From contig JAKIVX010000013.1 of the NCBI GenBank assembly GCA_022750335.1, positions 1 through 46,925 of the forward strand: a DNA stretch of 46,925 nucleotides, written 5' to 3'. The DNA comes from Thermoplasmata archaeon (lineage in GTDB: Archaea; Thermoplasmatota; Thermoplasmata; Lutacidiplasmatales; UBA184). A model generated the notes under the pieces. The model had not been told where the DNA came from, did not search any database, and saw only the letters and a list, made by a program, of their open reading frames with translations. Below are positions 1-46,925 of the stretch, in pieces; the first letter of the stretch is position 1; each line of letters opens with the position of its first letter. The translations under genes and the position numbers were made by a program.

Positions 1-210
1 GAGTGTCTCATGGATGGTTTCCTCGCGACAACATGGTGGCCTTGCCAATTCGGAACTGATTGGTACTATAATAGTTGGTGCTGTGCCCGAACCTACTTGA
101 GGGGGGGATCCGTCCCCCAAGATGTCCCTGTCTGTCAAGTCTCTCGTCAGCAAGTCGCGACACAGCAGTTAAAAAGAGCAAGTGGTCAGGTGCAAGGAGT
201 TTTGGACTAG
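1..210. other. Leader region before the TetR gene
   Basis: I see no convincing gene here. A short open frame at 10-210 has no recognisable composition and looks spurious. A TATA-like stretch, ACTATAATAG, lies at 65-74 and could drive the TetR gene, which would give a leader of about 120 nt. A purine-rich AAGGAG at 194-199 sits about 12 nt before the ATG at 211 and resembles a Shine-Dalgarno site, unlike the leaderless genes elsewhere in the window. Confidence 0.3.
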
Positions 211-873
211 ATGATTCACAACACCACTAGGCCGCGTGGACGACCGCGCAGCTTCGACGAGCTGGAAGCGCTGCAAAAGGCGACCCGGGTGTTCTGGTCG
301 AAGGGCTACGACGGAGTGACGATCGACGATCTCGTTGCCGGGATGGGCGTTGGTCGCCCGAGCCTGTATGCCGTCTTCGGGGGCAAACGGACGTTATTCC
401 TGCGCGTCCTCAGGGCGTACGCAGAGAAGAAGGGCGCTCTCGCTGCGAAGGCAATCTTCTCGCCGCAGCCTCTTCGCGACTCGCTCGCCAGCTTCCTGAG
501 GTACTCCGTCGAGAGTGCGACCGAGGAAGGCTGCCCTGCGGGTTGTCTGCTCGTGTGCGTCGCGCCGCTTGTGGACGACGCAGAGGTCCGGCAATTCCTA
601 CAGAACACTACGGCTGGCGGCGTGGCGATGGTGGAACTTCGTTTCCGGGACGGGATCAGCGCGGGAGATATCCCGTCGGACTTTCCTGTAGCCGCGCGGG
701 CGAGCCAAGTCGCGGACCTGGTCCGTGGTTTGACCGTGCGTGCGAAAATGGGCACGGCGCGCAAAACGCTTCTCCGGGAAGCAGAGGAGGCGGTCGACTT
801 GGTCCTTCTGCCGCGGGGGACTAGCCGCGGGCCAAGCGGAAGTGCCCGGAAGGCCCGTACGGTTCGAGGCTGA
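211..873 (+). CDS. TetR/AcrR-family transcriptional regulator
   Basis: A 220-residue protein with the layout of TetR-family repressors. The N-terminus (about residues 18-65) is a helix-turn-helix: a helix ending in FWSKGYDGVTIDDL, then GVGRPSLYAVFGGKRTLF, which matches the TetR recognition-helix consensus. The rest would be the helical ligand-binding and dimerisation domain. The ATG at 211 follows a possible AAGGAG ribosome binding site. Such proteins usually repress a neighbouring efflux or oxidoreductase gene; none is intact next to it, although a possible coding remnant lies just downstream on the opposite strand. The ligand is unknown. The basic last 25 residues look unconserved. Confidence 0.85.
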   Translation: MIHNTTRPRGRPRSFDELEALQKATRVFWSKGYDGVTIDDLVAGMGVGRPSLYAVFGGKRTLFLRVLRAYAEKKGALAAKAIFSPQPLRDSLASFLRYSVESATEEGCPAGCLLVCVAPLVDDAEVRQFLQNTTAGGVAMVELRFRDGISAGDIPSDFPVAARASQVADLVRGLTVRAKMGTARKTLLREAEEAVDLVLLPRGTSRGPSGSARKARTVRG

Positions 874-978
874 CTTCCGCGACCGTGGGACAGCAGCTAG
901 CGCTAGGAAGTACGCGTCGAAGGCTTCGGGGTCGAAGGTGCCGTCGCCAATCCACTCGACAAGCTGCGCGTAGAATTT
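868..978 (-). pseudogene. Possible remnant of a coding region
   Basis: Read on the minus strand, this stretch translates as protein-like sequence (KFYAQLVEWIGDGTF, then DPEAFDAYFLALAAV) with aromatic and acidic residues spaced as in a real protein. A TAG lies a few codons upstream and there is no plausible start, and the frame runs on into the tail of the TetR gene. It may be the remains of the gene the TetR protein once controlled, or it may be chance. I do not recognise a family. Confidence 0.2.
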
Positions 979-1127
979 CGGCGGCGGAAACTACGACTTC
1001 CTCGAGAGATTTCCAACGGGCGTGCCGAACGGGGAGTTTTCCAGGGGAAAAACGACGGTTTGCAGGTTGCTTTCACGATAGAAGGACACGTCAGAGATCG
1101 AACGACACCTTCCTCTCTACACGGTTC

Positions 1128-1142
1128 TGTAACAATGCGGGG
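1128..1142 (+). repeat. Outer copy of the 15-bp repeat
   Basis: TGTAACAATGCGGGG, one mismatch from the inverted pair at 1166-1180 and 1895-1909. It lies 38 bp left of, and in direct orientation with, the 1166 copy. Confidence 0.6.
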
Positions 1143-1165
1143 GGAAAAATTTGGTTGAAAAAGTA

Positions 1166-1180
1166 TGTAACAATTCGGGG
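1166..1180 (+). repeat. Left 15-bp inverted repeat
   Basis: TGTAACAATTCGGGG, an exact inverted match to 1895-1909. The gene at 1190-1807 ends ten bases further in. Confidence 0.7.
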
Positions 1181-1189
1181 CGGGTCCCT

Positions 1190-1807
1190 CTACTCCGCTC
1201 GAATATCGTTCGCATGGCGTATCCGATGAATCGTGGGATCCTTCCTAACCGCCCCCCTCCCAAGGTTGATTGGATGAGAGCTGATTGGCAGGTCTAGTTT
1301 TCGGGCCCACGCCAGTGTTTCTTCGTATGCCCCTTTGGCGATCGGGGAAAACGTACCTTGGACGGGCCGCGCTCCGTCGAATCGCCCCATGAAATCGCTC
1401 ACCGGATAAAGACGTGGGGACTTGGCCTCCGTCTGGTCGACTAGATAGATTCGGAGCTTCGGATCGCTCCATTTGGAGGACCGTGAGATTCCGGCTGGAT
1501 AGTCGAACTGAACCCCCTCCCGTCCAACGACGATCTTCACCGGATTTCTCAGGTGGCGCGTAGCAAAGTACGCAATCACGCCTATCGCGACGATAACACC
1601 AACAGCTCCAAGGTAGATCGGTGATAGCGAACCACCCAGCACCGACGCCTGAAGGATGCCAATAGCAAGGAGCATCCCGCCCACCGCAATGGGAAGGACG
1701 AGAAACAGTGTGAAAGTTGGCTTGCTCCTACGGTCTCCTTCCGCGGCCAGGTCGCTGAGGTCGAATATCTGGTCTTGGTTCGAGGGGAGGGGAAACTCCT
1801 CTGCCAT
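1190..1807 (-). CDS. Small two-helix membrane protein, unknown function
   Basis: A 205-residue protein starting at the ATG at 1807 (MAEEFPLPSN). After about 30 polar residues come two predicted membrane helices (about residues 33-52 and 57-77), a basic turn (RHLRNPVK) and a soluble C-terminal domain of about 120 residues. It appears paralogous to the protein encoded at 2194-2784: both share the MxExF start, the paired helices and a matching segment (GVQFDYPAGISRSSKW here, GVVLQYRGRKVERFSW there) like the strands of a PH-like fold. I do not recognise a family. The gene lies entirely within the pair of inverted repeats at 1166 and 1895. Confidence 0.65.
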   Translation of the reverse strand: MAEEFPLPSNQDQIFDLSDLAAEGDRRSKPTFTLFLVLPIAVGGMLLAIGILQASVLGGSLSPIYLGAVGVIVAIGVIAYFATRHLRNPVKIVVGREGVQFDYPAGISRSSKWSDPKLRIYLVDQTEAKSPRLYPVSDFMGRFDGARPVQGTFSPIAKGAYEETLAWARKLDLPISSHPINLGRGAVRKDPTIHRIRHANDIRAE

Positions 1808-2193
1808 GGGGTTGGAGGAGCATCGATTGCGTTCGCCTTGAGTGTTTCTCCAAGTTCGGCGGACGGCGGTGACCTCAACGCAAGTGGGGTGAACCCCCGA
1901 ATTGTTACAGTAGAAATGTCCGATCGGTTTCCCCCGAGAATGTGACGGTACCTCTCTACGGACGTTGTGCCGCAATCGACCTTCTGTAACTAAGTCGATC
2001 CCTCGACCCCCTCGGCTTTGTCCTAAAAGGCTCGTGTGTCCCAAAACTCCACGTTCTGTCGCAAAACTCGGAACGAACCCGGAAACGAATCAGGCCAACC
2101 AGACGTAAGGCCGCCACGGATCGATGAATAGCCCCTCTGTGATTCGGGCGTCGGAAGGAATTTCGACTTGGTTCCAGATCCTCCTGCCCCATG
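1808..2193. other. Intergenic region
   Basis: About 390 bases with no convincing gene. Open frames here have unnatural composition. The right inverted repeat of the cassette lies at 1895-1909. I see no clear TATA box for the gene at 1807. Confidence 0.5.
1895..1909 (-). repeat. Right 15-bp inverted repeat
   Basis: CCCCGAATTGTTACA, the exact reverse complement of 1166-1180. It lies about 90 bp upstream of the start of the membrane protein gene. Confidence 0.7.
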
Positions 2194-2784
2194 TCAGTTT
2201 GTAACGTCTCCGGGTGTGATTCGATAAATCTTCGGAGAGACACCGTAGAGTGCCGAGTTTCCGACATATGCCTTGACTGGCGCGGCCTGACGACTAGCTT
2301 CAGCCAGTATCGCCTCCATCACTTCTTTCGTTATCAACGTCCGACGGGTCCACAGGTGGACGCCGTCCAACGAGTAGGCACGATTTGGTGGAACTGTCCT
2401 CGGAGAGTCACTGAAATCGAGGAGGCAAAATCCACGACCCTCCTTCCAAGAGAACCGCTCGACCTTCCGCCCACGGTACTGGAGGACAACGCCGGTGGGG
2501 TCGACAGTCAAGCAGATCGCGCCGGAGAGGAATCGAGGAAGGCCCATCGCCACAAAAGTCATTACCCCAAACGTGAATAGAATGAGACTGAGGCCCACTT
2601 GTCCAGTCGTGGTCGCCAAGCCCGGTCCGAAGACGACGGATCGCTTAATCCAGGCTAAGAATCCCCATGAGGCGCCCACTACGATGAGAAAAAGTACGAA
2701 AACATAGAACCCCGGTCGCTTCCAGGATGCGTCATCTGCGGCCAGCGCCCGAAGGTTAAACTGCATTGAGAACGGTTCGCTCAT
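2194..2784 (-). CDS. Two-helix membrane protein, paralogue of the 1190-1807 product
   Basis: A 196-residue protein with two hydrophobic segments (about residues 25-45, GFYVFVLFLIVVGASWGFLA, and 62-82, VGLSLILFTFGVMTFVAMGL) followed by a soluble domain beginning ICLTVDPTGVVLQYRGRK. The architecture and the GV...Y...FSW...CLLDF pattern match the product of 1190-1807, so the two probably arose by duplication. It starts 8 bp after the stop of the gene at 2793-3299 and is probably co-transcribed with it. Function unknown; the C-terminal part may be a PH-like domain, which is inference from pattern only. Confidence 0.65.
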   Translation of the reverse strand: MSEPFSMQFNLRALAADDASWKRPGFYVFVLFLIVVGASWGFLAWIKRSVVFGPGLATTTGQVGLSLILFTFGVMTFVAMGLPRFLSGAICLTVDPTGVVLQYRGRKVERFSWKEGRGFCLLDFSDSPRTVPPNRAYSLDGVHLWTRRTLITKEVMEAILAEASRQAAPVKAYVGNSALYGVSPKIYRITPGDVTN

Positions 2785-2792
2785 CCGCCGAC

Positions 2793-3299
2793 CTAGTTGA
2801 GATCTTTCCCAAGCACGTAAGCAGAGCCTGCGAATGCTCTGATCGAGAGTCCCGCGTCAATTGCTGAAAACATCGCCAGCGGCCCGCCCCGATTGAAAAC
2901 AAGCGATGCTCCAGAGAACAGCATCCCGAGACCAGCCAGGACGGTGGCAAGGACCGCCATCGTTGGGGAGGATGCCCCCCACGACAGCGTGATTATCGAC
3001 AGGCTGATTAGATCACAGATCAGCGCGAGCCCTTGACGCATCAAGAAGTGGTGAGTGGGCACTCCACCAACACTCGCGAAGTATGCTCCGTTTCGGACAA
3101 TCTCTGAATCTGAGAGTACCTTACTCTCGCAGAAGGCTAGCTCAAGCTCGTATACCTCGTTGAGGCCTGGTACGACTTCCAGTCGACCTGAGAAGAGTTG
3201 AGCCGGGACTGTACCGTCCATGGCTTCGGTTGGTCCGACTTGCTTTCGAGCGTCGACGCTCACTCTCGGTCGACTCTTGACTTGGCTTTGAGCTGCCAC
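2793..3299 (-). CDS. Hypothetical membrane protein
   Basis: A 168-residue protein with about 90 polar N-terminal residues, then two hydrophobic segments (ALICDLISLSIITLSWG, and TMAVLATVLAGLGMLFSGAS) near residues 90-130. The start taken is the GTG at 3299; an internal ATG at 3221 (MDGTVPAQLF) is a possible alternative. An ACAATAG stretch around 3357-3363 could be its TATA box. It heads a likely two-gene transcript with the membrane protein at 2194-2784. No known family recognised. Confidence 0.55.
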   Translation of the reverse strand: MAAQSQVKSRPRVSVDARKQVGPTEAMDGTVPAQLFSGRLEVVPGLNEVYELELAFCESKVLSDSEIVRNGAYFASVGGVPTHHFLMRQGLALICDLISLSIITLSWGASSPTMAVLATVLAGLGMLFSGASLVFNRGGPLAMFSAIDAGLSIRAFAGSAYVLGKDLN

Positions 3300-3409
3300 C
3301 TATGCTCTCCACCCTGAGGACCGATGGGCCGCGCTCGTGGTCCGAATTTCCATCTATTGTGTCATGAGAGTCTGTCCGATGAGATCGATTCGGTGAACGG
3401 GAGGATCGA
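3300..3409. promoter_or_regulatory. Short intergenic promoter region
   Basis: It holds only a possible TATA element (minus-strand ACACAATAGATGG, around 3352-3364) for the membrane protein operon. No gene is seen. Confidence 0.3.
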
Positions 3410-3589
3410 CTACCTGATAGCCTTCTTCTCTCGAAGACCGTCGAGTGTGTGCTTTCGTTCCAAACCCTCGACAATCAAGTAACGAGCGACTTCGCCGGCC
3501 GTGTTCCCATAGTGTGGCTCGAGGTCCGCGAGCTCCTTCAGGTGGACGCTGTCAAGTCGCACGTTGAATTGCTTCTTCTTCGCCGACAT
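3410..3589 (-). CDS. Ribbon-helix-helix DNA-binding protein
   Basis: A 59-residue protein starting MSAKKKQFNVRLD at the ATG at 3589. FNVRL fits the N-terminal DNA-binding strand of a ribbon-helix-helix fold, VHLKELADLEPHYG the first helix, and NTAGEVARYLIVEGLERK the second. The size suits a dimeric MetJ/Arc or CopG-type repressor. No toxin gene is adjacent, so this may be a stand-alone regulator. A perfect 10-bp palindrome lies just upstream, between TATA box and start, and is a likely autoregulatory operator. Confidence 0.7.
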   Translation of the reverse strand: MSAKKKQFNVRLDSVHLKELADLEPHYGNTAGEVARYLIVEGLERKHTLDGLREKKAIR

Positions 3590-3603
3590 TAGTCCCAATA
3601 GGC

Positions 3604-3634
3604 ATCATATGATATTACTAGAGAGCCTATAAGG
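3604..3634 (-). promoter_or_regulatory. Promoter and palindromic operator of the ribbon-helix-helix gene
   Basis: The perfect palindrome ATCATATGAT (3604-3613) lies 15 bp upstream of the ATG. The TATA-like box CCTTATAGG (minus strand, 3626-3634) lies about 40 bp upstream. A dimer on the palindrome would sit at the predicted transcription start. Confidence 0.45.
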
Positions 3635-3761
3635 AATCTCTCCTCGGGAACCTTTTTAGCCGGCATGTTGTGTCTTCAGAGCCGGCACGCTAAGGCGGTC
3701 GGCGAATGCGAAAATTCTCCCGGCAACCGATTCGACCCGGCAGCCAGCGCCGCTTGGATTC

Positions 3762-3980
3762 CTACCTCTTCGAGTCGTCCTGCCCCAGGGACTTCGTAAC
3801 GATTACCCGAGCCCCGTTGGGATCCAGAGTCCACCGGAGTGAGTCTCCGGCATCCACCCCGAGTACGTCGACAACCGTAGACGGGACGGTAGTGCGTAGA
3901 GAGGCGGATCGCTCGATGGCTTTGACAAGCTTGGACTCGATCGGCTTCGGCAATGGCTCCTCGGCCCTCCATGCTGGCAT
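3762..3980 (-). CDS. AbrB/SpoVT-like swapped-hairpin DNA-binding protein
   Basis: A 72-residue protein. Residues about 15-60 (SKLVKAIERSASLRTTVPSTVVDVLGVDAGDSLRWTL and on) match the AbrB fold: a strand, the TVPSTVVDVLGVDAGD loop-helix, then a strand ending in ARVIVTKS. The start is the ATG at 3980 (MPAWRAEEP); longer upstream frames are cysteine-rich and unnatural. It is divergent from the transposase at 4072-5472, and two copies of a 13-bp direct repeat lie between them. AbrB-like proteins are transition-state regulators or antitoxins; no partner toxin is seen. Confidence 0.7.
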   Translation of the reverse strand: MPAWRAEEPLPKPIESKLVKAIERSASLRTTVPSTVVDVLGVDAGDSLRWTLDPNGARVIVTKSLGQDDSKR

Positions 3981-4010
3981 AATAAAAGAGGGTTGTGGTC
4001 TACATCTGAG

Positions 4011-4065
4011 GCAACATGTAGGTTCAAACCTTAAGTACTCCTCGTGTGTAGGGCAACATGTAGGT
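4011..4065. promoter_or_regulatory. Phased direct repeats around a shared TTAAG box
   Basis: GCAACATGTAGGT occurs at 4011-4023 and again at 4053-4065. The copies start 42 bp apart, four helical turns. A palindromic CTTAAG (4030-4035) between them could serve as the TATA core for both the leftward AbrB-like gene and the rightward transposase. The layout suggests binding of a dimeric regulator to one face of the DNA. Confidence 0.5.
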
Positions 4066-4173
4066 ATACACATGGCGGCCAATCCCGAGCGAGTGACCCG
4101 ACGCGAAGTGCGGGCTCTCGAAATGCTTCGAGACGGTCACCGAGTCGCCTAGTCATCTGCGCCCGGCAAGTAT

Positions 4174-5472
4174 GTGGTCGGCTCCCAGTCGGGGAAGGGC
4201 ATCTACCACGTTGAGGGGGTTGCAATCCCAGGCGCTTTCGAATCGTGCTCGTGCCCCGACTTTGTTGAACGGATTGCGCCTTGCAAGCACATCTGGGCGG
4301 TCCGACACTGGATTCGTGATCCCGACACATTCGTCCGACCCGAGGGATTCTCTGCGAAGACTCCGCCGCCCGCTCGGGTCCCGATCAACTGGCATAACTA
4401 CGACCTGGCGCAGAACGAAGAGTATCGCCTCTTCAACACCCTGCTGAGAGACCTTGCTTGGGGATTCGCTGAGCCGGCGAAAGACCCCCATCTGGCCGGT
4501 CGTAAACCCATACCACTTCGGGAGCAGGCGTTTTGCGCGGTTCAGAAGACCTACCTTGGGTTCTCCTGCCGCCGCTCGCACGGCTTCCGAGCGGAGGCCG
4601 CAAGAAACGGCCTGCTTACGAAGCCTCCATTTTGGGCCGTCACTTCCCGTTTCCTTTGCCGGGATGACGTAACGTCTGGTCTCCACGACATGCTAGCCCG
4701 ATCGGCAATCCCGTTGATCGGCCTGGAGGACAAGTGCGCGATAGACTCAACCGGCCTCCGAACGACTCGATTCAACTACTACCGGAAGGAGAAGTACGAA
4801 CCGGAGCGGGAGAACGACTGGCGCAAGCTCCACGCCCTGGTCGGCGTGAAGACACACGTCATGCCCGTGCTCGAATTCACGGATGGGTCGGTCCACGACT
4901 CGAAGATGTTCGAGAGTCTCTTACGCCGAGCTCTCGAGAACGGATTTCAATTCAAGCAAGTCGTCGCGGACAAGGGTTACCAGGGCCGAGCCAATTTCAA
5001 CACTGCGGCGGAGTTGGAGGTCCAGCCCTTCATCCCGTTCAAGAAGAACCAGACGGGCGAAACCAAGGGCAGCCCGATGTATCACAAAATGTTCCTCTTC
5101 TTCCAGCTTCACCGAGAGCAATTTGACCAGATCTACGGACAACGAGCTCAGGTCGAATCCTCGTTTTCGGCATACAAACAAAAGTTCGGGGAGGTCATCG
5201 CGTCCCGGAATTTCGATGCCCAACAGAATGAGGTCCTCTGCACGGCGATCGCCTACAACATCACGATCCTGGTACGGCAGATGTTCGAAGCTGGGATTCT
5301 ACCCGACTTTCTCCAGCCTGCCTCGCCTGAGAAGATGACCCCGGCGGGCCAGCGGACAGACTCGGTGCCCTGGCTGTCTCTAAATCAACTGGAGGTGACT
5401 CAGCCTGTAACTCAATCGCCCTCCCCGGGGTGTTTAAGGCACAACGTCCTCTCTACGCAAACGTTTATGTAA
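4174..5472 (+). CDS. IS4-type DDE transposase with N-terminal SWIM zinc finger
   Basis: A 432-residue product if translation restarts at the GTG at 4174. Residues about 25-45 (CSCPDFVERIAPCKH) form a SWIM-type CxC...CxH zinc finger, a DNA-binding addition seen in archaeal transposases. The catalytic core has the first Asp in CAIDSTGLRTTRF (about 190), the second in VVADKGYQGRAN (about 265) and the Glu in YGQRAQVESSFSAYKQKFG (about 330), the pattern of DDE_Tnp_1 enzymes. The same frame extends upstream to 4072 but carries a TAG at 4150-4152. The core looks intact, so inactivation, if real, comes from loss of the N-terminus. Confidence 0.8.
   Translation: MVGSQSGKGIYHVEGVAIPGAFESCSCPDFVERIAPCKHIWAVRHWIRDPDTFVRPEGFSAKTPPPARVPINWHNYDLAQNEEYRLFNTLLRDLAWGFAEPAKDPHLAGRKPIPLREQAFCAVQKTYLGFSCRRSHGFRAEAARNGLLTKPPFWAVTSRFLCRDDVTSGLHDMLARSAIPLIGLEDKCAIDSTGLRTTRFNYYRKEKYEPERENDWRKLHALVGVKTHVMPVLEFTDGSVHDSKMFESLLRRALENGFQFKQVVADKGYQGRANFNTAAELEVQPFIPFKKNQTGETKGSPMYHKMFLFFQLHREQFDQIYGQRAQVESSFSAYKQKFGEVIASRNFDAQQNEVLCTAIAYNITILVRQMFEAGILPDFLQPASPEKMTPAGQRTDSVPWLSLNQLEVTQPVTQSPSPGCLRHNVLSTQTFM
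5462..5472 (+). promoter_or_regulatory. Possible ftsZ TATA box
   Basis: CGTTTATGTAA, about 55-70 nt before the two candidate ftsZ starts. It overlaps the end of the transposase gene, so ftsZ transcription may start within the insertion sequence border. Confidence 0.35.
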
Positions 5473-5523
5473 GAATCCCCCGAGTGCTTCCTCAGAGCGT
5501 ATGACGCTCGTCTGACAAACAGG

Positions 5524-6672
5524 ATGGGGTACAATCCAATGAAGTCCATCATCCAGGAAGCGATCGCGAAGCACCAGGAGAACCAGAACCTGGTCGACGA
5601 CAAGAAGCCGACCGTGCCGGCCTATGGCAGCGCTGACGACGCGGAACTCGCGAAGTTGGCGGAAACGCTGAAGGTCAACATCCGGATCGTCGGGTGCGGA
5701 GGCGGTGGTTCCAATACGATTAACCGGTGCGTCGAGGACGGGATCCAGGGCGCCGAGATGTGCGCCATCAACACCGACGCGAAGCACCTCCTCACGATCC
5801 ACGCTCCCCGCAAGATCCTCATCGGTCGCCGAGCGACCAAGGGCCTTGGGGCGGGCGCACGCCCGGAGATCGGCGAGGAAGCGGCCCGCGAGAACGAGGA
5901 AGAACTGCGGGCGTTCCTGAACGGGGCGCATATCGTGTTCATCACGGCGGGAATGGGCGGCGGAACCGGTACCGGCTCCGCGCACCTCGTCGCCCGCCTC
6001 GCGAAGGAAGCGGGGGCGCTCACGATGGGCGTCGTCACCCTCCCCTTCTCGGGCGAAGGCGCCGCTCGCATGGAACAGGCGAAGGACGGACTCGAGCGAC
6101 TGCGCCGGGTCTGCGACACGACCATCGTAATCCAGAACGACAAGCTCCTCGAACTCGTGCCCCGCATGCCGCTCGACGCGGCGTTCAAGCTCGCCGACGC
6201 CTGCCTGATGACGGCGATCAAGGGCATCACGGAGATCGTGACCCGACCCGGGCTCGTCAACCTCGATTACGCGGACATCCTGACCGTCATGAAGGACGGC
6301 GGAGTCGCGCTCATCGGCTTGGGCGAGAGCGAGAGTGCGACCGACCGGGTGACCGAAGCGGTCACTGAAGCGCTCACGTCCCCGCTGCTCGGCTCGGTGG
6401 ACCTGAAGGATGCGACCGGGGCCCTCGTCCGGGTCATCGGCGGTCCCTCCATGACCGTCAGCGAGGCCGAGAAGGCCGCTGCGCTGGTCGGCGGGAAGAT
6501 CTCGAAGCGGGCCCGGATCATCTGGGGCTGCTCCGTCGAGAACTCACCCGACCTCGAACACACCCTCCGGGTGTTGCTCATCATCACGGGCGTCCGTGCG
6601 ACGAGCCTCTTGGGACAGAAGGGAGGCTACGCCGCCGGTGAATCCGAGGAAGTCATCGACCTCGTCCGCTAG
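5524..6672 (+). CDS. ftsZ: Cell division GTPase FtsZ
   Basis: A 382-residue tubulin-like GTPase that polymerises into the division ring. Visible motifs are the nucleotide-binding loop VGCGGGGSNTINR (about residue 60), the tubulin signature GMGGGTGTGSAHLVARLAKE (about 145), and the T7 loop NLDYADILTVMKDGG (about 245) with its catalytic Asp residues. Length is typical of archaeal FtsZ. Two starts are possible: ATG 5524 (MGYNP) or ATG 5539 (MKSIIQEA), the latter closer to archaeal homologues. The gene ends with TAG and overlaps the next gene, a Pop5-like protein, by 35 bp. The C-terminus lacks a long linker. Confidence 0.95.
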   Translation: MGYNPMKSIIQEAIAKHQENQNLVDDKKPTVPAYGSADDAELAKLAETLKVNIRIVGCGGGGSNTINRCVEDGIQGAEMCAINTDAKHLLTIHAPRKILIGRRATKGLGAGARPEIGEEAARENEEELRAFLNGAHIVFITAGMGGGTGTGSAHLVARLAKEAGALTMGVVTLPFSGEGAARMEQAKDGLERLRRVCDTTIVIQNDKLLELVPRMPLDAAFKLADACLMTAIKGITEIVTRPGLVNLDYADILTVMKDGGVALIGLGESESATDRVTEAVTEALTSPLLGSVDLKDATGALVRVIGGPSMTVSEAEKAAALVGGKISKRARIIWGCSVENSPDLEHTLRVLLIITGVRATSLLGQKGGYAAGESEEVIDLVR

Positions 6673-6988
6673 GTCCGCGGCCCCGCGACCCCGCTACCTC
6701 GGCCTCGAGGTGGCGGGGGAACACCTTCCTCCCCTCTCCCCCCGTTGGTGGGAGAGCACGCTGCGCCGACAGCTCGACGGAGCTCCCACACCTGTCCCGT
6801 TCCGACTCATCCGATCGGAGGGCTCTCGGGCCGTGGTGGAGGTCCCCCACCGGAGCGCCGCGACGGCTCGGACCCGCTGGACCGCCGCGCTCGACGACCA
6901 CCTGGCGCTCGAGACCGTCCGCACCTGGGGAACCCTCGTCGGGGCGAAGGCGTGGCTCGCCCAGGGCCGCCCGCGACGAGTTCGCTGA
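6638..6988 (+). CDS. RNase P protein component 2 (Pop5-like)
   Basis: A 116-residue protein with the layout of archaeal Pop5, the RNase P subunit that helps the catalytic RNA process pre-tRNA 5' ends. It has an opening strand RPRYLGLEVAGEHLPPLSPR, a central FRLIRSEGSRAVVEVPHRS matching the Pop5 'R.I......G+++C.R' strand, and the closing RTWGTLVGAKAWL like the family's 'SGT++.AK..L'. The start taken is the GTG at 6638, overlapping ftsZ by 35 bp, which would couple translation. The assignment rests on pattern alone and is moderate. Confidence 0.55.
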   Translation: MNPRKSSTSSARSAAPRPRYLGLEVAGEHLPPLSPRWWESTLRRQLDGAPTPVPFRLIRSEGSRAVVEVPHRSAATARTRWTAALDDHLALETVRTWGTLVGAKAWLAQGRPRRVR

Positions 6989-7001
6989 CCGTGGCCGCGC
7001 T

Positions 7002-8651
7002 CTAGGAGAGCGCGACGGAGAAGACCGACGTGCCGACGTAGAGCAGATCGAGATTGGTGGCCGGGATCGTGATGCTCACCTGGCCGAGGGTTGCGCCCGG
7101 GATGTAGGGTCCCGTGCAGATCGGGGCCGGCAAACAGGTCCACAACCCGGCGAAGGAGAGGTGGTTCGTCAGCCAGGCGGCCCACGCGTAGGCGTACGGT
7201 GTGTTGATCACGAGCTGGACCGGCACGTTCGGGTTGATCGAGAAGGTGGTGTTGTTGGACGAGCTCAGAAGGTAGGCGCTCGTTTGGACGAGCCGCAGGT
7301 TGAGCGTCTCCGTCCCGCTCCCCGAGACCGAGCCGACCAGGTTCGAGAAGAACGGCAACCAGATCGACGCCGCCGTGACGTTCCCGCCAATCCCGCCGAG
7401 GACCGTGAGGGAGAGCGAGGGAGCGTCCACGATGACGGGATAGGAGCCATACTGCGCGAACACGACCGCCCCCGCGTCATAGGCCACTTGGCCGCTGGGC
7501 GCGTAGGTATTGCGCATGCTCACGGTAATTCCCGACCCGGCGGCGGTCGAGGTCTTCAACGCGATCGGCTGCCGGGCGAAGAACGGACAGGGCGTGAGGG
7601 CGACCGCCTGGTAGTGGATGGTCCAAGGCGCCGACGCCGCGACCCCGGTGTAGGCGGTGTTGTTGAAGTACGCCGCGTAGGTCGCGGTGGCTCCCGTGCC
7701 GAAAAGTCCCTCGGTCTTCGAGACGTTGTCGTACGGGCAGTAGATCGACGCCGCGTTCGTGGAGTTGAATCCCGTCACGAAGGCGGTGTAGGTCATGGCG
7801 GCGGTCGCGTTGGCCGTGATGGAGTCCGAGTTGCCGTAGGAGACGACGAGCATCTTTCCGGCGGCCGCGGAACTCTCGTAGAGGGAGTCGGACCTCCCGT
7901 CGCTCCATACCACCACGTTGGCCGTTCCCGTGCTTCCGAGGTTGAGGTAATCGTGGTTCCCCACGACGGTGACGTTGATGGAGGAGCCGCCGAGGACGGA
8001 CAGCGTGACGGTGTCGTTGCTTCCGTAGATCCCGAGGTCGACCTTCGCTCCGAGGGTCGCCGAGATTGAGATGGTGGAGTGGTTGGTGGAGTAGTTGAGG
8101 GCGTAGAGGCCCGTCGCGATTATCGAGGTGACGGTGAAGGCCTTCGCGTTGCCCGAAAAGTTGAAGGTGAGCTGGGAGAGCGCGAGCGTGCAGGCCACTC
8201 CGACGTTCGCGGCCGACGTGAAGCTGCAGCCCCCGGGCAGAGCGGGGCCTCCCTGCGATGAGCCGAGCGGTGGCGTGAACACGCTCGCGCCGAGCAGGCC
8301 GAAGGATAGGCTGGCGTTGGCTCCGATCCGCCCGCTCCCGACCGAGGAGCTGTCCGGTTGGGTCCAGGGCGCGACCGAATCGGACCCGAGGGTTACCGGC
8401 TGGACGAACTGCTGACCGGGACCCCCGGAGCCACCCGCCGCCGCGAGGAGGGAGGAAAGGCGACCGATCTCGTTCTCGACCGCGACGGTGTGGTTGAGGT
8501 CGTTGACGGACATCTGGTTCGGCACGATCGTCGTGAGGAAGTTCGCGATGAACGTCACGACGAGCAGGAGGCCGAGCAACGTCGCTACGGCGGCCACCTG
8601 GCCGCGACGGCCACGCCGACGCCAATTCCGGCTCCTCAACGCGTGGGCCAA
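7002..8651 (-). CDS. Large secreted protein with class III (pilin-like) signal
   Basis: A 549-residue exported protein. The N-terminus is RRRGRRGQVAAVATLLGLLL..., a basic stretch ending in Gly before a hydrophobic helix, as in archaeal prepilin/archaellin signal peptides cut by PibD/FlaK-type peptidase. The remaining 500 residues are rich in Ser, Thr, Asn and Gly with many N-glycosylation sequons (NVS, NTT, NYS) and predicted beta structure, with a few cysteines. It is much larger than a normal pilin, so it is more likely a pseudopilin-anchored surface protein. The start is probably the TTG at 8651, 25 nt after a TATA box. Function unknown. Confidence 0.6.
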   Translation of the reverse strand: MAHALRSRNWRRRGRRGQVAAVATLLGLLLVVTFIANFLTTIVPNQMSVNDLNHTVAVENEIGRLSSLLAAAGGSGGPGQQFVQPVTLGSDSVAPWTQPDSSSVGSGRIGANASLSFGLLGASVFTPPLGSSQGGPALPGGCSFTSAANVGVACTLALSQLTFNFSGNAKAFTVTSIIATGLYALNYSTNHSTISISATLGAKVDLGIYGSNDTVTLSVLGGSSINVTVVGNHDYLNLGSTGTANVVVWSDGRSDSLYESSAAAGKMLVVSYGNSDSITANATAAMTYTAFVTGFNSTNAASIYCPYDNVSKTEGLFGTGATATYAAYFNNTAYTGVAASAPWTIHYQAVALTPCPFFARQPIALKTSTAAGSGITVSMRNTYAPSGQVAYDAGAVVFAQYGSYPVIVDAPSLSLTVLGGIGGNVTAASIWLPFFSNLVGSVSGSGTETLNLRLVQTSAYLLSSSNNTTFSINPNVPVQLVINTPYAYAWAAWLTNHLSFAGLWTCLPAPICTGPYIPGATLGQVSITIPATNLDLLYVGTSVFSVALS

Positions 8652-8670
8652 GACAACCTCGGTCGAGGGT

Positions 8671-8680
8671 ACAATTTACC
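8671..8680 (-). promoter_or_regulatory. TATA box of the secreted protein gene
   Basis: GGTAAATTGT on the minus strand, centred about 25 nt before the TTG at 8651. This spacing supports leaderless transcription from that unusual start codon. Confidence 0.5.
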
Positions 8681-8791
8681 CTGGGACGCCGTATTTAGTC
8701 TTATGGCCGGGGTCCCTCGCCCGGCTCGCCCGTGCGACGGCGTTCCGCGAAACTTATCTCTCCCCCTCCCTCCCTGTTGGGGGTACGGCGA

Positions 8792-10348
8792 GTGGCGTCC
8801 GAAACGGGAACGTCGGTCCGCATCGGGCGGGCCCTGCTCTCCGTCGATGACAAGTCCGGCCTCGAACCGTTGGGTCGGGAACTGCACGCGCTCGGCATCG
8901 AGCTCTGGGCGACCGGCGGGACGCGCGCGGCGCTCATCTCGGCGGGGATCCCCGCGCGCGCGGCGGAGGAACTCACGGGCATCGGCGCGTGGTTCGGCGG
9001 GCGTGTGAAGACCCTCCATCCGGCGCTCCTCGGGGGTATTCTCGCCCCTCGCACCGAAGAGGGGCGCCGCGAGCTCGCGGAGCGCGGCCTGCTCGCGTTC
9101 GACCTCGTCGTCGTCAATTTCTATCCGTTCGAACGGCACCTCGCGGAGGCTCCGGACGCGACCGACCGGGAGGAGTACGTCGACATCGGGGGCATCACGC
9201 TCGCCCGGGCCGCCGCGAAGAACCACGGGGGCGTGACCGTCGCCACCGACCCCTCCGAATACGCGTCCCTGCTGGACGAATTGCGGACGCAGGGGGGTAC
9301 GATCTCCGCCGAGACCCGGCGGGGTCAGGCCCGCGAGGCGTTCCGCCGGGTGGCGGAGTACGATGCGGCCATCGCCGCGGACCTCTTCGCTCCGAAGGCG
9401 GGGGACGACTCGTTCCCTGGAGTGATCCTCCTACGCCGGGAACCGCTCCGGCTCCGGTACGGAGAGAACCCGCACCAACGCGCGGCCGTCTATCGGGCGG
9501 GAGCGGGCTTCCGACCGCGAACGTTCGAGGTCCTGAAGGGGGACTCCCTCTCCTACACCAACCTCTTGGACGTCGACACCGCGCTCGAGATCGTCTCCGA
9601 GTTCCCGCTGCCGGCCGCCGCCGTGGTGAAGCATGCGACCCCGTGCGGGGTGGCCGAGGGGTCGACCATCCGCGAGGCGCTCGAGCGCGCAGTCGCGACC
9701 GACCCCGTCGCCCGTTTCGGATGCGCCATCGCCGTCAACCGTCCGCTCGCGGACGGGGACACGGCGCCGCTGCACGGGGTCTTCGTCGACCTGCTGGCCG
9801 CGCCCGAGATCACCCCGGAGGCCCGGGCGGCCCTCGACCGGCGCCCGAAGCTGAAGCTCGTCCGAACGGCCCCCCCGGACCCCGAAACCGCGCGCTGGGA
9901 AGCGCGGTCCAGCTTCGGCCGGGTTCTGGTCCAGGAGGCCGATCGACGTCAGCTCGCCCCCGGCGAGATGCGGCCCGTGACGTCCCATCGCGCGACCCCG
10001 GAGCAGTTGTGCTCCCTCGATTTCGCCTGGCGCGTGGTCCGACATGCCAAGTCGAACGCGATCGTCCTCTCCCAGGGCGCGGCCACGGTCGGCATCGGGT
10101 CCGGCCAACCGACCCGGGTGAAGGCGGTGGAGCTCGCCTGCGAGGTCGCGGGCGAGCGCGCCCGGGGTTCCGTGCTCGCGTCGGATGCGTTCTTCCCCTT
10201 TCCGGACGGAATGGAGCTCGCCGGAAAGGCGGGCGTCGTGGCCGCGCTCCAGCCCGGCGGCAGCCTGCGGGACCCCGAGGTCATCGCGGCGGCCGAGGTG
10301 GCCGGGATCGCGATGTACTTTACCGGCTGGCGGGTGTTCCGCCACTGA
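8792..10348 (+). CDS. purH: Bifunctional AICAR transformylase/IMP cyclohydrolase PurH
   Basis: A 518-residue enzyme catalysing the last two steps of IMP synthesis. The N-terminal cyclohydrolase domain begins RALLSVDDKSGLEPLGREL and has ATGGTRAALISAGIP and GRVKTLHPALLGG. The transformylase domain has RYGENPHQRAAVY, VVKHATPCGVA (containing the KH pair needed for catalysis) and KSNAIVLSQGAATVGIGSGQ, ending DAFFPFPDG...GIAMYFTGWRVFRH. The GTG at 8792 fits homologue starts and follows ACTTATCT at 8751-8758; an in-frame GTG at 8732 is less likely. Many archaea use PurP/PurO instead, so a fused PurH suggests bacterial-type purine synthesis together with purC here. Its end overlaps the convergent thioredoxin gene by 29 bp. 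Confidence 0.93.
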   Translation: MASETGTSVRIGRALLSVDDKSGLEPLGRELHALGIELWATGGTRAALISAGIPARAAEELTGIGAWFGGRVKTLHPALLGGILAPRTEEGRRELAERGLLAFDLVVVNFYPFERHLAEAPDATDREEYVDIGGITLARAAAKNHGGVTVATDPSEYASLLDELRTQGGTISAETRRGQAREAFRRVAEYDAAIAADLFAPKAGDDSFPGVILLRREPLRLRYGENPHQRAAVYRAGAGFRPRTFEVLKGDSLSYTNLLDVDTALEIVSEFPLPAAAVVKHATPCGVAEGSTIREALERAVATDPVARFGCAIAVNRPLADGDTAPLHGVFVDLLAAPEITPEARAALDRRPKLKLVRTAPPDPETARWEARSSFGRVLVQEADRRQLAPGEMRPVTSHRATPEQLCSLDFAWRVVRHAKSNAIVLSQGAATVGIGSGQPTRVKAVELACEVAGERARGSVLASDAFFPFPDGMELAGKAGVVAALQPGGSLRDPEVIAAAEVAGIAMYFTGWRVFRH

Positions 10349-10694
10349 CCTTCGCCGTCTCGGCGAAGTAGCGGCGCAGGATCGACCGGAACGCCGCGGG
10401 GCCGACGGGGCCCACTTCCCGGCCTTTTTCCTGGCCGGATTCCACGAACACGTAGGTGGGGATGGAGTGGATCCCGTACGAACGTGTGATGTGGGCGGCG
10501 TCGTCGATGTTCACCTTGGCGAACTTGACCCGGCCCGCGAGGCGCACGGCGAGGTCGGCGAGCATCGGTTCCGTGGCCCGACAGGGGACGCACCAGTCCG
10601 CGTAGAAATCCACGACCACGGGAAGCTCCGAGCGGATGACCTCGGTCTCGAACGTGGCATCCGTGACCTGGATTGCGCCCTCGATGGTTTCCAT
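10320..10694 (-). CDS. Thioredoxin
   Basis: A 124-residue cytosolic disulfide reductase. The active site is VVVDFYADWCVPCRATEPM (about residues 25-43): the usual WCGPC is WCVPC, a Gly-to-Val change that may alter redox potential. The cis-proline segment SIPTYVFVESGQEKG is present. The start is the ATG at 10694 (METIEGAIQVTD). It is divergent from mutY, with a shared AT-rich promoter between them, and convergent with purH, which it overlaps by 29 bp. Confidence 0.9.
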   Translation of the reverse strand: METIEGAIQVTDATFETEVIRSELPVVVDFYADWCVPCRATEPMLADLAVRLAGRVKFAKVNIDDAAHITRSYGIHSIPTYVFVESGQEKGREVGPVGPAAFRSILRRYFAETAKVSGGTPASR

Positions 10695-10723
10695 GGGATT
10701 CCTCTCGTTCGATTTCGTCACCC

Positions 10724-10732
10724 TCTTTAACG
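10724..10732. promoter_or_regulatory. Shared divergent promoter of thioredoxin and mutY
   Basis: CTTTAA at 10725-10730 lies 27-32 bp before the mutY GTG (10757), the leaderless spacing. On the other strand TTAAAG lies about 35 bp before the thioredoxin ATG (10694). Confidence 0.5.
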
Positions 10733-10756
10733 ACTCTCTTCCTCCGGCGGTCGCTC

Positions 10757-11983
10757 GTGAGCTCTCGCACGTCGCCCGGTTCCTCTCCGCCCGTGCCCCC
10801 GGCGCTGGCCCCGGCCCTGCTCGCCTGGTTCCGTACGCATCGGCGGCCGCTCGCATGGCGCCGTACCCGCGACCCGTACCACATCTGGGTCGCCGAGGTA
10901 CTGTTGCAGCAGACGCGGGTCGCCCAGGCCGAGCCGTACTTCGAACGGTTCGTTCGCCGGTTTCCCACGGTCGACGCGCTCGCGCGGGCTTCCACGGAGG
11001 AAGTGCTGAAGGAATGGCAGGGCGCGGGGTACTACGCGCGCGCCCGGAACCTCCGCGCGGCCGCGCGACGCGTCCGGGACACATTCGGGGGAACCCTCCC
11101 GCGCACCGTACTGGAGCTCGAGACCCTTCCCGGAGTGGGACCCTACATCGCGCGGGCCGTAGCGAGCCTCGCCTTTGACGTCCGAACGGTCGCGCTCGAA
11201 GCGAACGGACTCCGGGTCGCCACGCGATGGACCCGAGAGGAGGGGGATCCGCGGTCCCCCATCGTCCGGGCCCGGTTGCGGTCGTCGCTCGAAGCGATCC
11301 TGCCGTCGCGGGGTGCGGGTCGGTTCAATGAAGCCGTGATGGAACTCGGCGAGACGATCTGCCTCCCCACCCAGCCGGCGTGCGGGAAGTGTCCGGTGCG
11401 ATTCGCCTGCCGCGCCGGTCGGGAGCTGGCCGATCCGGGCTCGCTTCCTCGACCTCGTCGGCGGACCGCCCGGCCCCACCGTGTCGCGGCGGTGGTCGTC
11501 CTCGCCCACGGCGGTCGGTGGCTGGTCCAGCGTCGCCCCGCCGAAGGATTGCTGGGGGGACTCTGGGAGTTCCCGGGCGGCCAGATCGAACCGGGGGAGA
11601 CTCCGCGTGACGCCGCACGGAGAGAGTTGCGTGAGGAGACGGGGATCCGCGCCCCGCCGCTCGAACCGCTCGGGGTGGTCCGCCACGCCTACAGTCACTT
11701 CACCGTCACCCTGCACGTTTTCGCGGGGACGGTCGCCGTGCGGCCTCCGGGCGGGCGGGGGCGGTGGGTGACTCCCGCGGAGCTCGCCCGCCTGCCCCTG
11801 CCGAAGGCGACCGAGAAGGCGATCCGGATGTTGACCGCTCGTCGGGGTACAGCTTTCCCGGATTCAGGATCCGGTCCGGGTCGCATGCGTTCCGGACCGC
11901 GCGGAGCACGTCCAACGCAGGACCGCCCAGTTCCGCCTCGAGAAAGGGGCGCTTCAACCGCCCCACGCCATGCTCGGCGCTGA
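10757..11983 (+). CDS. mutY: MutY-type A/G adenine glycosylase fused to a NUDIX domain
   Basis: A 408-residue DNA repair glycosylase that removes adenine opposite 8-oxoguanine. Visible are the catalytic Glu in HIWVAEVLLQQTRV, the helix-hairpin-helix LPGVGPYIARAVASLA, and the 4Fe-4S motif C-x6-C-x2-C-x5-C (CLPTQPACGKCPVRFAC). The C-terminal NUDIX box is GGQIEPGETPRDAARRELRE followed by ETGI, the 8-oxoG-recognition half. The position of the usual catalytic Asp (LDGNV in bacterial MutY) reads VALEANGLRV, so Asp appears replaced by Glu. The start is the GTG at 10757, about 30 nt after a TATA-like box. The last 45 residues are low complexity and overlap the convergent oxidase gene. Confidence 0.88.
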   Translation: MSSRTSPGSSPPVPPALAPALLAWFRTHRRPLAWRRTRDPYHIWVAEVLLQQTRVAQAEPYFERFVRRFPTVDALARASTEEVLKEWQGAGYYARARNLRAAARRVRDTFGGTLPRTVLELETLPGVGPYIARAVASLAFDVRTVALEANGLRVATRWTREEGDPRSPIVRARLRSSLEAILPSRGAGRFNEAVMELGETICLPTQPACGKCPVRFACRAGRELADPGSLPRPRRRTARPHRVAAVVVLAHGGRWLVQRRPAEGLLGGLWEFPGGQIEPGETPRDAARRELREETGIRAPPLEPLGVVRHAYSHFTVTLHVFAGTVAVRPPGGRGRWVTPAELARLPLPKATEKAIRMLTARRGTAFPDSGSGPGRMRSGPRGARPTQDRPVPPRERGASTAPRHARR

Positions 11984-13196
11984 TGGTCCCTTCGAGCGCG
12001 AGGGACTCGGCCCACACGGCCCTACGGATCCGTTCGGCCGCCGGCGACGTCGGGTCGACCGCGTAGTTCGGATGCAGACTACCCTCGCCGAGATGACCGA
12101 AGAGGTAGAGCGGTGCTCGTTCGCGCCGGCTGATGGCGCGCAATCGTCTCACGAGGGCATCGATCCGGTCGACGGGAACAGCAACATCCTCTCGGACCCG
12201 AGCCCCGACCCGCTCGTCCAAGACCCGGCCGTTCTCTCCCCGGAGTTTCCAGAGGTCGTCCGCGTCCGCGAACACGATCGGTCGCGCGCGGACGGCCAGA
12301 GTACGGAGGACGGTTCGGATGCGTCGGCCCCGAGCATGCGCCTCCTTCCGGTCGTGGGCCTCGAGCTCGAGCAGGAGGAGCGGCGTACCGGACCTCCATC
12401 GGGCGCCCCGTCCGGACCGGAGCCCCTCGGCGGAAAAAGCATCCAGGTATTCCACGGCAGAAAGGCCGGTGCCGCTCACCCGCGCGAGGCCCCCGGCCAG
12501 CGGTCCCAACCGGGTCTTCGAGGACAGGGGGACGACCCATCCTTGCCGGATCTCGGGCCGCGGGGCGAGCCGGAGCGTGATCTCGGTCGCGATCCCGAGA
12601 GTCCCTTCGCTGCCGATGAACATCTGGAGAAGGTCGGGGCCGACCGATCGCTTTTCCGCCAGACTCCCGAGTCGGACCCGTTGCCCCGTGCCGAGTACCG
12701 CATCGATGGCCCGGACCCAGCGACGGGTGGAACCGTAGGCGAACGAGCGTGGACCGGACGCGTTCGTCCCCACATTTCCCCCGAGGGTGCAGGAATCCGC
12801 GGAGCCCGGATTGGGCGGGTAGAACAACCCGAACGGACGGAGGGCCGCCTGGAGGTCCGCGTTCACGACCCCCGGACCGACTCGGACCGAGCGGCGAGCG
12901 ACGGAGATCCCCGCGATCGACTTCCACCCGGAGAGGTCGACCACGACCCCGCCCTCAAGCGTCACCGCTTCCCCGTCCAAGGCCGTCCCGGCGCCCCGGG
13001 CCACGAGGCCGACCCGGTGCCGGCGGGCCCATCGAACGAGGTCCACCACGTCCTCCGGATCCGCCGGGCGGACGGACGCGAGCGGCGCGCCCGGAAGGTG
13101 GGACGCATCTCGACCGAGACGTTGGAGTGCGTTCGGGGCGGTGGTCACCACCCCTCGAACAGCTTCCGAGAGGGACGAGCGCAGGTCCCTCGCCAC
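11706..13196 (-). CDS. FAD-linked oxidase, GlcD/D-lactate dehydrogenase family
   Basis: A 496-residue flavoenzyme oxidising a 2-hydroxyacid such as glycolate or D-lactate. The FAD-binding PCMH fold is seen in PADPEDVVDLVRWARRHRVG, VARGAGTALDGEAV, and PPNPGSADSCTLGGNVGTNA. The C-terminal FAD-oxidase domain ends in GTISAEHGVGRLKRPFLEAELG and the typical DPDRILNPGKLYPDE. The start is the GTG at 13196, 26 nt after a TATA-like CGTAAAGTCG on the minus strand. The final 43 residues beyond LYPDE are Ser/Pro/Arg-rich and read antisense to the mutY 3' end; they are probably a run-on tail. No Fe-S partner subunit is adjacent. Confidence 0.88.
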   Translation of the reverse strand: MARDLRSSLSEAVRGVVTTAPNALQRLGRDASHLPGAPLASVRPADPEDVVDLVRWARRHRVGLVARGAGTALDGEAVTLEGGVVVDLSGWKSIAGISVARRSVRVGPGVVNADLQAALRPFGLFYPPNPGSADSCTLGGNVGTNASGPRSFAYGSTRRWVRAIDAVLGTGQRVRLGSLAEKRSVGPDLLQMFIGSEGTLGIATEITLRLAPRPEIRQGWVVPLSSKTRLGPLAGGLARVSGTGLSAVEYLDAFSAEGLRSGRGARWRSGTPLLLLELEAHDRKEAHARGRRIRTVLRTLAVRARPIVFADADDLWKLRGENGRVLDERVGARVREDVAVPVDRIDALVRRLRAISRRERAPLYLFGHLGEGSLHPNYAVDPTSPAAERIRRAVWAESLALEGTISAEHGVGRLKRPFLEAELGGPALDVLRAVRNACDPDRILNPGKLYPDERSTSGSPSRSPSAGAGGRAPRESPTAPARPEAARRPSPRKRAG

Positions 13197-13216
13197 AGCG
13201 GAGGCAGGGCCCCAGC

Positions 13217-13226
13217 GACTTTACGG
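13217..13226 (-). promoter_or_regulatory. TATA box of the FAD oxidase gene
   Basis: CCGTAAAGTC on the minus strand, centred about 26 nt before the GTG at 13196. It overlaps the TAA stop of the receiver-like gene, so the oxidase can be expressed on its own. Confidence 0.45.
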
Positions 13227-13712
13227 TTGGCCGGCGGTCGTCCGCCGGGGGCCGGGGACGCGGTCGAGGATATCCTCGCCCCGCGCGACCGATTCGACCG
13301 CCGAGACCAGGTCTCGGATCGCGAAGGGGCGGTTGAGGACGGCCATGACCCCCATGCGTCGTGCGCGTTCGATCAGTTCCGGGGTGCGCTCGGGGACGAG
13401 GAGGATCGCGTGGAGGCCCGTCAACCGCTCCCGAGCCGTCGCGAGCTCGTGAGGCCACTCGTCCCCCTCGCTGTCCCCGACCAGGATGAGGACCGCCGGG
13501 GGGTCGGACGGGTCGCTGACGGGGAGTAGCGCGGCCGACTCGGTCTCGGCGAGGACCCGGTGATGATTCAATCGCACGAGGCCGCGGAGCAGCAGTCGAG
13601 TCTCCTCGGTCCCCCCGACGATGACCGTGGCGATGCTCGGTCGGTCGTCCGGCTCCGCCGAAATGCCTACCGGCCCTTCGGCACGCGGCACATTCTCGTC
13701 GTTTGGGCGCAT
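13221..13712 (-). CDS. Degenerate response-regulator receiver protein
   Basis: A 163-residue protein with a CheY-like fold. It has a strand ATVIVGGTEETRLLLRGLV, a central strand PAVLILVGDSEGDEW at the phospho-site, and ELIERARRMGVMAVLNRPFAIRDLVSAVES as the last helices. The conserved Lys of the 'KPF' motif is Arg (NRPF), there is no acidic pair near the N-terminal strand, and the phospho-Asp position is doubtful, so it is probably not phosphorylated in the normal way. No output domain or histidine kinase is nearby. The ATG at 13712 (MRPNDENVP) is preferred over 13742. Confidence 0.6.
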   Translation of the reverse strand: MRPNDENVPRAEGPVGISAEPDDRPSIATVIVGGTEETRLLLRGLVRLNHHRVLAETESAALLPVSDPSDPPAVLILVGDSEGDEWPHELATARERLTGLHAILLVPERTPELIERARRMGVMAVLNRPFAIRDLVSAVESVARGEDILDRVPGPRRTTAGQP

Positions 13713-13829
13713 GGCGTGGCGGGCCCGGTCCCGCCACTCCAAACCAGACCGGGTCTAGGGTAAGGTTCTTTGGTTAGAAGCACGGACTGCCGGAGTGCTC
13801 CATCGACCACCTCTCAGGGGGGCCCGTCA

Positions 13830-13838
13830 ACTATATAG
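13830..13838 (+). promoter_or_regulatory. Strong TATA box upstream of a structured segment
   Basis: ACTATATAG, one of the clearest TATA boxes in the window. Transcription would start near 13,860, far from any credible start codon: the first ATG downstream (13853) opens only a nine-codon frame ending in TAG. Confidence 0.55.
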
Positions 13839-13860
13839 ACTGACCTTGACTTATGGTAAT

Positions 13861-13940
13861 CAGCCTCGGGCACCGGTAGCCCGAACGCCGGGTGGCACCG
13901 TCCAGAGACCCGGTGGTCGGACCGCCGGTGCCTTCGCCAT
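13861..13940 (+). ncRNA. Candidate small structured RNA
   Basis: It begins about 25-30 nt after a strong TATA box. GGCACCGG (13869-13876) pairs perfectly with CCGGTGCC (13925-13932), and inside that CCGGGT (13888-13893) pairs perfectly with ACCCGG (13908-13913), a nested two-stem fold. No tRNA, SRP or RNase P features were recognised. It could instead be the structured leader of the zinc-ribbon gene at 13987, although that gene has its own TATA box. Confidence 0.35.
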
Positions 13941-13957
13941 GCCGCTCCAACGACACC

Positions 13958-13966
13958 TTCTTTTAG
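13958..13966 (+). promoter_or_regulatory. TATA box of the zinc-ribbon/winged-helix gene
   Basis: TTCTTTTAG, centred about 25 nt before the ATG at 13987. This supports a leaderless start and argues against the longer open frame from 13795. Confidence 0.5.
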
Positions 13967-13986
13967 CGCGCGGGAAAGCACGCGGC

Positions 13987-14685
13987 ATGGCCGCCCTGTT
14001 TGGACCTTCCACCTCTGACCTCGAGCACCTCCGATCCGCCGTTCGCGCCCTCGGCACCACCAGTGTGCCCGGACTCGCGGCAGCTCTCTCCTGGAGGGAA
14101 AAGAAGACCGAGAAGTTCTTGGCGCACGAACTTGCCCGACCTAACACGCCGGTCCTTTACGACCCGTCCCGGCGAACGGTGCGTTGGGGAGCGGTCGTGA
14201 CCCTGCCCGCACCGGTGGCTAGGGCCACCGTATTCGCCGCTCCGCCGTCTTCGACCTCCACTCCTCGAACGCCTCCGCCGGCCTACACTCCGACTGGTCT
14301 CAAGACCCTCTGCGCCCACTGCCACGTGGCCCTCCAGTCGACGGGCTCTCCCGGGCTGGTCGTTTGCCCGCACTGCGGGCGGCTCTCCAGCGCGCGGAGC
14401 GGTGGGATCGCTGCGTCGACGTCGGCGGGGCCCGCCCCCGACCCGGTTCCAGCCGCGCCCGCCCGGGGGCCCGTTGGGTCGACGCCGTCGACCTCGCCGA
14501 ACGACCGGCGTTCGCAGGAGCTGTTCGCAGCCTGGGTCACCAACCAACCGATCCCGTGCCCGCAGTGCCGCACGCCGCTCCGCCACCGCGGGGTCAGCGA
14601 GTATTCCTGTCCCTCGTGCGGAAAATCGGTCCGCTTCCCGGGTCGGTCGGAGGCCACGCCTCCGTCGACGCCGATGACCCACTGA
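13987..14685 (+). CDS. Winged-helix protein with two zinc ribbons
   Basis: A 232-residue protein. The N-terminal 75 residues (STSDLEHLRSAVRALGTTSV, WREKKTEKFLAHELARP, LYDPSRRTVRWG) look like a winged-helix domain. After a Pro/Ser/Thr linker comes a zinc ribbon, CAHCHVALQSTGSPGLVVCPHC (about residues 105-126), then a second linker and a second ribbon, CPQCRTPLRHRGVSEYSCPSC (about 195-215). The combination suggests a nucleic-acid-binding regulator; its target is unknown. It ends at 14685, exactly abutting the stop of the convergent hutH gene with no spacer. Confidence 0.65.
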   Translation: MAALFGPSTSDLEHLRSAVRALGTTSVPGLAAALSWREKKTEKFLAHELARPNTPVLYDPSRRTVRWGAVVTLPAPVARATVFAAPPSSTSTPRTPPPAYTPTGLKTLCAHCHVALQSTGSPGLVVCPHCGRLSSARSGGIAASTSAGPAPDPVPAAPARGPVGSTPSTSPNDRRSQELFAAWVTNQPIPCPQCRTPLRHRGVSEYSCPSCGKSVRFPGRSEATPPSTPMTH

Positions 14686-16215
14686 TCAGAACGGGACCCG
14701 GTCCCGGACCTCGCGGACGAGGACCCCGGAGGCGAGATCCTCCGTGATCCGCGCGAGGTCGGGCGCCGGGCTCCGGTCGTGGGTCCATGACGCGACGCGC
14801 GACCGTACGGCCGTCAGCGCCGCTTCGCTCCCGCGGCCGCCGGTCCGAGGATGCCGGAGTTCGAGGGCTTGGCAGGAGACGATCCACTCGACGGCGAGCA
14901 CCCGCCGGGTGTTCTCGAGGATGCGGCGCAGCTTCACTCCGGCCCACGGTCCCATGCTGACGTAGTCCTCCTGGTCGGCCGAGGTCGGCAGGCTGGACGC
15001 GCTCGCCGGATGGACGAGCGTCACATTCTCGTTCACGAGCGCCGCCGCGAGATACTGGGGCACCATGAAACCGGAGCTCACGCCGGGGTCGGGAGCGAGG
15101 AACGCCGGAAGTCCGTGGTTCAGCGCGGGATGAAGGAGGCGCGAGACCCGCCGCTCACTGAACGCGGCCAGGTACTGCGTGGTCAGCGCCAGGGTGTCGA
15201 GGGCGAGCGCGAGCGGTTGACCGTGGAAGTTGCCTCCACTCACGAACTCGTCTCCGTCGAAGACCACGGGGTTGTCCGTGACGGCGTTCAACTCGCGGCC
15301 CACGATCTTCTCGGCAAATTGCAGACCGAGCTCGACCGAGCCCAAGACCTGCGGAAGGCAGCGGAGCGTGTAGGCATCCTGGCCCGTCCAGGTCGTGTGG
15401 GGGGCCGAGAGCACGCTCCCCGCGAGCAGGGCCCGCAGCGAGGCCGCCACCGCCCGGTGCTCCGGGAAGTTCCGGATCTCGCCGAGCCGATCATCGAGCG
15501 ATTCGGGGTTCCCTTCCAGCGCATCGAATGAAACGGCCGCGGCGATGAGCGCGGCGTCGAGGAGCGACCGGAGGTCCGCCACCGCGAGGGCGAGGTAAGA
15601 GGCCATGAGCGCGGTCCCGTTGAGGAGCGCGACCCCTTCCTTCTCGACTAGTTCGAGGGGAGCGATCCCCTCGCGATCGAGCAGGCGTCGGGCCGGTTCC
15701 GGGGCTCCGCCGGCCGGGCCGAGGAACGCCCCTTCCCCCACCAGGGTCATCGCCAAGTGCGCGAGGGGGGCGAGGTCGCCGGAGGCCCCGACGGACCCCT
15801 GCTCCGGGATCCATGGGACGAGCCGTCGGTTGAGGAGTTCGAGGAGATGGTCGACGACCTCCGGTCGGACCCCGGAATGGCCGCGGGCCAGCGAGTTCGC
15901 CCGCAAGAGCATCAGACCCCGAACGACGTCGGTCGGGAGCGCCGGTCCCGTTCCGCTCGAGTGGCTGCGGACGAGGGAGATCTGAAGTTCTCGGGACTGC
16001 GCTGCCGTGATCAGCTTGTGGGACAGCCCACCAAATCCTGTCGTCACGCCGTAGACGGCGCGATTGGCCGCGACCGCGCGCTCGACCGCTCCGCGGCTCG
16101 CCCCGATCCGGGTCCGAGCCTCGGCGGGAAGCGCGACCACTCCGTGGCCCCGGGCCACGGCGAGGAACTGGCCGAGCGTGAGGGAACGTCCATCGACGGG
16201 AATCGGCTCGGGCAT
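14686..16215 (-). CDS. hutH: Histidine ammonia-lyase
   Basis: A 509-residue enzyme that deaminates L-histidine to trans-urocanate, the first step of histidine degradation. The autocatalytic MIO cofactor triad Ala-Ser-Gly is present in GSVGASGDLAPLAHLA (about residue 145), the catalytic Tyr in VYGVTTGFGGL (about 55), and the family signatures NGTALMASYLAL, GGNFHGQPLALALD and PTSADQEDYVSMG. Length is normal. Urocanase, imidazolonepropionase and formimidoylglutamase are not adjacent. A tyrosine-type lyase is possible, but the NGTALM and GGNFHGQ motifs favour histidine. Confidence 0.9.
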   Translation of the reverse strand: MPEPIPVDGRSLTLGQFLAVARGHGVVALPAEARTRIGASRGAVERAVAANRAVYGVTTGFGGLSHKLITAAQSRELQISLVRSHSSGTGPALPTDVVRGLMLLRANSLARGHSGVRPEVVDHLLELLNRRLVPWIPEQGSVGASGDLAPLAHLAMTLVGEGAFLGPAGGAPEPARRLLDREGIAPLELVEKEGVALLNGTALMASYLALAVADLRSLLDAALIAAAVSFDALEGNPESLDDRLGEIRNFPEHRAVAASLRALLAGSVLSAPHTTWTGQDAYTLRCLPQVLGSVELGLQFAEKIVGRELNAVTDNPVVFDGDEFVSGGNFHGQPLALALDTLALTTQYLAAFSERRVSRLLHPALNHGLPAFLAPDPGVSSGFMVPQYLAAALVNENVTLVHPASASSLPTSADQEDYVSMGPWAGVKLRRILENTRRVLAVEWIVSCQALELRHPRTGGRGSEAALTAVRSRVASWTHDRSPAPDLARITEDLASGVLVREVRDRVPF

Positions 16216-16267
16216 CGACCCGCTCTCCTACGCCCCCACCCACCGTTCGGAGGGTCGGTGCGCGGGC

Positions 16268-16798
16268 TTATGCGGCCGGGACGACGAGCTCACCACCGGG
16301 TTTCTGCATCGAGGGAACACGGCGGGTCTTGGCGCCCTTGGCCTGCCAGAATATTTCCGAGAACTCCTGGACCAGCTTGAGGAGTTCCTGCGCGTCGGCG
16401 ACGTTGGTCCCCTGGCGCGCCTTCGATGCCTGCTTGAGGGTCCGCCAGGTGAGGTCGTGGATCTGCGGGAATTGCTTGGCGTGGTCGGGGGTGAAGAAGT
16501 CGCCCCAGATGACCCGGACGTCGTTCTTGAGGCGCTCGGAGTGCTGCTCCTTCACGGTCGTATAGCGCGAAATCTTGGAGATGTAGGCGGCTCGGTCCTC
16601 CGGCTTCGCGTCCATCGCTGGAGCCGCGAGTTCGGCGATCAACTGGTCCATCCGGAGGATCGTCAGGGCGGACAGTTGGGCGTCGGTCGGGTCGTAAATA
16701 CCACACGGGATGTCGCAGTGGGCGAAGACGGCCCGGGGGGGAAACACGGCGTCCACAAGGCGCTCCACGATTCGGCCAGATGAGAGGGCGACGAACAT
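16268..16798 (-). CDS. sodN: Nickel superoxide dismutase precursor
   Basis: A 176-residue protein that disproportionates superoxide at a nickel centre. The diagnostic Ni-hook HCDIPCGIYDP follows a 26-residue leader (MFVALSSGRIVERLVDAVFP then PRAVFA). In known NiSODs the leader is removed so that His1 becomes the N-terminus, and His1, Cys2, Cys6 and Tyr9, needed for nickel binding and catalysis, are all present. The helical body (RYTTVKEQHSERLKNDVRVI, WGDFFTPDHAKQFPQIHDL, ELLKLVQEFSEIFWQAKG) matches the family. The ATG at 16798 lies about 27 nt after a TATA-like box. It is divergent from its putative processing protease, 30 bp away. NiSOD is known mainly from bacteria and some algae. Confidence 0.93.
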   Translation of the reverse strand: MFVALSSGRIVERLVDAVFPPRAVFAHCDIPCGIYDPTDAQLSALTILRMDQLIAELAAPAMDAKPEDRAAYISKISRYTTVKEQHSERLKNDVRVIWGDFFTPDHAKQFPQIHDLTWRTLKQASKARQGTNVADAQELLKLVQEFSEIFWQAKGAKTRRVPSMQKPGGELVVPAA

Positions 16799-16820
16799 GG
16801 CGCCGCGAGCCCTGCGAGTC

Positions 16821-16828
16821 GGATAAGG
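16821..16828 (-). promoter_or_regulatory. TATA box of sodN in the 30-bp sodN/sodX spacer
   Basis: CCTTATCC on the minus strand, centred about 27 nt before the sodN ATG. It touches the sodX start codon on the other strand, so a factor bound here would affect both genes. Confidence 0.5.
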
Positions 16829-17317
16829 ATGCCGGAAGCACCGAAGTCGGAGGCGATTCCCGCCTCGAATGCCGGGAGCCCGCGCCCGTGGCGCTGGGGT
16901 GGCCGCCGAGTCGAGGTCCACGACGAGAGCATGCGGCCGACGTTGCTGCCGGGCGATCGATTGCGGGTGGACGTGCGCGCGTACCGCCAGCAGCCGCCCC
17001 ACGCCGGGGACATCGTGGTGCTCCGCGATCCGGAGGAACCCCGCCGTTGGATCGTGAAACGGGTCGCAGCCGTCGGACCGGGAACGTGGTGGCGCACAAC
17101 CCGCGGCCTCGTCGCGGTCCGGCCGGACTCACCCACGACCGAGCGCCCCGCCGACGCAGTGGAACTGATCCCGCTTCGCCCGTCGGACGTCTGGGTCCTG
17201 GGCGACGACCCCGATCGGTCGCGGGACAGCCGCCGTTTCGGTCCCGTGCCGCCGTTGGCCGTGATCGGACGCGCCGTCCGCATTTACGCCCCGACGGCCC
17301 GCCGTCGGGACCTCTAG
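16829..17317 (+). CDS. sodX: Nickel-type SOD maturation protease (SodX-like)
   Basis: A 162-residue S24/S26-type serine protease resembling a signal peptidase I without a membrane anchor. The catalytic Ser is in VHDESMRPTLLPGDRLRVD (about residue 33) and the catalytic Lys in RRWIVKRVAAVGP (about 75). SDVWVLGDDPDRSRDSRRFG matches the S26 box with the conserved GD and SRDSR. In bacteria such a protease next to sodN cleaves the NiSOD leader to expose the Ni-hook. The divergent arrangement with sodN fits that role strongly. The ATG at 16829 is used, but a later start remains possible. No TATA box is evident on this side of the short spacer. Confidence 0.82.
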   Translation: MPEAPKSEAIPASNAGSPRPWRWGGRRVEVHDESMRPTLLPGDRLRVDVRAYRQQPPHAGDIVVLRDPEEPRRWIVKRVAAVGPGTWWRTTRGLVAVRPDSPTTERPADAVELIPLRPSDVWVLGDDPDRSRDSRRFGPVPPLAVIGRAVRIYAPTARRRDL

Positions 17318-17343
17318 AGTGCCCGGCCGGTGGTTTGGACATC

Positions 17344-17350
17344 TTCATAA
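17344..17350 (+). promoter_or_regulatory. TATA box of the wtpABC operon
   Basis: TTCATAA, centred about 27 nt before the ATG at 17375. This spacing favours that ATG over the one at 17354. Confidence 0.45.
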
Positions 17351-17374
17351 GCGATGTGTCAATCCGCCACATCG

Positions 17375-18466
17375 ATGGTGGCGAAGGCGGTTCTCGTGGT
17401 GATCCTCGTCGTGGTGGCGGCGGCAGCCGGTGGCCTTGGGTTCGTGGCGGGATATGAGTACAAGACCTCGCCGGCCGCGAGCCCGGCGGCGACCATCAAT
17501 TCGACCCTGTCGGTCCTGGGCGCGGGCACGCTCGACACGCTGTTCCCGCAACTGGCGAGCGAACTCGTCAATGAGTCGGGCGGGACGATCTCGGCGCCGG
17601 TCGCGGCGCAGACCTACGAGGGGTCGATCGATATCACGACCGCCATCACCCAGACCCATGCCCTCACCGACGTGGCGGCGGTGGCGGATTACCGCCTGAT
17701 CCCCCAGATGCTCGAACCGACCTACGCGAACTACGAGATCGTCTTCGGGACCACTCCGGAAGTGCTCGCCTACAACGCCAGTCTCCCCGCGTTCGCGGGC
17801 ATCAACTCCACCAACTGGGCCCAGAAGCTCATCGCTGACGTCACGACGCCCGGCAACAGGCCGATGGGCATCTGGAACGCCTCGACCGACCCGAACGGCT
17901 ACAACGAGATCTTTGCCATGGAGCTCCAGGGGATGCTCTACAACGGCAGCACGAGCGCCATCTACAGCCACTTCTACACGACGGGCGCCGACGGGGTCGC
18001 GGTCGGCACCTCGAACACGATCCTCGAGCACGAGTCGCAGGCGGCGAACCTCGTCAAGACCGGGGTGATCTCCGCGGTGATCACGTACCGCTCGTTTGCG
18101 GTCGTGAACGACATGTCGTACGTCTCGTTCAACCCGATCGTGGGCCTCGTGGCCAACAATTCCACCGCGCTCGCGGACTACGCGAAGCTCTCGACCGACA
18201 TCCTGACCTCCACGGGCGGGACGCAGTCAGTGTCGGCGGCCCCCGTACTCTTCTCGATCACGGTCCCGTTGAACGCCCCCAACCCCGCCCTCGGGGCGGC
18301 GTTCATCCACCTCCTCCTCTCCCCCCAAGGGAGTGCCATCCTCTCGGAAGGGGGGGCGTTCACCCCGATCTTCCCCGGTTGGAGTAATACACCGGGCGCG
18401 GTGCCGTCGGTGCTCGCACCGGACGTGACGAGCCTACCGACGTGGGCGGCAACGATCCTCGGCTGA
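17375..18466 (+). CDS. wtpA: Tungstate/molybdate ABC transporter, substrate-binding protein WtpA
   Basis: A 363-residue extracytoplasmic binding protein. The N-terminal segment AVLVVILVVVAAAAGGLGFV is an uncleaved anchor or signal helix; there is no lipobox Cys. The mature part has features of oxyanion-binding WtpA/ModA proteins: LSVLGAGTLDTLFPQL at the first binding loop, DVAAVADYRLIPQML, YEIVFGTTPEVLAYN, and a late LFSITVPLNAPNPALGAAFI before HLLLSPQGSAIL. It captures tungstate or molybdate for the permease encoded next. The ATG at 17375 lies 27 nt after a TATA-like box. It overlaps wtpB by 25 bp. Confidence 0.85.
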   Translation: MVAKAVLVVILVVVAAAAGGLGFVAGYEYKTSPAASPAATINSTLSVLGAGTLDTLFPQLASELVNESGGTISAPVAAQTYEGSIDITTAITQTHALTDVAAVADYRLIPQMLEPTYANYEIVFGTTPEVLAYNASLPAFAGINSTNWAQKLIADVTTPGNRPMGIWNASTDPNGYNEIFAMELQGMLYNGSTSAIYSHFYTTGADGVAVGTSNTILEHESQAANLVKTGVISAVITYRSFAVVNDMSYVSFNPIVGLVANNSTALADYAKLSTDILTSTGGTQSVSAAPVLFSITVPLNAPNPALGAAFIHLLLSPQGSAILSEGGAFTPIFPGWSNTPGAVPSVLAPDVTSLPTWAATILG

Positions 18467-19353
18467 AGCGACCGGGAGACGCCTCGCCACCGGCGGCGAC
18501 GCGGCGCCGTCGGTGGCGCACCGGCCCGTACTGGCTCGCGCTCCAGGTCGTCCTGTCGGGCTCGCTGCTGCTCCTCTTCGTCCTGCCGATCCTGGCCCTC
18601 TTCACCTACGGGCCGTTCGACCAGATCTTCCTCCAGCTGCGGGACGCGCAAGTGCGCGAAGCGCTCTGGTTCACCTTCTACGCCTCAGGGATCTCGGTCC
18701 TCGTCGCGATCGTCTTCGGCATCCCGCTCGGCTACGTGCTCGCCCGTCGAAAATTCCCGGGGCGGTCGGTCCTCGAGTCCCTCGTGGCCCTTCCGGTCGT
18801 CGTCCCCCATCTCCTCGTCGGCCTCGGACTGTTCATCCTGTTCATTCCGGGGAGCCTGCCCTACCGCTGGTCGGAAGCCCTCGGCTTCCCGATCTACTAC
18901 TCGGTCGGGGGGGTCGTGCTCGTGATGGTCTTCGTGAGCGCGCCCTACACCGTCCTCGCAAGCCAGTTGTCGTTCCGGGCGGTGGACGGTCGGGTGATCG
19001 AGGCGTCCCGGTCGCTGGGCGCGGGCCCGGCGACGGCCTTTCTCACCGTGACCTTCCCGCTCGCGCTGCGGGGGATCATCACGGGACTGTTGCTCTCCTG
19101 GGCGCGCGCGGTGAGCGAGATCGGGGGACTCCTCATCATCGCCTCGTTCGTCTACCCCGGCGGGCTCTACGATGGCCCGACCACGACGACCATCTCGATC
19201 TTCATCTACGACCTGTTCAACAACGGGAATCTCCAGGGAGCGGCCGCCGTCAGCTCCCTCTTCCTCCTGATGGCCTTCGCGATCTTCCTCTCGGTCCGCG
19301 TGCTCGAGCGTTCGGGGTGGCTCCCGTGGCGCCGGGGGGATCTCTCCCCGTGA
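18442..19353 (+). CDS. wtpB: Tungstate/molybdate ABC transporter permease WtpB
   Basis: A 303-residue inner-membrane permease with about six membrane helices, the first LQVVLSGSLLLLFVLPILAL. The cytoplasmic coupling loop carries the EAA motif: VIEASRSLGAGPATAFLTVT then FPLALRGIITG, which docks onto the ATPase. SWARAVSEIGGLLIIASFVY is typical of ModB/WtpB permeases. The start is the GTG at 18442, overlapping wtpA by 25 bp; the stop overlaps the wtpC GTG by 4 bp, so the genes are translationally coupled. Confidence 0.88.
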   Translation: MGGNDPRLKRPGDASPPAATRRRRWRTGPYWLALQVVLSGSLLLLFVLPILALFTYGPFDQIFLQLRDAQVREALWFTFYASGISVLVAIVFGIPLGYVLARRKFPGRSVLESLVALPVVVPHLLVGLGLFILFIPGSLPYRWSEALGFPIYYSVGGVVLVMVFVSAPYTVLASQLSFRAVDGRVIEASRSLGAGPATAFLTVTFPLALRGIITGLLLSWARAVSEIGGLLIIASFVYPGGLYDGPTTTTISIFIYDLFNNGNLQGAAAVSSLFLLMAFAIFLSVRVLERSGWLPWRRGDLSP

Positions 19354-20384
19354 GCCGCTGGGTCATGGAGGGGGTCGAGACCGACCTCGACGCGTTCCAT
19401 CTCGGTCCGGTGAGCATGGAGATCGCTCCGGGAAGCGCGGTCGCGGTGCTGGGTCCGTCGGGCGCGGGGAAGACCACGCTCCTCCGCACCATCGCCGGCT
19501 TTCTCCCCGTCCGTCGGGGACAGATCCGGCGCGACGGTACCGAGATCTCGGACTGGCTGCCCGAGGAGCGCGACCTCGGTTACGTCCCGCAGGGACTCGG
19601 CCTGTTCCCGCACCGGACCGTCGAGCGGAACATCGGCTACCCCCTGGAGCTCCGGGACCGACCCGACGCGGCCGCCCGGACGCGCGCGCTGCTCGAACGG
19701 TTCCACCTCACTCCCCTCGCCCGCCGCTATCCCTCCCGCCTGAGCGGAGGCGAGCAGCAGCGGGTCGCGATCGCGCGGGCGCTCGCCGCCGAGCCCGAGC
19801 TCATCGTCTGGGACGAGCCATGGCAGGCGCTCGATGTCCAGGCCCGCTACGAGCTCGGCCTCGTCTTCCACGAGCTCCGAGAGACCGAGCGCGTGCCGGT
19901 GATCGTCGTGACCCACGACCCCGGGCTCGCGTTTTCCGTCGCCGACTCGTTCCTCATCCTCGGCCGCGGACAGGTCCGCGGCCAGTACGACGCCGCGACC
20001 CTCCTCCGCGCCCCGCCCGACCCGTTCGTGGCCCGGTTCGTGGGGTTCGAGAACGTCTACGACCGGGCGACGCTCGAAGCGAGTCCCCCCTCACCCCTGC
20101 GGAGCTGGCTTCGGGAGCGGGCCGGCCGCGATGGGGTGGCGCTGACCTGTCCCACCCTTCCGGCGGCCCTCGCCGACGCTCCGCTGTGGGAGGGAACGGT
20201 CCGGAGCGCCCGACCTGGACCGCACGGGCTCACGGTCGAGGTCCGGGCCGACGAGCTCTTGGTCACGCTGCGCGTGCCGCCGCCGTGGGCGCCGCCCTTC
20301 CCCTCCCTCGGCGAACGCGTGCGGTTCGGGATCGCGGCCGACTCCGTCCATCCGCTGGGTCCGCGGACGGAGGGCGCGCCGTGA
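19350..20384 (+). CDS. wtpC: Tungstate/molybdate ABC transporter ATPase WtpC
   Basis: A 344-residue ATPase powering WtpB. It shows Walker A GPSGAGKTTLL, Q-loop YVPQGLGLFPHRTVERN, signature LSGGEQQRVAIARAL, Walker B LIVWDEPWQALD (unusual Trp residues around the DE pair) and H-loop VIVVTHDPG. The C-terminal 110 residues, ending TVEVRADELLVTLRVPP and LGERVRFGIAADSVHPLG, form a TOBE-like domain that may sense the oxyanion. The GTG at 19350 overlaps the wtpB stop (GTGA), and the stop overlaps the next gene's GTG the same way. Confidence 0.88.
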   Translation: MSRWVMEGVETDLDAFHLGPVSMEIAPGSAVAVLGPSGAGKTTLLRTIAGFLPVRRGQIRRDGTEISDWLPEERDLGYVPQGLGLFPHRTVERNIGYPLELRDRPDAAARTRALLERFHLTPLARRYPSRLSGGEQQRVAIARALAAEPELIVWDEPWQALDVQARYELGLVFHELRETERVPVIVVTHDPGLAFSVADSFLILGRGQVRGQYDAATLLRAPPDPFVARFVGFENVYDRATLEASPPSPLRSWLRERAGRDGVALTCPTLPAALADAPLWEGTVRSARPGPHGLTVEVRADELLVTLRVPPPWAPPFPSLGERVRFGIAADSVHPLGPRTEGAP

Positions 20385-21067
20385 GCGACCGGGCGAGCGT
20401 CGTCACCGACACGGACGTCGCGCTCCTTCGCTCGCTGGCGCAGGAGCGTTCCGTGGTCGCGGCCAGTCGGTCGGTCGGGATCTCCCGCGACCGCGCGATC
20501 TACCGGCTGGCCCGCCTCGAACGCGCGTTCGGCGGTCCGGTCGTGGCCGCCGTTCGCGGGGGCCGGGCCCACGGCGGCACGCTCCTCACCGCCCTCGGGG
20601 ACCGGATCGTCCGGCAGGGGTTCGACTCCGTCGAGCTGCTCGCCGGGCGGCCCGTCGCTCCCCTCTCGCTCTCGAACCGCCTCGAAGGGGTCTTCCACCG
20701 GGCGCCGGGCCCCGAGGTCGAGCTCGGGCCCGGGCTCCGCCTCCGGGTCGCGTTCGCCGCGGAGGAGGGCGAGCCGGTCGCCGTCCTGGTCGACCCCGAA
20801 GCGATCCTCGTCGCCCGGGGGCAGTTTCCCTCGAGCGCGCGGAACGTCCTCCCCGGCATCGTCGCCAAGGTCGAACGGTCCCGGGGGGTCGCGGGACGAA
20901 CCCTCCTCATCCGGTCGGGGCGCGTGACCTTTCGGGTCGCGGTCACCGAGGAGCCGATCCGCCAGCTCCACCTCACGCCCGGGACCCGGGTCTGGCTGTA
21001 CGTGAAGGCGACGGCGGTCCGGCGGGTGAGCTCCGCCCGGCCTACTCGCGGATCCCTTCGGTCGTGA
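20381..21067 (+). CDS. ModE-like regulator with helix-turn-helix and TOBE/Mop domain
   Basis: A 228-residue protein ending the wtp operon. The N-terminus ([20 protein letters not shown] then [20 protein letters not shown]) is a LysR/ModE-type winged helix. The C-terminus ([53 protein letters not shown]) is a Mop/TOBE domain that binds molybdate or tungstate in known ModE proteins. It probably senses the transported oxyanion and controls wtpABC or molybdo/tungsto-enzyme genes. The GTG at 20381 overlaps the wtpC stop. Its end overlaps the convergent radA gene by 26 bp. Confidence 0.75.
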
Positions 21068-22037
21068 GCGAGAAGACGGCCTCCCCTTCAGGCAGGTTCG
21101 GAGAATCGATGAGGCGCGCGATCCGGCGGGGCGGCTTCGACTTGCGCAGGTAGACCCGATAGGTCGCGGCGTGGGCGACGATGTTCCCGCCGATCGGCCG
21201 GGTCGGGTCGCCGAAGAGGATATCGGGACGCGCCGAGACCTGGTTCGTGACGACGATGGCGGCGTTGTAAGTGTCGGCGAACCGCAGGAGCTCGTGCAGG
21301 TGCTTGTTGAGGAGCTGCTGGCGCGGAGCGAGTTCAGCCCTCCCGAGGTACTCGGCGCGGAAGTGCGCGGTGAGGGAATCGACGACGAGCAGACGGATGG
21401 GCTTCTCGCGCGCCAGTTCCTGGGCCTTCTGGACGAGGAGCATCTGGTGGTTCGAGTTGAACGCCCGCGCCACGTGGATGCGGCCGAGGGTCACCGCCGG
21501 GTCGAGACCCACCGCCTTGGACATGTCGACGATCCGCTCGGGACGGAAGGTACTCTCCGTGTCGATGTAGACGACCTCCGACTCGAGGCCCCCCTGCGCG
21601 GCCGTCAGCTGGATGTCGACGGCGATCTGGTGCGCGAGCTGGGTCTTTCCCGAACCGAACTCGCCGGAGAACTCGGTGATCGCCTGCGTCTCGACGCCGC
21701 CGCCGAGGAGTTCGTCGAGCGCTTTGGAATTGGTCGTGATCCGACCGAGCTTCTTGCGGCGCTCGAGGAGCGCGGTCCCGCTCTCGAACCCGCCGACATC
21801 CGCTTTGCGTCGGGCCTCGCCGATGAGCTTCTGCGCGCTCATCGTGCCGATCTCGGCCGCCTCCGCGACGTCCCCCGGCGACGCGACCGCGAGCTCCATC
21901 AGGTCGGTGTAGCCGGCTTCCCGCAGCTTCTCCGCGGTCGCGGTTCCGATCCCGGGCAGGTCCTCGAGGGCGATCTCGTGTTTCGGCTCGGGCGGGGTCT
22001 CGCCGGAACCCGTCCGGGCGGCGGTCTTTGGCGGCAC
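21042..22037 (-). CDS. radA: Archaeal recombinase RadA
   Basis: A 331-residue RecA/Rad51-family strand-exchange ATPase for homologous recombination. The N-terminal helix-hairpin-helix domain is [20 protein letters not shown] (about residues 25-45). Then come the linker [20 protein letters not shown], Walker [14 protein letters not shown] (about 128), Walker [21 protein letters not shown] (about 220) and the L2-region [14 protein letters not shown]. Length is typical. It starts at the GTG at 22037, preceded at leaderless distance by CCCTTATCC. It is convergent with, and overlaps, the ModE-like gene. Confidence 0.95.
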
Positions 22038-22060
22038 GAGAAGACCGACCGGAGGTAGAG

Positions 22061-22069
22061 GGATAAGGG
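22061..22069 (-). promoter_or_regulatory. TATA box of radA
   Basis: CCCTTATCC on the minus strand, centred about 28 nt before the GTG at 22037. This gives a leaderless radA transcript. Confidence 0.55.
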
Positions 22070-22103
22070 TGGGGGAGGGGTCGCGGAACGGTGGTGGGTG
22101 CGG

Positions 22104-23063
22104 CTACGGCCCGGGCGACCGGGGCACGAACGGCTCGCCGATGAGGCGCTGGTAGACGGTTGTGTAGAGTCGGCTCACCTCGTCGATCAGGAGGGGCGGG
22201 AGCGGGGGGATCGGCGGTTCCGCGGATTTCGTCTCGCGCGCCTTCTGGAGGAGGTCGTAGTATCCGGTCTGGCGGTAATGCTGCCGGACGAACTCCTTGG
22301 AGAAGTCCACGTGCCGGCCCCGCTCGTAGGCGTCCTTGTCCCAGAACCGGTCCTCGTCGGCCGTGCCAAACGTGTCGACGACCATGATCGTCCCCTCCGA
22401 GTCGACGCCGAACTCCTTCTTCCCGTCGACGTGCAAGAGTCCGCGCGGTCCGATCTCCTTCTGCATCGCCTCGTCGATTCGGAGCACGGTCTCCCGGATC
22501 GCGTCCAGCTGCGTCGGTTCGAGCGCGGAGAGCTCGAGGGCCTCCGCACGGGTGAGGAGGCGGTCGACTGGTTCGAGCTTGGTCGTGACTTCGAAATGCG
22601 GCTGGGGAAGCGGAACCCCGTACTCGAGCTGCCGCCCCGCAGGAAAGCCCAATTCTTCCGGTCGGACGGCCCCGGACTTGACCCGGTCCCACATCGACCC
22701 GGCGAGGTAGTAGCGCACGATCACTTCGAGGGGGACCAGGTAGTCCTTCGGGTGGGGACCGAGCGTCCGCGGGTTCGGCAGGACCCGGACCCGCTTCACG
22801 CGCATCGAGGCTGGACCGCTCGTCGAAAGGAAATGGTGGGGGATCTGGAGGCGCCCGCAGAGCGCGAACCAGTGCGCCGCAGTGCCGTTCAGCGTCTGGC
22901 CCTTGAAGGGGATCTCACTCGGGATGTGTTTGTCGAAGACAGAGATGTCGTTCGTGAAGCGGAATTCGAGCTCGGTCGGGGAGACCTCGTAGACCTCCTT
23001 GACCTTGCCACGGCGCAGGTACTTCGGCGCGCTCGGCACCGGGGAGGACGGAGCAGGGCTCAT
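22104..23063 (-). CDS. purC: SAICAR synthetase PurC
   Basis: A 319-residue ligase joining CAIR and aspartate in purine synthesis, upstream of the PurH step also encoded in this window. Motifs include LRRGKVKEVYEVSPTELEFR (N-terminal ATP-grasp-like), TNDISVFDKHIPSEIPFKGQ, VRYYLAGSMWDRVKSG and the acidic loop LLHVDGKKEFGVDSEGTIMV then VDTFGTADEDRFWDKD. Its length is that of the longer eukaryote-like/archaeal form. It starts at the ATG at 23063, 28 nt after a TATA-like CGTTAAACC (minus strand). Confidence 0.92.
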   Translation of the reverse strand: MSPAPSSPVPSAPKYLRRGKVKEVYEVSPTELEFRFTNDISVFDKHIPSEIPFKGQTLNGTAAHWFALCGRLQIPHHFLSTSGPASMRVKRVRVLPNPRTLGPHPKDYLVPLEVIVRYYLAGSMWDRVKSGAVRPEELGFPAGRQLEYGVPLPQPHFEVTTKLEPVDRLLTRAEALELSALEPTQLDAIRETVLRIDEAMQKEIGPRGLLHVDGKKEFGVDSEGTIMVVDTFGTADEDRFWDKDAYERGRHVDFSKEFVRQHYRQTGYYDLLQKARETKSAEPPIPPLPPLLIDEVSRLYTTVYQRLIGEPFVPRSPGP

Positions 23064-23086
23064 CGAGGGTCGAGGAGAGCTCCGGG

Positions 23087-23095
23087 GTTTAACGT
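23087..23095 (-). promoter_or_regulatory. TATA box of purC
   Basis: CGTTAAACC on the minus strand, centred 28 nt before the ATG at 23063. Confidence 0.5.
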
Positions 23096-23111
23096 TGCGG
23101 GACCCGTCGGC

Positions 23112-23648
23112 CTACAAGGACCGCGCGTGGCGCGACGTGATCGCCCGGAAGCCGCGTTTCGCGTAGAACCGGCTCGCGATCTCGTTCTGGGCCGGGAACT
23201 CCGCGATGACCACGCCCGCGCCCCGCGACTTCAACTGGGCGGAGATCTCCTTGAGGAGGTACTCGCCGACGCCGTGGCGCCGGTAGAGCGGAAGCAGATA
23301 GATGTCCGCGATCACGCCCTCGACCTCGGGCGTGTAGAACGGCCGTTCCCGCAAGTACGCGTGGACGAAGCCGACGACCTTGTCCTTGTCCGGGCCGATC
23401 CCTTCGGCGGCGAGGAGGATCGCCTTCGGGTCGTCGAGGCTCGCCCGGAGGACCTCGCGGGCCTGCTCCTCCGCGTCCTCCCGTACCCGCAGGAGCGGGT
23501 CGAACTCCTCGTTCAACCGTTTCAGACGGAGGAGGAGTGGGACGAGGACGGGGAGGTCGCTCGCGTGGGCCGGACGCAGATGGATCGGCACCGAGGGGGA
23601 ATCGCTCCCTCCGGGCCCCGAGTCCCCCGAGGGGGCGCTCGCGCTCAC
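23112..23648 (-). CDS. GNAT-family N-acetyltransferase
   Basis: A 178-residue acetyltransferase. The core has IHLRPAHASDLPVLVPLLLR at the N-terminus, then IADIYLLPLYRRHGVGEYLL holding the acetyl-CoA pyrophosphate loop RRHGVG (about residue 125), and FYAKRGFRAITSRHA near the end. The substrate is unknown. The GTG at 23648 overlaps the stop of the malic enzyme gene (GTGA), so the two are translationally coupled and may be functionally linked. Confidence 0.8.
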   Translation of the reverse strand: MSASAPSGDSGPGGSDSPSVPIHLRPAHASDLPVLVPLLLRLKRLNEEFDPLLRVREDAEEQAREVLRASLDDPKAILLAAEGIGPDKDKVVGFVHAYLRERPFYTPEVEGVIADIYLLPLYRRHGVGEYLLKEISAQLKSRGAGVVIAEFPAQNEIASRFYAKRGFRAITSRHARSL

Positions 23649-25081
23649 CGGGACTTCCTCCGAGCCGCCGGTGCGGCACGGGGCATGGGAGGGATGAGAT
23701 GCGAGCGCTGCAGGGCCTGCACCAGACGCCGGGAGCGGCCCATCTGCGTGATCGCGCCGGCGAGGAACTCCGCATGGCTCAACTTCCGGCGGGCGATCCC
23801 CTCCCGGACCGCGGCCATGGCCACCGCGGCGGCGACATGGGGGAACACCTCCGTCTCCTGCATGGTGGGGAGCAGGTGCTCCCGGGTTAAACCCCGGTCG
23901 GCCGCGTGGCGGGCGAGCTCCCGGGCCGCCGCGAGCACGATGCTGTCGGGAATGGACCGGGCCCTCGCGTCGAGCACGCCCCGGAACACCCCGGGAAAGA
24001 CGAGGGAATTGTTGACCTGGTTAGGAAAATCGCTTCGCCCCGTCGCGACCACGGCCGCCCCCGCCTCCCGCGCCACATGGGGCCAGATCTCCGGCACCGG
24101 ATTGGCGAGGGCGAAGACGATCGGTCCCGGCGCCATCGAGCGAACTTGCTCCGCCCGGATGGTGTTGGGGTCCGGGGTCGACGCCGCGAGGAGGACGTCC
24201 GCGCCTTCGAGCGCGGCCGAGAGGTCGCCGGTACGCCCTCCCCCGTTCGTCTGGAGTGCGATCCGGTATTTCCAGGGGTTCCGGACGCTCAATTCGTCCA
24301 CGTCCCGGCGTTCCGCGTGGAGGATCCCCCGGCTGTCGACGAGCGTCAACCGGTGGGGGTCGTGACCGAGCGCGAGCAGGAGTCGCGACGTGGCGATGTT
24401 CGCGGCGCCGGCCCCGAGCAGCACGGTTCGGATCTCCTTCACGGAGCGACCGGTCAGTTCGAGCGCGTTGATCACGCCCGCGATGGTCGCGGCCGCCGTG
24501 CCCAGCTGATCGTCGTGCCAGACCGGGATCGGCAGGCGCTTCTGGAGCGCCTCGAGGATCCCGAAGCATTTCGGCGACGCGATGTCCTCGAGATTGATGC
24601 CCCCGAAGGCGGGCGCGAGCCGGACGACGGTCTCGATGATCTCCTCCGGAGTCGACGCTCGGATGGGCAACGGAACCGCATCGACGCCCCCGAGCCATCG
24701 GAACAGGAGCGCCTTGCCCTCCATGACCGGCAGGGCTCCTTCCGGCCCCATATCGCCCAGACCGAGCACGCGAGAGCCGTCGGTGACGATGGCGATGGTG
24801 TTCCAGCGGCCGGTGAGGTCGAACGAGAGGTCCGGATCGGCGTGGATCGCCCGCGAGACCTCCGCCACGCCGGGGGTGTACCAGAGGGCGAAGTCGTGGA
24901 GCGAGCGGACCGGGACCTTCGGGACGGTCTCGATCTTCCCCCCATAGAAACGGGACAGCTCGACCGCCCTTCGGCCGAGCTCGTCCGTCTGGTCTTCGGC
25001 CACCGACCCGGAGCCGTTCGCACGACTACGCCGACGGGGCGGGCGGGCGGCGTCGACGGGGGCCGGAGCGCTCTCCGCCAT
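23645..25081 (-). CDS. NAD(P)-dependent malic enzyme
   Basis: A 478-residue enzyme that decarboxylates malate to pyruvate. Key segments are the catalytic Tyr in FALWYTPGVAEVSRAI, GDMGPEGALPVMEGKALLF (with the catalytic Lys), INLEDIASPKCFGILEAL and the metal-binding WHDDQLGTAAATIAGVINAL. A Rossmann cofactor fold follows (IRTVLLGAGAANIATSRLLL), then FALANPVPEIWPHVA and GRSDFPNQVNNSLVFPGVFR. There is no phosphotransacetylase domain as in MaeB. The ATG at 25081 lies 29 nt after GTTAATTAAG. It is the first gene of a two-gene unit with the GNAT. Confidence 0.93.
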   Translation of the reverse strand: MAESAPAPVDAARPPRRRSRANGSGSVAEDQTDELGRRAVELSRFYGGKIETVPKVPVRSLHDFALWYTPGVAEVSRAIHADPDLSFDLTGRWNTIAIVTDGSRVLGLGDMGPEGALPVMEGKALLFRWLGGVDAVPLPIRASTPEEIIETVVRLAPAFGGINLEDIASPKCFGILEALQKRLPIPVWHDDQLGTAAATIAGVINALELTGRSVKEIRTVLLGAGAANIATSRLLLALGHDPHRLTLVDSRGILHAERRDVDELSVRNPWKYRIALQTNGGGRTGDLSAALEGADVLLAASTPDPNTIRAEQVRSMAPGPIVFALANPVPEIWPHVAREAGAAVVATGRSDFPNQVNNSLVFPGVFRGVLDARARSIPDSIVLAAARELARHAADRGLTREHLLPTMQETEVFPHVAAAVAMAAVREGIARRKLSHAEFLAGAITQMGRSRRLVQALQRSHLIPPMPRAAPAARRKSR

Positions 25082-25105
25082 GACGGGCTCGTTCACCGAG
25101 GCGGG

Positions 25106-25115
25106 CTTAATTAAC
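25106..25115 (-). promoter_or_regulatory. TATA box of the malic enzyme operon
   Basis: GTTAATTAAG on the minus strand, centred about 29 nt before the ATG at 25081. It is a strong AT-rich block in GC-rich surroundings. Confidence 0.55.
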
Positions 25116-25248
25116 ACTTTGGCAAAGTCGTTCCCGCGGTTCGTCAATTGACGGACCGACGCCGTACCGGCCTCGAGAACGGAGACCGGCGCGCGCGGGG
25201 TTGGATAAGTAGAAGTGGCTGCGTTTCGATGAACGGAACGGAACCACG

Positions 25249-26328
25249 ATGGCCAGTACGTCGATGCCCCACCCATACGTCCGCCCACAGCGGCCCGGAG
25301 CGGTCCCGCTCCTCGCTCCGAAGGAACTCGGGGCCCTCCTAGCGGGTCCCGAACCGCCGTGCTTGGTCGACGTGCGCCCGGCGAGCGAGCGTCGCCTCGC
25401 CCACCTGGCGGGAGACCTCCACATCCCGCTCGATCAGCTCCCCGCGAACCTGGGTCGCCTCCCCCGGGACCGGGCCGTCGTGCTCTACGACCACCTGGGC
25501 TTCCGCGCCCGGGTCGCCGCCGAATTCCTCCTGGACCGCGGCTTTGATCGGGTCGCGGCACTCGAAGGGGGGATTGAAGAGTACTCTCGAGTCGTCGACC
25601 CGTCGGTCGGACGGTACTCGGACGATCTCCGGGGCCCGGAGCTCGTCCTCCGTCAGATGCCCCGGCCGGAGACCGGATGCCTGGCCTATTTCGTCGGCGA
25701 CCCGAGCGCTCGGGTCGCCGTGATCATCGACCCCGGCCAGGACGTGGCCCCCTACCGTGCGCTCCTCGCAGACGGGGGCTGGACGCTCGCCGCGATCGTG
25801 GAGACGCACACCCACGCGGACCATCTCGCCGGACACGCCGCCCTCCACACGGCGACCGAGGCACCGATCTTCGTGAGCCACCGCTCGCCGGCCCAGTATC
25901 CCCACCGACGCTTGTCGGAAGGGGAGGCCGTGCCGTTCGGGAGCCAGGAGCTCGTCGTCCTCGAGACCCCGGGCCACACGGTCGACCATCTGACCCTCCG
26001 TCTCCGGGACGAGATCTTCACGGGAGACACGCTCCTACTCGGCTCCTGCGGTCGCACCGACCTCGGCGGCGGTTCGCCGGATCTGCTTTGGGAGAGCCTC
26101 CAGGATAAGATCCTCCACCTGCCGAACGAGACCGAGGTGTATCCGGCCCACTACGGGCCGAAGCACGCCCTGCCCGACCGGTTCGTCTCCACCCTCGGTT
26201 TCGAGCGCGTGACGAACGAGGCGCTCACCCAGGGGTCGCAAGAGGCGTTCGTGCGCTACATGACCGAGGGGTGGCCGCCCAAGCCCAAGGATTTCGACCG
26301 GATCGTCCGGGCGAACCTCGACGGGTGA
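25249..26328 (+). CDS. Rhodanese-like domain fused to persulfide-dioxygenase-like metallo-beta-lactamase domain
   Basis: A 359-residue fusion. Residues about 20-115 are a rhodanese-like domain (CLVDVRPASERRLAHLAGDL, and VVLYDHLGFRARVAAEFLLD), but the catalytic Cys position of 'Y-C-x-x-G' is Asp (YDHLGFR), so it probably cannot transfer sulfur. Residues about 130-350 form an ETHE1-type domain: IIDPGQDVAPYRALLAD, metal motif VETHTHADHLAGH, ETPGHTVDH, GDTLLLGSCGRTDLGGGS and YPAHYGPKHA. ETHE1 enzymes oxidise glutathione persulfide to sulfite; archaea may use another thiol. A TTGGATAAG at 25202-25210 may be the TATA box. Confidence 0.82.
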   Translation: MASTSMPHPYVRPQRPGAVPLLAPKELGALLAGPEPPCLVDVRPASERRLAHLAGDLHIPLDQLPANLGRLPRDRAVVLYDHLGFRARVAAEFLLDRGFDRVAALEGGIEEYSRVVDPSVGRYSDDLRGPELVLRQMPRPETGCLAYFVGDPSARVAVIIDPGQDVAPYRALLADGGWTLAAIVETHTHADHLAGHAALHTATEAPIFVSHRSPAQYPHRRLSEGEAVPFGSQELVVLETPGHTVDHLTLRLRDEIFTGDTLLLGSCGRTDLGGGSPDLLWESLQDKILHLPNETEVYPAHYGPKHALPDRFVSTLGFERVTNEALTQGSQEAFVRYMTEGWPPKPKDFDRIVRANLDG

Positions 26329-26335
26329 TGCGGTA

Positions 26336-27217
26336 TCAGGGTCCGGCCGAGAGCACGTCGGCGCCGTTGGGCCCTACCAGGACCGTGTGTTCCGCTTGGG
26401 CAACGAGGCCCCGCCCCCGCTCCACAAAGACCGGATAAGTCTGCAATGAGCGTCGGGCCCGCGCGAGCGCCGCGCGTTCTTCTTCGGTCGCCACCCAGCG
26501 GAGAGTGAACGGAAGCGTACGGAACCGGGCGAAGAGGTGCGCGAGCGCCGGGTCCTTCGGGCCGGGGTCCGAGCGGAAGCGCTGGATGTTCCCGAACGCT
26601 CCGTTCTCGATCATCCCGACCCCATTGGTCGCGAACGGTTCGATGGCGATGATCTCCCCCTCTTCGAGCGTCGCCTCGCTCATCCCCGGGACGTTCGGGA
26701 TCGACTTTCCGGCGTGGAGGAGGTAGCGCTCGATCGAGTGGCCGGTGAGGTTCTCCATCGGTTTCAGTCCCCGCGCCCGGATCGCCCGGGCGATCGCGGC
26801 GCTGACGGTGTCGACCCGTACTCCGGGCCGGACCTCGGCGATGCCGGCGCGCAGCCCCTCGCGCGCGGCCCGGATCAGGTTTTCGTGCCGGTGTCCGCCC
26901 CCGACCTCGACCGTGTCCGCGGTATCGGAGATCGCTCCGTCGAGGTGCGCTCCCACGTCCACTTTCACCAAGTCTCCGACCTCGAAGGTCATCGGGTCGT
27001 CGGGGGAGGGAGTGTAGTGGGCCGCCTCGTCATTGCGGGAGAGGTTGGCGGGGAACGCCGGCTCGGCGCCCGAGGCCCGGATGGACTCTTCGATCGCGTC
27101 GGCGACGTCTCGTCGACGGGCGCCGGGGACCGTGAGTCGGAGGCCGAGCACCCGGGCCCGGGCCGCGATGCGGGAGGCCTCCCGCCAGCGTTCGAGGTCC
27201 TCCGGATACTTCGCCAC
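26336..27217 (-). CDS. map: Methionine aminopeptidase, type II
   Basis: A 293-residue metalloenzyme that removes initiator methionine. The metal ligands are Asp in KVDVGAHLDG, Asp in ISDTADTVEV, His in NLTGHSIERYLLH, Glu in IIAIEPFAT and Glu in LVAQAEHTVLV; the catalytic His is in DEAAHYTPSPDD. The insert between the last two Glu residues marks the type II archaeal/eukaryotic form. The GTG at 27217 (VAKYPEDLERW) starts one base after the tsaC stop, so the two genes are coupled; longer upstream frames overlap tsaC and are unnatural. Confidence 0.93.
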   Translation of the reverse strand: MAKYPEDLERWREASRIAARARVLGLRLTVPGARRRDVADAIEESIRASGAEPAFPANLSRNDEAAHYTPSPDDPMTFEVGDLVKVDVGAHLDGAISDTADTVEVGGGHRHENLIRAAREGLRAGIAEVRPGVRVDTVSAAIARAIRARGLKPMENLTGHSIERYLLHAGKSIPNVPGMSEATLEEGEIIAIEPFATNGVGMIENGAFGNIQRFRSDPGPKDPALAHLFARFRTLPFTLRWVATEEERAALARARRSLQTYPVFVERGRGLVAQAEHTVLVGPNGADVLSAGP

Positions 27218-27218
27218 G

Positions 27219-27785
27219 TCACTGCCTCGGGACGAGCACCGGCTGGTCCCCGGAGAGGTCCACGAGCGATGAGGGCCGGCCGGACGGCGGCGGGACCGAC
27301 GGAAGGTAGACGGCGACCTCGTTCCCGAACGCGCGGCGCGCCTCGGTCGGAGTGCGAGCATTCGCCGCGCCGTGGCGATTCGCACTGGTGGCGGTGATCG
27401 GCCCAGCCCTCCGCGCCAGTTCCCGGGCGATCGGGTGGTCGGGGATCCGAACGCCGAGACGGCCTCCCGCCGGCACGATCGAGGACGGGAGCGACCGTCG
27501 TGCGCGGGGACTGGGACGGACGAGGAGCGTGTACGGTCCGGGCAGGTGACGGCGGGCCCACGCCCGGGACGCGACCGACAGCTCCGCCCAGGAGTCGATC
27601 TCCTCCGTGGAACTGAGCGCGATGGACAGGGGTTGGCCCCCAGGGCGGCCCTTCAACCGCTCGAGCCGGTCGACCGCGGCCCGATCGGTTGCCCGGGCCG
27701 CGAGACCGAGCAGCGTGTCCGTGGGGTAAACGACGAGGCGACCGCGGGCGACCGCCCGTGCGGCCTCCGGGGTGGTCGATGCCAT
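27219..27785 (-). CDS. tsaC: Threonylcarbamoyl-AMP synthase (YrdC/Sua5 family)
   Basis: A 188-residue protein making threonylcarbamoyl-AMP for the tRNA t6A modification. YrdC-fold motifs are VVYPTDTLLGLAARATDRAA, LKGRPGGQPLSIALSS (the KGR..PL signature), LPGPYTLLVRPS, GRLGVRIPDHPIAREL and GPITATSANRHG. It is the short single-domain TsaC form, without the Sua5 C-terminal domain. It lies between ndk (4 bp gap) and map (1 bp gap) in a tight operon. Confidence 0.9.
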   Translation of the reverse strand: MASTTPEAARAVARGRLVVYPTDTLLGLAARATDRAAVDRLERLKGRPGGQPLSIALSSTEEIDSWAELSVASRAWARRHLPGPYTLLVRPSPRARRSLPSSIVPAGGRLGVRIPDHPIARELARRAGPITATSANRHGAANARTPTEARRAFGNEVAVYLPSVPPPSGRPSSLVDLSGDQPVLVPRQ

Positions 27786-27789
27786 CGCG

Positions 27790-28248
27790 CTAGGCGTACT
27801 CCTCGCCCACCCGCGAGTAGGCCAGGTAGTCGGCCGAGGTGAAGTACAGCGCGAGTTCCCGCGCCGCCGATTCGGGGGAGTCGGAGGCGTGGACCAGGTT
27901 CGGGGTGATCCCGAGCGCCCAGTCGCCCCGGATCGTGCCCGGGGCGGCGGTCTGGGGGTTGGTGGCCCCGGTGAGGAGACGTACGACCGAGATCGCGGAA
28001 CGCCCCTCGAGCGCGAGCGCCATCACCGGGCCGGAGGTGATGTGCTGGATCAACGACGGGTAGAACGGTTTACCTTCGTGTTCGGCATAGTGCCGCTGGG
28101 CGTGTTCCGGAGCGATCCGGAGCGCCTTCGCCGCGACGATCTTGAGCCCCTTTTCCTCGAACCGGGTGACGATCGCTCCCACGAGACCCCGGCGAACGCC
28201 GTCGGGCTTGACCAGGACCAACGTACGCTCCGTGCTGCCTTCCGACAT
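27790..28248 (-). CDS. ndk: Nucleoside diphosphate kinase
   Basis: A 152-residue enzyme exchanging gamma-phosphates among nucleotides. It opens with TERTLVLVKPDGVRRGLVGA, has HYAEHEGKPFYPSLIQHITS and GPVMALALEG, and the phospho-His site is ITPNLVHASDSPESAARE (about residue 118). The ATG at 28248 lies 27 nt after AGCTTTACGC. In many archaea ndk directly follows rpl24e; here the two are separated by a methyltransferase and a Cas4-like gene pair, which suggests a later insertion. tsaC and map follow. Confidence 0.95.
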   Translation of the reverse strand: MSEGSTERTLVLVKPDGVRRGLVGAIVTRFEEKGLKIVAAKALRIAPEHAQRHYAEHEGKPFYPSLIQHITSGPVMALALEGRSAISVVRLLTGATNPQTAAPGTIRGDWALGITPNLVHASDSPESAARELALYFTSADYLAYSRVGEEYA

Positions 28249-28270
28249 CGTCCGGTCGAAACCGACCGGC

Positions 28271-28280
28271 GCGTAAAGCT
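28271..28280 (-). promoter_or_regulatory. TATA box of the ndk-tsaC-map operon
   Basis: AGCTTTACGC on the minus strand, centred about 27 nt before the ndk ATG. Confidence 0.45.
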
Positions 28281-28339
28281 TTCCTTCCGACTCGCTCGAG
28301 CGTCCCGCGGGGGAGGCGATGACCCGCCGAAGCGCACGG

Positions 28340-29134
28340 ATGGAGCGACTGGCCCGCACCTTCGACCGCTCAGCCACGCTGTACGAACGGGGGCGTCCGG
28401 ACTATCCTCGGAGCGCGATCCGCTTTGTCGCAGAGACCTTCGGTCTCGGACCGGGCTCGGTGGTCGTCGACCTCGCGGCAGGGACGGGGAAACTCACGCG
28501 GGCGATCCAGGTCACGGGGGCGGCGGTCGTCGCAGTAGAGCCGATGGCCGGCATGCGCCGTGTCTTCCGTCGGGTAGTGCCCGACGTGCCCGTGGTGAAC
28601 GGCCGCGCCGAGGCGATCCCGCTCCCCTCTGAGTTTGCCGACGCGGTCTTCGTGGGCCAGGCGTTCCATTGGTTCCGGGGTCGGAGCGCCGTACGGGAGA
28701 TCGCCCGTGTGCTGCGCCCCGGCGGCATCCTCGTCCTGGTCTGGAACACCCGAAGCGATCGGGTACGCTGGTCCCGGGCCCTCACGGAGATCGTCGGGCG
28801 AGCCGGAGGACCGGGCACCTACGCGCACGCGAGCGGGAACGGCGACGCGTGGCGTCGCCCGTTCCGGCGGGGCGCGAGCCCTTTCACCGGCCTCCAGAAG
28901 CGGACGTTTGCCCACTCCCAATCCGCGACCCCCGCGACGTTCGTCGACCGGATCCTTTCGGTGAGCCATGTGGCGGCGCGACCGCGGTCCGTGCGCTTGC
29001 GGGTCGCGAGGGAAGTGCGCGCTGTGCTGGCAAGCGACCCCGGTACCCGAGGCCGAACCACCGTCGAGCTCCCGTACCGGACCGAGGTGTTCTATGCCCG
29101 TAAACGGCCGGCCCCAGTGGCGACCTCGCGCTAG
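28340..29134 (+). CDS. Class I SAM-dependent methyltransferase
   Basis: A 264-residue methyltransferase of unknown substrate. SAM-binding motif I is VVVDLAAGTGKLTRAI (about residue 40), the acidic loop is VVAVEPMAGMRRVF, motif IV is FADAVFVGQAFHWF, and post-motif REIARVLRPGGILVLVWNTR follows. The FHWF and ERGRPDYP segments resemble small-molecule or ubiquinone-type methyltransferases. The ATG at 28340 is taken; 28319 is possible. It is divergent from ndk and overlaps the convergent Cas4-like gene by 4 bp. Confidence 0.82.
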   Translation: MERLARTFDRSATLYERGRPDYPRSAIRFVAETFGLGPGSVVVDLAAGTGKLTRAIQVTGAAVVAVEPMAGMRRVFRRVVPDVPVVNGRAEAIPLPSEFADAVFVGQAFHWFRGRSAVREIARVLRPGGILVLVWNTRSDRVRWSRALTEIVGRAGGPGTYAHASGNGDAWRRPFRRGASPFTGLQKRTFAHSQSATPATFVDRILSVSHVAARPRSVRLRVAREVRAVLASDPGTRGRTTVELPYRTEVFYARKRPAPVATSR

Positions 29135-29643
29135 ACCGCGCGCGCGTCGCATCCGTCCCGCCACGGGCAGTGCGTGCACCGGGCGACGGACGGGGTCGCT
29201 CGGCCGTCGTACGGTCGCCCGATCGCAGCCCGCACGTCGAGGAGCTCGTCGCGGGTGGCGCGGTCCCACGGGATCCGCGCTTCCCCGCCGTCCCCGTACC
29301 GGACCACCCCGAAGGGAGGAGCCGTTCCCGTAGCCTCCTCCACCAAGAGGCAGTAGGCCGCGACCTGGATCCGGTGCGAGCGGGGGACCCCATATCGGGG
29401 GGACTTCCGGCTCTTGAACTCGATCGGGACGAGTCGTCCATCGGGAAGTCTCCGCAGCTCGTCGGGCCGGCCCGAGATCCGGTACTGGTTCGACCGCAGG
29501 AGCGGGCCGGAACCGGAACGCTCATCCACCGAAACGAGCGCACCGTTTCGTGCCTCCCGGTGTCGGAGCGAGAGTGCCCGCCCGGCGAGGACCAGGACCG
29601 CCGCTCCCCCGAGGACCAGCGCGAGCGCCTCGATATCGGTCAC
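29131..29643 (-). CDS. Cas4-like nuclease, catalytic half (split gene, part 2)
   Basis: A 170-residue protein from the GTG at 29643. A membrane helix (ALALVLGGAAVLVLAGRAL) is followed by a basic stop (SLRHRE) and a PD-(D/E)xK nuclease core: Asp in YRISGRPDELRRL, E-x-K in LVPIEFKSRKSP and the Q..Y motif in HRIQVAAYCLLVEE. The C-terminus carries three cysteines (CTHCPWRDGC) of the Cas4-type Fe-S cluster. The fourth cysteine and the first active-site His are encoded by the gene just upstream, whose stop overlaps this start (GTGA). No CRISPR array or cas1/cas2 is nearby. A longer start at 29652 is possible. Confidence 0.72.
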   Translation of the reverse strand: MTDIEALALVLGGAAVLVLAGRALSLRHREARNGALVSVDERSGSGPLLRSNQYRISGRPDELRRLPDGRLVPIEFKSRKSPRYGVPRSHRIQVAAYCLLVEEATGTAPPFGVVRYGDGGEARIPWDRATRDELLDVRAAIGRPYDGRATPSVARCTHCPWRDGCDARAV

Positions 29644-29900
29644 CGGAACCACAGGATCCCTCCGACCATCGCGAGGAGCCCGACGGCGACCAGCAACCAG
29701 TACCAGCCTCCGAACTCGGCCCGGCGCCGCTCCCCGCCCAGTTGTCGCTCATGGGACCGGGTACCGGCGGTGGAGCTCCGGACCGCGTCCCGCGACGGTC
29801 CCCCGGGCGGAGGATGGTGGCGGTACCAGTACGAACGGGGACAATACGCGTAGTCAGCGAGGTCGGACGCGGAGACGTAGGGCGCCCCTCCGGACGTCAT
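29640..29900 (-). CDS. Cas4-like nuclease, N-terminal half (split gene, part 1)
   Basis: An 86-residue protein. YVSASDLADYAYCPRSYWYR (about residues 8-27) matches the N-terminus of Cas4/RecB-like nucleases with the first cluster Cys, and GTRSHERQLGGER holds the motif I His. It ends with a membrane helix (WYWLLVAVGLLAMVGGILWF) and three residues later stops. Part 2 begins with another helix, so the two chains would form a hairpin with both soluble halves in the cytoplasm. The join is a GTGA overlap; a -1 frameshift there would give one ordinary two-helix Cas4-like protein. It lies 61 bp after rpl24e. Confidence 0.65.
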   Translation of the reverse strand: MTSGGAPYVSASDLADYAYCPRSYWYRHHPPPGGPSRDAVRSSTAGTRSHERQLGGERRRAEFGGWYWLLVAVGLLAMVGGILWFR

Positions 29901-29961
29901 CAGAGAACGTGCGGGCCTGCGCGCTCCTTACCGATTGTGTTGGACGAGCGGAGGACCTCCG

Positions 29962-30390
29962 CTAGGGCGGAGGGGCAGGGGACTCGTCGGCGGGCTTCTT
30001 CGCCCGAGTGCGCGGCTTCCGGGCCGGTTTCGCGTCGGCCGCCGGGGCGGCCGACGGAGTCGCGGGTTCGGGAGTGGGTGGGATGGCCGGGACCGGCGGT
30101 GCCGCGGGCGGCTCCGCCTTCGGGGGCACGGGGACGGACTCCCGCTTCGATCGCCCGGCCGACCGTCCGCCCGCGGGGCGCGCGGCGGCGGCGGAACGGT
30201 CGGCGGCCTTCTTGAGCGCGTGGGCGCGGGTCCACTTGAGGCGGTGGCCGACGCGACCGAGATGGAGTTGCTGCTTGCGGCAGGAGGAGGTACAGAAGTG
30301 GAAGATGGACCCGTCGCGCTTGACGAACATCATGCCGGTGCCCGGTTCGATCTCGGCGGCGCAGAACGAGCACTGGCGCTTGACGACCAT
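29962..30390 (-). CDS. rpl24e: 50S ribosomal protein L24e with long C-terminal tail
   Basis: A 142-residue protein. The first 60 residues are L24e: a zinc site CSFC...FCTSSC (about residues 7-37) and RKQQLHLGRVGHRLKWTRAH. Archaeal L24e is normally only about 55-70 residues; here about 80 extra residues rich in Ala, Pro, Lys and Arg follow (for example PPVPAIPPTPEPATP and ARKPRTRAKKPADE). The tail resembles disordered basic extensions. It is third in the L7Ae-S28e-L24e operon, 10 bp after S28e. Confidence 0.92.
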   Translation of the reverse strand: MVVKRQCSFCAAEIEPGTGMMFVKRDGSIFHFCTSSCRKQQLHLGRVGHRLKWTRAHALKKAADRSAAAARPAGGRSAGRSKRESVPVPPKAEPPAAPPVPAIPPTPEPATPSAAPAADAKPARKPRTRAKKPADESPAPPP

Positions 30391-30400
30391 GTCGACCTAC

Positions 30401-30613
30401 CTACCGAACGGAGAGTTTCCGTGCTTCGCGGGCGGTCTCACGGAGGATGAGGACGTCCCCGAGACGGATCGGGCCGGCGACGTTGCGGGTGATGATCTTG
30501 CCGCGGTCGCGTCCGGCGAGGACCCGGACCTTGACCTGGGTGGCCTCCCCGGCCATCCCCGTCCGGCCCACGAGCTCGACGACCTCTGCGGGGGATCCCT
30601 TGTCTTCCGCCAC
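30401..30613 (-). CDS. rps28e: 30S ribosomal protein S28e
   Basis: A 70-residue small-subunit protein with an OB-like fold. [20 protein letters not shown] and [20 protein letters not shown] then [20 protein letters not shown] are full family signatures; the last matches the usual 'GDIL.L.ET.REAR.L' end. It starts at the GTG at 30613, 25 bp after L7Ae and 10 bp before L24e. Confidence 0.95.
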
Positions 30614-30638
30614 GGTCTAGACTCCGGTCGCGCCCTGC

Positions 30639-31010
30639 CTACTTCTTGAGGTTCGGGAACTGGGCGGCGATCTCTTCGAGCAACGCCTTCGCATCGCCCG
30701 GCTCCACGATGGCCACGCTGGCCGCCGACTTGGAGAGACCGGCCGATTGGCCGAGCCGCTGCTTCTTTGCGACGTAGATGTAGGGAATCCGCTTCTCTTC
30801 GCAGAGCATCGGGATGTGGACGAGGATCTCGACCGGGTCGACGTCCTCGGCCATGACGACGAGCTTGGCTTCCGCCCTCTCGCTGGACTTGGTGACCTCG
30901 TTGGTACCTACCCGGATCTTGCCGGTCTCCGCCGCCACTTGGACGAGCTGGAGGGCCTTGTCGGAGAGTTCCGTCGGTGTCTCGAATCGGACGTAGATGG
31001 GTCGCGCCAT
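30639..31010 (-). CDS. rpl7ae: 50S ribosomal protein L7Ae
   Basis: A 123-residue kink-turn binding protein, part of the large subunit, of box C/D and H/ACA RNPs and of RNase P in archaea. It has the signature GTNEVTKSSERAEAKLVVMA (about residues 36-55), then EDVDPVEILVHIPMLCEEKR and IPYIYVAKKQRLGQSAGLSK. It heads the operon with S28e and L24e. The leader is about 45 nt long with a strong hairpin flanked by GTGA and CTGA, which could be a site for autoregulation. Confidence 0.96.
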   Translation of the reverse strand: MARPIYVRFETPTELSDKALQLVQVAAETGKIRVGTNEVTKSSERAEAKLVVMAEDVDPVEILVHIPMLCEEKRIPYIYVAKKQRLGQSAGLSKSAASVAIVEPGDAKALLEEIAAQFPNLKK

Positions 31011-31021
31011 TGTTCCTCGCG

Positions 31022-31057
31022 TCAGCGGAACCCCCGAACGGGGGGTCCTCGGCTCAC
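31022..31057 (-). promoter_or_regulatory. Hairpin with k-turn-like flanks in the L7Ae leader
   Basis: On the minus strand GGACCCCC pairs with GGGGGTTCC (with one bulged U) around a short loop (31027-31048). GTGA (31054-31057) lies on the 5' side and CTGA (31022-31025) on the 3' side, as in box C/D-type kink-turns. The helix beyond the GA pairs is not clean. L7Ae is known in other archaea to bind its own leader; here that is inference. Confidence 0.3.
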
Positions 31058-31080
31058 GGGAGGTGGGGTAGGGGACCCGC

Positions 31081-31090
31081 TATTTAACGG
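31081..31090 (-). promoter_or_regulatory. TATA box of the L7Ae-S28e-L24e operon
   Basis: CCGTTAAATA on the minus strand, about 75 nt before the ATG at 31010. It leaves a leader of about 45 nt that contains the hairpin. Confidence 0.5.
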
Positions 31091-31159
31091 TGCTCGAGCG
31101 CGCCGCGTCTCCCGCGCCCCACGGGGGCGCGGTACCCTGTCGACGCGTTCCGAATCCCG

Positions 31160-31329
31160 CTAGAATTGCCCGGAGATCGCCAGGAACACGGTCCCGAAGA
31201 CGCCCAGGAGCAGGCAGTACAGGGGTCCGAAACCGCCCAGGAAGTCAACCGCCGCAAACACTAGCAAGATCAGCCGACGAAAAGGAGGACGATACTCACG
31301 ATCGACCTCGCTGCACCTACCGCACTCAT
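31160..31329 (-). pseudogene. Small membrane protein gene with an apparent frameshift
   Basis: The ATG at 31329 opens MSAVGAARSIVSIVLLFVG, which stops at TGA (31270-31272). In another frame the sequence continues at once as LILLVFAAVDFLGGFGPLYC then LLLGVFGTVFLAISGQF, ending at TAG (31160-31162). Joined, they read as one protein of about 55 residues with two membrane helices, needing one extra base near 31270. It may be a decayed gene or an assembly error. Confidence 0.4.
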
Positions 31330-31387
31330 CTCATTGCCTCGAGCCAGGGCGCGGAACGCCGCTCGATAAGCACTTCCTCCATTGCAT

Positions 31388-32575
31388 TCAAGGCCCGGAC
31401 CCGATCCGACGACGGGGGACCAAGAGGAGCGCCCCCGCGACTGCCACCGCGCCCACCACCGGGAAGATGGTGCGCACCCCGTACGTTGCGTAGAATCCGC
31501 TGATCAGGATGGGTCCGATCAGGAGACCGAGATCCTCGAACGAACCAAAGACGCCAACCGCCGTCCCCTGGAGCGCGAGGGGCACGCCCGCCAGGGCGAG
31601 CGGAAGGAGGCTCGCCGAGAGCCATCCGACACCAGTCGCGAACAGCATGGTCGCGCCCACCATCTCGGGATAGGAGCTCGAAAACATCGTTCCGAATGCC
31701 CCCACCGTCAGGAGCACGAACCCGAACGGGGCCGAGCGGCCCGCTCCCCATCGGTCGACCACGACCCCTAGGACCGCTCCGGCCAGGAGGCTGGTCGCTT
31801 GGGCGGCGCCGATCACGTACCCCGCATCGGTCGAGGTCCCGCCGAACAGATCCACGGAGTAGTATTGTAGGAAATTCCAGACGAGGGCCTTGCCCAGGTA
31901 CGCGAGCACCACACAGCAAGCGGCGAACCCGAACGGTCGGGTGAAGACCGCCCGAAGATGTCGACCGAACCCCGGCTGCGGGGGAGGAAGGTCGACCTGG
32001 TCCCACGGCAGGAACAGGGTGAGGGACAACCCCACGACATACGCGGCGACGATCACGACCGTCAGCGGGCCGAACCCGAAGTTCACGTAGAGCAGTGCAC
32101 CGAGCGCGGTTCCGACGACCAGGCCCACGCCCGAGAACAGCCCGAAGATCCCCGTTCCCCTTCCGCCGGTCCCCGGTCCGAGGGCGGTCAACGCCATCCA
32201 GCGCATCAGGGGCACCTGGAAGACGAATAGCCCCCCGAGGATCCCGAGGGCCGCCGTGAGGGTCAGGAACGTGTCGGATACCCCAATCGAGGCGTAGACG
32301 AGGGCGACCGCCGCTCCGAGCACGAGGATCGTTCGAACATTCCCGACCCGAAAGGCGAAGACTCCCCAGACGCTCTCGGTCAGCAACATCCCAAGCGCGA
32401 GGACCGCGATCGCGACCCCGTACTGGACCACCGAAAGGCCGAGTGCCTCGAATCGGAACGGCAACACTACGGCGAGCAACGCATAGGCGGCCCACGTGAC
32501 CGCGGTCGAGGCGTAGACCAGGCTCACCGCGACCGTCGGGCGAAATCGGGGAGGATGACCGTGAGCTCCGCTCAT
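31388..32575 (-). CDS. MFS-type membrane transporter
   Basis: A 395-residue protein with about twelve membrane helices in two sets, split by a cytoplasmic loop near residues 190-210 (WDQVDLPPPQPGFGRHLRAV). Features of the major facilitator fold include the loop 2-3 region TESVWGVFAFRVGNVRTIL, GILGGLFVFQVPLMRWMAL and, in the second half, LAGAVLGVVVDRWGAGRSAP, which matches the MFS 'G...DR.GRR' loop. The substrate cannot be told. It starts at the ATG at 32575, divergent from nothing close by. Confidence 0.85.
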   Translation of the reverse strand: MSGAHGHPPRFRPTVAVSLVYASTAVTWAAYALLAVVLPFRFEALGLSVVQYGVAIAVLALGMLLTESVWGVFAFRVGNVRTILVLGAAVALVYASIGVSDTFLTLTAALGILGGLFVFQVPLMRWMALTALGPGTGGRGTGIFGLFSGVGLVVGTALGALLYVNFGFGPLTVVIVAAYVVGLSLTLFLPWDQVDLPPPQPGFGRHLRAVFTRPFGFAACCVVLAYLGKALVWNFLQYYSVDLFGGTSTDAGYVIGAAQATSLLAGAVLGVVVDRWGAGRSAPFGFVLLTVGAFGTMFSSSYPEMVGATMLFATGVGWLSASLLPLALAGVPLALQGTAVGVFGSFEDLGLLIGPILISGFYATYGVRTIFPVVGAVAVAGALLLVPRRRIGSGP

Positions 32576-32635
32576 CGTTCGTGACGCGGACCCGATCGCG
32601 GAAGTGACCCTACGCCCACCGTGGCCCGCCTCGTG

Positions 32636-33598
32636 CTAGAATCGATCCCCGGAGAAGCAGAGGAACTTCGCGCTATCGGCTCCGAACTCTCGAAGGACCG
32701 CAGCACGGTTCCGCGGGCCCGAGAACGGCATCCCCATCAGGACCACCCATCCGGCGGTGGCCACCGCGTATCCCCGTCGGAGGAACCGGGCGCCCATCGT
32801 GTCCACCACTCCATCCCGAAACGCGACCACTCCGGTCCCCGCCCGAGCCTCCACCGCGGAGACGAGCCGGTCCCGCACCCTCTCGGAGGAGGCGACGAGC
32901 TCCCCACAGTGGGTCCGGAAGGGCGTGGAATCCACGGTCGCGTACCCCACCGGCCGGCCGTCCGCGACCGCCACGAGGACCTGTTCCTTGGGTCGCAGCT
33001 CCCGGGTCCGGACCGCCAGCCGGTTGATCCCGTGCTCGCGGTGAGCGAATCCCCACCGAGCCGCTCCGAATCGGTCGTGCAACTCGTCCATCGCCTCCGC
33101 GTCGTCCGGGCGCCCGGGCCGAACCCGTGACCGCGCACGGGGCTGGCGGGCCGGAGGTCCGACTCGGACCGCCATCGGGGGAACGTAGATGTCCCGATAC
33201 CCGAGGTCGTCGTAGAGTCGGTGGGCTCCCCAGGACCGATTGGTCCAGAGGGTCGCATAGGCGATCCCCGCCTCCCGCTCGCGACGATGGATCTCCACGA
33301 GGATCTTGCGGGCCAGACCGGTACGAGCCCGATCCAGACGGGTCGCGACGCCCGCGATCCCGGCGATCGTCTCGGTCGCGTGGGGGAACGTGTAGGGAAA
33401 TCGTTCCACGAAGGCTTGTCCGACCACCTCGCCACGGTCGACCGCGAACACGCCCACGTAGTCGGCGATGCGCGAGCTTCGGCGCCGCCACGCCTCGATC
33501 GTGCGTCGGGGAGGGAAACCGCCGAACGCGGCCATTTGGACGACCGCGCGACCCGAGTCCGACGATTCCGGGAGTTCGTCGTACGTGACCAACTTCAT
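32636..33598 (-). CDS. GNAT-family acetyltransferase with extended C-terminus
   Basis: A 320-residue protein. The first half is a GNAT domain: GVFAVDRGEVVGQAFVERFP, GIAGVATRLDRARTGLARKI with an acetyl-CoA loop, and RLYDDLGYRDIYVPPMAV. The second half (about 155-310) starts SRVRPGRPDDAEAMDELHDR and looks like a second, more diverged GNAT-like domain with an SCP-like end. This layout recalls Eis-type acetyltransferases. The substrate is unknown. A GTGCTAATAG on the minus strand at 33641-33650 may be the TATA box. Confidence 0.72.
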   Translation of the reverse strand: MKLVTYDELPESSDSGRAVVQMAAFGGFPPRRTIEAWRRRSSRIADYVGVFAVDRGEVVGQAFVERFPYTFPHATETIAGIAGVATRLDRARTGLARKILVEIHRREREAGIAYATLWTNRSWGAHRLYDDLGYRDIYVPPMAVRVGPPARQPRARSRVRPGRPDDAEAMDELHDRFGAARWGFAHREHGINRLAVRTRELRPKEQVLVAVADGRPVGYATVDSTPFRTHCGELVASSERVRDRLVSAVEARAGTGVVAFRDGVVDTMGARFLRRGYAVATAGWVVLMGMPFSGPRNRAAVLREFGADSAKFLCFSGDRF

Positions 33599-33776
33599 GA
33601 GACTCCGCGAGGACCGTCCTGGGCGCGACCACCCGGGGAACTATTAGCACCCCCCTGGGGAGCCCGCGCGGACCCGAATCCGGGAGGACCCGGCTCGGAG
33701 CTCCCTCTGCCGATTCGACTCCGCTCCTAGGGTCCGGTTCGATGCTCCGCGAACGAGCGGGCCGCGTGGTCCTGAT

Positions 33777-34763
33777 CTAGGGGACCAGCACGGCCGCCCC
33801 GCGCACTCGACCCGCCCGCACCTCGGCCAGCGCCTCGTTCGCGCGTTCCAGCGGAAAGGAGGTCGTGTGGGTTTGCACCCGGTTCGTCTCCACGAACGCG
33901 AAGAACTCCTCCCCGTCCTTCCGTGTCAGGTTGGCGACCGACCGAAGGACTCGTTCTTCCCACAGGAGAGCGTAGGGGAAGGCCGGGAGGTCGCTCATGT
34001 GGATCCCGGCGCAGACGACCGTGCCTCCCTTGGCGGTCGCGGCGAGCGCCGTCGGGATGAGCGATCCCACGGGCGCGAAGATCACCGCCGCGTCGAGGGG
34101 TTTCGGAGCACGCTCGTCCGAACCTCCCGCCCAGTCAACTCCGAGGCTGCGAGCGAAAGCCTGGCCCTCCACGTCGCCCGGGCGGGTGAACGCATAGACC
34201 TGCTCGCCCCGGTGGCGCGCCACTTGGATCGCGATGTGGGCAGCCGCTCCGAAGCCGTAGAGCCCCAGACGTGGAGCGTCGCCCGCGAGTCGAAGAGCGC
34301 GGAACCCGATGAGCCCCGCGCACAGCAGCGGAGCGGCCTCGACGTCCGAGTAGGACCGAGAAATCGGGAAGGTAAATCGCGCATCCACCAGCGCGAACTC
34401 CGCATAGCCCCCATCGAGATCATAGCCGGTGAATCGCGCGCGGTCGCAGAGGTTCTCCCGCCCCGACCGACAGAACGGACACACTCCGCAAGTCCAACCG
34501 AGCCACGGGACGCCGAGCCGGGCCCCGACGAGGTGCTCCGCGACGCCGGGGCCCACCTCGACGACCGTCCCGACGACCTCGTGACCGAGAATCGCCGGAT
34601 GTCCCGGGAAGGGCAACTCGCCGTCGAGGATGTGAAGGTCCGTGCGACAGACTCCGCACGCGGCGACCTGGATCCGGACCTGCCCCGCATCGGGGGAAGC
34701 TCCTTCGGACTGAGAGTCGAGTCGCAGCGGCGATCGGGGTGCATCCAGGACCATCGCTCGCAC
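33777..34763 (-). CDS. Zinc-dependent alcohol dehydrogenase family protein
   Basis: A 328-residue medium-chain dehydrogenase. The catalytic zinc site has Cys in ACGVCRTDLH and the GHE motif in AILGHEVVGTVVEVGPG. The structural zinc site is CGVCPFCRSGRENLC (about residues 95-109). The cofactor fold is LGLYGFGAAAHIAIQVARHR, where the usual GxGxxG reads GFGAAA. It oxidises an alcohol or reduces an aldehyde with NAD(P). The GTG at 34763 (read as MRAMVLDAP) fits family starts; the ATG at 34754 is the alternative. Confidence 0.88.
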   Translation of the reverse strand: MRAMVLDAPRSPLRLDSQSEGASPDAGQVRIQVAACGVCRTDLHILDGELPFPGHPAILGHEVVGTVVEVGPGVAEHLVGARLGVPWLGWTCGVCPFCRSGRENLCDRARFTGYDLDGGYAEFALVDARFTFPISRSYSDVEAAPLLCAGLIGFRALRLAGDAPRLGLYGFGAAAHIAIQVARHRGEQVYAFTRPGDVEGQAFARSLGVDWAGGSDERAPKPLDAAVIFAPVGSLIPTALAATAKGGTVVCAGIHMSDLPAFPYALLWEERVLRSVANLTRKDGEEFFAFVETNRVQTHTTSFPLERANEALAEVRAGRVRGAAVLVP

Positions 34764-35152
34764 GCGCCGGCCTCGAGGAGCGAGACCGAGCTCGCAGGAA
34801 GTCTTGAAGGTGTAGCCCCGAAGGTCGGTGGGGTACCGTCCACCTCCCCTGTCAATCTCCCAGGGTCGCGGTCGAGCATCATCCGAATACGCACAAATGC
34901 GCAGGAACGGGTCCCTCGGAGACTTCTTCGCCGGATCGGGCTCGTTCGCGGGTTGCTCCCGGGATCCAACCGGGTCCGCCTCGGTTCACGGTCCCGGTGG
35001 AGAACGCGTGCGGAAATATATCACGCAGAGAAGGTTGGTCGCTGAAACGAGCGAATGTTTAAGGTCTCGAACTCGCGAACTCACGCCAGCGTCCGAGTGC
35101 CGCGGTAGTTCAGGACCACCCCTTGGCCAACGGCACTCGCGACGCGAAACCG
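34764..35152. promoter_or_regulatory. Intergenic region between the dehydrogenase and the 35153 gene
   Basis: No gene is visible. A TATA-like AATGTTTAAGG at 35054-35064 may start transcription of the two-gene unit at 35153. No clear TATA box is seen for the leftward dehydrogenase. Confidence 0.4.
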
Positions 35153-35539
35153 ATGTCACGCGCACAGGCATCCGACGAGGAAGTCGCTGAGGCGATCCGA
35201 CAGCTGGACGAGAGTCAAGCCGCGCCGGAAACGGGTCAGCCCGTGGCACCCTCGGCCGAGGATCGACGTCGCGAATTCCGACGGGTCCTCGAACAGATCG
35301 ACTGGCTAAGAAAGGAACTTCGGTCGCGTCGACGTCCCCTTCCGGAGAACGAAACCCCCCCCGCCGAGCCCGAAGCGATCCCCGCATCTTCGATCTCCGG
35401 GGAGGACCAGACGGCTCGCGCGGCGACGGTCGCCACCCAGCCGCTACTCGTCCGAGGGCCGGCCAGGTATTCCGAGAGTAGGCCTTCGAGGAGCGTGCGG
35501 CGTATAGTCGGAAGGAGTGTCCTCCGGTGGATTCCATGA
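35153..35539 (+). CDS. Hypothetical charged protein
   Basis: A 128-residue hydrophilic protein from the ATG at 35153 (MSRAQASDEEVAEAIRQLDE). A central segment (DRRREFRRVLEQIDWLRKEL) is probably helical or coiled-coil; the rest is Pro/Glu/Ala-rich and probably disordered. Its stop overlaps the ATG of the VOC gene (ATGA), which supports it being translated. I recognise no family. Confidence 0.5.
   Translation: MSRAQASDEEVAEAIRQLDESQAAPETGQPVAPSAEDRRREFRRVLEQIDWLRKELRSRRRPLPENETPPAEPEAIPASSISGEDQTARAATVATQPLLVRGPARYSESRPSRSVRRIVGRSVLRWIP
35501..35509 (+). promoter_or_regulatory. Possible internal promoter of the VOC gene
   Basis: CGTATAGTC inside the upstream gene, about 30 nt before the ATG at 35536. 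Confidence 0.35.
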
Positions 35540-36063
35540 AGAAGCCCGAGTCGCCCCGGATTTTCCGGCTCCTTCTGCCAGCCATGGACCTCGACCGCTC
35601 CCAAAGATTCTACGAGTCCCTGTTCCAGACCCGCGGACGCCGAGTCGGCGGCGGTCGTGTCTACGTTGATTGCGGTTCCGTGATCCTAGGACTCCTCGAT
35701 TGTTCGACGGTCGATCCGAGCGAACGATCGTCCCCGACAGAGGCCGTCTACTTCGCTACCCGCGATCTCGAGGGACTCCATCGTCGCGCGCGGAGATTAT
35801 TCTGCCTCGCGCCGGGTCTCATCCACAACGACCCCGCCAACCCCGCGGGTGAGATGGTCGTGCGCCCGTGGGGGGAGCGGTCCTTCTATGCGGCGGACCC
35901 GACCGGAAATCCGCTGTGCTTCGTGGACGCGGAGACACTGTTCACCGGGACGGCAGCACAAGTGGCCGACCTGGCACGCGGTGAACTGCGGCGATCCTCG
36001 TCTCCGACCGTCCACCGAACTCCCGGGTCCCGATCTCGGACGAAGACCCGAACCGTAGGTTGA
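35536..36063 (+). CDS. VOC-family (glyoxalase/dioxygenase-like) protein
   Basis: A 175-residue protein with a vicinal-oxygen-chelate fold. IFRLLLPAMDLDRSQRFYES opens the first beta-alpha-beta module, VYVDCGSVILGLLDC is its central strand, and FYAADPTGNPLCFVDAETLF is the typical closing strand with DPxGNxxCF. The start is taken at the ATG at 35536, which overlaps the previous stop and lies about 30 nt after CGTATAGTCG, so it may also have its own promoter. The substrate is unknown. The last 40 residues are basic and Ser/Thr-rich. Confidence 0.75.
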   Translation: MKKPESPRIFRLLLPAMDLDRSQRFYESLFQTRGRRVGGGRVYVDCGSVILGLLDCSTVDPSERSSPTEAVYFATRDLEGLHRRARRLFCLAPGLIHNDPANPAGEMVVRPWGERSFYAADPTGNPLCFVDAETLFTGTAAQVADLARGELRRSSSPTVHRTPGSRSRTKTRTVG

Positions 36064-36272
36064 CTTCGACAGGTCCTAACCTGGGGATCCCGCGGGCCCT
36101 CGGCGAGGGACGACCCGGGGGCGTGAGGTGGCCACTCCGTGCGGTCGGCGCCCCGCCGCTAACCGGATTCCGTGCGTGGCTGGCGCTGGAATTCGTGTCG
36201 ACCGACCGAACCCGGCCCGCCCCCGAGTTATCCGTCATTCCGACGCACCGCATTCCCGACCGCCCGCCGAAA

Positions 36273-36281
36273 GATATACAG
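36273..36281 (+). promoter_or_regulatory. TATA box of the GvpD/KaiC-like gene
   Basis: GATATACAG, about 47 nt before the GTG at 36324, implying a leader of about 20 nt. Confidence 0.45.
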
Positions 36282-36323
36282 GTGGTCCGATGTTCCCTTC
36301 AGCGTCCCCACGCGGGAAGTACG

Positions 36324-37826
36324 GTGAGCGTCCTACTCCGCCTGCCACCAGAGCTCGTCGAGTTCAGCCTTCGCGAACCGCCCCGCTCGCTGCTCATCCG
36401 CGGCGAGCCAGGCGCAGGAAAGTCGACGCTCGCGTTGACCATCCTCGGTGCCTTCCGCGGCAAGCGGATCTTCCTGTCCTGCCGGGTGAGTCAGGCGGAG
36501 GTCGAGAAGGATTTCCCTTGGCTCCGGTCGAATGTCGACGGGCCCGTGGAAGTGATCGAGTCCCTCGTCGGCGAGTCCCGAATCGACGTCAAGGGCCGGG
36601 TGCTTGCGGCGAGTCGGGCCGTGGTCGAACCCGAGCTCGGGAGCCCGGAGTTGGACCAATTGTGGCTCCCGGACCCGCTCATCGACGCCTTCTCCCGGAT
36701 CGGCCCTAACACTCCCGGGATGGTCGTGGTCGACTCCTGGGATGCCCTGGTCGAACACTACATCGGGGCCCGCAAGCAGCAGGGGGCCGCTTTTCCCGAT
36801 CGAGAGGAGCTCGAGCGGCTCATGCTGGACCTCCTCGGGCGAGGGAGGGCGCATCTGGTCCTGGTGGTGGAGCGGCCCGGCCCGACTCAGCTCGACTACC
36901 TGGTGGACGGGGTCGTCGCCTGTGTGGCCACGAGCAACGAGGATCGGCTCGAACGCTGGACCCAACTGAAGAAAATGCGCGGCGTCCGCGTGAACCACGC
37001 ATGGTACCCCTACACGCTCGAGGGCGGGCGGTTCCTCTGCATCGCGCCCATGTCGCCGGATTTCCGCGCCATCCTGCAACCCCCTGAACCCGAACCCGAT
37101 CCACACACCGGCTTCCTGTGGCCGGGATCGTCCGACTTCGCCACCCAGTTCGGTCGTCTTCCGTATGGCCGGATGAGCGTCATCGAGGTGGACCCTGAGG
37201 TCCCGGTGGAGGCCGTCCGCCTGTTGGTCCAACCGATCGAGAGCCAGGTCCTCAGCGGCGGCGGCCGGGTGCTCGTCGTACAGTCCCCGAGCCTGGCCCC
37301 CTCGGATGTTTGGGAGGCGTTCCGGCCCGTGGTCAGCGCGGAGGCGTTTGCCCGGCAGGTCCGGATCTACTCCCCGTCCGGGTTGAGCGCGGTCGACCCG
37401 AATTTTCAGATCCTCGAGAAGGTGATGGTGCCGGGGCCGGCCAGTGACGTCCCTCCGATGACGTCCCGAATGCCCGACGCGTACCGATTCCTTCGGGAGG
37501 GGCTCGGGGCCGGTCTCCCGAGCCTCGGGGTCATCTGGGTGCACGGCCTAACGAGCGAGAGTACGGAAGGGCACCCTGGGTACTCGCCCGACTCGTTGCC
37601 CGGTCTTGCACGACGGACGCTCGCGAACTCGATGACGCACCTCATCATGATCGGTGCGCCGCCGGACCCCCTGATCCAGTCGCTTCAAGGAATTGCGTCC
37701 ATACGGGTCGCCCTTAAGACGCGCAGCGGCCGGGTCTTCGTCTACGGAGTACACCCCCGCACCCCGCCATTGGTCCTCGCCCAATCGGACAACGGGGATC
37801 CCTACCACCTGATCCGGATCGTCTGA
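36324..37826 (+). CDS. GvpD/KaiC-like P-loop ATPase with degenerate second half
   Basis: A 500-residue protein. The first half is a RecA-fold ATPase: Walker A LLIRGEPGAGKSTLALTIL (about residue 25) and Walker B NTPGMVVVDSWDALVE (about 135). The second half (from about 275) keeps the strand order, with GGGRVLVVQSPSLAPSDVWE where a P-loop would be and LPSLGVIWVHGLTSE at the Walker B position, but lacks the GKS/T and acidic residues. Related proteins in Thermoplasmatota are often named after the gas-vesicle regulator GvpD; no gas-vesicle structural genes are near. The GTG at 36324 is chosen; the open frame upstream to 36060 looks non-coding. Confidence 0.65.
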   Translation: MSVLLRLPPELVEFSLREPPRSLLIRGEPGAGKSTLALTILGAFRGKRIFLSCRVSQAEVEKDFPWLRSNVDGPVEVIESLVGESRIDVKGRVLAASRAVVEPELGSPELDQLWLPDPLIDAFSRIGPNTPGMVVVDSWDALVEHYIGARKQQGAAFPDREELERLMLDLLGRGRAHLVLVVERPGPTQLDYLVDGVVACVATSNEDRLERWTQLKKMRGVRVNHAWYPYTLEGGRFLCIAPMSPDFRAILQPPEPEPDPHTGFLWPGSSDFATQFGRLPYGRMSVIEVDPEVPVEAVRLLVQPIESQVLSGGGRVLVVQSPSLAPSDVWEAFRPVVSAEAFARQVRIYSPSGLSAVDPNFQILEKVMVPGPASDVPPMTSRMPDAYRFLREGLGAGLPSLGVIWVHGLTSESTEGHPGYSPDSLPGLARRTLANSMTHLIMIGAPPDPLIQSLQGIASIRVALKTRSGRVFVYGVHPRTPPLVLAQSDNGDPYHLIRIV

Positions 37827-37851
37827 AACGGTGCCCCACCGAGCGGAGCCG

Positions 37852-38721
37852 CTAGTGGGTTCGCCCGAATTCTCGGTCCGACCCGATGGGCGTCCCGACC
37901 GGAGGATGGTCGGGAAAGGTCCGGGTGCGGGTCCGGTAGTACGCCCACAGGAACATCATGTACGGCACGAACTGTGCGCTCCCGAGCAGGGCCGATTCGC
38001 CCTCGAGGGCGGTGATCGGCGCCGTGTTGATGGAGGACCCGGAGGTCGCCTGGGTGACGGCACCGGAAATTTGGGGGAAGATGATGGCGATCGTGATGGC
38101 GGAGATCACCACTGTTAGCGCGGCGGCCGAGATGAGGAGGATCCGGGAGGTGGGGTCGGCGAGCGCGTAGGGTAGAGCGACGTAGGCGATCGCTGTCAGG
38201 GTCGCGGTTCCAAGTCCGACCACGAACAGCACTCCCAGGTCGGATTGGAAGATCGCGCCGATCGCGCTCGGGGACTCGCCGGGCGTGGCTTGGGTGAGGA
38301 TCGAATCGACGAACCAGGCCCCGACCGCTATCCCCGTCACGAGGCCGATTACCACGCACACCCCGCCCAGGAGCACGTTGCGACGATGCGCGGGTCCGAA
38401 ACCGTTGCGCCCGAGCCAGAGGAAGATGAGACCGATCAGGGCGAGGAGCGCGCCGAGGCTCGACACGTAGGGAATCCACAGCAGGGCGAAGGCGATGATC
38501 ATCAGCAGGAGGCCGGTCTTGGTCCGGTCCTGGGCCTCGGGGAGAGCCCTCGTGTCCTGTGTGCCGATCCAGTCCCAAGACTCGTTCGGGGCAACGGGGA
38601 GGGTCGTGGGCGGGGTCGGCCCCGTCACAGGAGCCAACGCACCCCCGCAGTTCGGGCAGAAGGATGGACCGGCGGCGACAAGGACTCCGCAGAAACGGCA
38701 CTGAAGCTCGGCCTCTCCCAT
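37852..38721 (-). CDS. Zinc-ribbon membrane protein
   Basis: A 289-residue protein. The N-terminus is a zinc ribbon, CRFCGVLVAAGPSFCPNCGG (about residues 8-27), followed by a Pro/Thr linker and about six hydrophobic segments (for example GLLLMIIAFALLWIPYV, ALLALIGLIFLWLG and VLLGGVCVVIGLVTGIAVGA). The last ends FVPYMMFLWAYYRTRTRTFP. Function unknown; zinc-ribbon-plus-helices proteins are common in archaea. It is convergent with the ATPase gene. The ATG at 38721 is preferred over 38790. Confidence 0.68.
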   Translation of the reverse strand: MGEAELQCRFCGVLVAAGPSFCPNCGGALAPVTGPTPPTTLPVAPNESWDWIGTQDTRALPEAQDRTKTGLLLMIIAFALLWIPYVSSLGALLALIGLIFLWLGRNGFGPAHRRNVLLGGVCVVIGLVTGIAVGAWFVDSILTQATPGESPSAIGAIFQSDLGVLFVVGLGTATLTAIAYVALPYALADPTSRILLISAAALTVVISAITIAIIFPQISGAVTQATSGSSINTAPITALEGESALLGSAQFVPYMMFLWAYYRTRTRTFPDHPPVGTPIGSDREFGRTH

Positions 38722-38961
38722 CGGCGCCACTCCCTGCCCGCGAACGTCCTTCGAAGTGTTCAACCGGTTCCCTCGGGATAGTTCGGGCATTTGGAGCCCG
38801 TTGGGGGAGGCCGGGAGACTTCAACCGGGCCGTAGAATCCATTGATGGTTAAAGGGCGCGCACGTAACCCCGGCCTGGCGTTAAGGGGGCCGACCTCGAC
38901 CAGGTAGTACGGCCAACCGGAGGCGTTGGCGCAAGGGTGGGAGCACCCAGTTGCTCCGGTG

Positions 38962-38970
38962 CCGTATATG
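38962..38970 (+). promoter_or_regulatory. TATA box of the double-GNAT gene
   Basis: CCGTATATG, about 37 nt before the ATG at 39003. Confidence 0.45.
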
Positions 38971-39002
38971 ACGCCTTGAGGTTGGAGTCGGCCGGATCGA
39001 CC

Positions 39003-39995
39003 ATGGATCTTGTGACCTACACCATTCGACCGTTCGTCGAGTCGGATTACGATGGGGGGGCGAGGATCAACGCCCTCATCGACCCGGAGCATCCCGAAAC
39101 CGCCGAAGAATCCCGCCGCTGGGCCGACGTGATCACCGGAACGCCGGGTCGGTTAATGCACAAGCTGGTCGCCGAGGAGGCTCGATCGGGGCAGACGGTT
39201 GGCTGGGGCGGTCTGACCCACGTCCTGTGGAGCTACCATCCGGATAAGTACTACATCCGCGCGGCGGTCGACCCCGCCCATCGAGGTCGAGGGATCGGCC
39301 AAGAACTGTACACTCGACTCGAGAAAGAGGCGTTCGACCGCAACGCGGTCTGCCTCTGGAGCGGTGCTCGGGAGGACGACGACGCGGGCGTTCGATTCCT
39401 CGATCGGCACGGGTTCCTCACCCTGAGGAAAATCTGGTTGTCACGCCTCGACCTGACCGGTCTCGACCTCTCGAGCTTCCCGGATCGGTCCCGGGACTTG
39501 CAGGACCGGGGGATCCGGATCACCACCGTCGCGGCCGAGGGATTTCACCGGTCCGAAGTGCAGCGACGCGTCTACGACTTGGTTCGAGTCACGGCCGAGG
39601 ATGTGCCCCGGGTCGGAGAGTACACCCCCGCCACCTTCGAAGAGTTTGTGGCGCTCGAACTTCAGGAGCCCAAGATCCTCCCGGACGCCTTTTTCCTGGC
39701 ATGCCAGGGAGAGGAGTACGTTGGGCTTACCTCCCTTCAACGGGAGCCCGGATTGTCGGACACCCTTGGGATTTCATTCACGGGAACCCTGCCGAACTTC
39801 CGTGGCCAAGGGATCGCCTCGGAGCTCAAGCGCCAAGCGGTGGAGTATGCCCGGACCCAAGGGACGTACCGCTACATCATCACCGGCAATGACTCGCTCA
39901 ACCCGCGAATCTGGGCCATCAATGAGAAGCTGGGGTTCCGGCGAGAACAGACTTGGCTGAGTGCCGAGAAGTCGCTGCCCAGGTCCCAACCGTAA
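39003..39995 (+). CDS. Protein with two GNAT acetyltransferase domains
   Basis: A 330-residue protein. Domain 1 (about residues 1-155) has YTIRPFVESDYDGGARINAL, YIRAAVDPAHRGRGIGQELY with the acetyl-CoA loop HRGRGIG, and FLDRHGFLTLRKIW. Domain 2 (about 160-325) has GISFTGTLPNFRGQGIASEL with loop FRGQGIAS and NPRIWAINEKLGFRREQTWL. Both loops look functional. The substrate is unknown; tandem GNATs are often antibiotic- or metabolite-modifying. Confidence 0.82.
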   Translation: MDLVTYTIRPFVESDYDGGARINALIDPEHPETAEESRRWADVITGTPGRLMHKLVAEEARSGQTVGWGGLTHVLWSYHPDKYYIRAAVDPAHRGRGIGQELYTRLEKEAFDRNAVCLWSGAREDDDAGVRFLDRHGFLTLRKIWLSRLDLTGLDLSSFPDRSRDLQDRGIRITTVAAEGFHRSEVQRRVYDLVRVTAEDVPRVGEYTPATFEEFVALELQEPKILPDAFFLACQGEEYVGLTSLQREPGLSDTLGISFTGTLPNFRGQGIASELKRQAVEYARTQGTYRYIITGNDSLNPRIWAINEKLGFRREQTWLSAEKSLPRSQP

Positions 39996-40122
39996 CGAAC
40001 GTACCTCTCTGAACGGGACCAGGTCCTCGTACCCCTTCCCCCGCACTCCAATGTGGGTCGGCCCGGAATCCCCCGGACTTAGGGGTATATTCGCATGGAG
40101 TGATTCGGGTTCGGTGGTCATC

Positions 40123-41181
40123 ATGGCAGTAAATCCCGACAAGTTGAACGCATTCGTCGGAAAATTCGCCAACGACTTGGGAGCCGCAATGCACGGCTCC
40201 GCCATCCTGATCGGTGAGCAACTGGGCCTCTACCGGGGACTGGCCCAACACGGCCCCATCAGCTCCGAAGGATTGGCGGAGAAAACTGGGACGGCGGAGA
40301 GGTACCTGCGCGAATGGCTAGCGGGGCAAGCGGCCTCTGGATATGTGGAGTACGATTCCAAGACCGGTTTGTTTTCGATGACCCCGGAACAGAAATTTGC
40401 GCTCACCGATGAGAACGGTCCAGTCTTCCTCCCCGGGGCCTTCTACATCGTCTCCTCCGTCTACAAAGATCAACGCAAGATCGCAGAAGCCATCCGGACC
40501 GGGAAAGGGTTCGGATGGCACGAACACCACGTTGACCTGTTTCAAGGGACCAAGAAGTTCTTTCGTCCGGGGTATGTCGCGAATCTCGTCTCCGCGTGGC
40601 TGCCGAGTTTGGAGGGAGTCGTCTCGAAGCTCGAGGCCGGGGCCCGAGTGGCGGACGTCGGGTGCGGATTGGGAGCGTCGACCATTCTCATGGCGAAAGC
40701 GTTCCCTAAGTCCGAATTTGTGGGCTACGATTACCACGGCGAGTCGATCGAATGGGCTCGCAATGACGCGGTGACGGCAGGCGTCGCCCAGAACACGGAT
40801 TTCGAGGTCGCACTGGCCAAGGGGTTCACCGGAAAGAACTTCGATCTGGTGACATTCTTCGACTGCCTGCACGACATGGGTGACCCGGTGGGGGCGGCGC
40901 GGCATGTTCGCCAGGCACTCAAGCCGGACGGCACCTGGATGGTCGTAGAACCCTTCGCGGGCCAGAGCCTCGAAGCGAACCTGAACCCTGTTGGGCGGAT
41001 CTACTACAATGCCTCGCTTCAGCTCTGCGTCCCTGCGTCGCTCGCGCAGGAGGTCGGAAGTGGACTGGGTGCGCAGGCGAGCGACGCGGCCCTCTTGGAC
41101 GTTTTCCGCGAGGGTGGTTTCACGAGAGTCCGCAAGTCAGTTGAGACCCCGTTCAACCGGGTCTTTGAAGCGCGCCCTTAG
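40123..41181 (+). CDS. SAM-dependent methyltransferase with winged-helix N-terminus
   Basis: A 352-residue protein. The N-terminal part (GLYRGLAQHGPISSEGLAEK, TGTAERYLREWLAGQAASGY) is a winged helix like the dimerisation domain of O-methyltransferases. SAM motif I is VADVGCGLGASTILMAKAFP (about residue 182), then EFVGYDYHGESIEWARNDA and LVTFFDCLHDMGDPVGAARH with LKPDGTWMVVEPFA. A TATA-like GGTATATTC (40084-40092) lies about 35 nt before the ATG. The substrate is unknown, possibly a small molecule. Confidence 0.82.
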   Translation: MAVNPDKLNAFVGKFANDLGAAMHGSAILIGEQLGLYRGLAQHGPISSEGLAEKTGTAERYLREWLAGQAASGYVEYDSKTGLFSMTPEQKFALTDENGPVFLPGAFYIVSSVYKDQRKIAEAIRTGKGFGWHEHHVDLFQGTKKFFRPGYVANLVSAWLPSLEGVVSKLEAGARVADVGCGLGASTILMAKAFPKSEFVGYDYHGESIEWARNDAVTAGVAQNTDFEVALAKGFTGKNFDLVTFFDCLHDMGDPVGAARHVRQALKPDGTWMVVEPFAGQSLEANLNPVGRIYYNASLQLCVPASLAQEVGSGLGAQASDAALLDVFREGGFTRVRKSVETPFNRVFEARP

Positions 41182-41562
41182 AACCGAGGGCGGCCCCGAT
41201 GTGGGGCTAGGACCGAGAAAATCGCCTGAAGGCGTAAGATGCGCTGCAGCCAGAGGCGGACCATTGGGTCCAAGCGCGAATACACACCTACGGTGAGTTT
41301 TGATAGGGATTCCGGGGCCAGTCCCGCGGGCCTAACAGTACTGGCGAGGTACAAGTTCTTATGAGGGGCAGTTCCATTTCCCGCATTAATGGCGGTAAGT
41401 CGATCGTCTCACCGTCCGGACATTACCCTCGGCACTACCGAAGTTGTCATGTCACTGCTCCAAGAAGGTAGCTGCTCACCTTTCTGACCACCTACAATAG
41501 CTGACTTCCTGTGGACCGGAATCTCTTTCCGGTGAAGTGCACCCGCGCTCTGCGAGGGCGAC
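41182..41562. other. Intergenic region upstream of the IS66-type transposase
   Basis: About 380 bases with no gene seen, lower in GC than the core. CTTCCTG at 41505-41511 has a matching inverted CAGGAAG at 43073-43079 on the other side of the transposase, which may mark part of the element's ends but is too short to be sure. Confidence 0.35.
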
Positions 41563-43071
41563 ATGCGGCTCCTGCTCGTCGAGGAGGTCCTTGACCCGGA
41601 CCGCGAGGGCGACGTTCCGCTTTCCCAAGCCGATCGCAAAGCGCTGCTCGAGAGAATCCGACGGGGCGACAAGGCGATCGAGGAAGCGCGCGAGCTCAAG
41701 GCCAAGATCCGTCGGGTCCAGGAACAGCTTCGCCGCCACAAAGCGTGCCCCCCGATGCTTGCCGCCTCCGACCGTACTGCGGAGGTGGGAAGCATCCCCT
41801 CCAGTCGCGTCTTCTACCGTCGGCCGGTTCACTCTACTCCGAGACCCACGGGTGGCCAACTCGGCCACCCGGGGCGCTCGCGCGAGCACCCCATGGCGAA
41901 CTCGCCACCGCTGAAGCTGACCCTGGAGCGGTGCACCGACTGTGGTGCGCCCCTCGGTGCGCCGGTCGAGGTCCGTCGGCGGACCCTCACCGAACTCCCT
42001 CCTCCCCAGCCTCGGATCTTCGACATCGAGATCGCGCGCTACAACTGCCCCGACTGCCACCGACGAGTGGAGGCGCAGAGCCCGTATCCGAAGAACCAAC
42101 AGTATGGGTTCACCCTTATCGCACGGGTCGTTCAACTCCGATTGTTGGGGCTGAGCACCTCGAAGATCGTGGACTACTTCGAGGGGGCCCACGGAGTGCG
42201 GCTCACCACGGCGGCCGTGCTGAAGATGGAACAGCTCGCTGCGCACTCGGTCGATCCGCTCTACGGGAAGCTCAAAGCCGCTCTCCCCCAACAGCCCGTC
42301 ATCCACGCCGATGAGACCAAGTTCCGAATCGGTGGGGAGAACGGATGGTTGTGGGCGTTCTCCTCGCCCCAGACGGTCGTCTACGGGATCGCTCCGAGTC
42401 GGGGACAGGATGTGGTGGAGGAGTTCCTCCACGGAGCTCACGGGACGATCGTCCACGATGGATGGGTCCCCTACGACATCATCCAGACCGCGAAACATCA
42501 ACTCGATCTACTGCACGTGAACCGGTGGCTGGAGCGCGAGGAGATCCTCCATCGACTCGAACCACGGCCGCTGCTCCGGGACGTCCCGCCAAAGCTGGTC
42601 AGCGTGGGCCGCCCTCCCGAGGAGTTCCTGGAGTTCGCGGGAGACACGCGATGGCTGTTGCGGCACGCCATCGAGTGGTCGGAGCGGCATACTCACGCCT
42701 CGGGAAGAGAGCGCCGCGAGTTCTACCGCTCAGTGCGGTGGTTGATGACGAACCACCTGCGGAGAGGGTGGTCGGAGCGGGCGGCGGCCCGCATCGTGGA
42801 ACAGCTGGACAAGCGTCGCGGGACGCTCTTCACCTTCCTCATCGAGCCCGTAGTTGCCTGGCACAACAACGACGCAGAGTCCCAGATCCGGCAGGGGGTG
42901 CTGTATCGAAAGATCAGCGGCGGGCGGAGATCATGGAGCGGGGCGTGGGCCTTGGAGCGGCTGCTCACGGTCTATCGCACGTGCCGGAAGCGGGCGCTTC
43001 AGTTTGTGAAAGTCCTCACCGACGCGCTGTCGGGGTTGGGATTCCCTGAGGTTGGCGCTCCGTCAGGGTAG
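41563..43071 (+). CDS. IS66-family transposase
   Basis: A 502-residue DDE transposase. An N-terminal coiled coil (IRRGDKAIEEARELKAKIRR) leads to the GGQLGHPG proline/glycine link, then a zinc-binding region CTDCGAPLGAP...YNCPDCHRRV. The catalytic residues are Asp in PVIHADETKFRIGGENGWLW (about 248), Asp in GTIVHDGWVPYD (about 300) and Glu in WHNNDAESQIRQGVLYRKIS (about 440), the IS66 NNxAExxIR signature. The frame is full length and open, so it could be active. The accessory TnpA/TnpB genes of bacterial IS66 elements are absent. Confidence 0.9.
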   Translation: MRLLLVEEVLDPDREGDVPLSQADRKALLERIRRGDKAIEEARELKAKIRRVQEQLRRHKACPPMLAASDRTAEVGSIPSSRVFYRRPVHSTPRPTGGQLGHPGRSREHPMANSPPLKLTLERCTDCGAPLGAPVEVRRRTLTELPPPQPRIFDIEIARYNCPDCHRRVEAQSPYPKNQQYGFTLIARVVQLRLLGLSTSKIVDYFEGAHGVRLTTAAVLKMEQLAAHSVDPLYGKLKAALPQQPVIHADETKFRIGGENGWLWAFSSPQTVVYGIAPSRGQDVVEEFLHGAHGTIVHDGWVPYDIIQTAKHQLDLLHVNRWLEREEILHRLEPRPLLRDVPPKLVSVGRPPEEFLEFAGDTRWLLRHAIEWSERHTHASGRERREFYRSVRWLMTNHLRRGWSERAAARIVEQLDKRRGTLFTFLIEPVVAWHNNDAESQIRQGVLYRKISGGRRSWSGAWALERLLTVYRTCRKRALQFVKVLTDALSGLGFPEVGAPSG

Positions 43072-43287
43072 TCAGGAAGCTGACAAGCTACGGTCCAGGC
43101 CTAGGCGTCGGGAGGACTCGCGAGCCGCCGACCGAGCCCGCCTCCAAAGCCCCCGGCGTCTGCCGCGACCGAGACCGCGCGATCGGGGCCGAAAGCGGTT
43201 CGGACGCCCGAGCACTCCGGTCGCAACCGAGGCCGTCTCATCGAGCGACGCGCCGTATTGCCCCCAATTCCGCTTTGGTCGGTCGCC
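43072..43287. other. Spacer after the transposase
   Basis: About 215 bases with no gene and no clear TATA box. CAGGAAG at 43073-43079 is a possible right-end fragment of the IS66-type element. Confidence 0.3.
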
Positions 43288-43656
43288 ATGACTCTGAACA
43301 AGAAGGTCGTAGAAACCTATCAGGCAAGCCTCGGCGATCTGGATTGGGCCTCCGTGGCTTCGTGCCTGACGGACGATGGGGAGCGGGCCGAGTGGGCCGA
43401 CGGGTTCCGGGCCTCAGGCGTTCCGGTTCGCGGGAAAGCCGCAGTCATCCAGGATATGGAGGCCCCCCGGCAGTTCGAGATCCGCGCCGCTCGGATGGCG
43501 GAGCAAAACGACGTCGTGGTCGCGGAGTGCATGGTTCGCGTTCCGTTGCCGGAGGGTCGTACCTTCGTCGGGCAAGTTTGCGCCGTGTACGAGCTCCAAG
43601 ACGGCGGGGTCAAGCGGATGTCGTCATTCGTGGCCGAGAACAAGCACCCGACCTAA
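43288..43656 (+). CDS. SnoaL/NTF2-like protein
   Basis: A 122-residue protein with the pattern of the NTF2-like alpha+beta barrel: an N-terminal helix KKVVETYQASLGDLDWASVA, SCLTDDGERAEWADGF, then strands (RGKAAVIQDMEAPRQFEI, NDVVVAECMVRVPLPEGRTF, CAVYELQDGGVKRMSSFVAE). Such proteins bind or isomerise small hydrophobic molecules; nothing here shows a substrate. It lies between the IS66 element and a DinB-like gene. Confidence 0.65.
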   Translation: MTLNKKVVETYQASLGDLDWASVASCLTDDGERAEWADGFRASGVPVRGKAAVIQDMEAPRQFEIRAARMAEQNDVVVAECMVRVPLPEGRTFVGQVCAVYELQDGGVKRMSSFVAENKHPT

Positions 43657-43816
43657 GGATGACTTCCTCTAGCGCGTGGCGGAGGGCGTCGCTGGGAAGA
43701 CCCCCCAAAGAGACCTGCCAGGTCCAGTGGCTGGGGGATGGTGCTCGGGACCACTCCGGGGAACTCTGGAATTGAGCCAAGAGTCGGTTAACTCCCTCCG
43801 GGCTTGGGGGTCCCGG

Positions 43817-44350
43817 ATGTCGGAAGTAAAGTGGTTGCGCAAGTGGTTCGCATACAACACGGCGGCGCGGCATGGGTACTTCGAAGTCCTGTCGAAGCTT
43901 CCCCCCGCGGAACTCTCCCGGGACCGTGGAGCGTCCTTCCCCACGTTCCTTGACATCCTCGGCCACTCCATGGGCGGAATCGAGACCTGGATCGTTCGGA
44001 TGTCCGCACTGACCGGGGAGCCGTTCGGCCCCTGCGACCTGCCCGAGCCGGTGTCCCTGGACGACCTTCGAACATACCAACGATGGGTCGAGGAGCGGGT
44101 CGACCGGTTCTTCGCCCGCCTCTCGGCGAAAGACCTGGACCGGACCTTCCTGGTCCCCAAACTCCCACCCTGGTGGGACGAGGATTTCACGGCCGGCGTT
44201 CGCAGTACCCTCCTGCACGTGGTCGAGCACGAGCTACAGCACCGGGGAGAGATGAACGCCCTCTTGTGGCAAATGGACGTCGAACCGCCGATCCTCGACT
44301 GGGGGACGTTCGAAGAACAGCAAACCCGTGCGTCCGCCGCGCGCTCGTGA
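43817..44350 (+). CDS. DinB-family four-helix protein
   Basis: A 177-residue protein of the DinB/YfiT metal-binding four-helix-bundle superfamily. His residues in FLDILGHSMGGIETWI (about residue 54) and the HxxxH in LHVVEHELQHRGEMNAL (about 135-145) fit the three-histidine metal site. WLRKWFAYNTAARHGYFEVL is the first helix. Members include thiol-S-transferases such as bacillithiol transferase; the substrate here is unknown. It starts at the ATG at 43817. Confidence 0.78.
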   Translation: MSEVKWLRKWFAYNTAARHGYFEVLSKLPPAELSRDRGASFPTFLDILGHSMGGIETWIVRMSALTGEPFGPCDLPEPVSLDDLRTYQRWVEERVDRFFARLSAKDLDRTFLVPKLPPWWDEDFTAGVRSTLLHVVEHELQHRGEMNALLWQMDVEPPILDWGTFEEQQTRASAARS

Positions 44351-44703
44351 GCCGCGCAGGAATCGATTCATCCCATCCCCTCGGGGGCGCGTTCCGAGGC
44401 TCGGTCGTCCGGCCGCCGACCGTCCGGACTGACGACCGATGGGACCACCCGATGGGGCTCGATCCTATGGCCCACGGAGAACTTCGAGTTTCCCCGTGAC
44501 CAGGCCGGTCTGAAGCGCGGCCCAGCTCGGGCGGCGCCTGGGTACCGGAGAGGCGGGCAGAGGCCGATTTTATTCGGGACAGCCTCAGAGAATCGGCGCC
44601 CGCCTGGGGGGCGGGCCGCGAGCCGGAGGGTCGGCCGCCAGAGGCAGGGTTAAGTGCCGCGCCTCCAGCACCCTGCTCGTCCGCGGACCGCGAGCCAGTT
44701 TCG
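44351..44703. promoter_or_regulatory. Intergenic region upstream of the surface protein gene
   Basis: About 350 bases with no gene. Two TATA-like stretches occur: GATTTTATTC at 44565-44574 and GGGTTAAGTG at 44647-44656. The second would give a leader of about 25 nt for the gene at 44704. Confidence 0.4.
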
Positions 44704-46473
44704 ATGAGGTATCCAACGAGCCGTTCGAATGGGCCGCGGGGTCGAACCCTCTTCGCGATCGGGGTGCTCGGCGCCCTGGTCGTGGTCGGTGGTCTCGCCG
44801 GGGTCCATTTTTCAACCGCTCAGCCCGTCAGCCCGATCGCCCTAGGATTCTTGGCCGGATCTCCGCGCCCCCAGGCGACGTCGATCGGCGTGGGAATCAA
44901 CCCGACGGGCGTAGCGTACGACAGCGGGAAAGGCGAGATCTTCGTCACGAACTACGGTTCGAACAACGTCAGCGTCATCAATTCCACGACCGACACCTAC
45001 GTGGGGTCCGTCCCCGTGGAGTACGGCCCCTTCGCGGCGGCGTACGACGCTGCGAAGGGGGAGGTCTTTGTTGCGGACTGGGCCTCGGCGAACGTGAGCG
45101 TGATCGACGATTCGACCAACACGATCGTCCGGAGCGTCCCCGTCGGCAACAGTCCCTACGCGATCGCGTACGATTCCGCGAAGGGGGAAATGTTCGTCAC
45201 GAACCGAGCGGCGTACAACCTCAGCGTGATCAACGACACGACCTACGCCGTGACGACCATCACCCTCCCCGTGATCCTCACGACCGGAGGCCCTGTCGCC
45301 GACATCCCACTCTTCGTGGCGTATGACGGCGCGCGCGGCGAGGTCTTCCTGACCGCCGCGGAGGCGAACGCAAGCGATCTGGTGAGCGACCACGTGCTGG
45401 TCTACAACGATACGAACGACTCGCTCGTGGCGGACTTCGCCGTTGGATCGTACTCGGCCGACGATGCCGCGGTCTACGACAGTGGCCAAGGCGAGGTGTT
45501 TGTGACCGACGCTGCGTTGGGCACCGTGGTCGTGGTGTCGGACGCCACGAACGCCGTGGTCACGTCGGTCGGGGCCGGTCTGGCTACCCCCGACGCGGTC
45601 GCCTACGTCCGCGGGATGGGAGAAGTGCTCGTAGCGAACTTCCATTCCGACAATGTGAGCGTTTTGAACGACACGTCCAACACGGTGACCGCGACCATTC
45701 CCGTGGGCATGGACCCGGACCAGATTGCCTACGACGGCCCGGAGGAGACGGTGTTCGTGTCCAATGGACTCTCCAACAACGTGACGGTGATCCCCCTCAC
45801 CGGTGGGGCGCCGCCGACCTACACGGTCACCGCTTCGGAAACCGGGTTGACGCCCGGCACGGGGTGGTCGGTGGCCCTAAACGGTACCGAGGAGACCTCG
45901 ACGACGAGCACGATCCAGTTCGTTGAGCCGGACGGGGGATACTCATACACCATCGGGTCGGTGGCGGGGTATGTCGCGAACGTCACCTCGGGCACGCTGA
46001 CGGTGGACGGGGCCGCCCTCGCCCTCTCGATCACCTTCACCCCCGTGGTGCCCGGAACCTACGCGTTGAGTGTCACCGAAAGCGGACTATCGACTGGGAC
46101 CAACTGGTCGGTGGAGGTCGGGACTACGGTACATTTCTCGACTTCGTTGGTGGTCGAGTTCGAGCTGCGTAATGGGACGTACACGTACCAGGTCGGGAAC
46201 GTCAAAGGATTCGGCGTCTCGCCGACGGGAGGGGAAGTGAACATTTCCGGAACGGCCGTCAAGGTGCTCGTCGCTTTCATCGCGACGGGGGCGAGTACGC
46301 CTCCACCGAGCACGCCCCCGCCGACCTCGACCGGAACAACGGTCAGTTCCACCCTCGAATTTGCGATCATCGGAGGGGTCTTGTTCGCCCTGGTACTCGT
46401 GGTGATCCTTCTCGTCGCCCGACGGAAGCGTGAGGAACCGCCCATCCCCCCGACGCCGCCCGGTCCCTCGTAG
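44704..46473 (+). CDS. Membrane-anchored beta-propeller surface protein with ESGL repeats
   Basis: A 589-residue exported protein. A signal or anchor helix (TLFAIGVLGALVVVGGLAGV) is followed by about seven propeller blades (residues about 60-370) of the YVTN/YncE kind, each with a 'P..+AYD...GE+FV.N...N.VSVI' core. Then come two copies of a Thermoplasmata-type repeat, TASETGLTPGTGWSVALNGT and TVTESGLSTGTNWSVEVGTT in pattern (about 375-450 and 455-525), a Pro/Ser/Thr stalk (STPPPSTPPPTSTGTT), a C-terminal helix (FAIIGGVLFALVLVVILLVA) and a basic stop RRKRE. It probably stands on the cell surface; its partner is unknown. Confidence 0.82.
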   Translation: MRYPTSRSNGPRGRTLFAIGVLGALVVVGGLAGVHFSTAQPVSPIALGFLAGSPRPQATSIGVGINPTGVAYDSGKGEIFVTNYGSNNVSVINSTTDTYVGSVPVEYGPFAAAYDAAKGEVFVADWASANVSVIDDSTNTIVRSVPVGNSPYAIAYDSAKGEMFVTNRAAYNLSVINDTTYAVTTITLPVILTTGGPVADIPLFVAYDGARGEVFLTAAEANASDLVSDHVLVYNDTNDSLVADFAVGSYSADDAAVYDSGQGEVFVTDAALGTVVVVSDATNAVVTSVGAGLATPDAVAYVRGMGEVLVANFHSDNVSVLNDTSNTVTATIPVGMDPDQIAYDGPEETVFVSNGLSNNVTVIPLTGGAPPTYTVTASETGLTPGTGWSVALNGTEETSTTSTIQFVEPDGGYSYTIGSVAGYVANVTSGTLTVDGAALALSITFTPVVPGTYALSVTESGLSTGTNWSVEVGTTVHFSTSLVVEFELRNGTYTYQVGNVKGFGVSPTGGEVNISGTAVKVLVAFIATGASTPPPSTPPPTSTGTTVSSTLEFAIIGGVLFALVLVVILLVARRKREEPPIPPTPPGPS

Positions 46474-46519
46474 TTATTCCCCCGCGGCCCACGGTACCGC
46501 AGGACTCGGCCCCGACCGG

Positions 46520-46925
46520 CTAAAGTTCCAATGGGCCCGGGAGGGGGAGACGGAGTCCGGCGACCGGCCCCTCGCTGGTCTCCTCCGACGCTCCGAACAA
46601 CTCCCGCGCCGCGGCGACGCTACGGAACGCGGGGAACCCTCGAACCGCGGCGGAGGAGACCAGGGCCAGCACGACGACCACCGTGATGAAGAGCGAATAC
46701 CAGCCCACCGTGATGAGGCCCAGGCCGAGGACGAGGGTCAGGATGACCGTAGCACTGGTCAGGCGGGAGTTCATGAGCACCGTCACGGGCCCGGCGCGCG
46801 CCTTCCCGAACACCTGCCGCACCACGGGGAAGAGGGAGGCGAGCTTGAACACCGACGCGGCCCCGATCAGGTAACCACTCACCTTTCCGGACCGCCTGGA
46901 GTCTGACTGCTGTATGAACCAAAGT
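46520..46925 (-). CDS. C-terminal part of a membrane protein (cut by the window edge)
   Basis: The frame is open to the last base of the window and reads LWFIQQSDSRRSGKVSGYLI and on, so the gene probably starts outside. The visible 134 residues have hydrophobic segments VSGYLIGAASVFKLASLFPV and, as a long stretch, SATVILTLVLGLGLITVGWY through SLFITVVVVLALVSSAAV. The GTG at 46882 is only a possible internal start. Family not recognised. It is convergent with the surface protein gene, 46 bp away. Confidence 0.5.
   Translation of the reverse strand, partial: LWFIQQSDSRRSGKVSGYLIGAASVFKLASLFPVVRQVFGKARAGPVTVLMNSRLTSATVILTLVLGLGLITVGWYSLFITVVVVLALVSSAAVRGFPAFRSVAAARELFGASEETSEGPVAGLRLPLPGPLEL

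Follow-up and report, generated by a model that had tools for sequence, protein, structure and literature searches.

How did a nickel superoxide dismutase (NiSOD), with a candidate for the protease that matures it, come to lie in an archaeal genome, and are the two genes the sodN/sodX pair known from bacteria? The question is raised by a contig of 46,925 nucleotides (JAKIVX010000013.1, hereafter the window) from the 1.6 Mb, 72% complete genome G000, in which the first-pass annotation had read a complete NiSOD system among plainly archaeal genes and had suspected a transfer from bacteria. The archaeal setting holds, the genus being a member of the order Lutacidiplasmatales (Thermoplasmatota).

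A survey of 2009 found NiSOD in no archaea (PMC2667541). In 2022 a nickel SOD, listed as SOD (Ni) K00518, was reported among the stress genes of Lutacidiplasmatales in the paper where the order is named (PMC9287336); its passages on the enzyme report it alone, with no sodX found in the main text and with neither a NiSOD tree nor an analysis of gene signals. NiSOD was then published in 2023 for the marine group II (MGII) archaea, for which a bacterial, cyanobacterial source was proposed (PMC10783094). Since PMC9287336 reports the enzyme, NiSOD was already known in this archaeal order, and the novelty first implied for an archaeal NiSOD does not stand. Furthermore, our sequence search found SodN in Micrarchaeota, Aenigmatarchaeota, Parvarchaeota and Nanoarchaeota (DPANN), Thaumarchaeota and Heimdallarchaeota. 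No report of sodX in archaea was found in the open-access literature searched. Within that literature, what looks new is the linked SodX throughout the genus, a Chloroflexota-like origin distinct from that of the MGII enzyme, and the replacement of bacterial by archaeal gene signals.

Results

The sodN gene and its product

The features of the locus are collected in Table 1. In profile searches SodN scored 141.5 bits against Pfam Sod_Ni (PF09055, cut-off 25) and 143.7 bits against TIGR02753 (sodN, cut-off 90), and scores so far over both cut-offs place its family identity beyond chance. The nickel hook HCDIPCGIYDP begins at residue 27 of the precursor (H27), directly after the leader; the intact hook, with all its ligands, that had been read from the sequence is confirmed. 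Residues H1, C2, D3, P5, C6 and Y9 of the hook are invariant in 66 Lutacidiplasmatales sequences and in all the other sequences compared. The leader has 26 residues in 53 of the 55 loci of the genus and mostly ends in xVYA before the histidine.

Table 1. Features of the sodN/sodX locus, in coordinates of the window
Feature	Position	Strand	Remarks
hutH, histidine ammonia-lyase	14686..16215	-	52 bp downstream of sodN; TIGR01225, 590.9 bits
sodN, nickel superoxide dismutase precursor	16268..16798	-	176 aa; stop codon 16268-16270 within the coordinates
Nickel hook HCDIPCGIYDP	16688..16720	-	Ligands His1, Cys2, Cys6; also Asp3, Pro5, Tyr9
N-terminal leader MFVALSSGRIVERLVDAVFPPRAVFA	16721..16798	-	26 residues; removal expected before His27
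Spacer between divergent start codons, with the sodN TATA-like element (CTTAT)	16799..16828		30 bp
sodX start codon ATG	16829..16831	+	Abuts the sodN TATA-like box
sodX candidate (P0002), Ser/Lys S26-type maturation protease	16829..17317	+	162 aa
WtpA-like tungstate/molybdate-binding protein	17354..18466	+	Downstream of sodX; NF003196, 108.5 bits, under cut-off

The AlphaFold model of SodN is the four-helix bundle of NiSOD, with pLDDT above 90 in the core and low values in the leader, a poor order that is expected of a removable peptide. When the model was compared with the PDB the top 16 matches were all NiSOD (TM 0.86-0.91 on the target), the Streptomyces structures being matched at E 3e-7. 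The likeness to the Streptomyces system (SodN, PDB 1t6u and 1q0d, with SodX) extends over the fold, the His1/Cys2/Cys6 hook, the cleavable leader and the S26-type partner, the window SodN being about 38% identical to an actinobacterial SodN. In contrast, the window leader is longer than that of Streptomyces SodN, which has about 14 residues, and the window protein carries an extra C-terminal tail and a different residue pair at positions 17 and 47. The tail, P-S-x-Q-x-x-G-G-E-[LIV]-V (16338-16268), is modelled as two strands; it is common to several Chloroflexota and absent from Streptomyces NiSOD.

In Streptomyces NiSOD the pair Glu17/Arg47 holds the axial His1 (PMC5722923). The corresponding residues of the window precursor are S43 and H86; Lutacidiplasmatales and Chloroflexota have Ala, Ser or Gly with His, other archaea mostly Ala or Ser with His, and Poseidoniales Ala with Glu. 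Because Ser/His stands here in place of the actinobacterial second-shell pair, the level of SodN activity cannot be assumed.

A membrane-free protease encoded beside sodN

The product of the divergent gene, P0002, matches Peptidase_S26 (PF10502) at 73.9 bits. It scores 59.7 bits against the NiSOD maturation protease model TIGR02754, narrowly under the cut-off of 63.25, and 66.3 bits against the general bacterial signal peptidase I model, over the cut-off of 47; in alignment A3 all 43 of 43 members match TIGR02754 at E <= 0.001. The catalytic Ser34 and Lys77 are kept in 77 of 77 sequences compared. No transmembrane segment was detected in the candidate, the best Kyte-Doolittle mean over 19 residues being 0.85, and its AlphaFold model shows the signal peptidase I fold, in agreement with a structure search. 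Thus, the earlier description of a membrane-free S26-type protease with Ser and Lys, on the other strand and 30 bp away (16799-16828), proved correct. An archaeal signal peptidase of the Sec11 type (TIGR02228) was considered and rejected, as P0002 reaches 15.8 bits against a cut-off of 51.85 and has the catalytic Lys.

The score is thus one ground for the name SodX, and the conserved pairing with sodN is the other: the linkage is kept within the genus and the same gene order occurs in Chloroflexota, which supports a pairing as in bacteria. The protease is best read as SodX.

Conservation of the locus

Of 61 genomes of the genus, the window's own counted, 55 carry sodN, whereas none of 40 genomes sampled from other genera does. 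In the phylum sample the gene was found in 109 of 390 genomes, mostly of the genus's own family and of two further families in which hook and gene order differ; from the published distribution in MGII we take these two to be Poseidoniales. It is missing from nearly all the other families sampled in the class.

Within the genus sodX is divergent from sodN in 54 of the 55 loci, and in the remaining one (L027) the contig ends before the gene. The hutH gene lies downstream of sodN in every locus of the genus with a usable flank, and its place on the sodN strand throughout suggests an operon with sodN; we count it as a conserved neighbour of the NiSOD system. Beyond sodX, a WtpA-like gene was found by tblastn in most loci of the genus. 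The GC level is 68-70% across the sodN/sodX locus. Elsewhere in the window there are transposase genes of the DDE_Tnp_1 and IS66 types (4174-5472 and 41563-43071), and GC is lower than in the central part of the contig in two places, the left end (56-59%) and the surroundings of the IS66 gene (62-65%). No match to sodN was found in phage records, and among plasmids there were only two distant bacterial matches.

Origin of SodN

A search of archaeal genomes for NiSOD and a tree with bacterial SodN, as proposed in the first-pass annotation, returned many archaeal lineages and set Lutacidiplasmatales within a grade of Chloroflexota. In this tree of 104 rows, rooted by Actinobacteria only, Lutacidiplasmatales SodN forms one clade (100/99) inside the grade and groups with a Chloroflexota sequence (L048) and a thaumarchaeote sequence (L052) at 99/93. 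Poseidoniales SodN is a far branch, and G335, a further Thermoplasmata genome, has a SodN that clusters with those of Anaerolineae. Topologies with all archaea as one clade and with Thermoplasmatota as one clade were rejected by the AU test (p=0.003 and p=0.005, respectively). A common origin of the NiSOD of Lutacidiplasmatales and Poseidoniales was likewise rejected, G335 included. It follows that archaea gained NiSOD on several occasions, and the acquisition by Lutacidiplasmatales is independent of that in MGII/Poseidoniales.

The constraint uniting Lutacidiplasmatales with a DPANN-rich clade was not rejected (p=0.085), nor was that with thaumarchaeote L052 alone (p=0.667), an arrangement as acceptable as the one in the tree. 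As neither grouping is rejected, the donor can be described as Chloroflexota-like and no more closely. The tree does not favour a transfer from DPANN archaea that share acidic habitats, although the test does not reject it, and the branch order near the base is uncertain. SodN and SodX are both short proteins, which we count against the reading preferred below.

The SodX tree leans the same way, weakly, in placing the genus, with moderate support, next to the SodX of Chloroflexota. An exception within the family is genus g32, which has a different SodX; its maturation protease may possibly have been replaced. To g32 belong loci L154, L160, L047 and L155, and in the first three sodX lies upstream of sodN on the same strand.

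Gene order points in the same direction. Among Chloroflexota of the Dehalococcoidia/SAR202 type, six pairs (L050, L051, L060, L061, L068, L113) share the region of the SodN clade and the head-to-head order of sodN and sodX, and most also share the GGE[LIV]V-type tail. In L048, the closest chloroflexotal locus by SodN, no recognisable sodX was found within 4 kb. With SodN inside the Chloroflexota grade, the AU tests and this gene order, the suspected transfer from bacteria is supported.

The MGII/Poseidoniales system (PMC10783094) resembles that of the window in its Thermoplasmatota host, in the bacterial origin thought for it and in a sodX-like gene downstream. It differs in its hook (HCDGPCGVYDP), its far branch in the tree, its co-directional sodX and its proposed cyanobacterial source.

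Signals between sodN and sodX

A motif C-N-TTA[T/A] occupies positions -30 to -25 relative to the sodN ATG in all 55 loci of the genus, and C.TTAT occurs in the expected fixed window in 53 of 55, versus 0.09% of shuffled upstream sequences. With few exceptions the relatives begin sodX with ATG, GTG or TTG, and in about 52 of the 55 loci the complement of this start codon (CAT, CAA or CAC) is seen at -33 to -31 of sodN. Chloroflexota differ: a Shine-Dalgarno sequence precedes sodN in 15 of 15 loci, among them all of the six pairs, and these pairs have no TATA-like box at -30 and a longer distance between the conserved sites of sodN and sodX. In the genus a Shine-Dalgarno-like sequence precedes sodN in 7 of 55 loci, near the 5.7% expected by chance. 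With Shine-Dalgarno near chance and a TATA-like box at -30 to -25, the module looks refitted for leaderless archaeal expression, and the sodN transcript would start at the ATG. For sodX, no TATA-like box was found at the right distance in the spacer, and no promoter is visible between 16799 and 16831; a bidirectional TATA element serving sodX as well is possible.

Superoxide dismutases and nickel import

The window's genome lacks a Fe/Mn SOD, as do 45 of 49 genomes of the genus and 16 of 16 further genomes tested, so that NiSOD is as a rule the sole SOD found in the genus. A NicO-family nickel importer is encoded in the window's genome (G000:C8:6600-7457), in 28 of 39 genomes of the genus and in G335, an independent NiSOD carrier; the 24 genomes examined from other genera of the class all lacked it, and so did G182, a member of the family without NiSOD. 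The distribution of NicO within the class nearly matches that of NiSOD. The importer is not obligatory, since some NiSOD carriers lack it (e.g. G277, G346 and the families taken as Poseidoniales), and all these gene absences are soft because genome completeness varies.

Discussion

From the genes, their residues, fold, linkage, phylogeny and signals, as read from sequence, we consider it very probable that the locus is a complete two-gene NiSOD module, sodN with sodX, which an ancestor of Lutacidiplasmatales acquired, most likely from a Chloroflexota-like bacterium, and which has been inherited vertically since. In the proposed course SodN would be synthesised with its 26-residue leader, and the soluble SodX would use Ser34 and Lys77 to cut after ..VFA, leaving His27 as the free N-terminus. 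This terminus, together with Cys28 and Cys32, would bind nickel, and the loaded enzyme would dismutate superoxide in the cytoplasm. After the uptake bacterial signals would have been exchanged for archaeal ones, with loss of the Shine-Dalgarno sequence, gain of a TATA-like box at -30 to -25 of the sodN start and a leaderless mRNA to be expected.

The simplest objection, a binning chimera in which the pair belongs to no archaeon, could appeal to the bacterial (Chloroflexota) affinity of the closest relatives outside and to two related records, L035 and L047, titled 'bacterium'; it is scarcely credible against a hutH-sodN-sodX block that recurs in more than 50 separate genomes of the genus, in divergent sequence and with the spacer mostly fixed at 30 bp, against the even GC level, and against gene signals that are archaeal rather than bacterial. 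The conserved synteny excludes a chimera, a possibility left open when the pair was first described. The two records in question are public MAGs (clean3188 and DX1.bin10) that carry SodN of the Lutacidiplasmatales type, and are probably mislabelled archaea.

A more specific doubt concerns the protease, which may be a general bacterial-type signal peptidase lying beside sodN by chance while another protease matures SodN. P0002 does pass the signal peptidase I cut-off and fall short of that of the NiSOD protease model; however, it has no membrane anchor, it adjoins sodN in 54 of 55 loci of the genus and, although gene orders differ, in the majority of the relatives from bacteria and archaea, and it is the only profile match in the incomplete G000 assembly, so that chance neighbourhood seems quite improbable. 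We also consider it quite improbable that an early ancestor of archaea already had NiSOD and that Chloroflexota received the enzyme from archaea. Many archaeal lineages carry the enzyme, the tree has only its actinobacterial root, the 6 changes between domains counted on it give no direction, and the clade with DPANN is acceptable in the AU test; against this stand the rejection of a single archaeal and of a single Thermoplasmatota clade, the lack of sodN in nearly all the other families sampled in the class, and the position of Chloroflexota as the surrounding grade.

Thus, we return to a module acquired from a Chloroflexota-like bacterium. A fuller account, to which we give about even chances, is that it crossed from bacteria whole and now serves, with a nickel importer, as the main superoxide defence, with a leaderless sodN transcript driven by a TATA box that adjoins the start codon of sodX. 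On the same reading, as box and start codon adjoin, one 30-bp element would link the expression of the enzyme with that of its activator. What had been the bare annotation that archaea have NiSOD can now be tested as a module, for which a partner protease and a probable donor group can be named and the change of signals can be read. Furthermore, as the genus mostly shows no SOD other than NiSOD, nickel supply may decide the oxygen tolerance of these acid-soil archaea.

Follow-up and report, generated by a model that had tools for sequence, protein, structure and literature searches.

Cas4 (TIGR00372, PF01930; structures 7mi4/7mi5, 8d3l, 4ic1 and 4r5q) is a CRISPR-associated nuclease with a PD-(D/E)XK active site (H, D, E-x-K and Q..Y), four Cys ligands, one N-terminal and three C-terminal, and a gene found next to cas1/cas2 or a CRISPR array. 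Cas4-like genes that lie outside CRISPR loci and are mostly vertically inherited, referred to as solo-Cas4, have been reported, including in many Chloroflexi, and have been proposed to act in defence or repair (PMC5704561). Moreover, a Cas4-like nuclease reduces plasmid transfer or maintenance in Synechococcus (PMC10653904). The PD-(D/E)XK fold is also found in the Fe-S RecB-type nuclease domains of AdnA, AddB, Dna2 and EXO5, which appear to have one Cys before and three after the catalytic core and are soluble, single-chain, and part of helicase-nucleases or exonucleases. A Cas4-like fold without CRISPR is present in the Argonaute-associated Cas4 family protein ACE1 (9iab, 9iac), a single chain. 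Here we describe a Cas4-like protein that is encoded as two small, overlapping genes, each with one predicted membrane helix, in an arrangement that is kept in dozens of soil archaea and in Chloroflexota bacteria. In literature searches restricted to open-access papers we found no description of a membrane or split Cas4, and the main text of the solo-Cas4 study (PMC5704561) contained nothing that we could find on membrane helices or a split gene.

The locus was examined within a window of 46,925 nucleotides (the whole stretch of DNA that was analysed; contig JAKIVX010000013.1 of assembly GCA_022750335.1) from a Thermoplasmata archaeon of the UBA184/Lutacidiplasmatales group. The original prediction was that a membrane Cas4-like nuclease is split at this position into two translationally coupled polypeptides that join at an exact GTGA stop/start overlap. 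We confirmed the features at this position and found that the genes, for which no strand had been given, run on the minus strand. The features are as follows.

29640..29900, minus strand: part 1 gene (86 aa), the Cas4 N-terminal segment, with the motif YCPRSYW (cluster ligand C20) and the G46-x3-H50 motif, ending in one membrane helix
29131..29652, minus strand: part 2 gene (173 aa from the GTG at 29652, or 170 aa from the GTG at 29643), a membrane helix followed by the Cas4 C-terminal segment, with GRPD (D61), IEFK (E75, K77), Q93..Y97 and the C-x2-C-x5-C residues C156, C159 and C165 (numbered from 29643)
29646..29702, minus strand: membrane helix of part 1 (residues 67-85), predicted N-in/C-out
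29572..29628, minus strand: membrane helix of part 2 (residues 6-24), predicted N-out/C-in
29659..29663, minus strand: GGAGG Shine-Dalgarno-like site 6 nt before the GTG at 29652
29640..29652, minus strand: gene overlap, with the upstream GTG start at 29652-29650, a second GTG at 29643-29641 and the part 1 stop TGA at 29642-29640
29962..30390, minus strand: upstream neighbour, a ribosomal protein L24e-like gene, which with S28e (30401-30613) and L7Ae (30639-31010) forms the conserved upstream context
28319..29134, plus strand: convergent methyltransferase-like gene whose end overlaps the end of part 2 by 4 nt (29131-29134), the conserved downstream context, followed by NDK (27790-28377, minus strand) and a Sua5-like gene (27219-27785, minus strand)

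The GTGA overlap at 29643-29640 is real. However, the two closest relatives keep only the upstream GTG near the junction, together with the GGAGG site, and the natural overlap is therefore more probably 13 nt.

To determine which family the two parts belong to, we compared them with profile models. Part 1 matched positions 2-41 of TIGR00372 (E 2.6e-4, 20.9 bits) and part 2 matched positions 51-178 (E 2.5e-13, 50.3 bits), and only the two parts joined passed the cut-off of 65 bits, with a score of 67.8 bits. PADLOC Cas4 models gave the same tiling. PF01930 was likewise passed only when the parts were joined (25.5 bits against a cut-off of 22.7, compared to 20.1 for part 2 alone), whereas PF12705, of the PD-(D/E)XK superfamily, was passed by part 2 alone (34.4 bits against 22). 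Note that a Pfam match of part 1 to a Trp-operon membrane protein was far below cut-off and was taken to reflect helix composition.

A profile of part 2 found Cas4 chains first in the PDB, and a structural model of part 2 (pLDDT 92.3; helix at residues 2-30) matched Cas4 first in a Foldseek search. In a comparison by VIA the part 2 model aligned to 7mi4 with Z 13.2 over Cas4 residues 66-174 and to 7mi5 with Z 11.4 over residues 66-190; it also matched ACE1 (Z 8.3), and the Fe-S RecB-type domains were listed among the structural matches. By contrast, a model of the one-chain relative, albeit of modest quality (pLDDT 65), aligned to Cas4 from residue 5-6 on (Z 17-18; 7mi5 Z 18.1 over model 4..308 and Cas4 6..179), with the helices inserted between. 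Part 1 therefore corresponds to the Cas4 segment that part 2 lacks, and the chain break and helices lie between Cas4 residues about 60 and 66.

To test whether the split is conserved, we searched 78 genomes of the same genus, of which 72 had a match to part 2, though some of these matches were only to a distant paralogue. (This paralogue, a 274-aa single-chain PD-(D/E)XK-like protein with the Cys pattern CGGC..C, is found in the genome that contains the window, on its contig C36 at about 48022-48402, and in many genus genomes, and is not a fused version of the pair.) In all 56 loci that hold both parts, the two are adjacent and in different frames. The invariant or nearly invariant residues are C20, R22, G46 and H50 in part 1 and G58, P60, D61, P73, E75, K77, H90, Q93, Y97, C156, C159 and C165 in part 2. 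In the genome pairs tested (6 for part 1 and 7 for part 2), dN was well below dS for both parts. Where part 2 is missing, part 1 is missing or only a fragment or weak match remains, and in three such genomes the contig ends directly after the L24e gene, which makes the pair look absent in some otherwise fairly complete genomes. One second copy of the pair, in a genome with an intact one, has lost Cys ligands and looks degenerate.

The split extends beyond the genus. Record titles place the group in Thermoplasmata, including UBA184 and Candidatus Lutacidiplasma silvani (order described in PMC9287336). All 7 genera of the family are split, and split pairs also occur in another Thermoplasmata family (f19), as a second copy in family f11, and beside a one-chain copy in family f27. 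Two other families of the same order and most other families of the class instead have one chain of about 330 aa with three or four predicted helices between the same two segments, or of 540-560 aa with eight; the helices of these one-chain homologues lie exactly at the split point. In Chloroflexota, 43 of 151 genomes gave a match, and of 37 loci examined 33 are split, 1 is fused with exactly two helices and 3 showed no N part. Across both domains C, G and H in the N segment and D, E, K, Q, Y and three Cys in the C segment are invariant in the sampled alignments. Note, however, that a few Ktedonobacterial homologues have lost the catalytic Asp: in the fused two-helix version it reads Ala (ARPAYVV), and a split copy reads GKPTYVM. 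Some Ktedonobacterial copies may be catalytically dead.

In a tree of the C segment the one-chain forms are one clade. With soluble Cas4 as outgroup this clade nests among split forms (support 95/95 for the one-chain clade and 80-84 on the backbone), which would make the one-chain form a re-fusion. Monophyly of the split forms was not rejected (AU p 0.32), however, and one long-branch row and the modest backbone support make this history tentative.

We next examined gene context. In the genus and most sister genera the order is L7Ae-S28e-L24e-part1-part2-(methyltransferase, opposite strand)-NDK-Sua5-methionine aminopeptidase, a housekeeping site (the names L7Ae, S28e and L24e were assigned from sequence and established archaeal gene order). 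Cas1 was found in only 13 of 78 genus genomes and was not found in the genome that contains the window, which is 72% complete; moreover, no direct repeats of 22 nt or more within 120 nt occur in the window. Consistent with the original prediction, a role in CRISPR adaptation was therefore not supported, and the locus fits solo-Cas4 as a split membrane variant. In family f19 the split pair is the third and fourth gene after smc (PF02463, E 3.6e-27) and a kleisin-like gene in 8 of 8 loci, with short overlaps where resolved, followed by a tyrosyl/tryptophanyl-tRNA synthetase-type gene and, in 7 of 8, a convergent XPG/FEN1-like gene. Note that this context is limited to one family, that the kleisin assignment rests on weak matches (ScpA, E 0.005-0.012, below cut-off) and on position, and that a literature search on smc/scpA gave nothing relevant. 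The one-chain gene is directly preceded on the same strand by a TPD-domain (PF14811) gene in 7 of 18 class loci. These contexts point to DNA maintenance rather than adaptation, but this is an inference.

Part 1 ends about 2 residues after its helix and part 2 starts about 6 residues before its own. One helix was predicted in 90 of 90 part 1 homologues and in 83 of 90 part 2 homologues, and net charge is positive on the soluble flank of both helices (mean +1.4 before helix 1 and +3.1 after helix 2). This fits N-in/C-out for part 1 and N-out/C-in for part 2, so that both soluble segments would meet in the cytoplasm, as expected in one-chain relatives with an even number of helices.

Taken together, we consider it likely, on the basis of sequence, conservation and predicted structure rather than biochemistry or a predicted complex, that the locus encodes the two subunits of one membrane-tethered Cas4/RecB-type Fe-S nuclease. 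In this model ribosomes finishing part 1 restart at the overlapping part 2 gene, which yields the two chains together, each chain inserts one helix, and the two helices pair as an antiparallel hairpin, as in the one-chain relatives. Part 1 would supply Cas4 residues up to about 60 (the first cluster Cys and the G..H motif) and part 2 the rest (D, E-x-K, Q..Y and three Cys), with the nuclease site and a presumed 4Fe-4S cluster forming across the chain boundary. The heteromer, the cluster, the nuclease activity and the topology are inferred. The most likely role, processing of DNA ends or single strands in chromosome maintenance at the membrane, is only weakly inferred.

Of the alternatives that we entertained, the one that survives best, though we think it unlikely, is that the complex is a defence nuclease acting on incoming DNA at the membrane (plasmids, viruses, DNA uptake). 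Placement at the membrane and the proposals made for solo-Cas4 and the Synechococcus protein are in keeping with this idea, but the fixed housekeeping context, the near-universal presence in the family, the lack of a link to cas1 and the absence of relatives in the viral contigs searched argue against it. It is improbable that part 2 is a self-sufficient nuclease or scaffold and part 1 a separate membrane regulator. Although part 2 alone is predicted to fold well and carries D, ExK and Q, part 1 holds the invariant C, G and H that the Cas4 model needs and no other conserved domain, the two are adjacent in the genus loci holding both, in all 7 genera and in the 33 split Chloroflexota loci, and in one-chain relatives the same segments are covalently joined and both align to one Cas4 chain.

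We also tested whether programmed -1 ribosomal frameshifting might join the two frames into a single working product of about 258 aa, because part 2 is in the -1 frame relative to part 1 in all 54 genus loci where a start was assigned. The part 2 start lies 1 nt before, up to 25 nt before, or rarely after the part 1 stop, and the part 2 frame has a start codon at -20..+4 of that stop in 52 of 54 loci, far beyond chance, with ATG in 25, whereas the other two phases have 17 and 0 starts and no ATG. An in-frame X-XXY-YYZ heptamer occurs in 1 of 54 loci, at -78. Matches of 5 nt or more to GGAGGTGA precede the start in 25% of loci against 4% of control positions, although the observed value takes the best of several candidate starts, which favours it somewhat. 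In other lineages the phase differs and part 2 starts after the part 1 stop by up to tens of bases, and the constant phase in the genus follows from ATGA/GTGA-type overlaps. Frameshifting is thus very unlikely, and two separately initiated chains are favoured. Finally, an assembly error or recent pseudogene of a one-chain gene can be dismissed, even though the window is from a MAG and one-chain homologues exist in the same order, because the same split occurs in dozens of independent assemblies and in a second domain of life, with conserved catalytic and Cys residues and dN well below dS.

A broader reading, which we regard as tentative and rather less likely than not, is that of a widespread class, spanning Archaea and Bacteria, of two-subunit membrane nucleases in which a single 4Fe-4S cluster and a single PD-(D/E)XK site are each built from two separate membrane-anchored chains. 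In this reading the split form would be ancestral to the one-chain membrane form, a later fusion, and in one lineage it would work with SMC-kleisin at the membrane.

The conserved housekeeping context offers a handle on what solo-Cas4 proteins do outside CRISPR, an open question stated in PMC5704561. Moreover, because the cut falls exactly where one-chain relatives carry their membrane helices, the case gives a clear natural experiment in gene fission and fusion. Known Cas4/RecB-type Fe-S nucleases seem to carry their cluster and catalytic residues in one soluble chain, and a conserved form that divides them between two membrane-tethered chains would make cluster assembly depend on the meeting of the two subunits, and could act as a safety or localisation device for a DNA-cutting enzyme.
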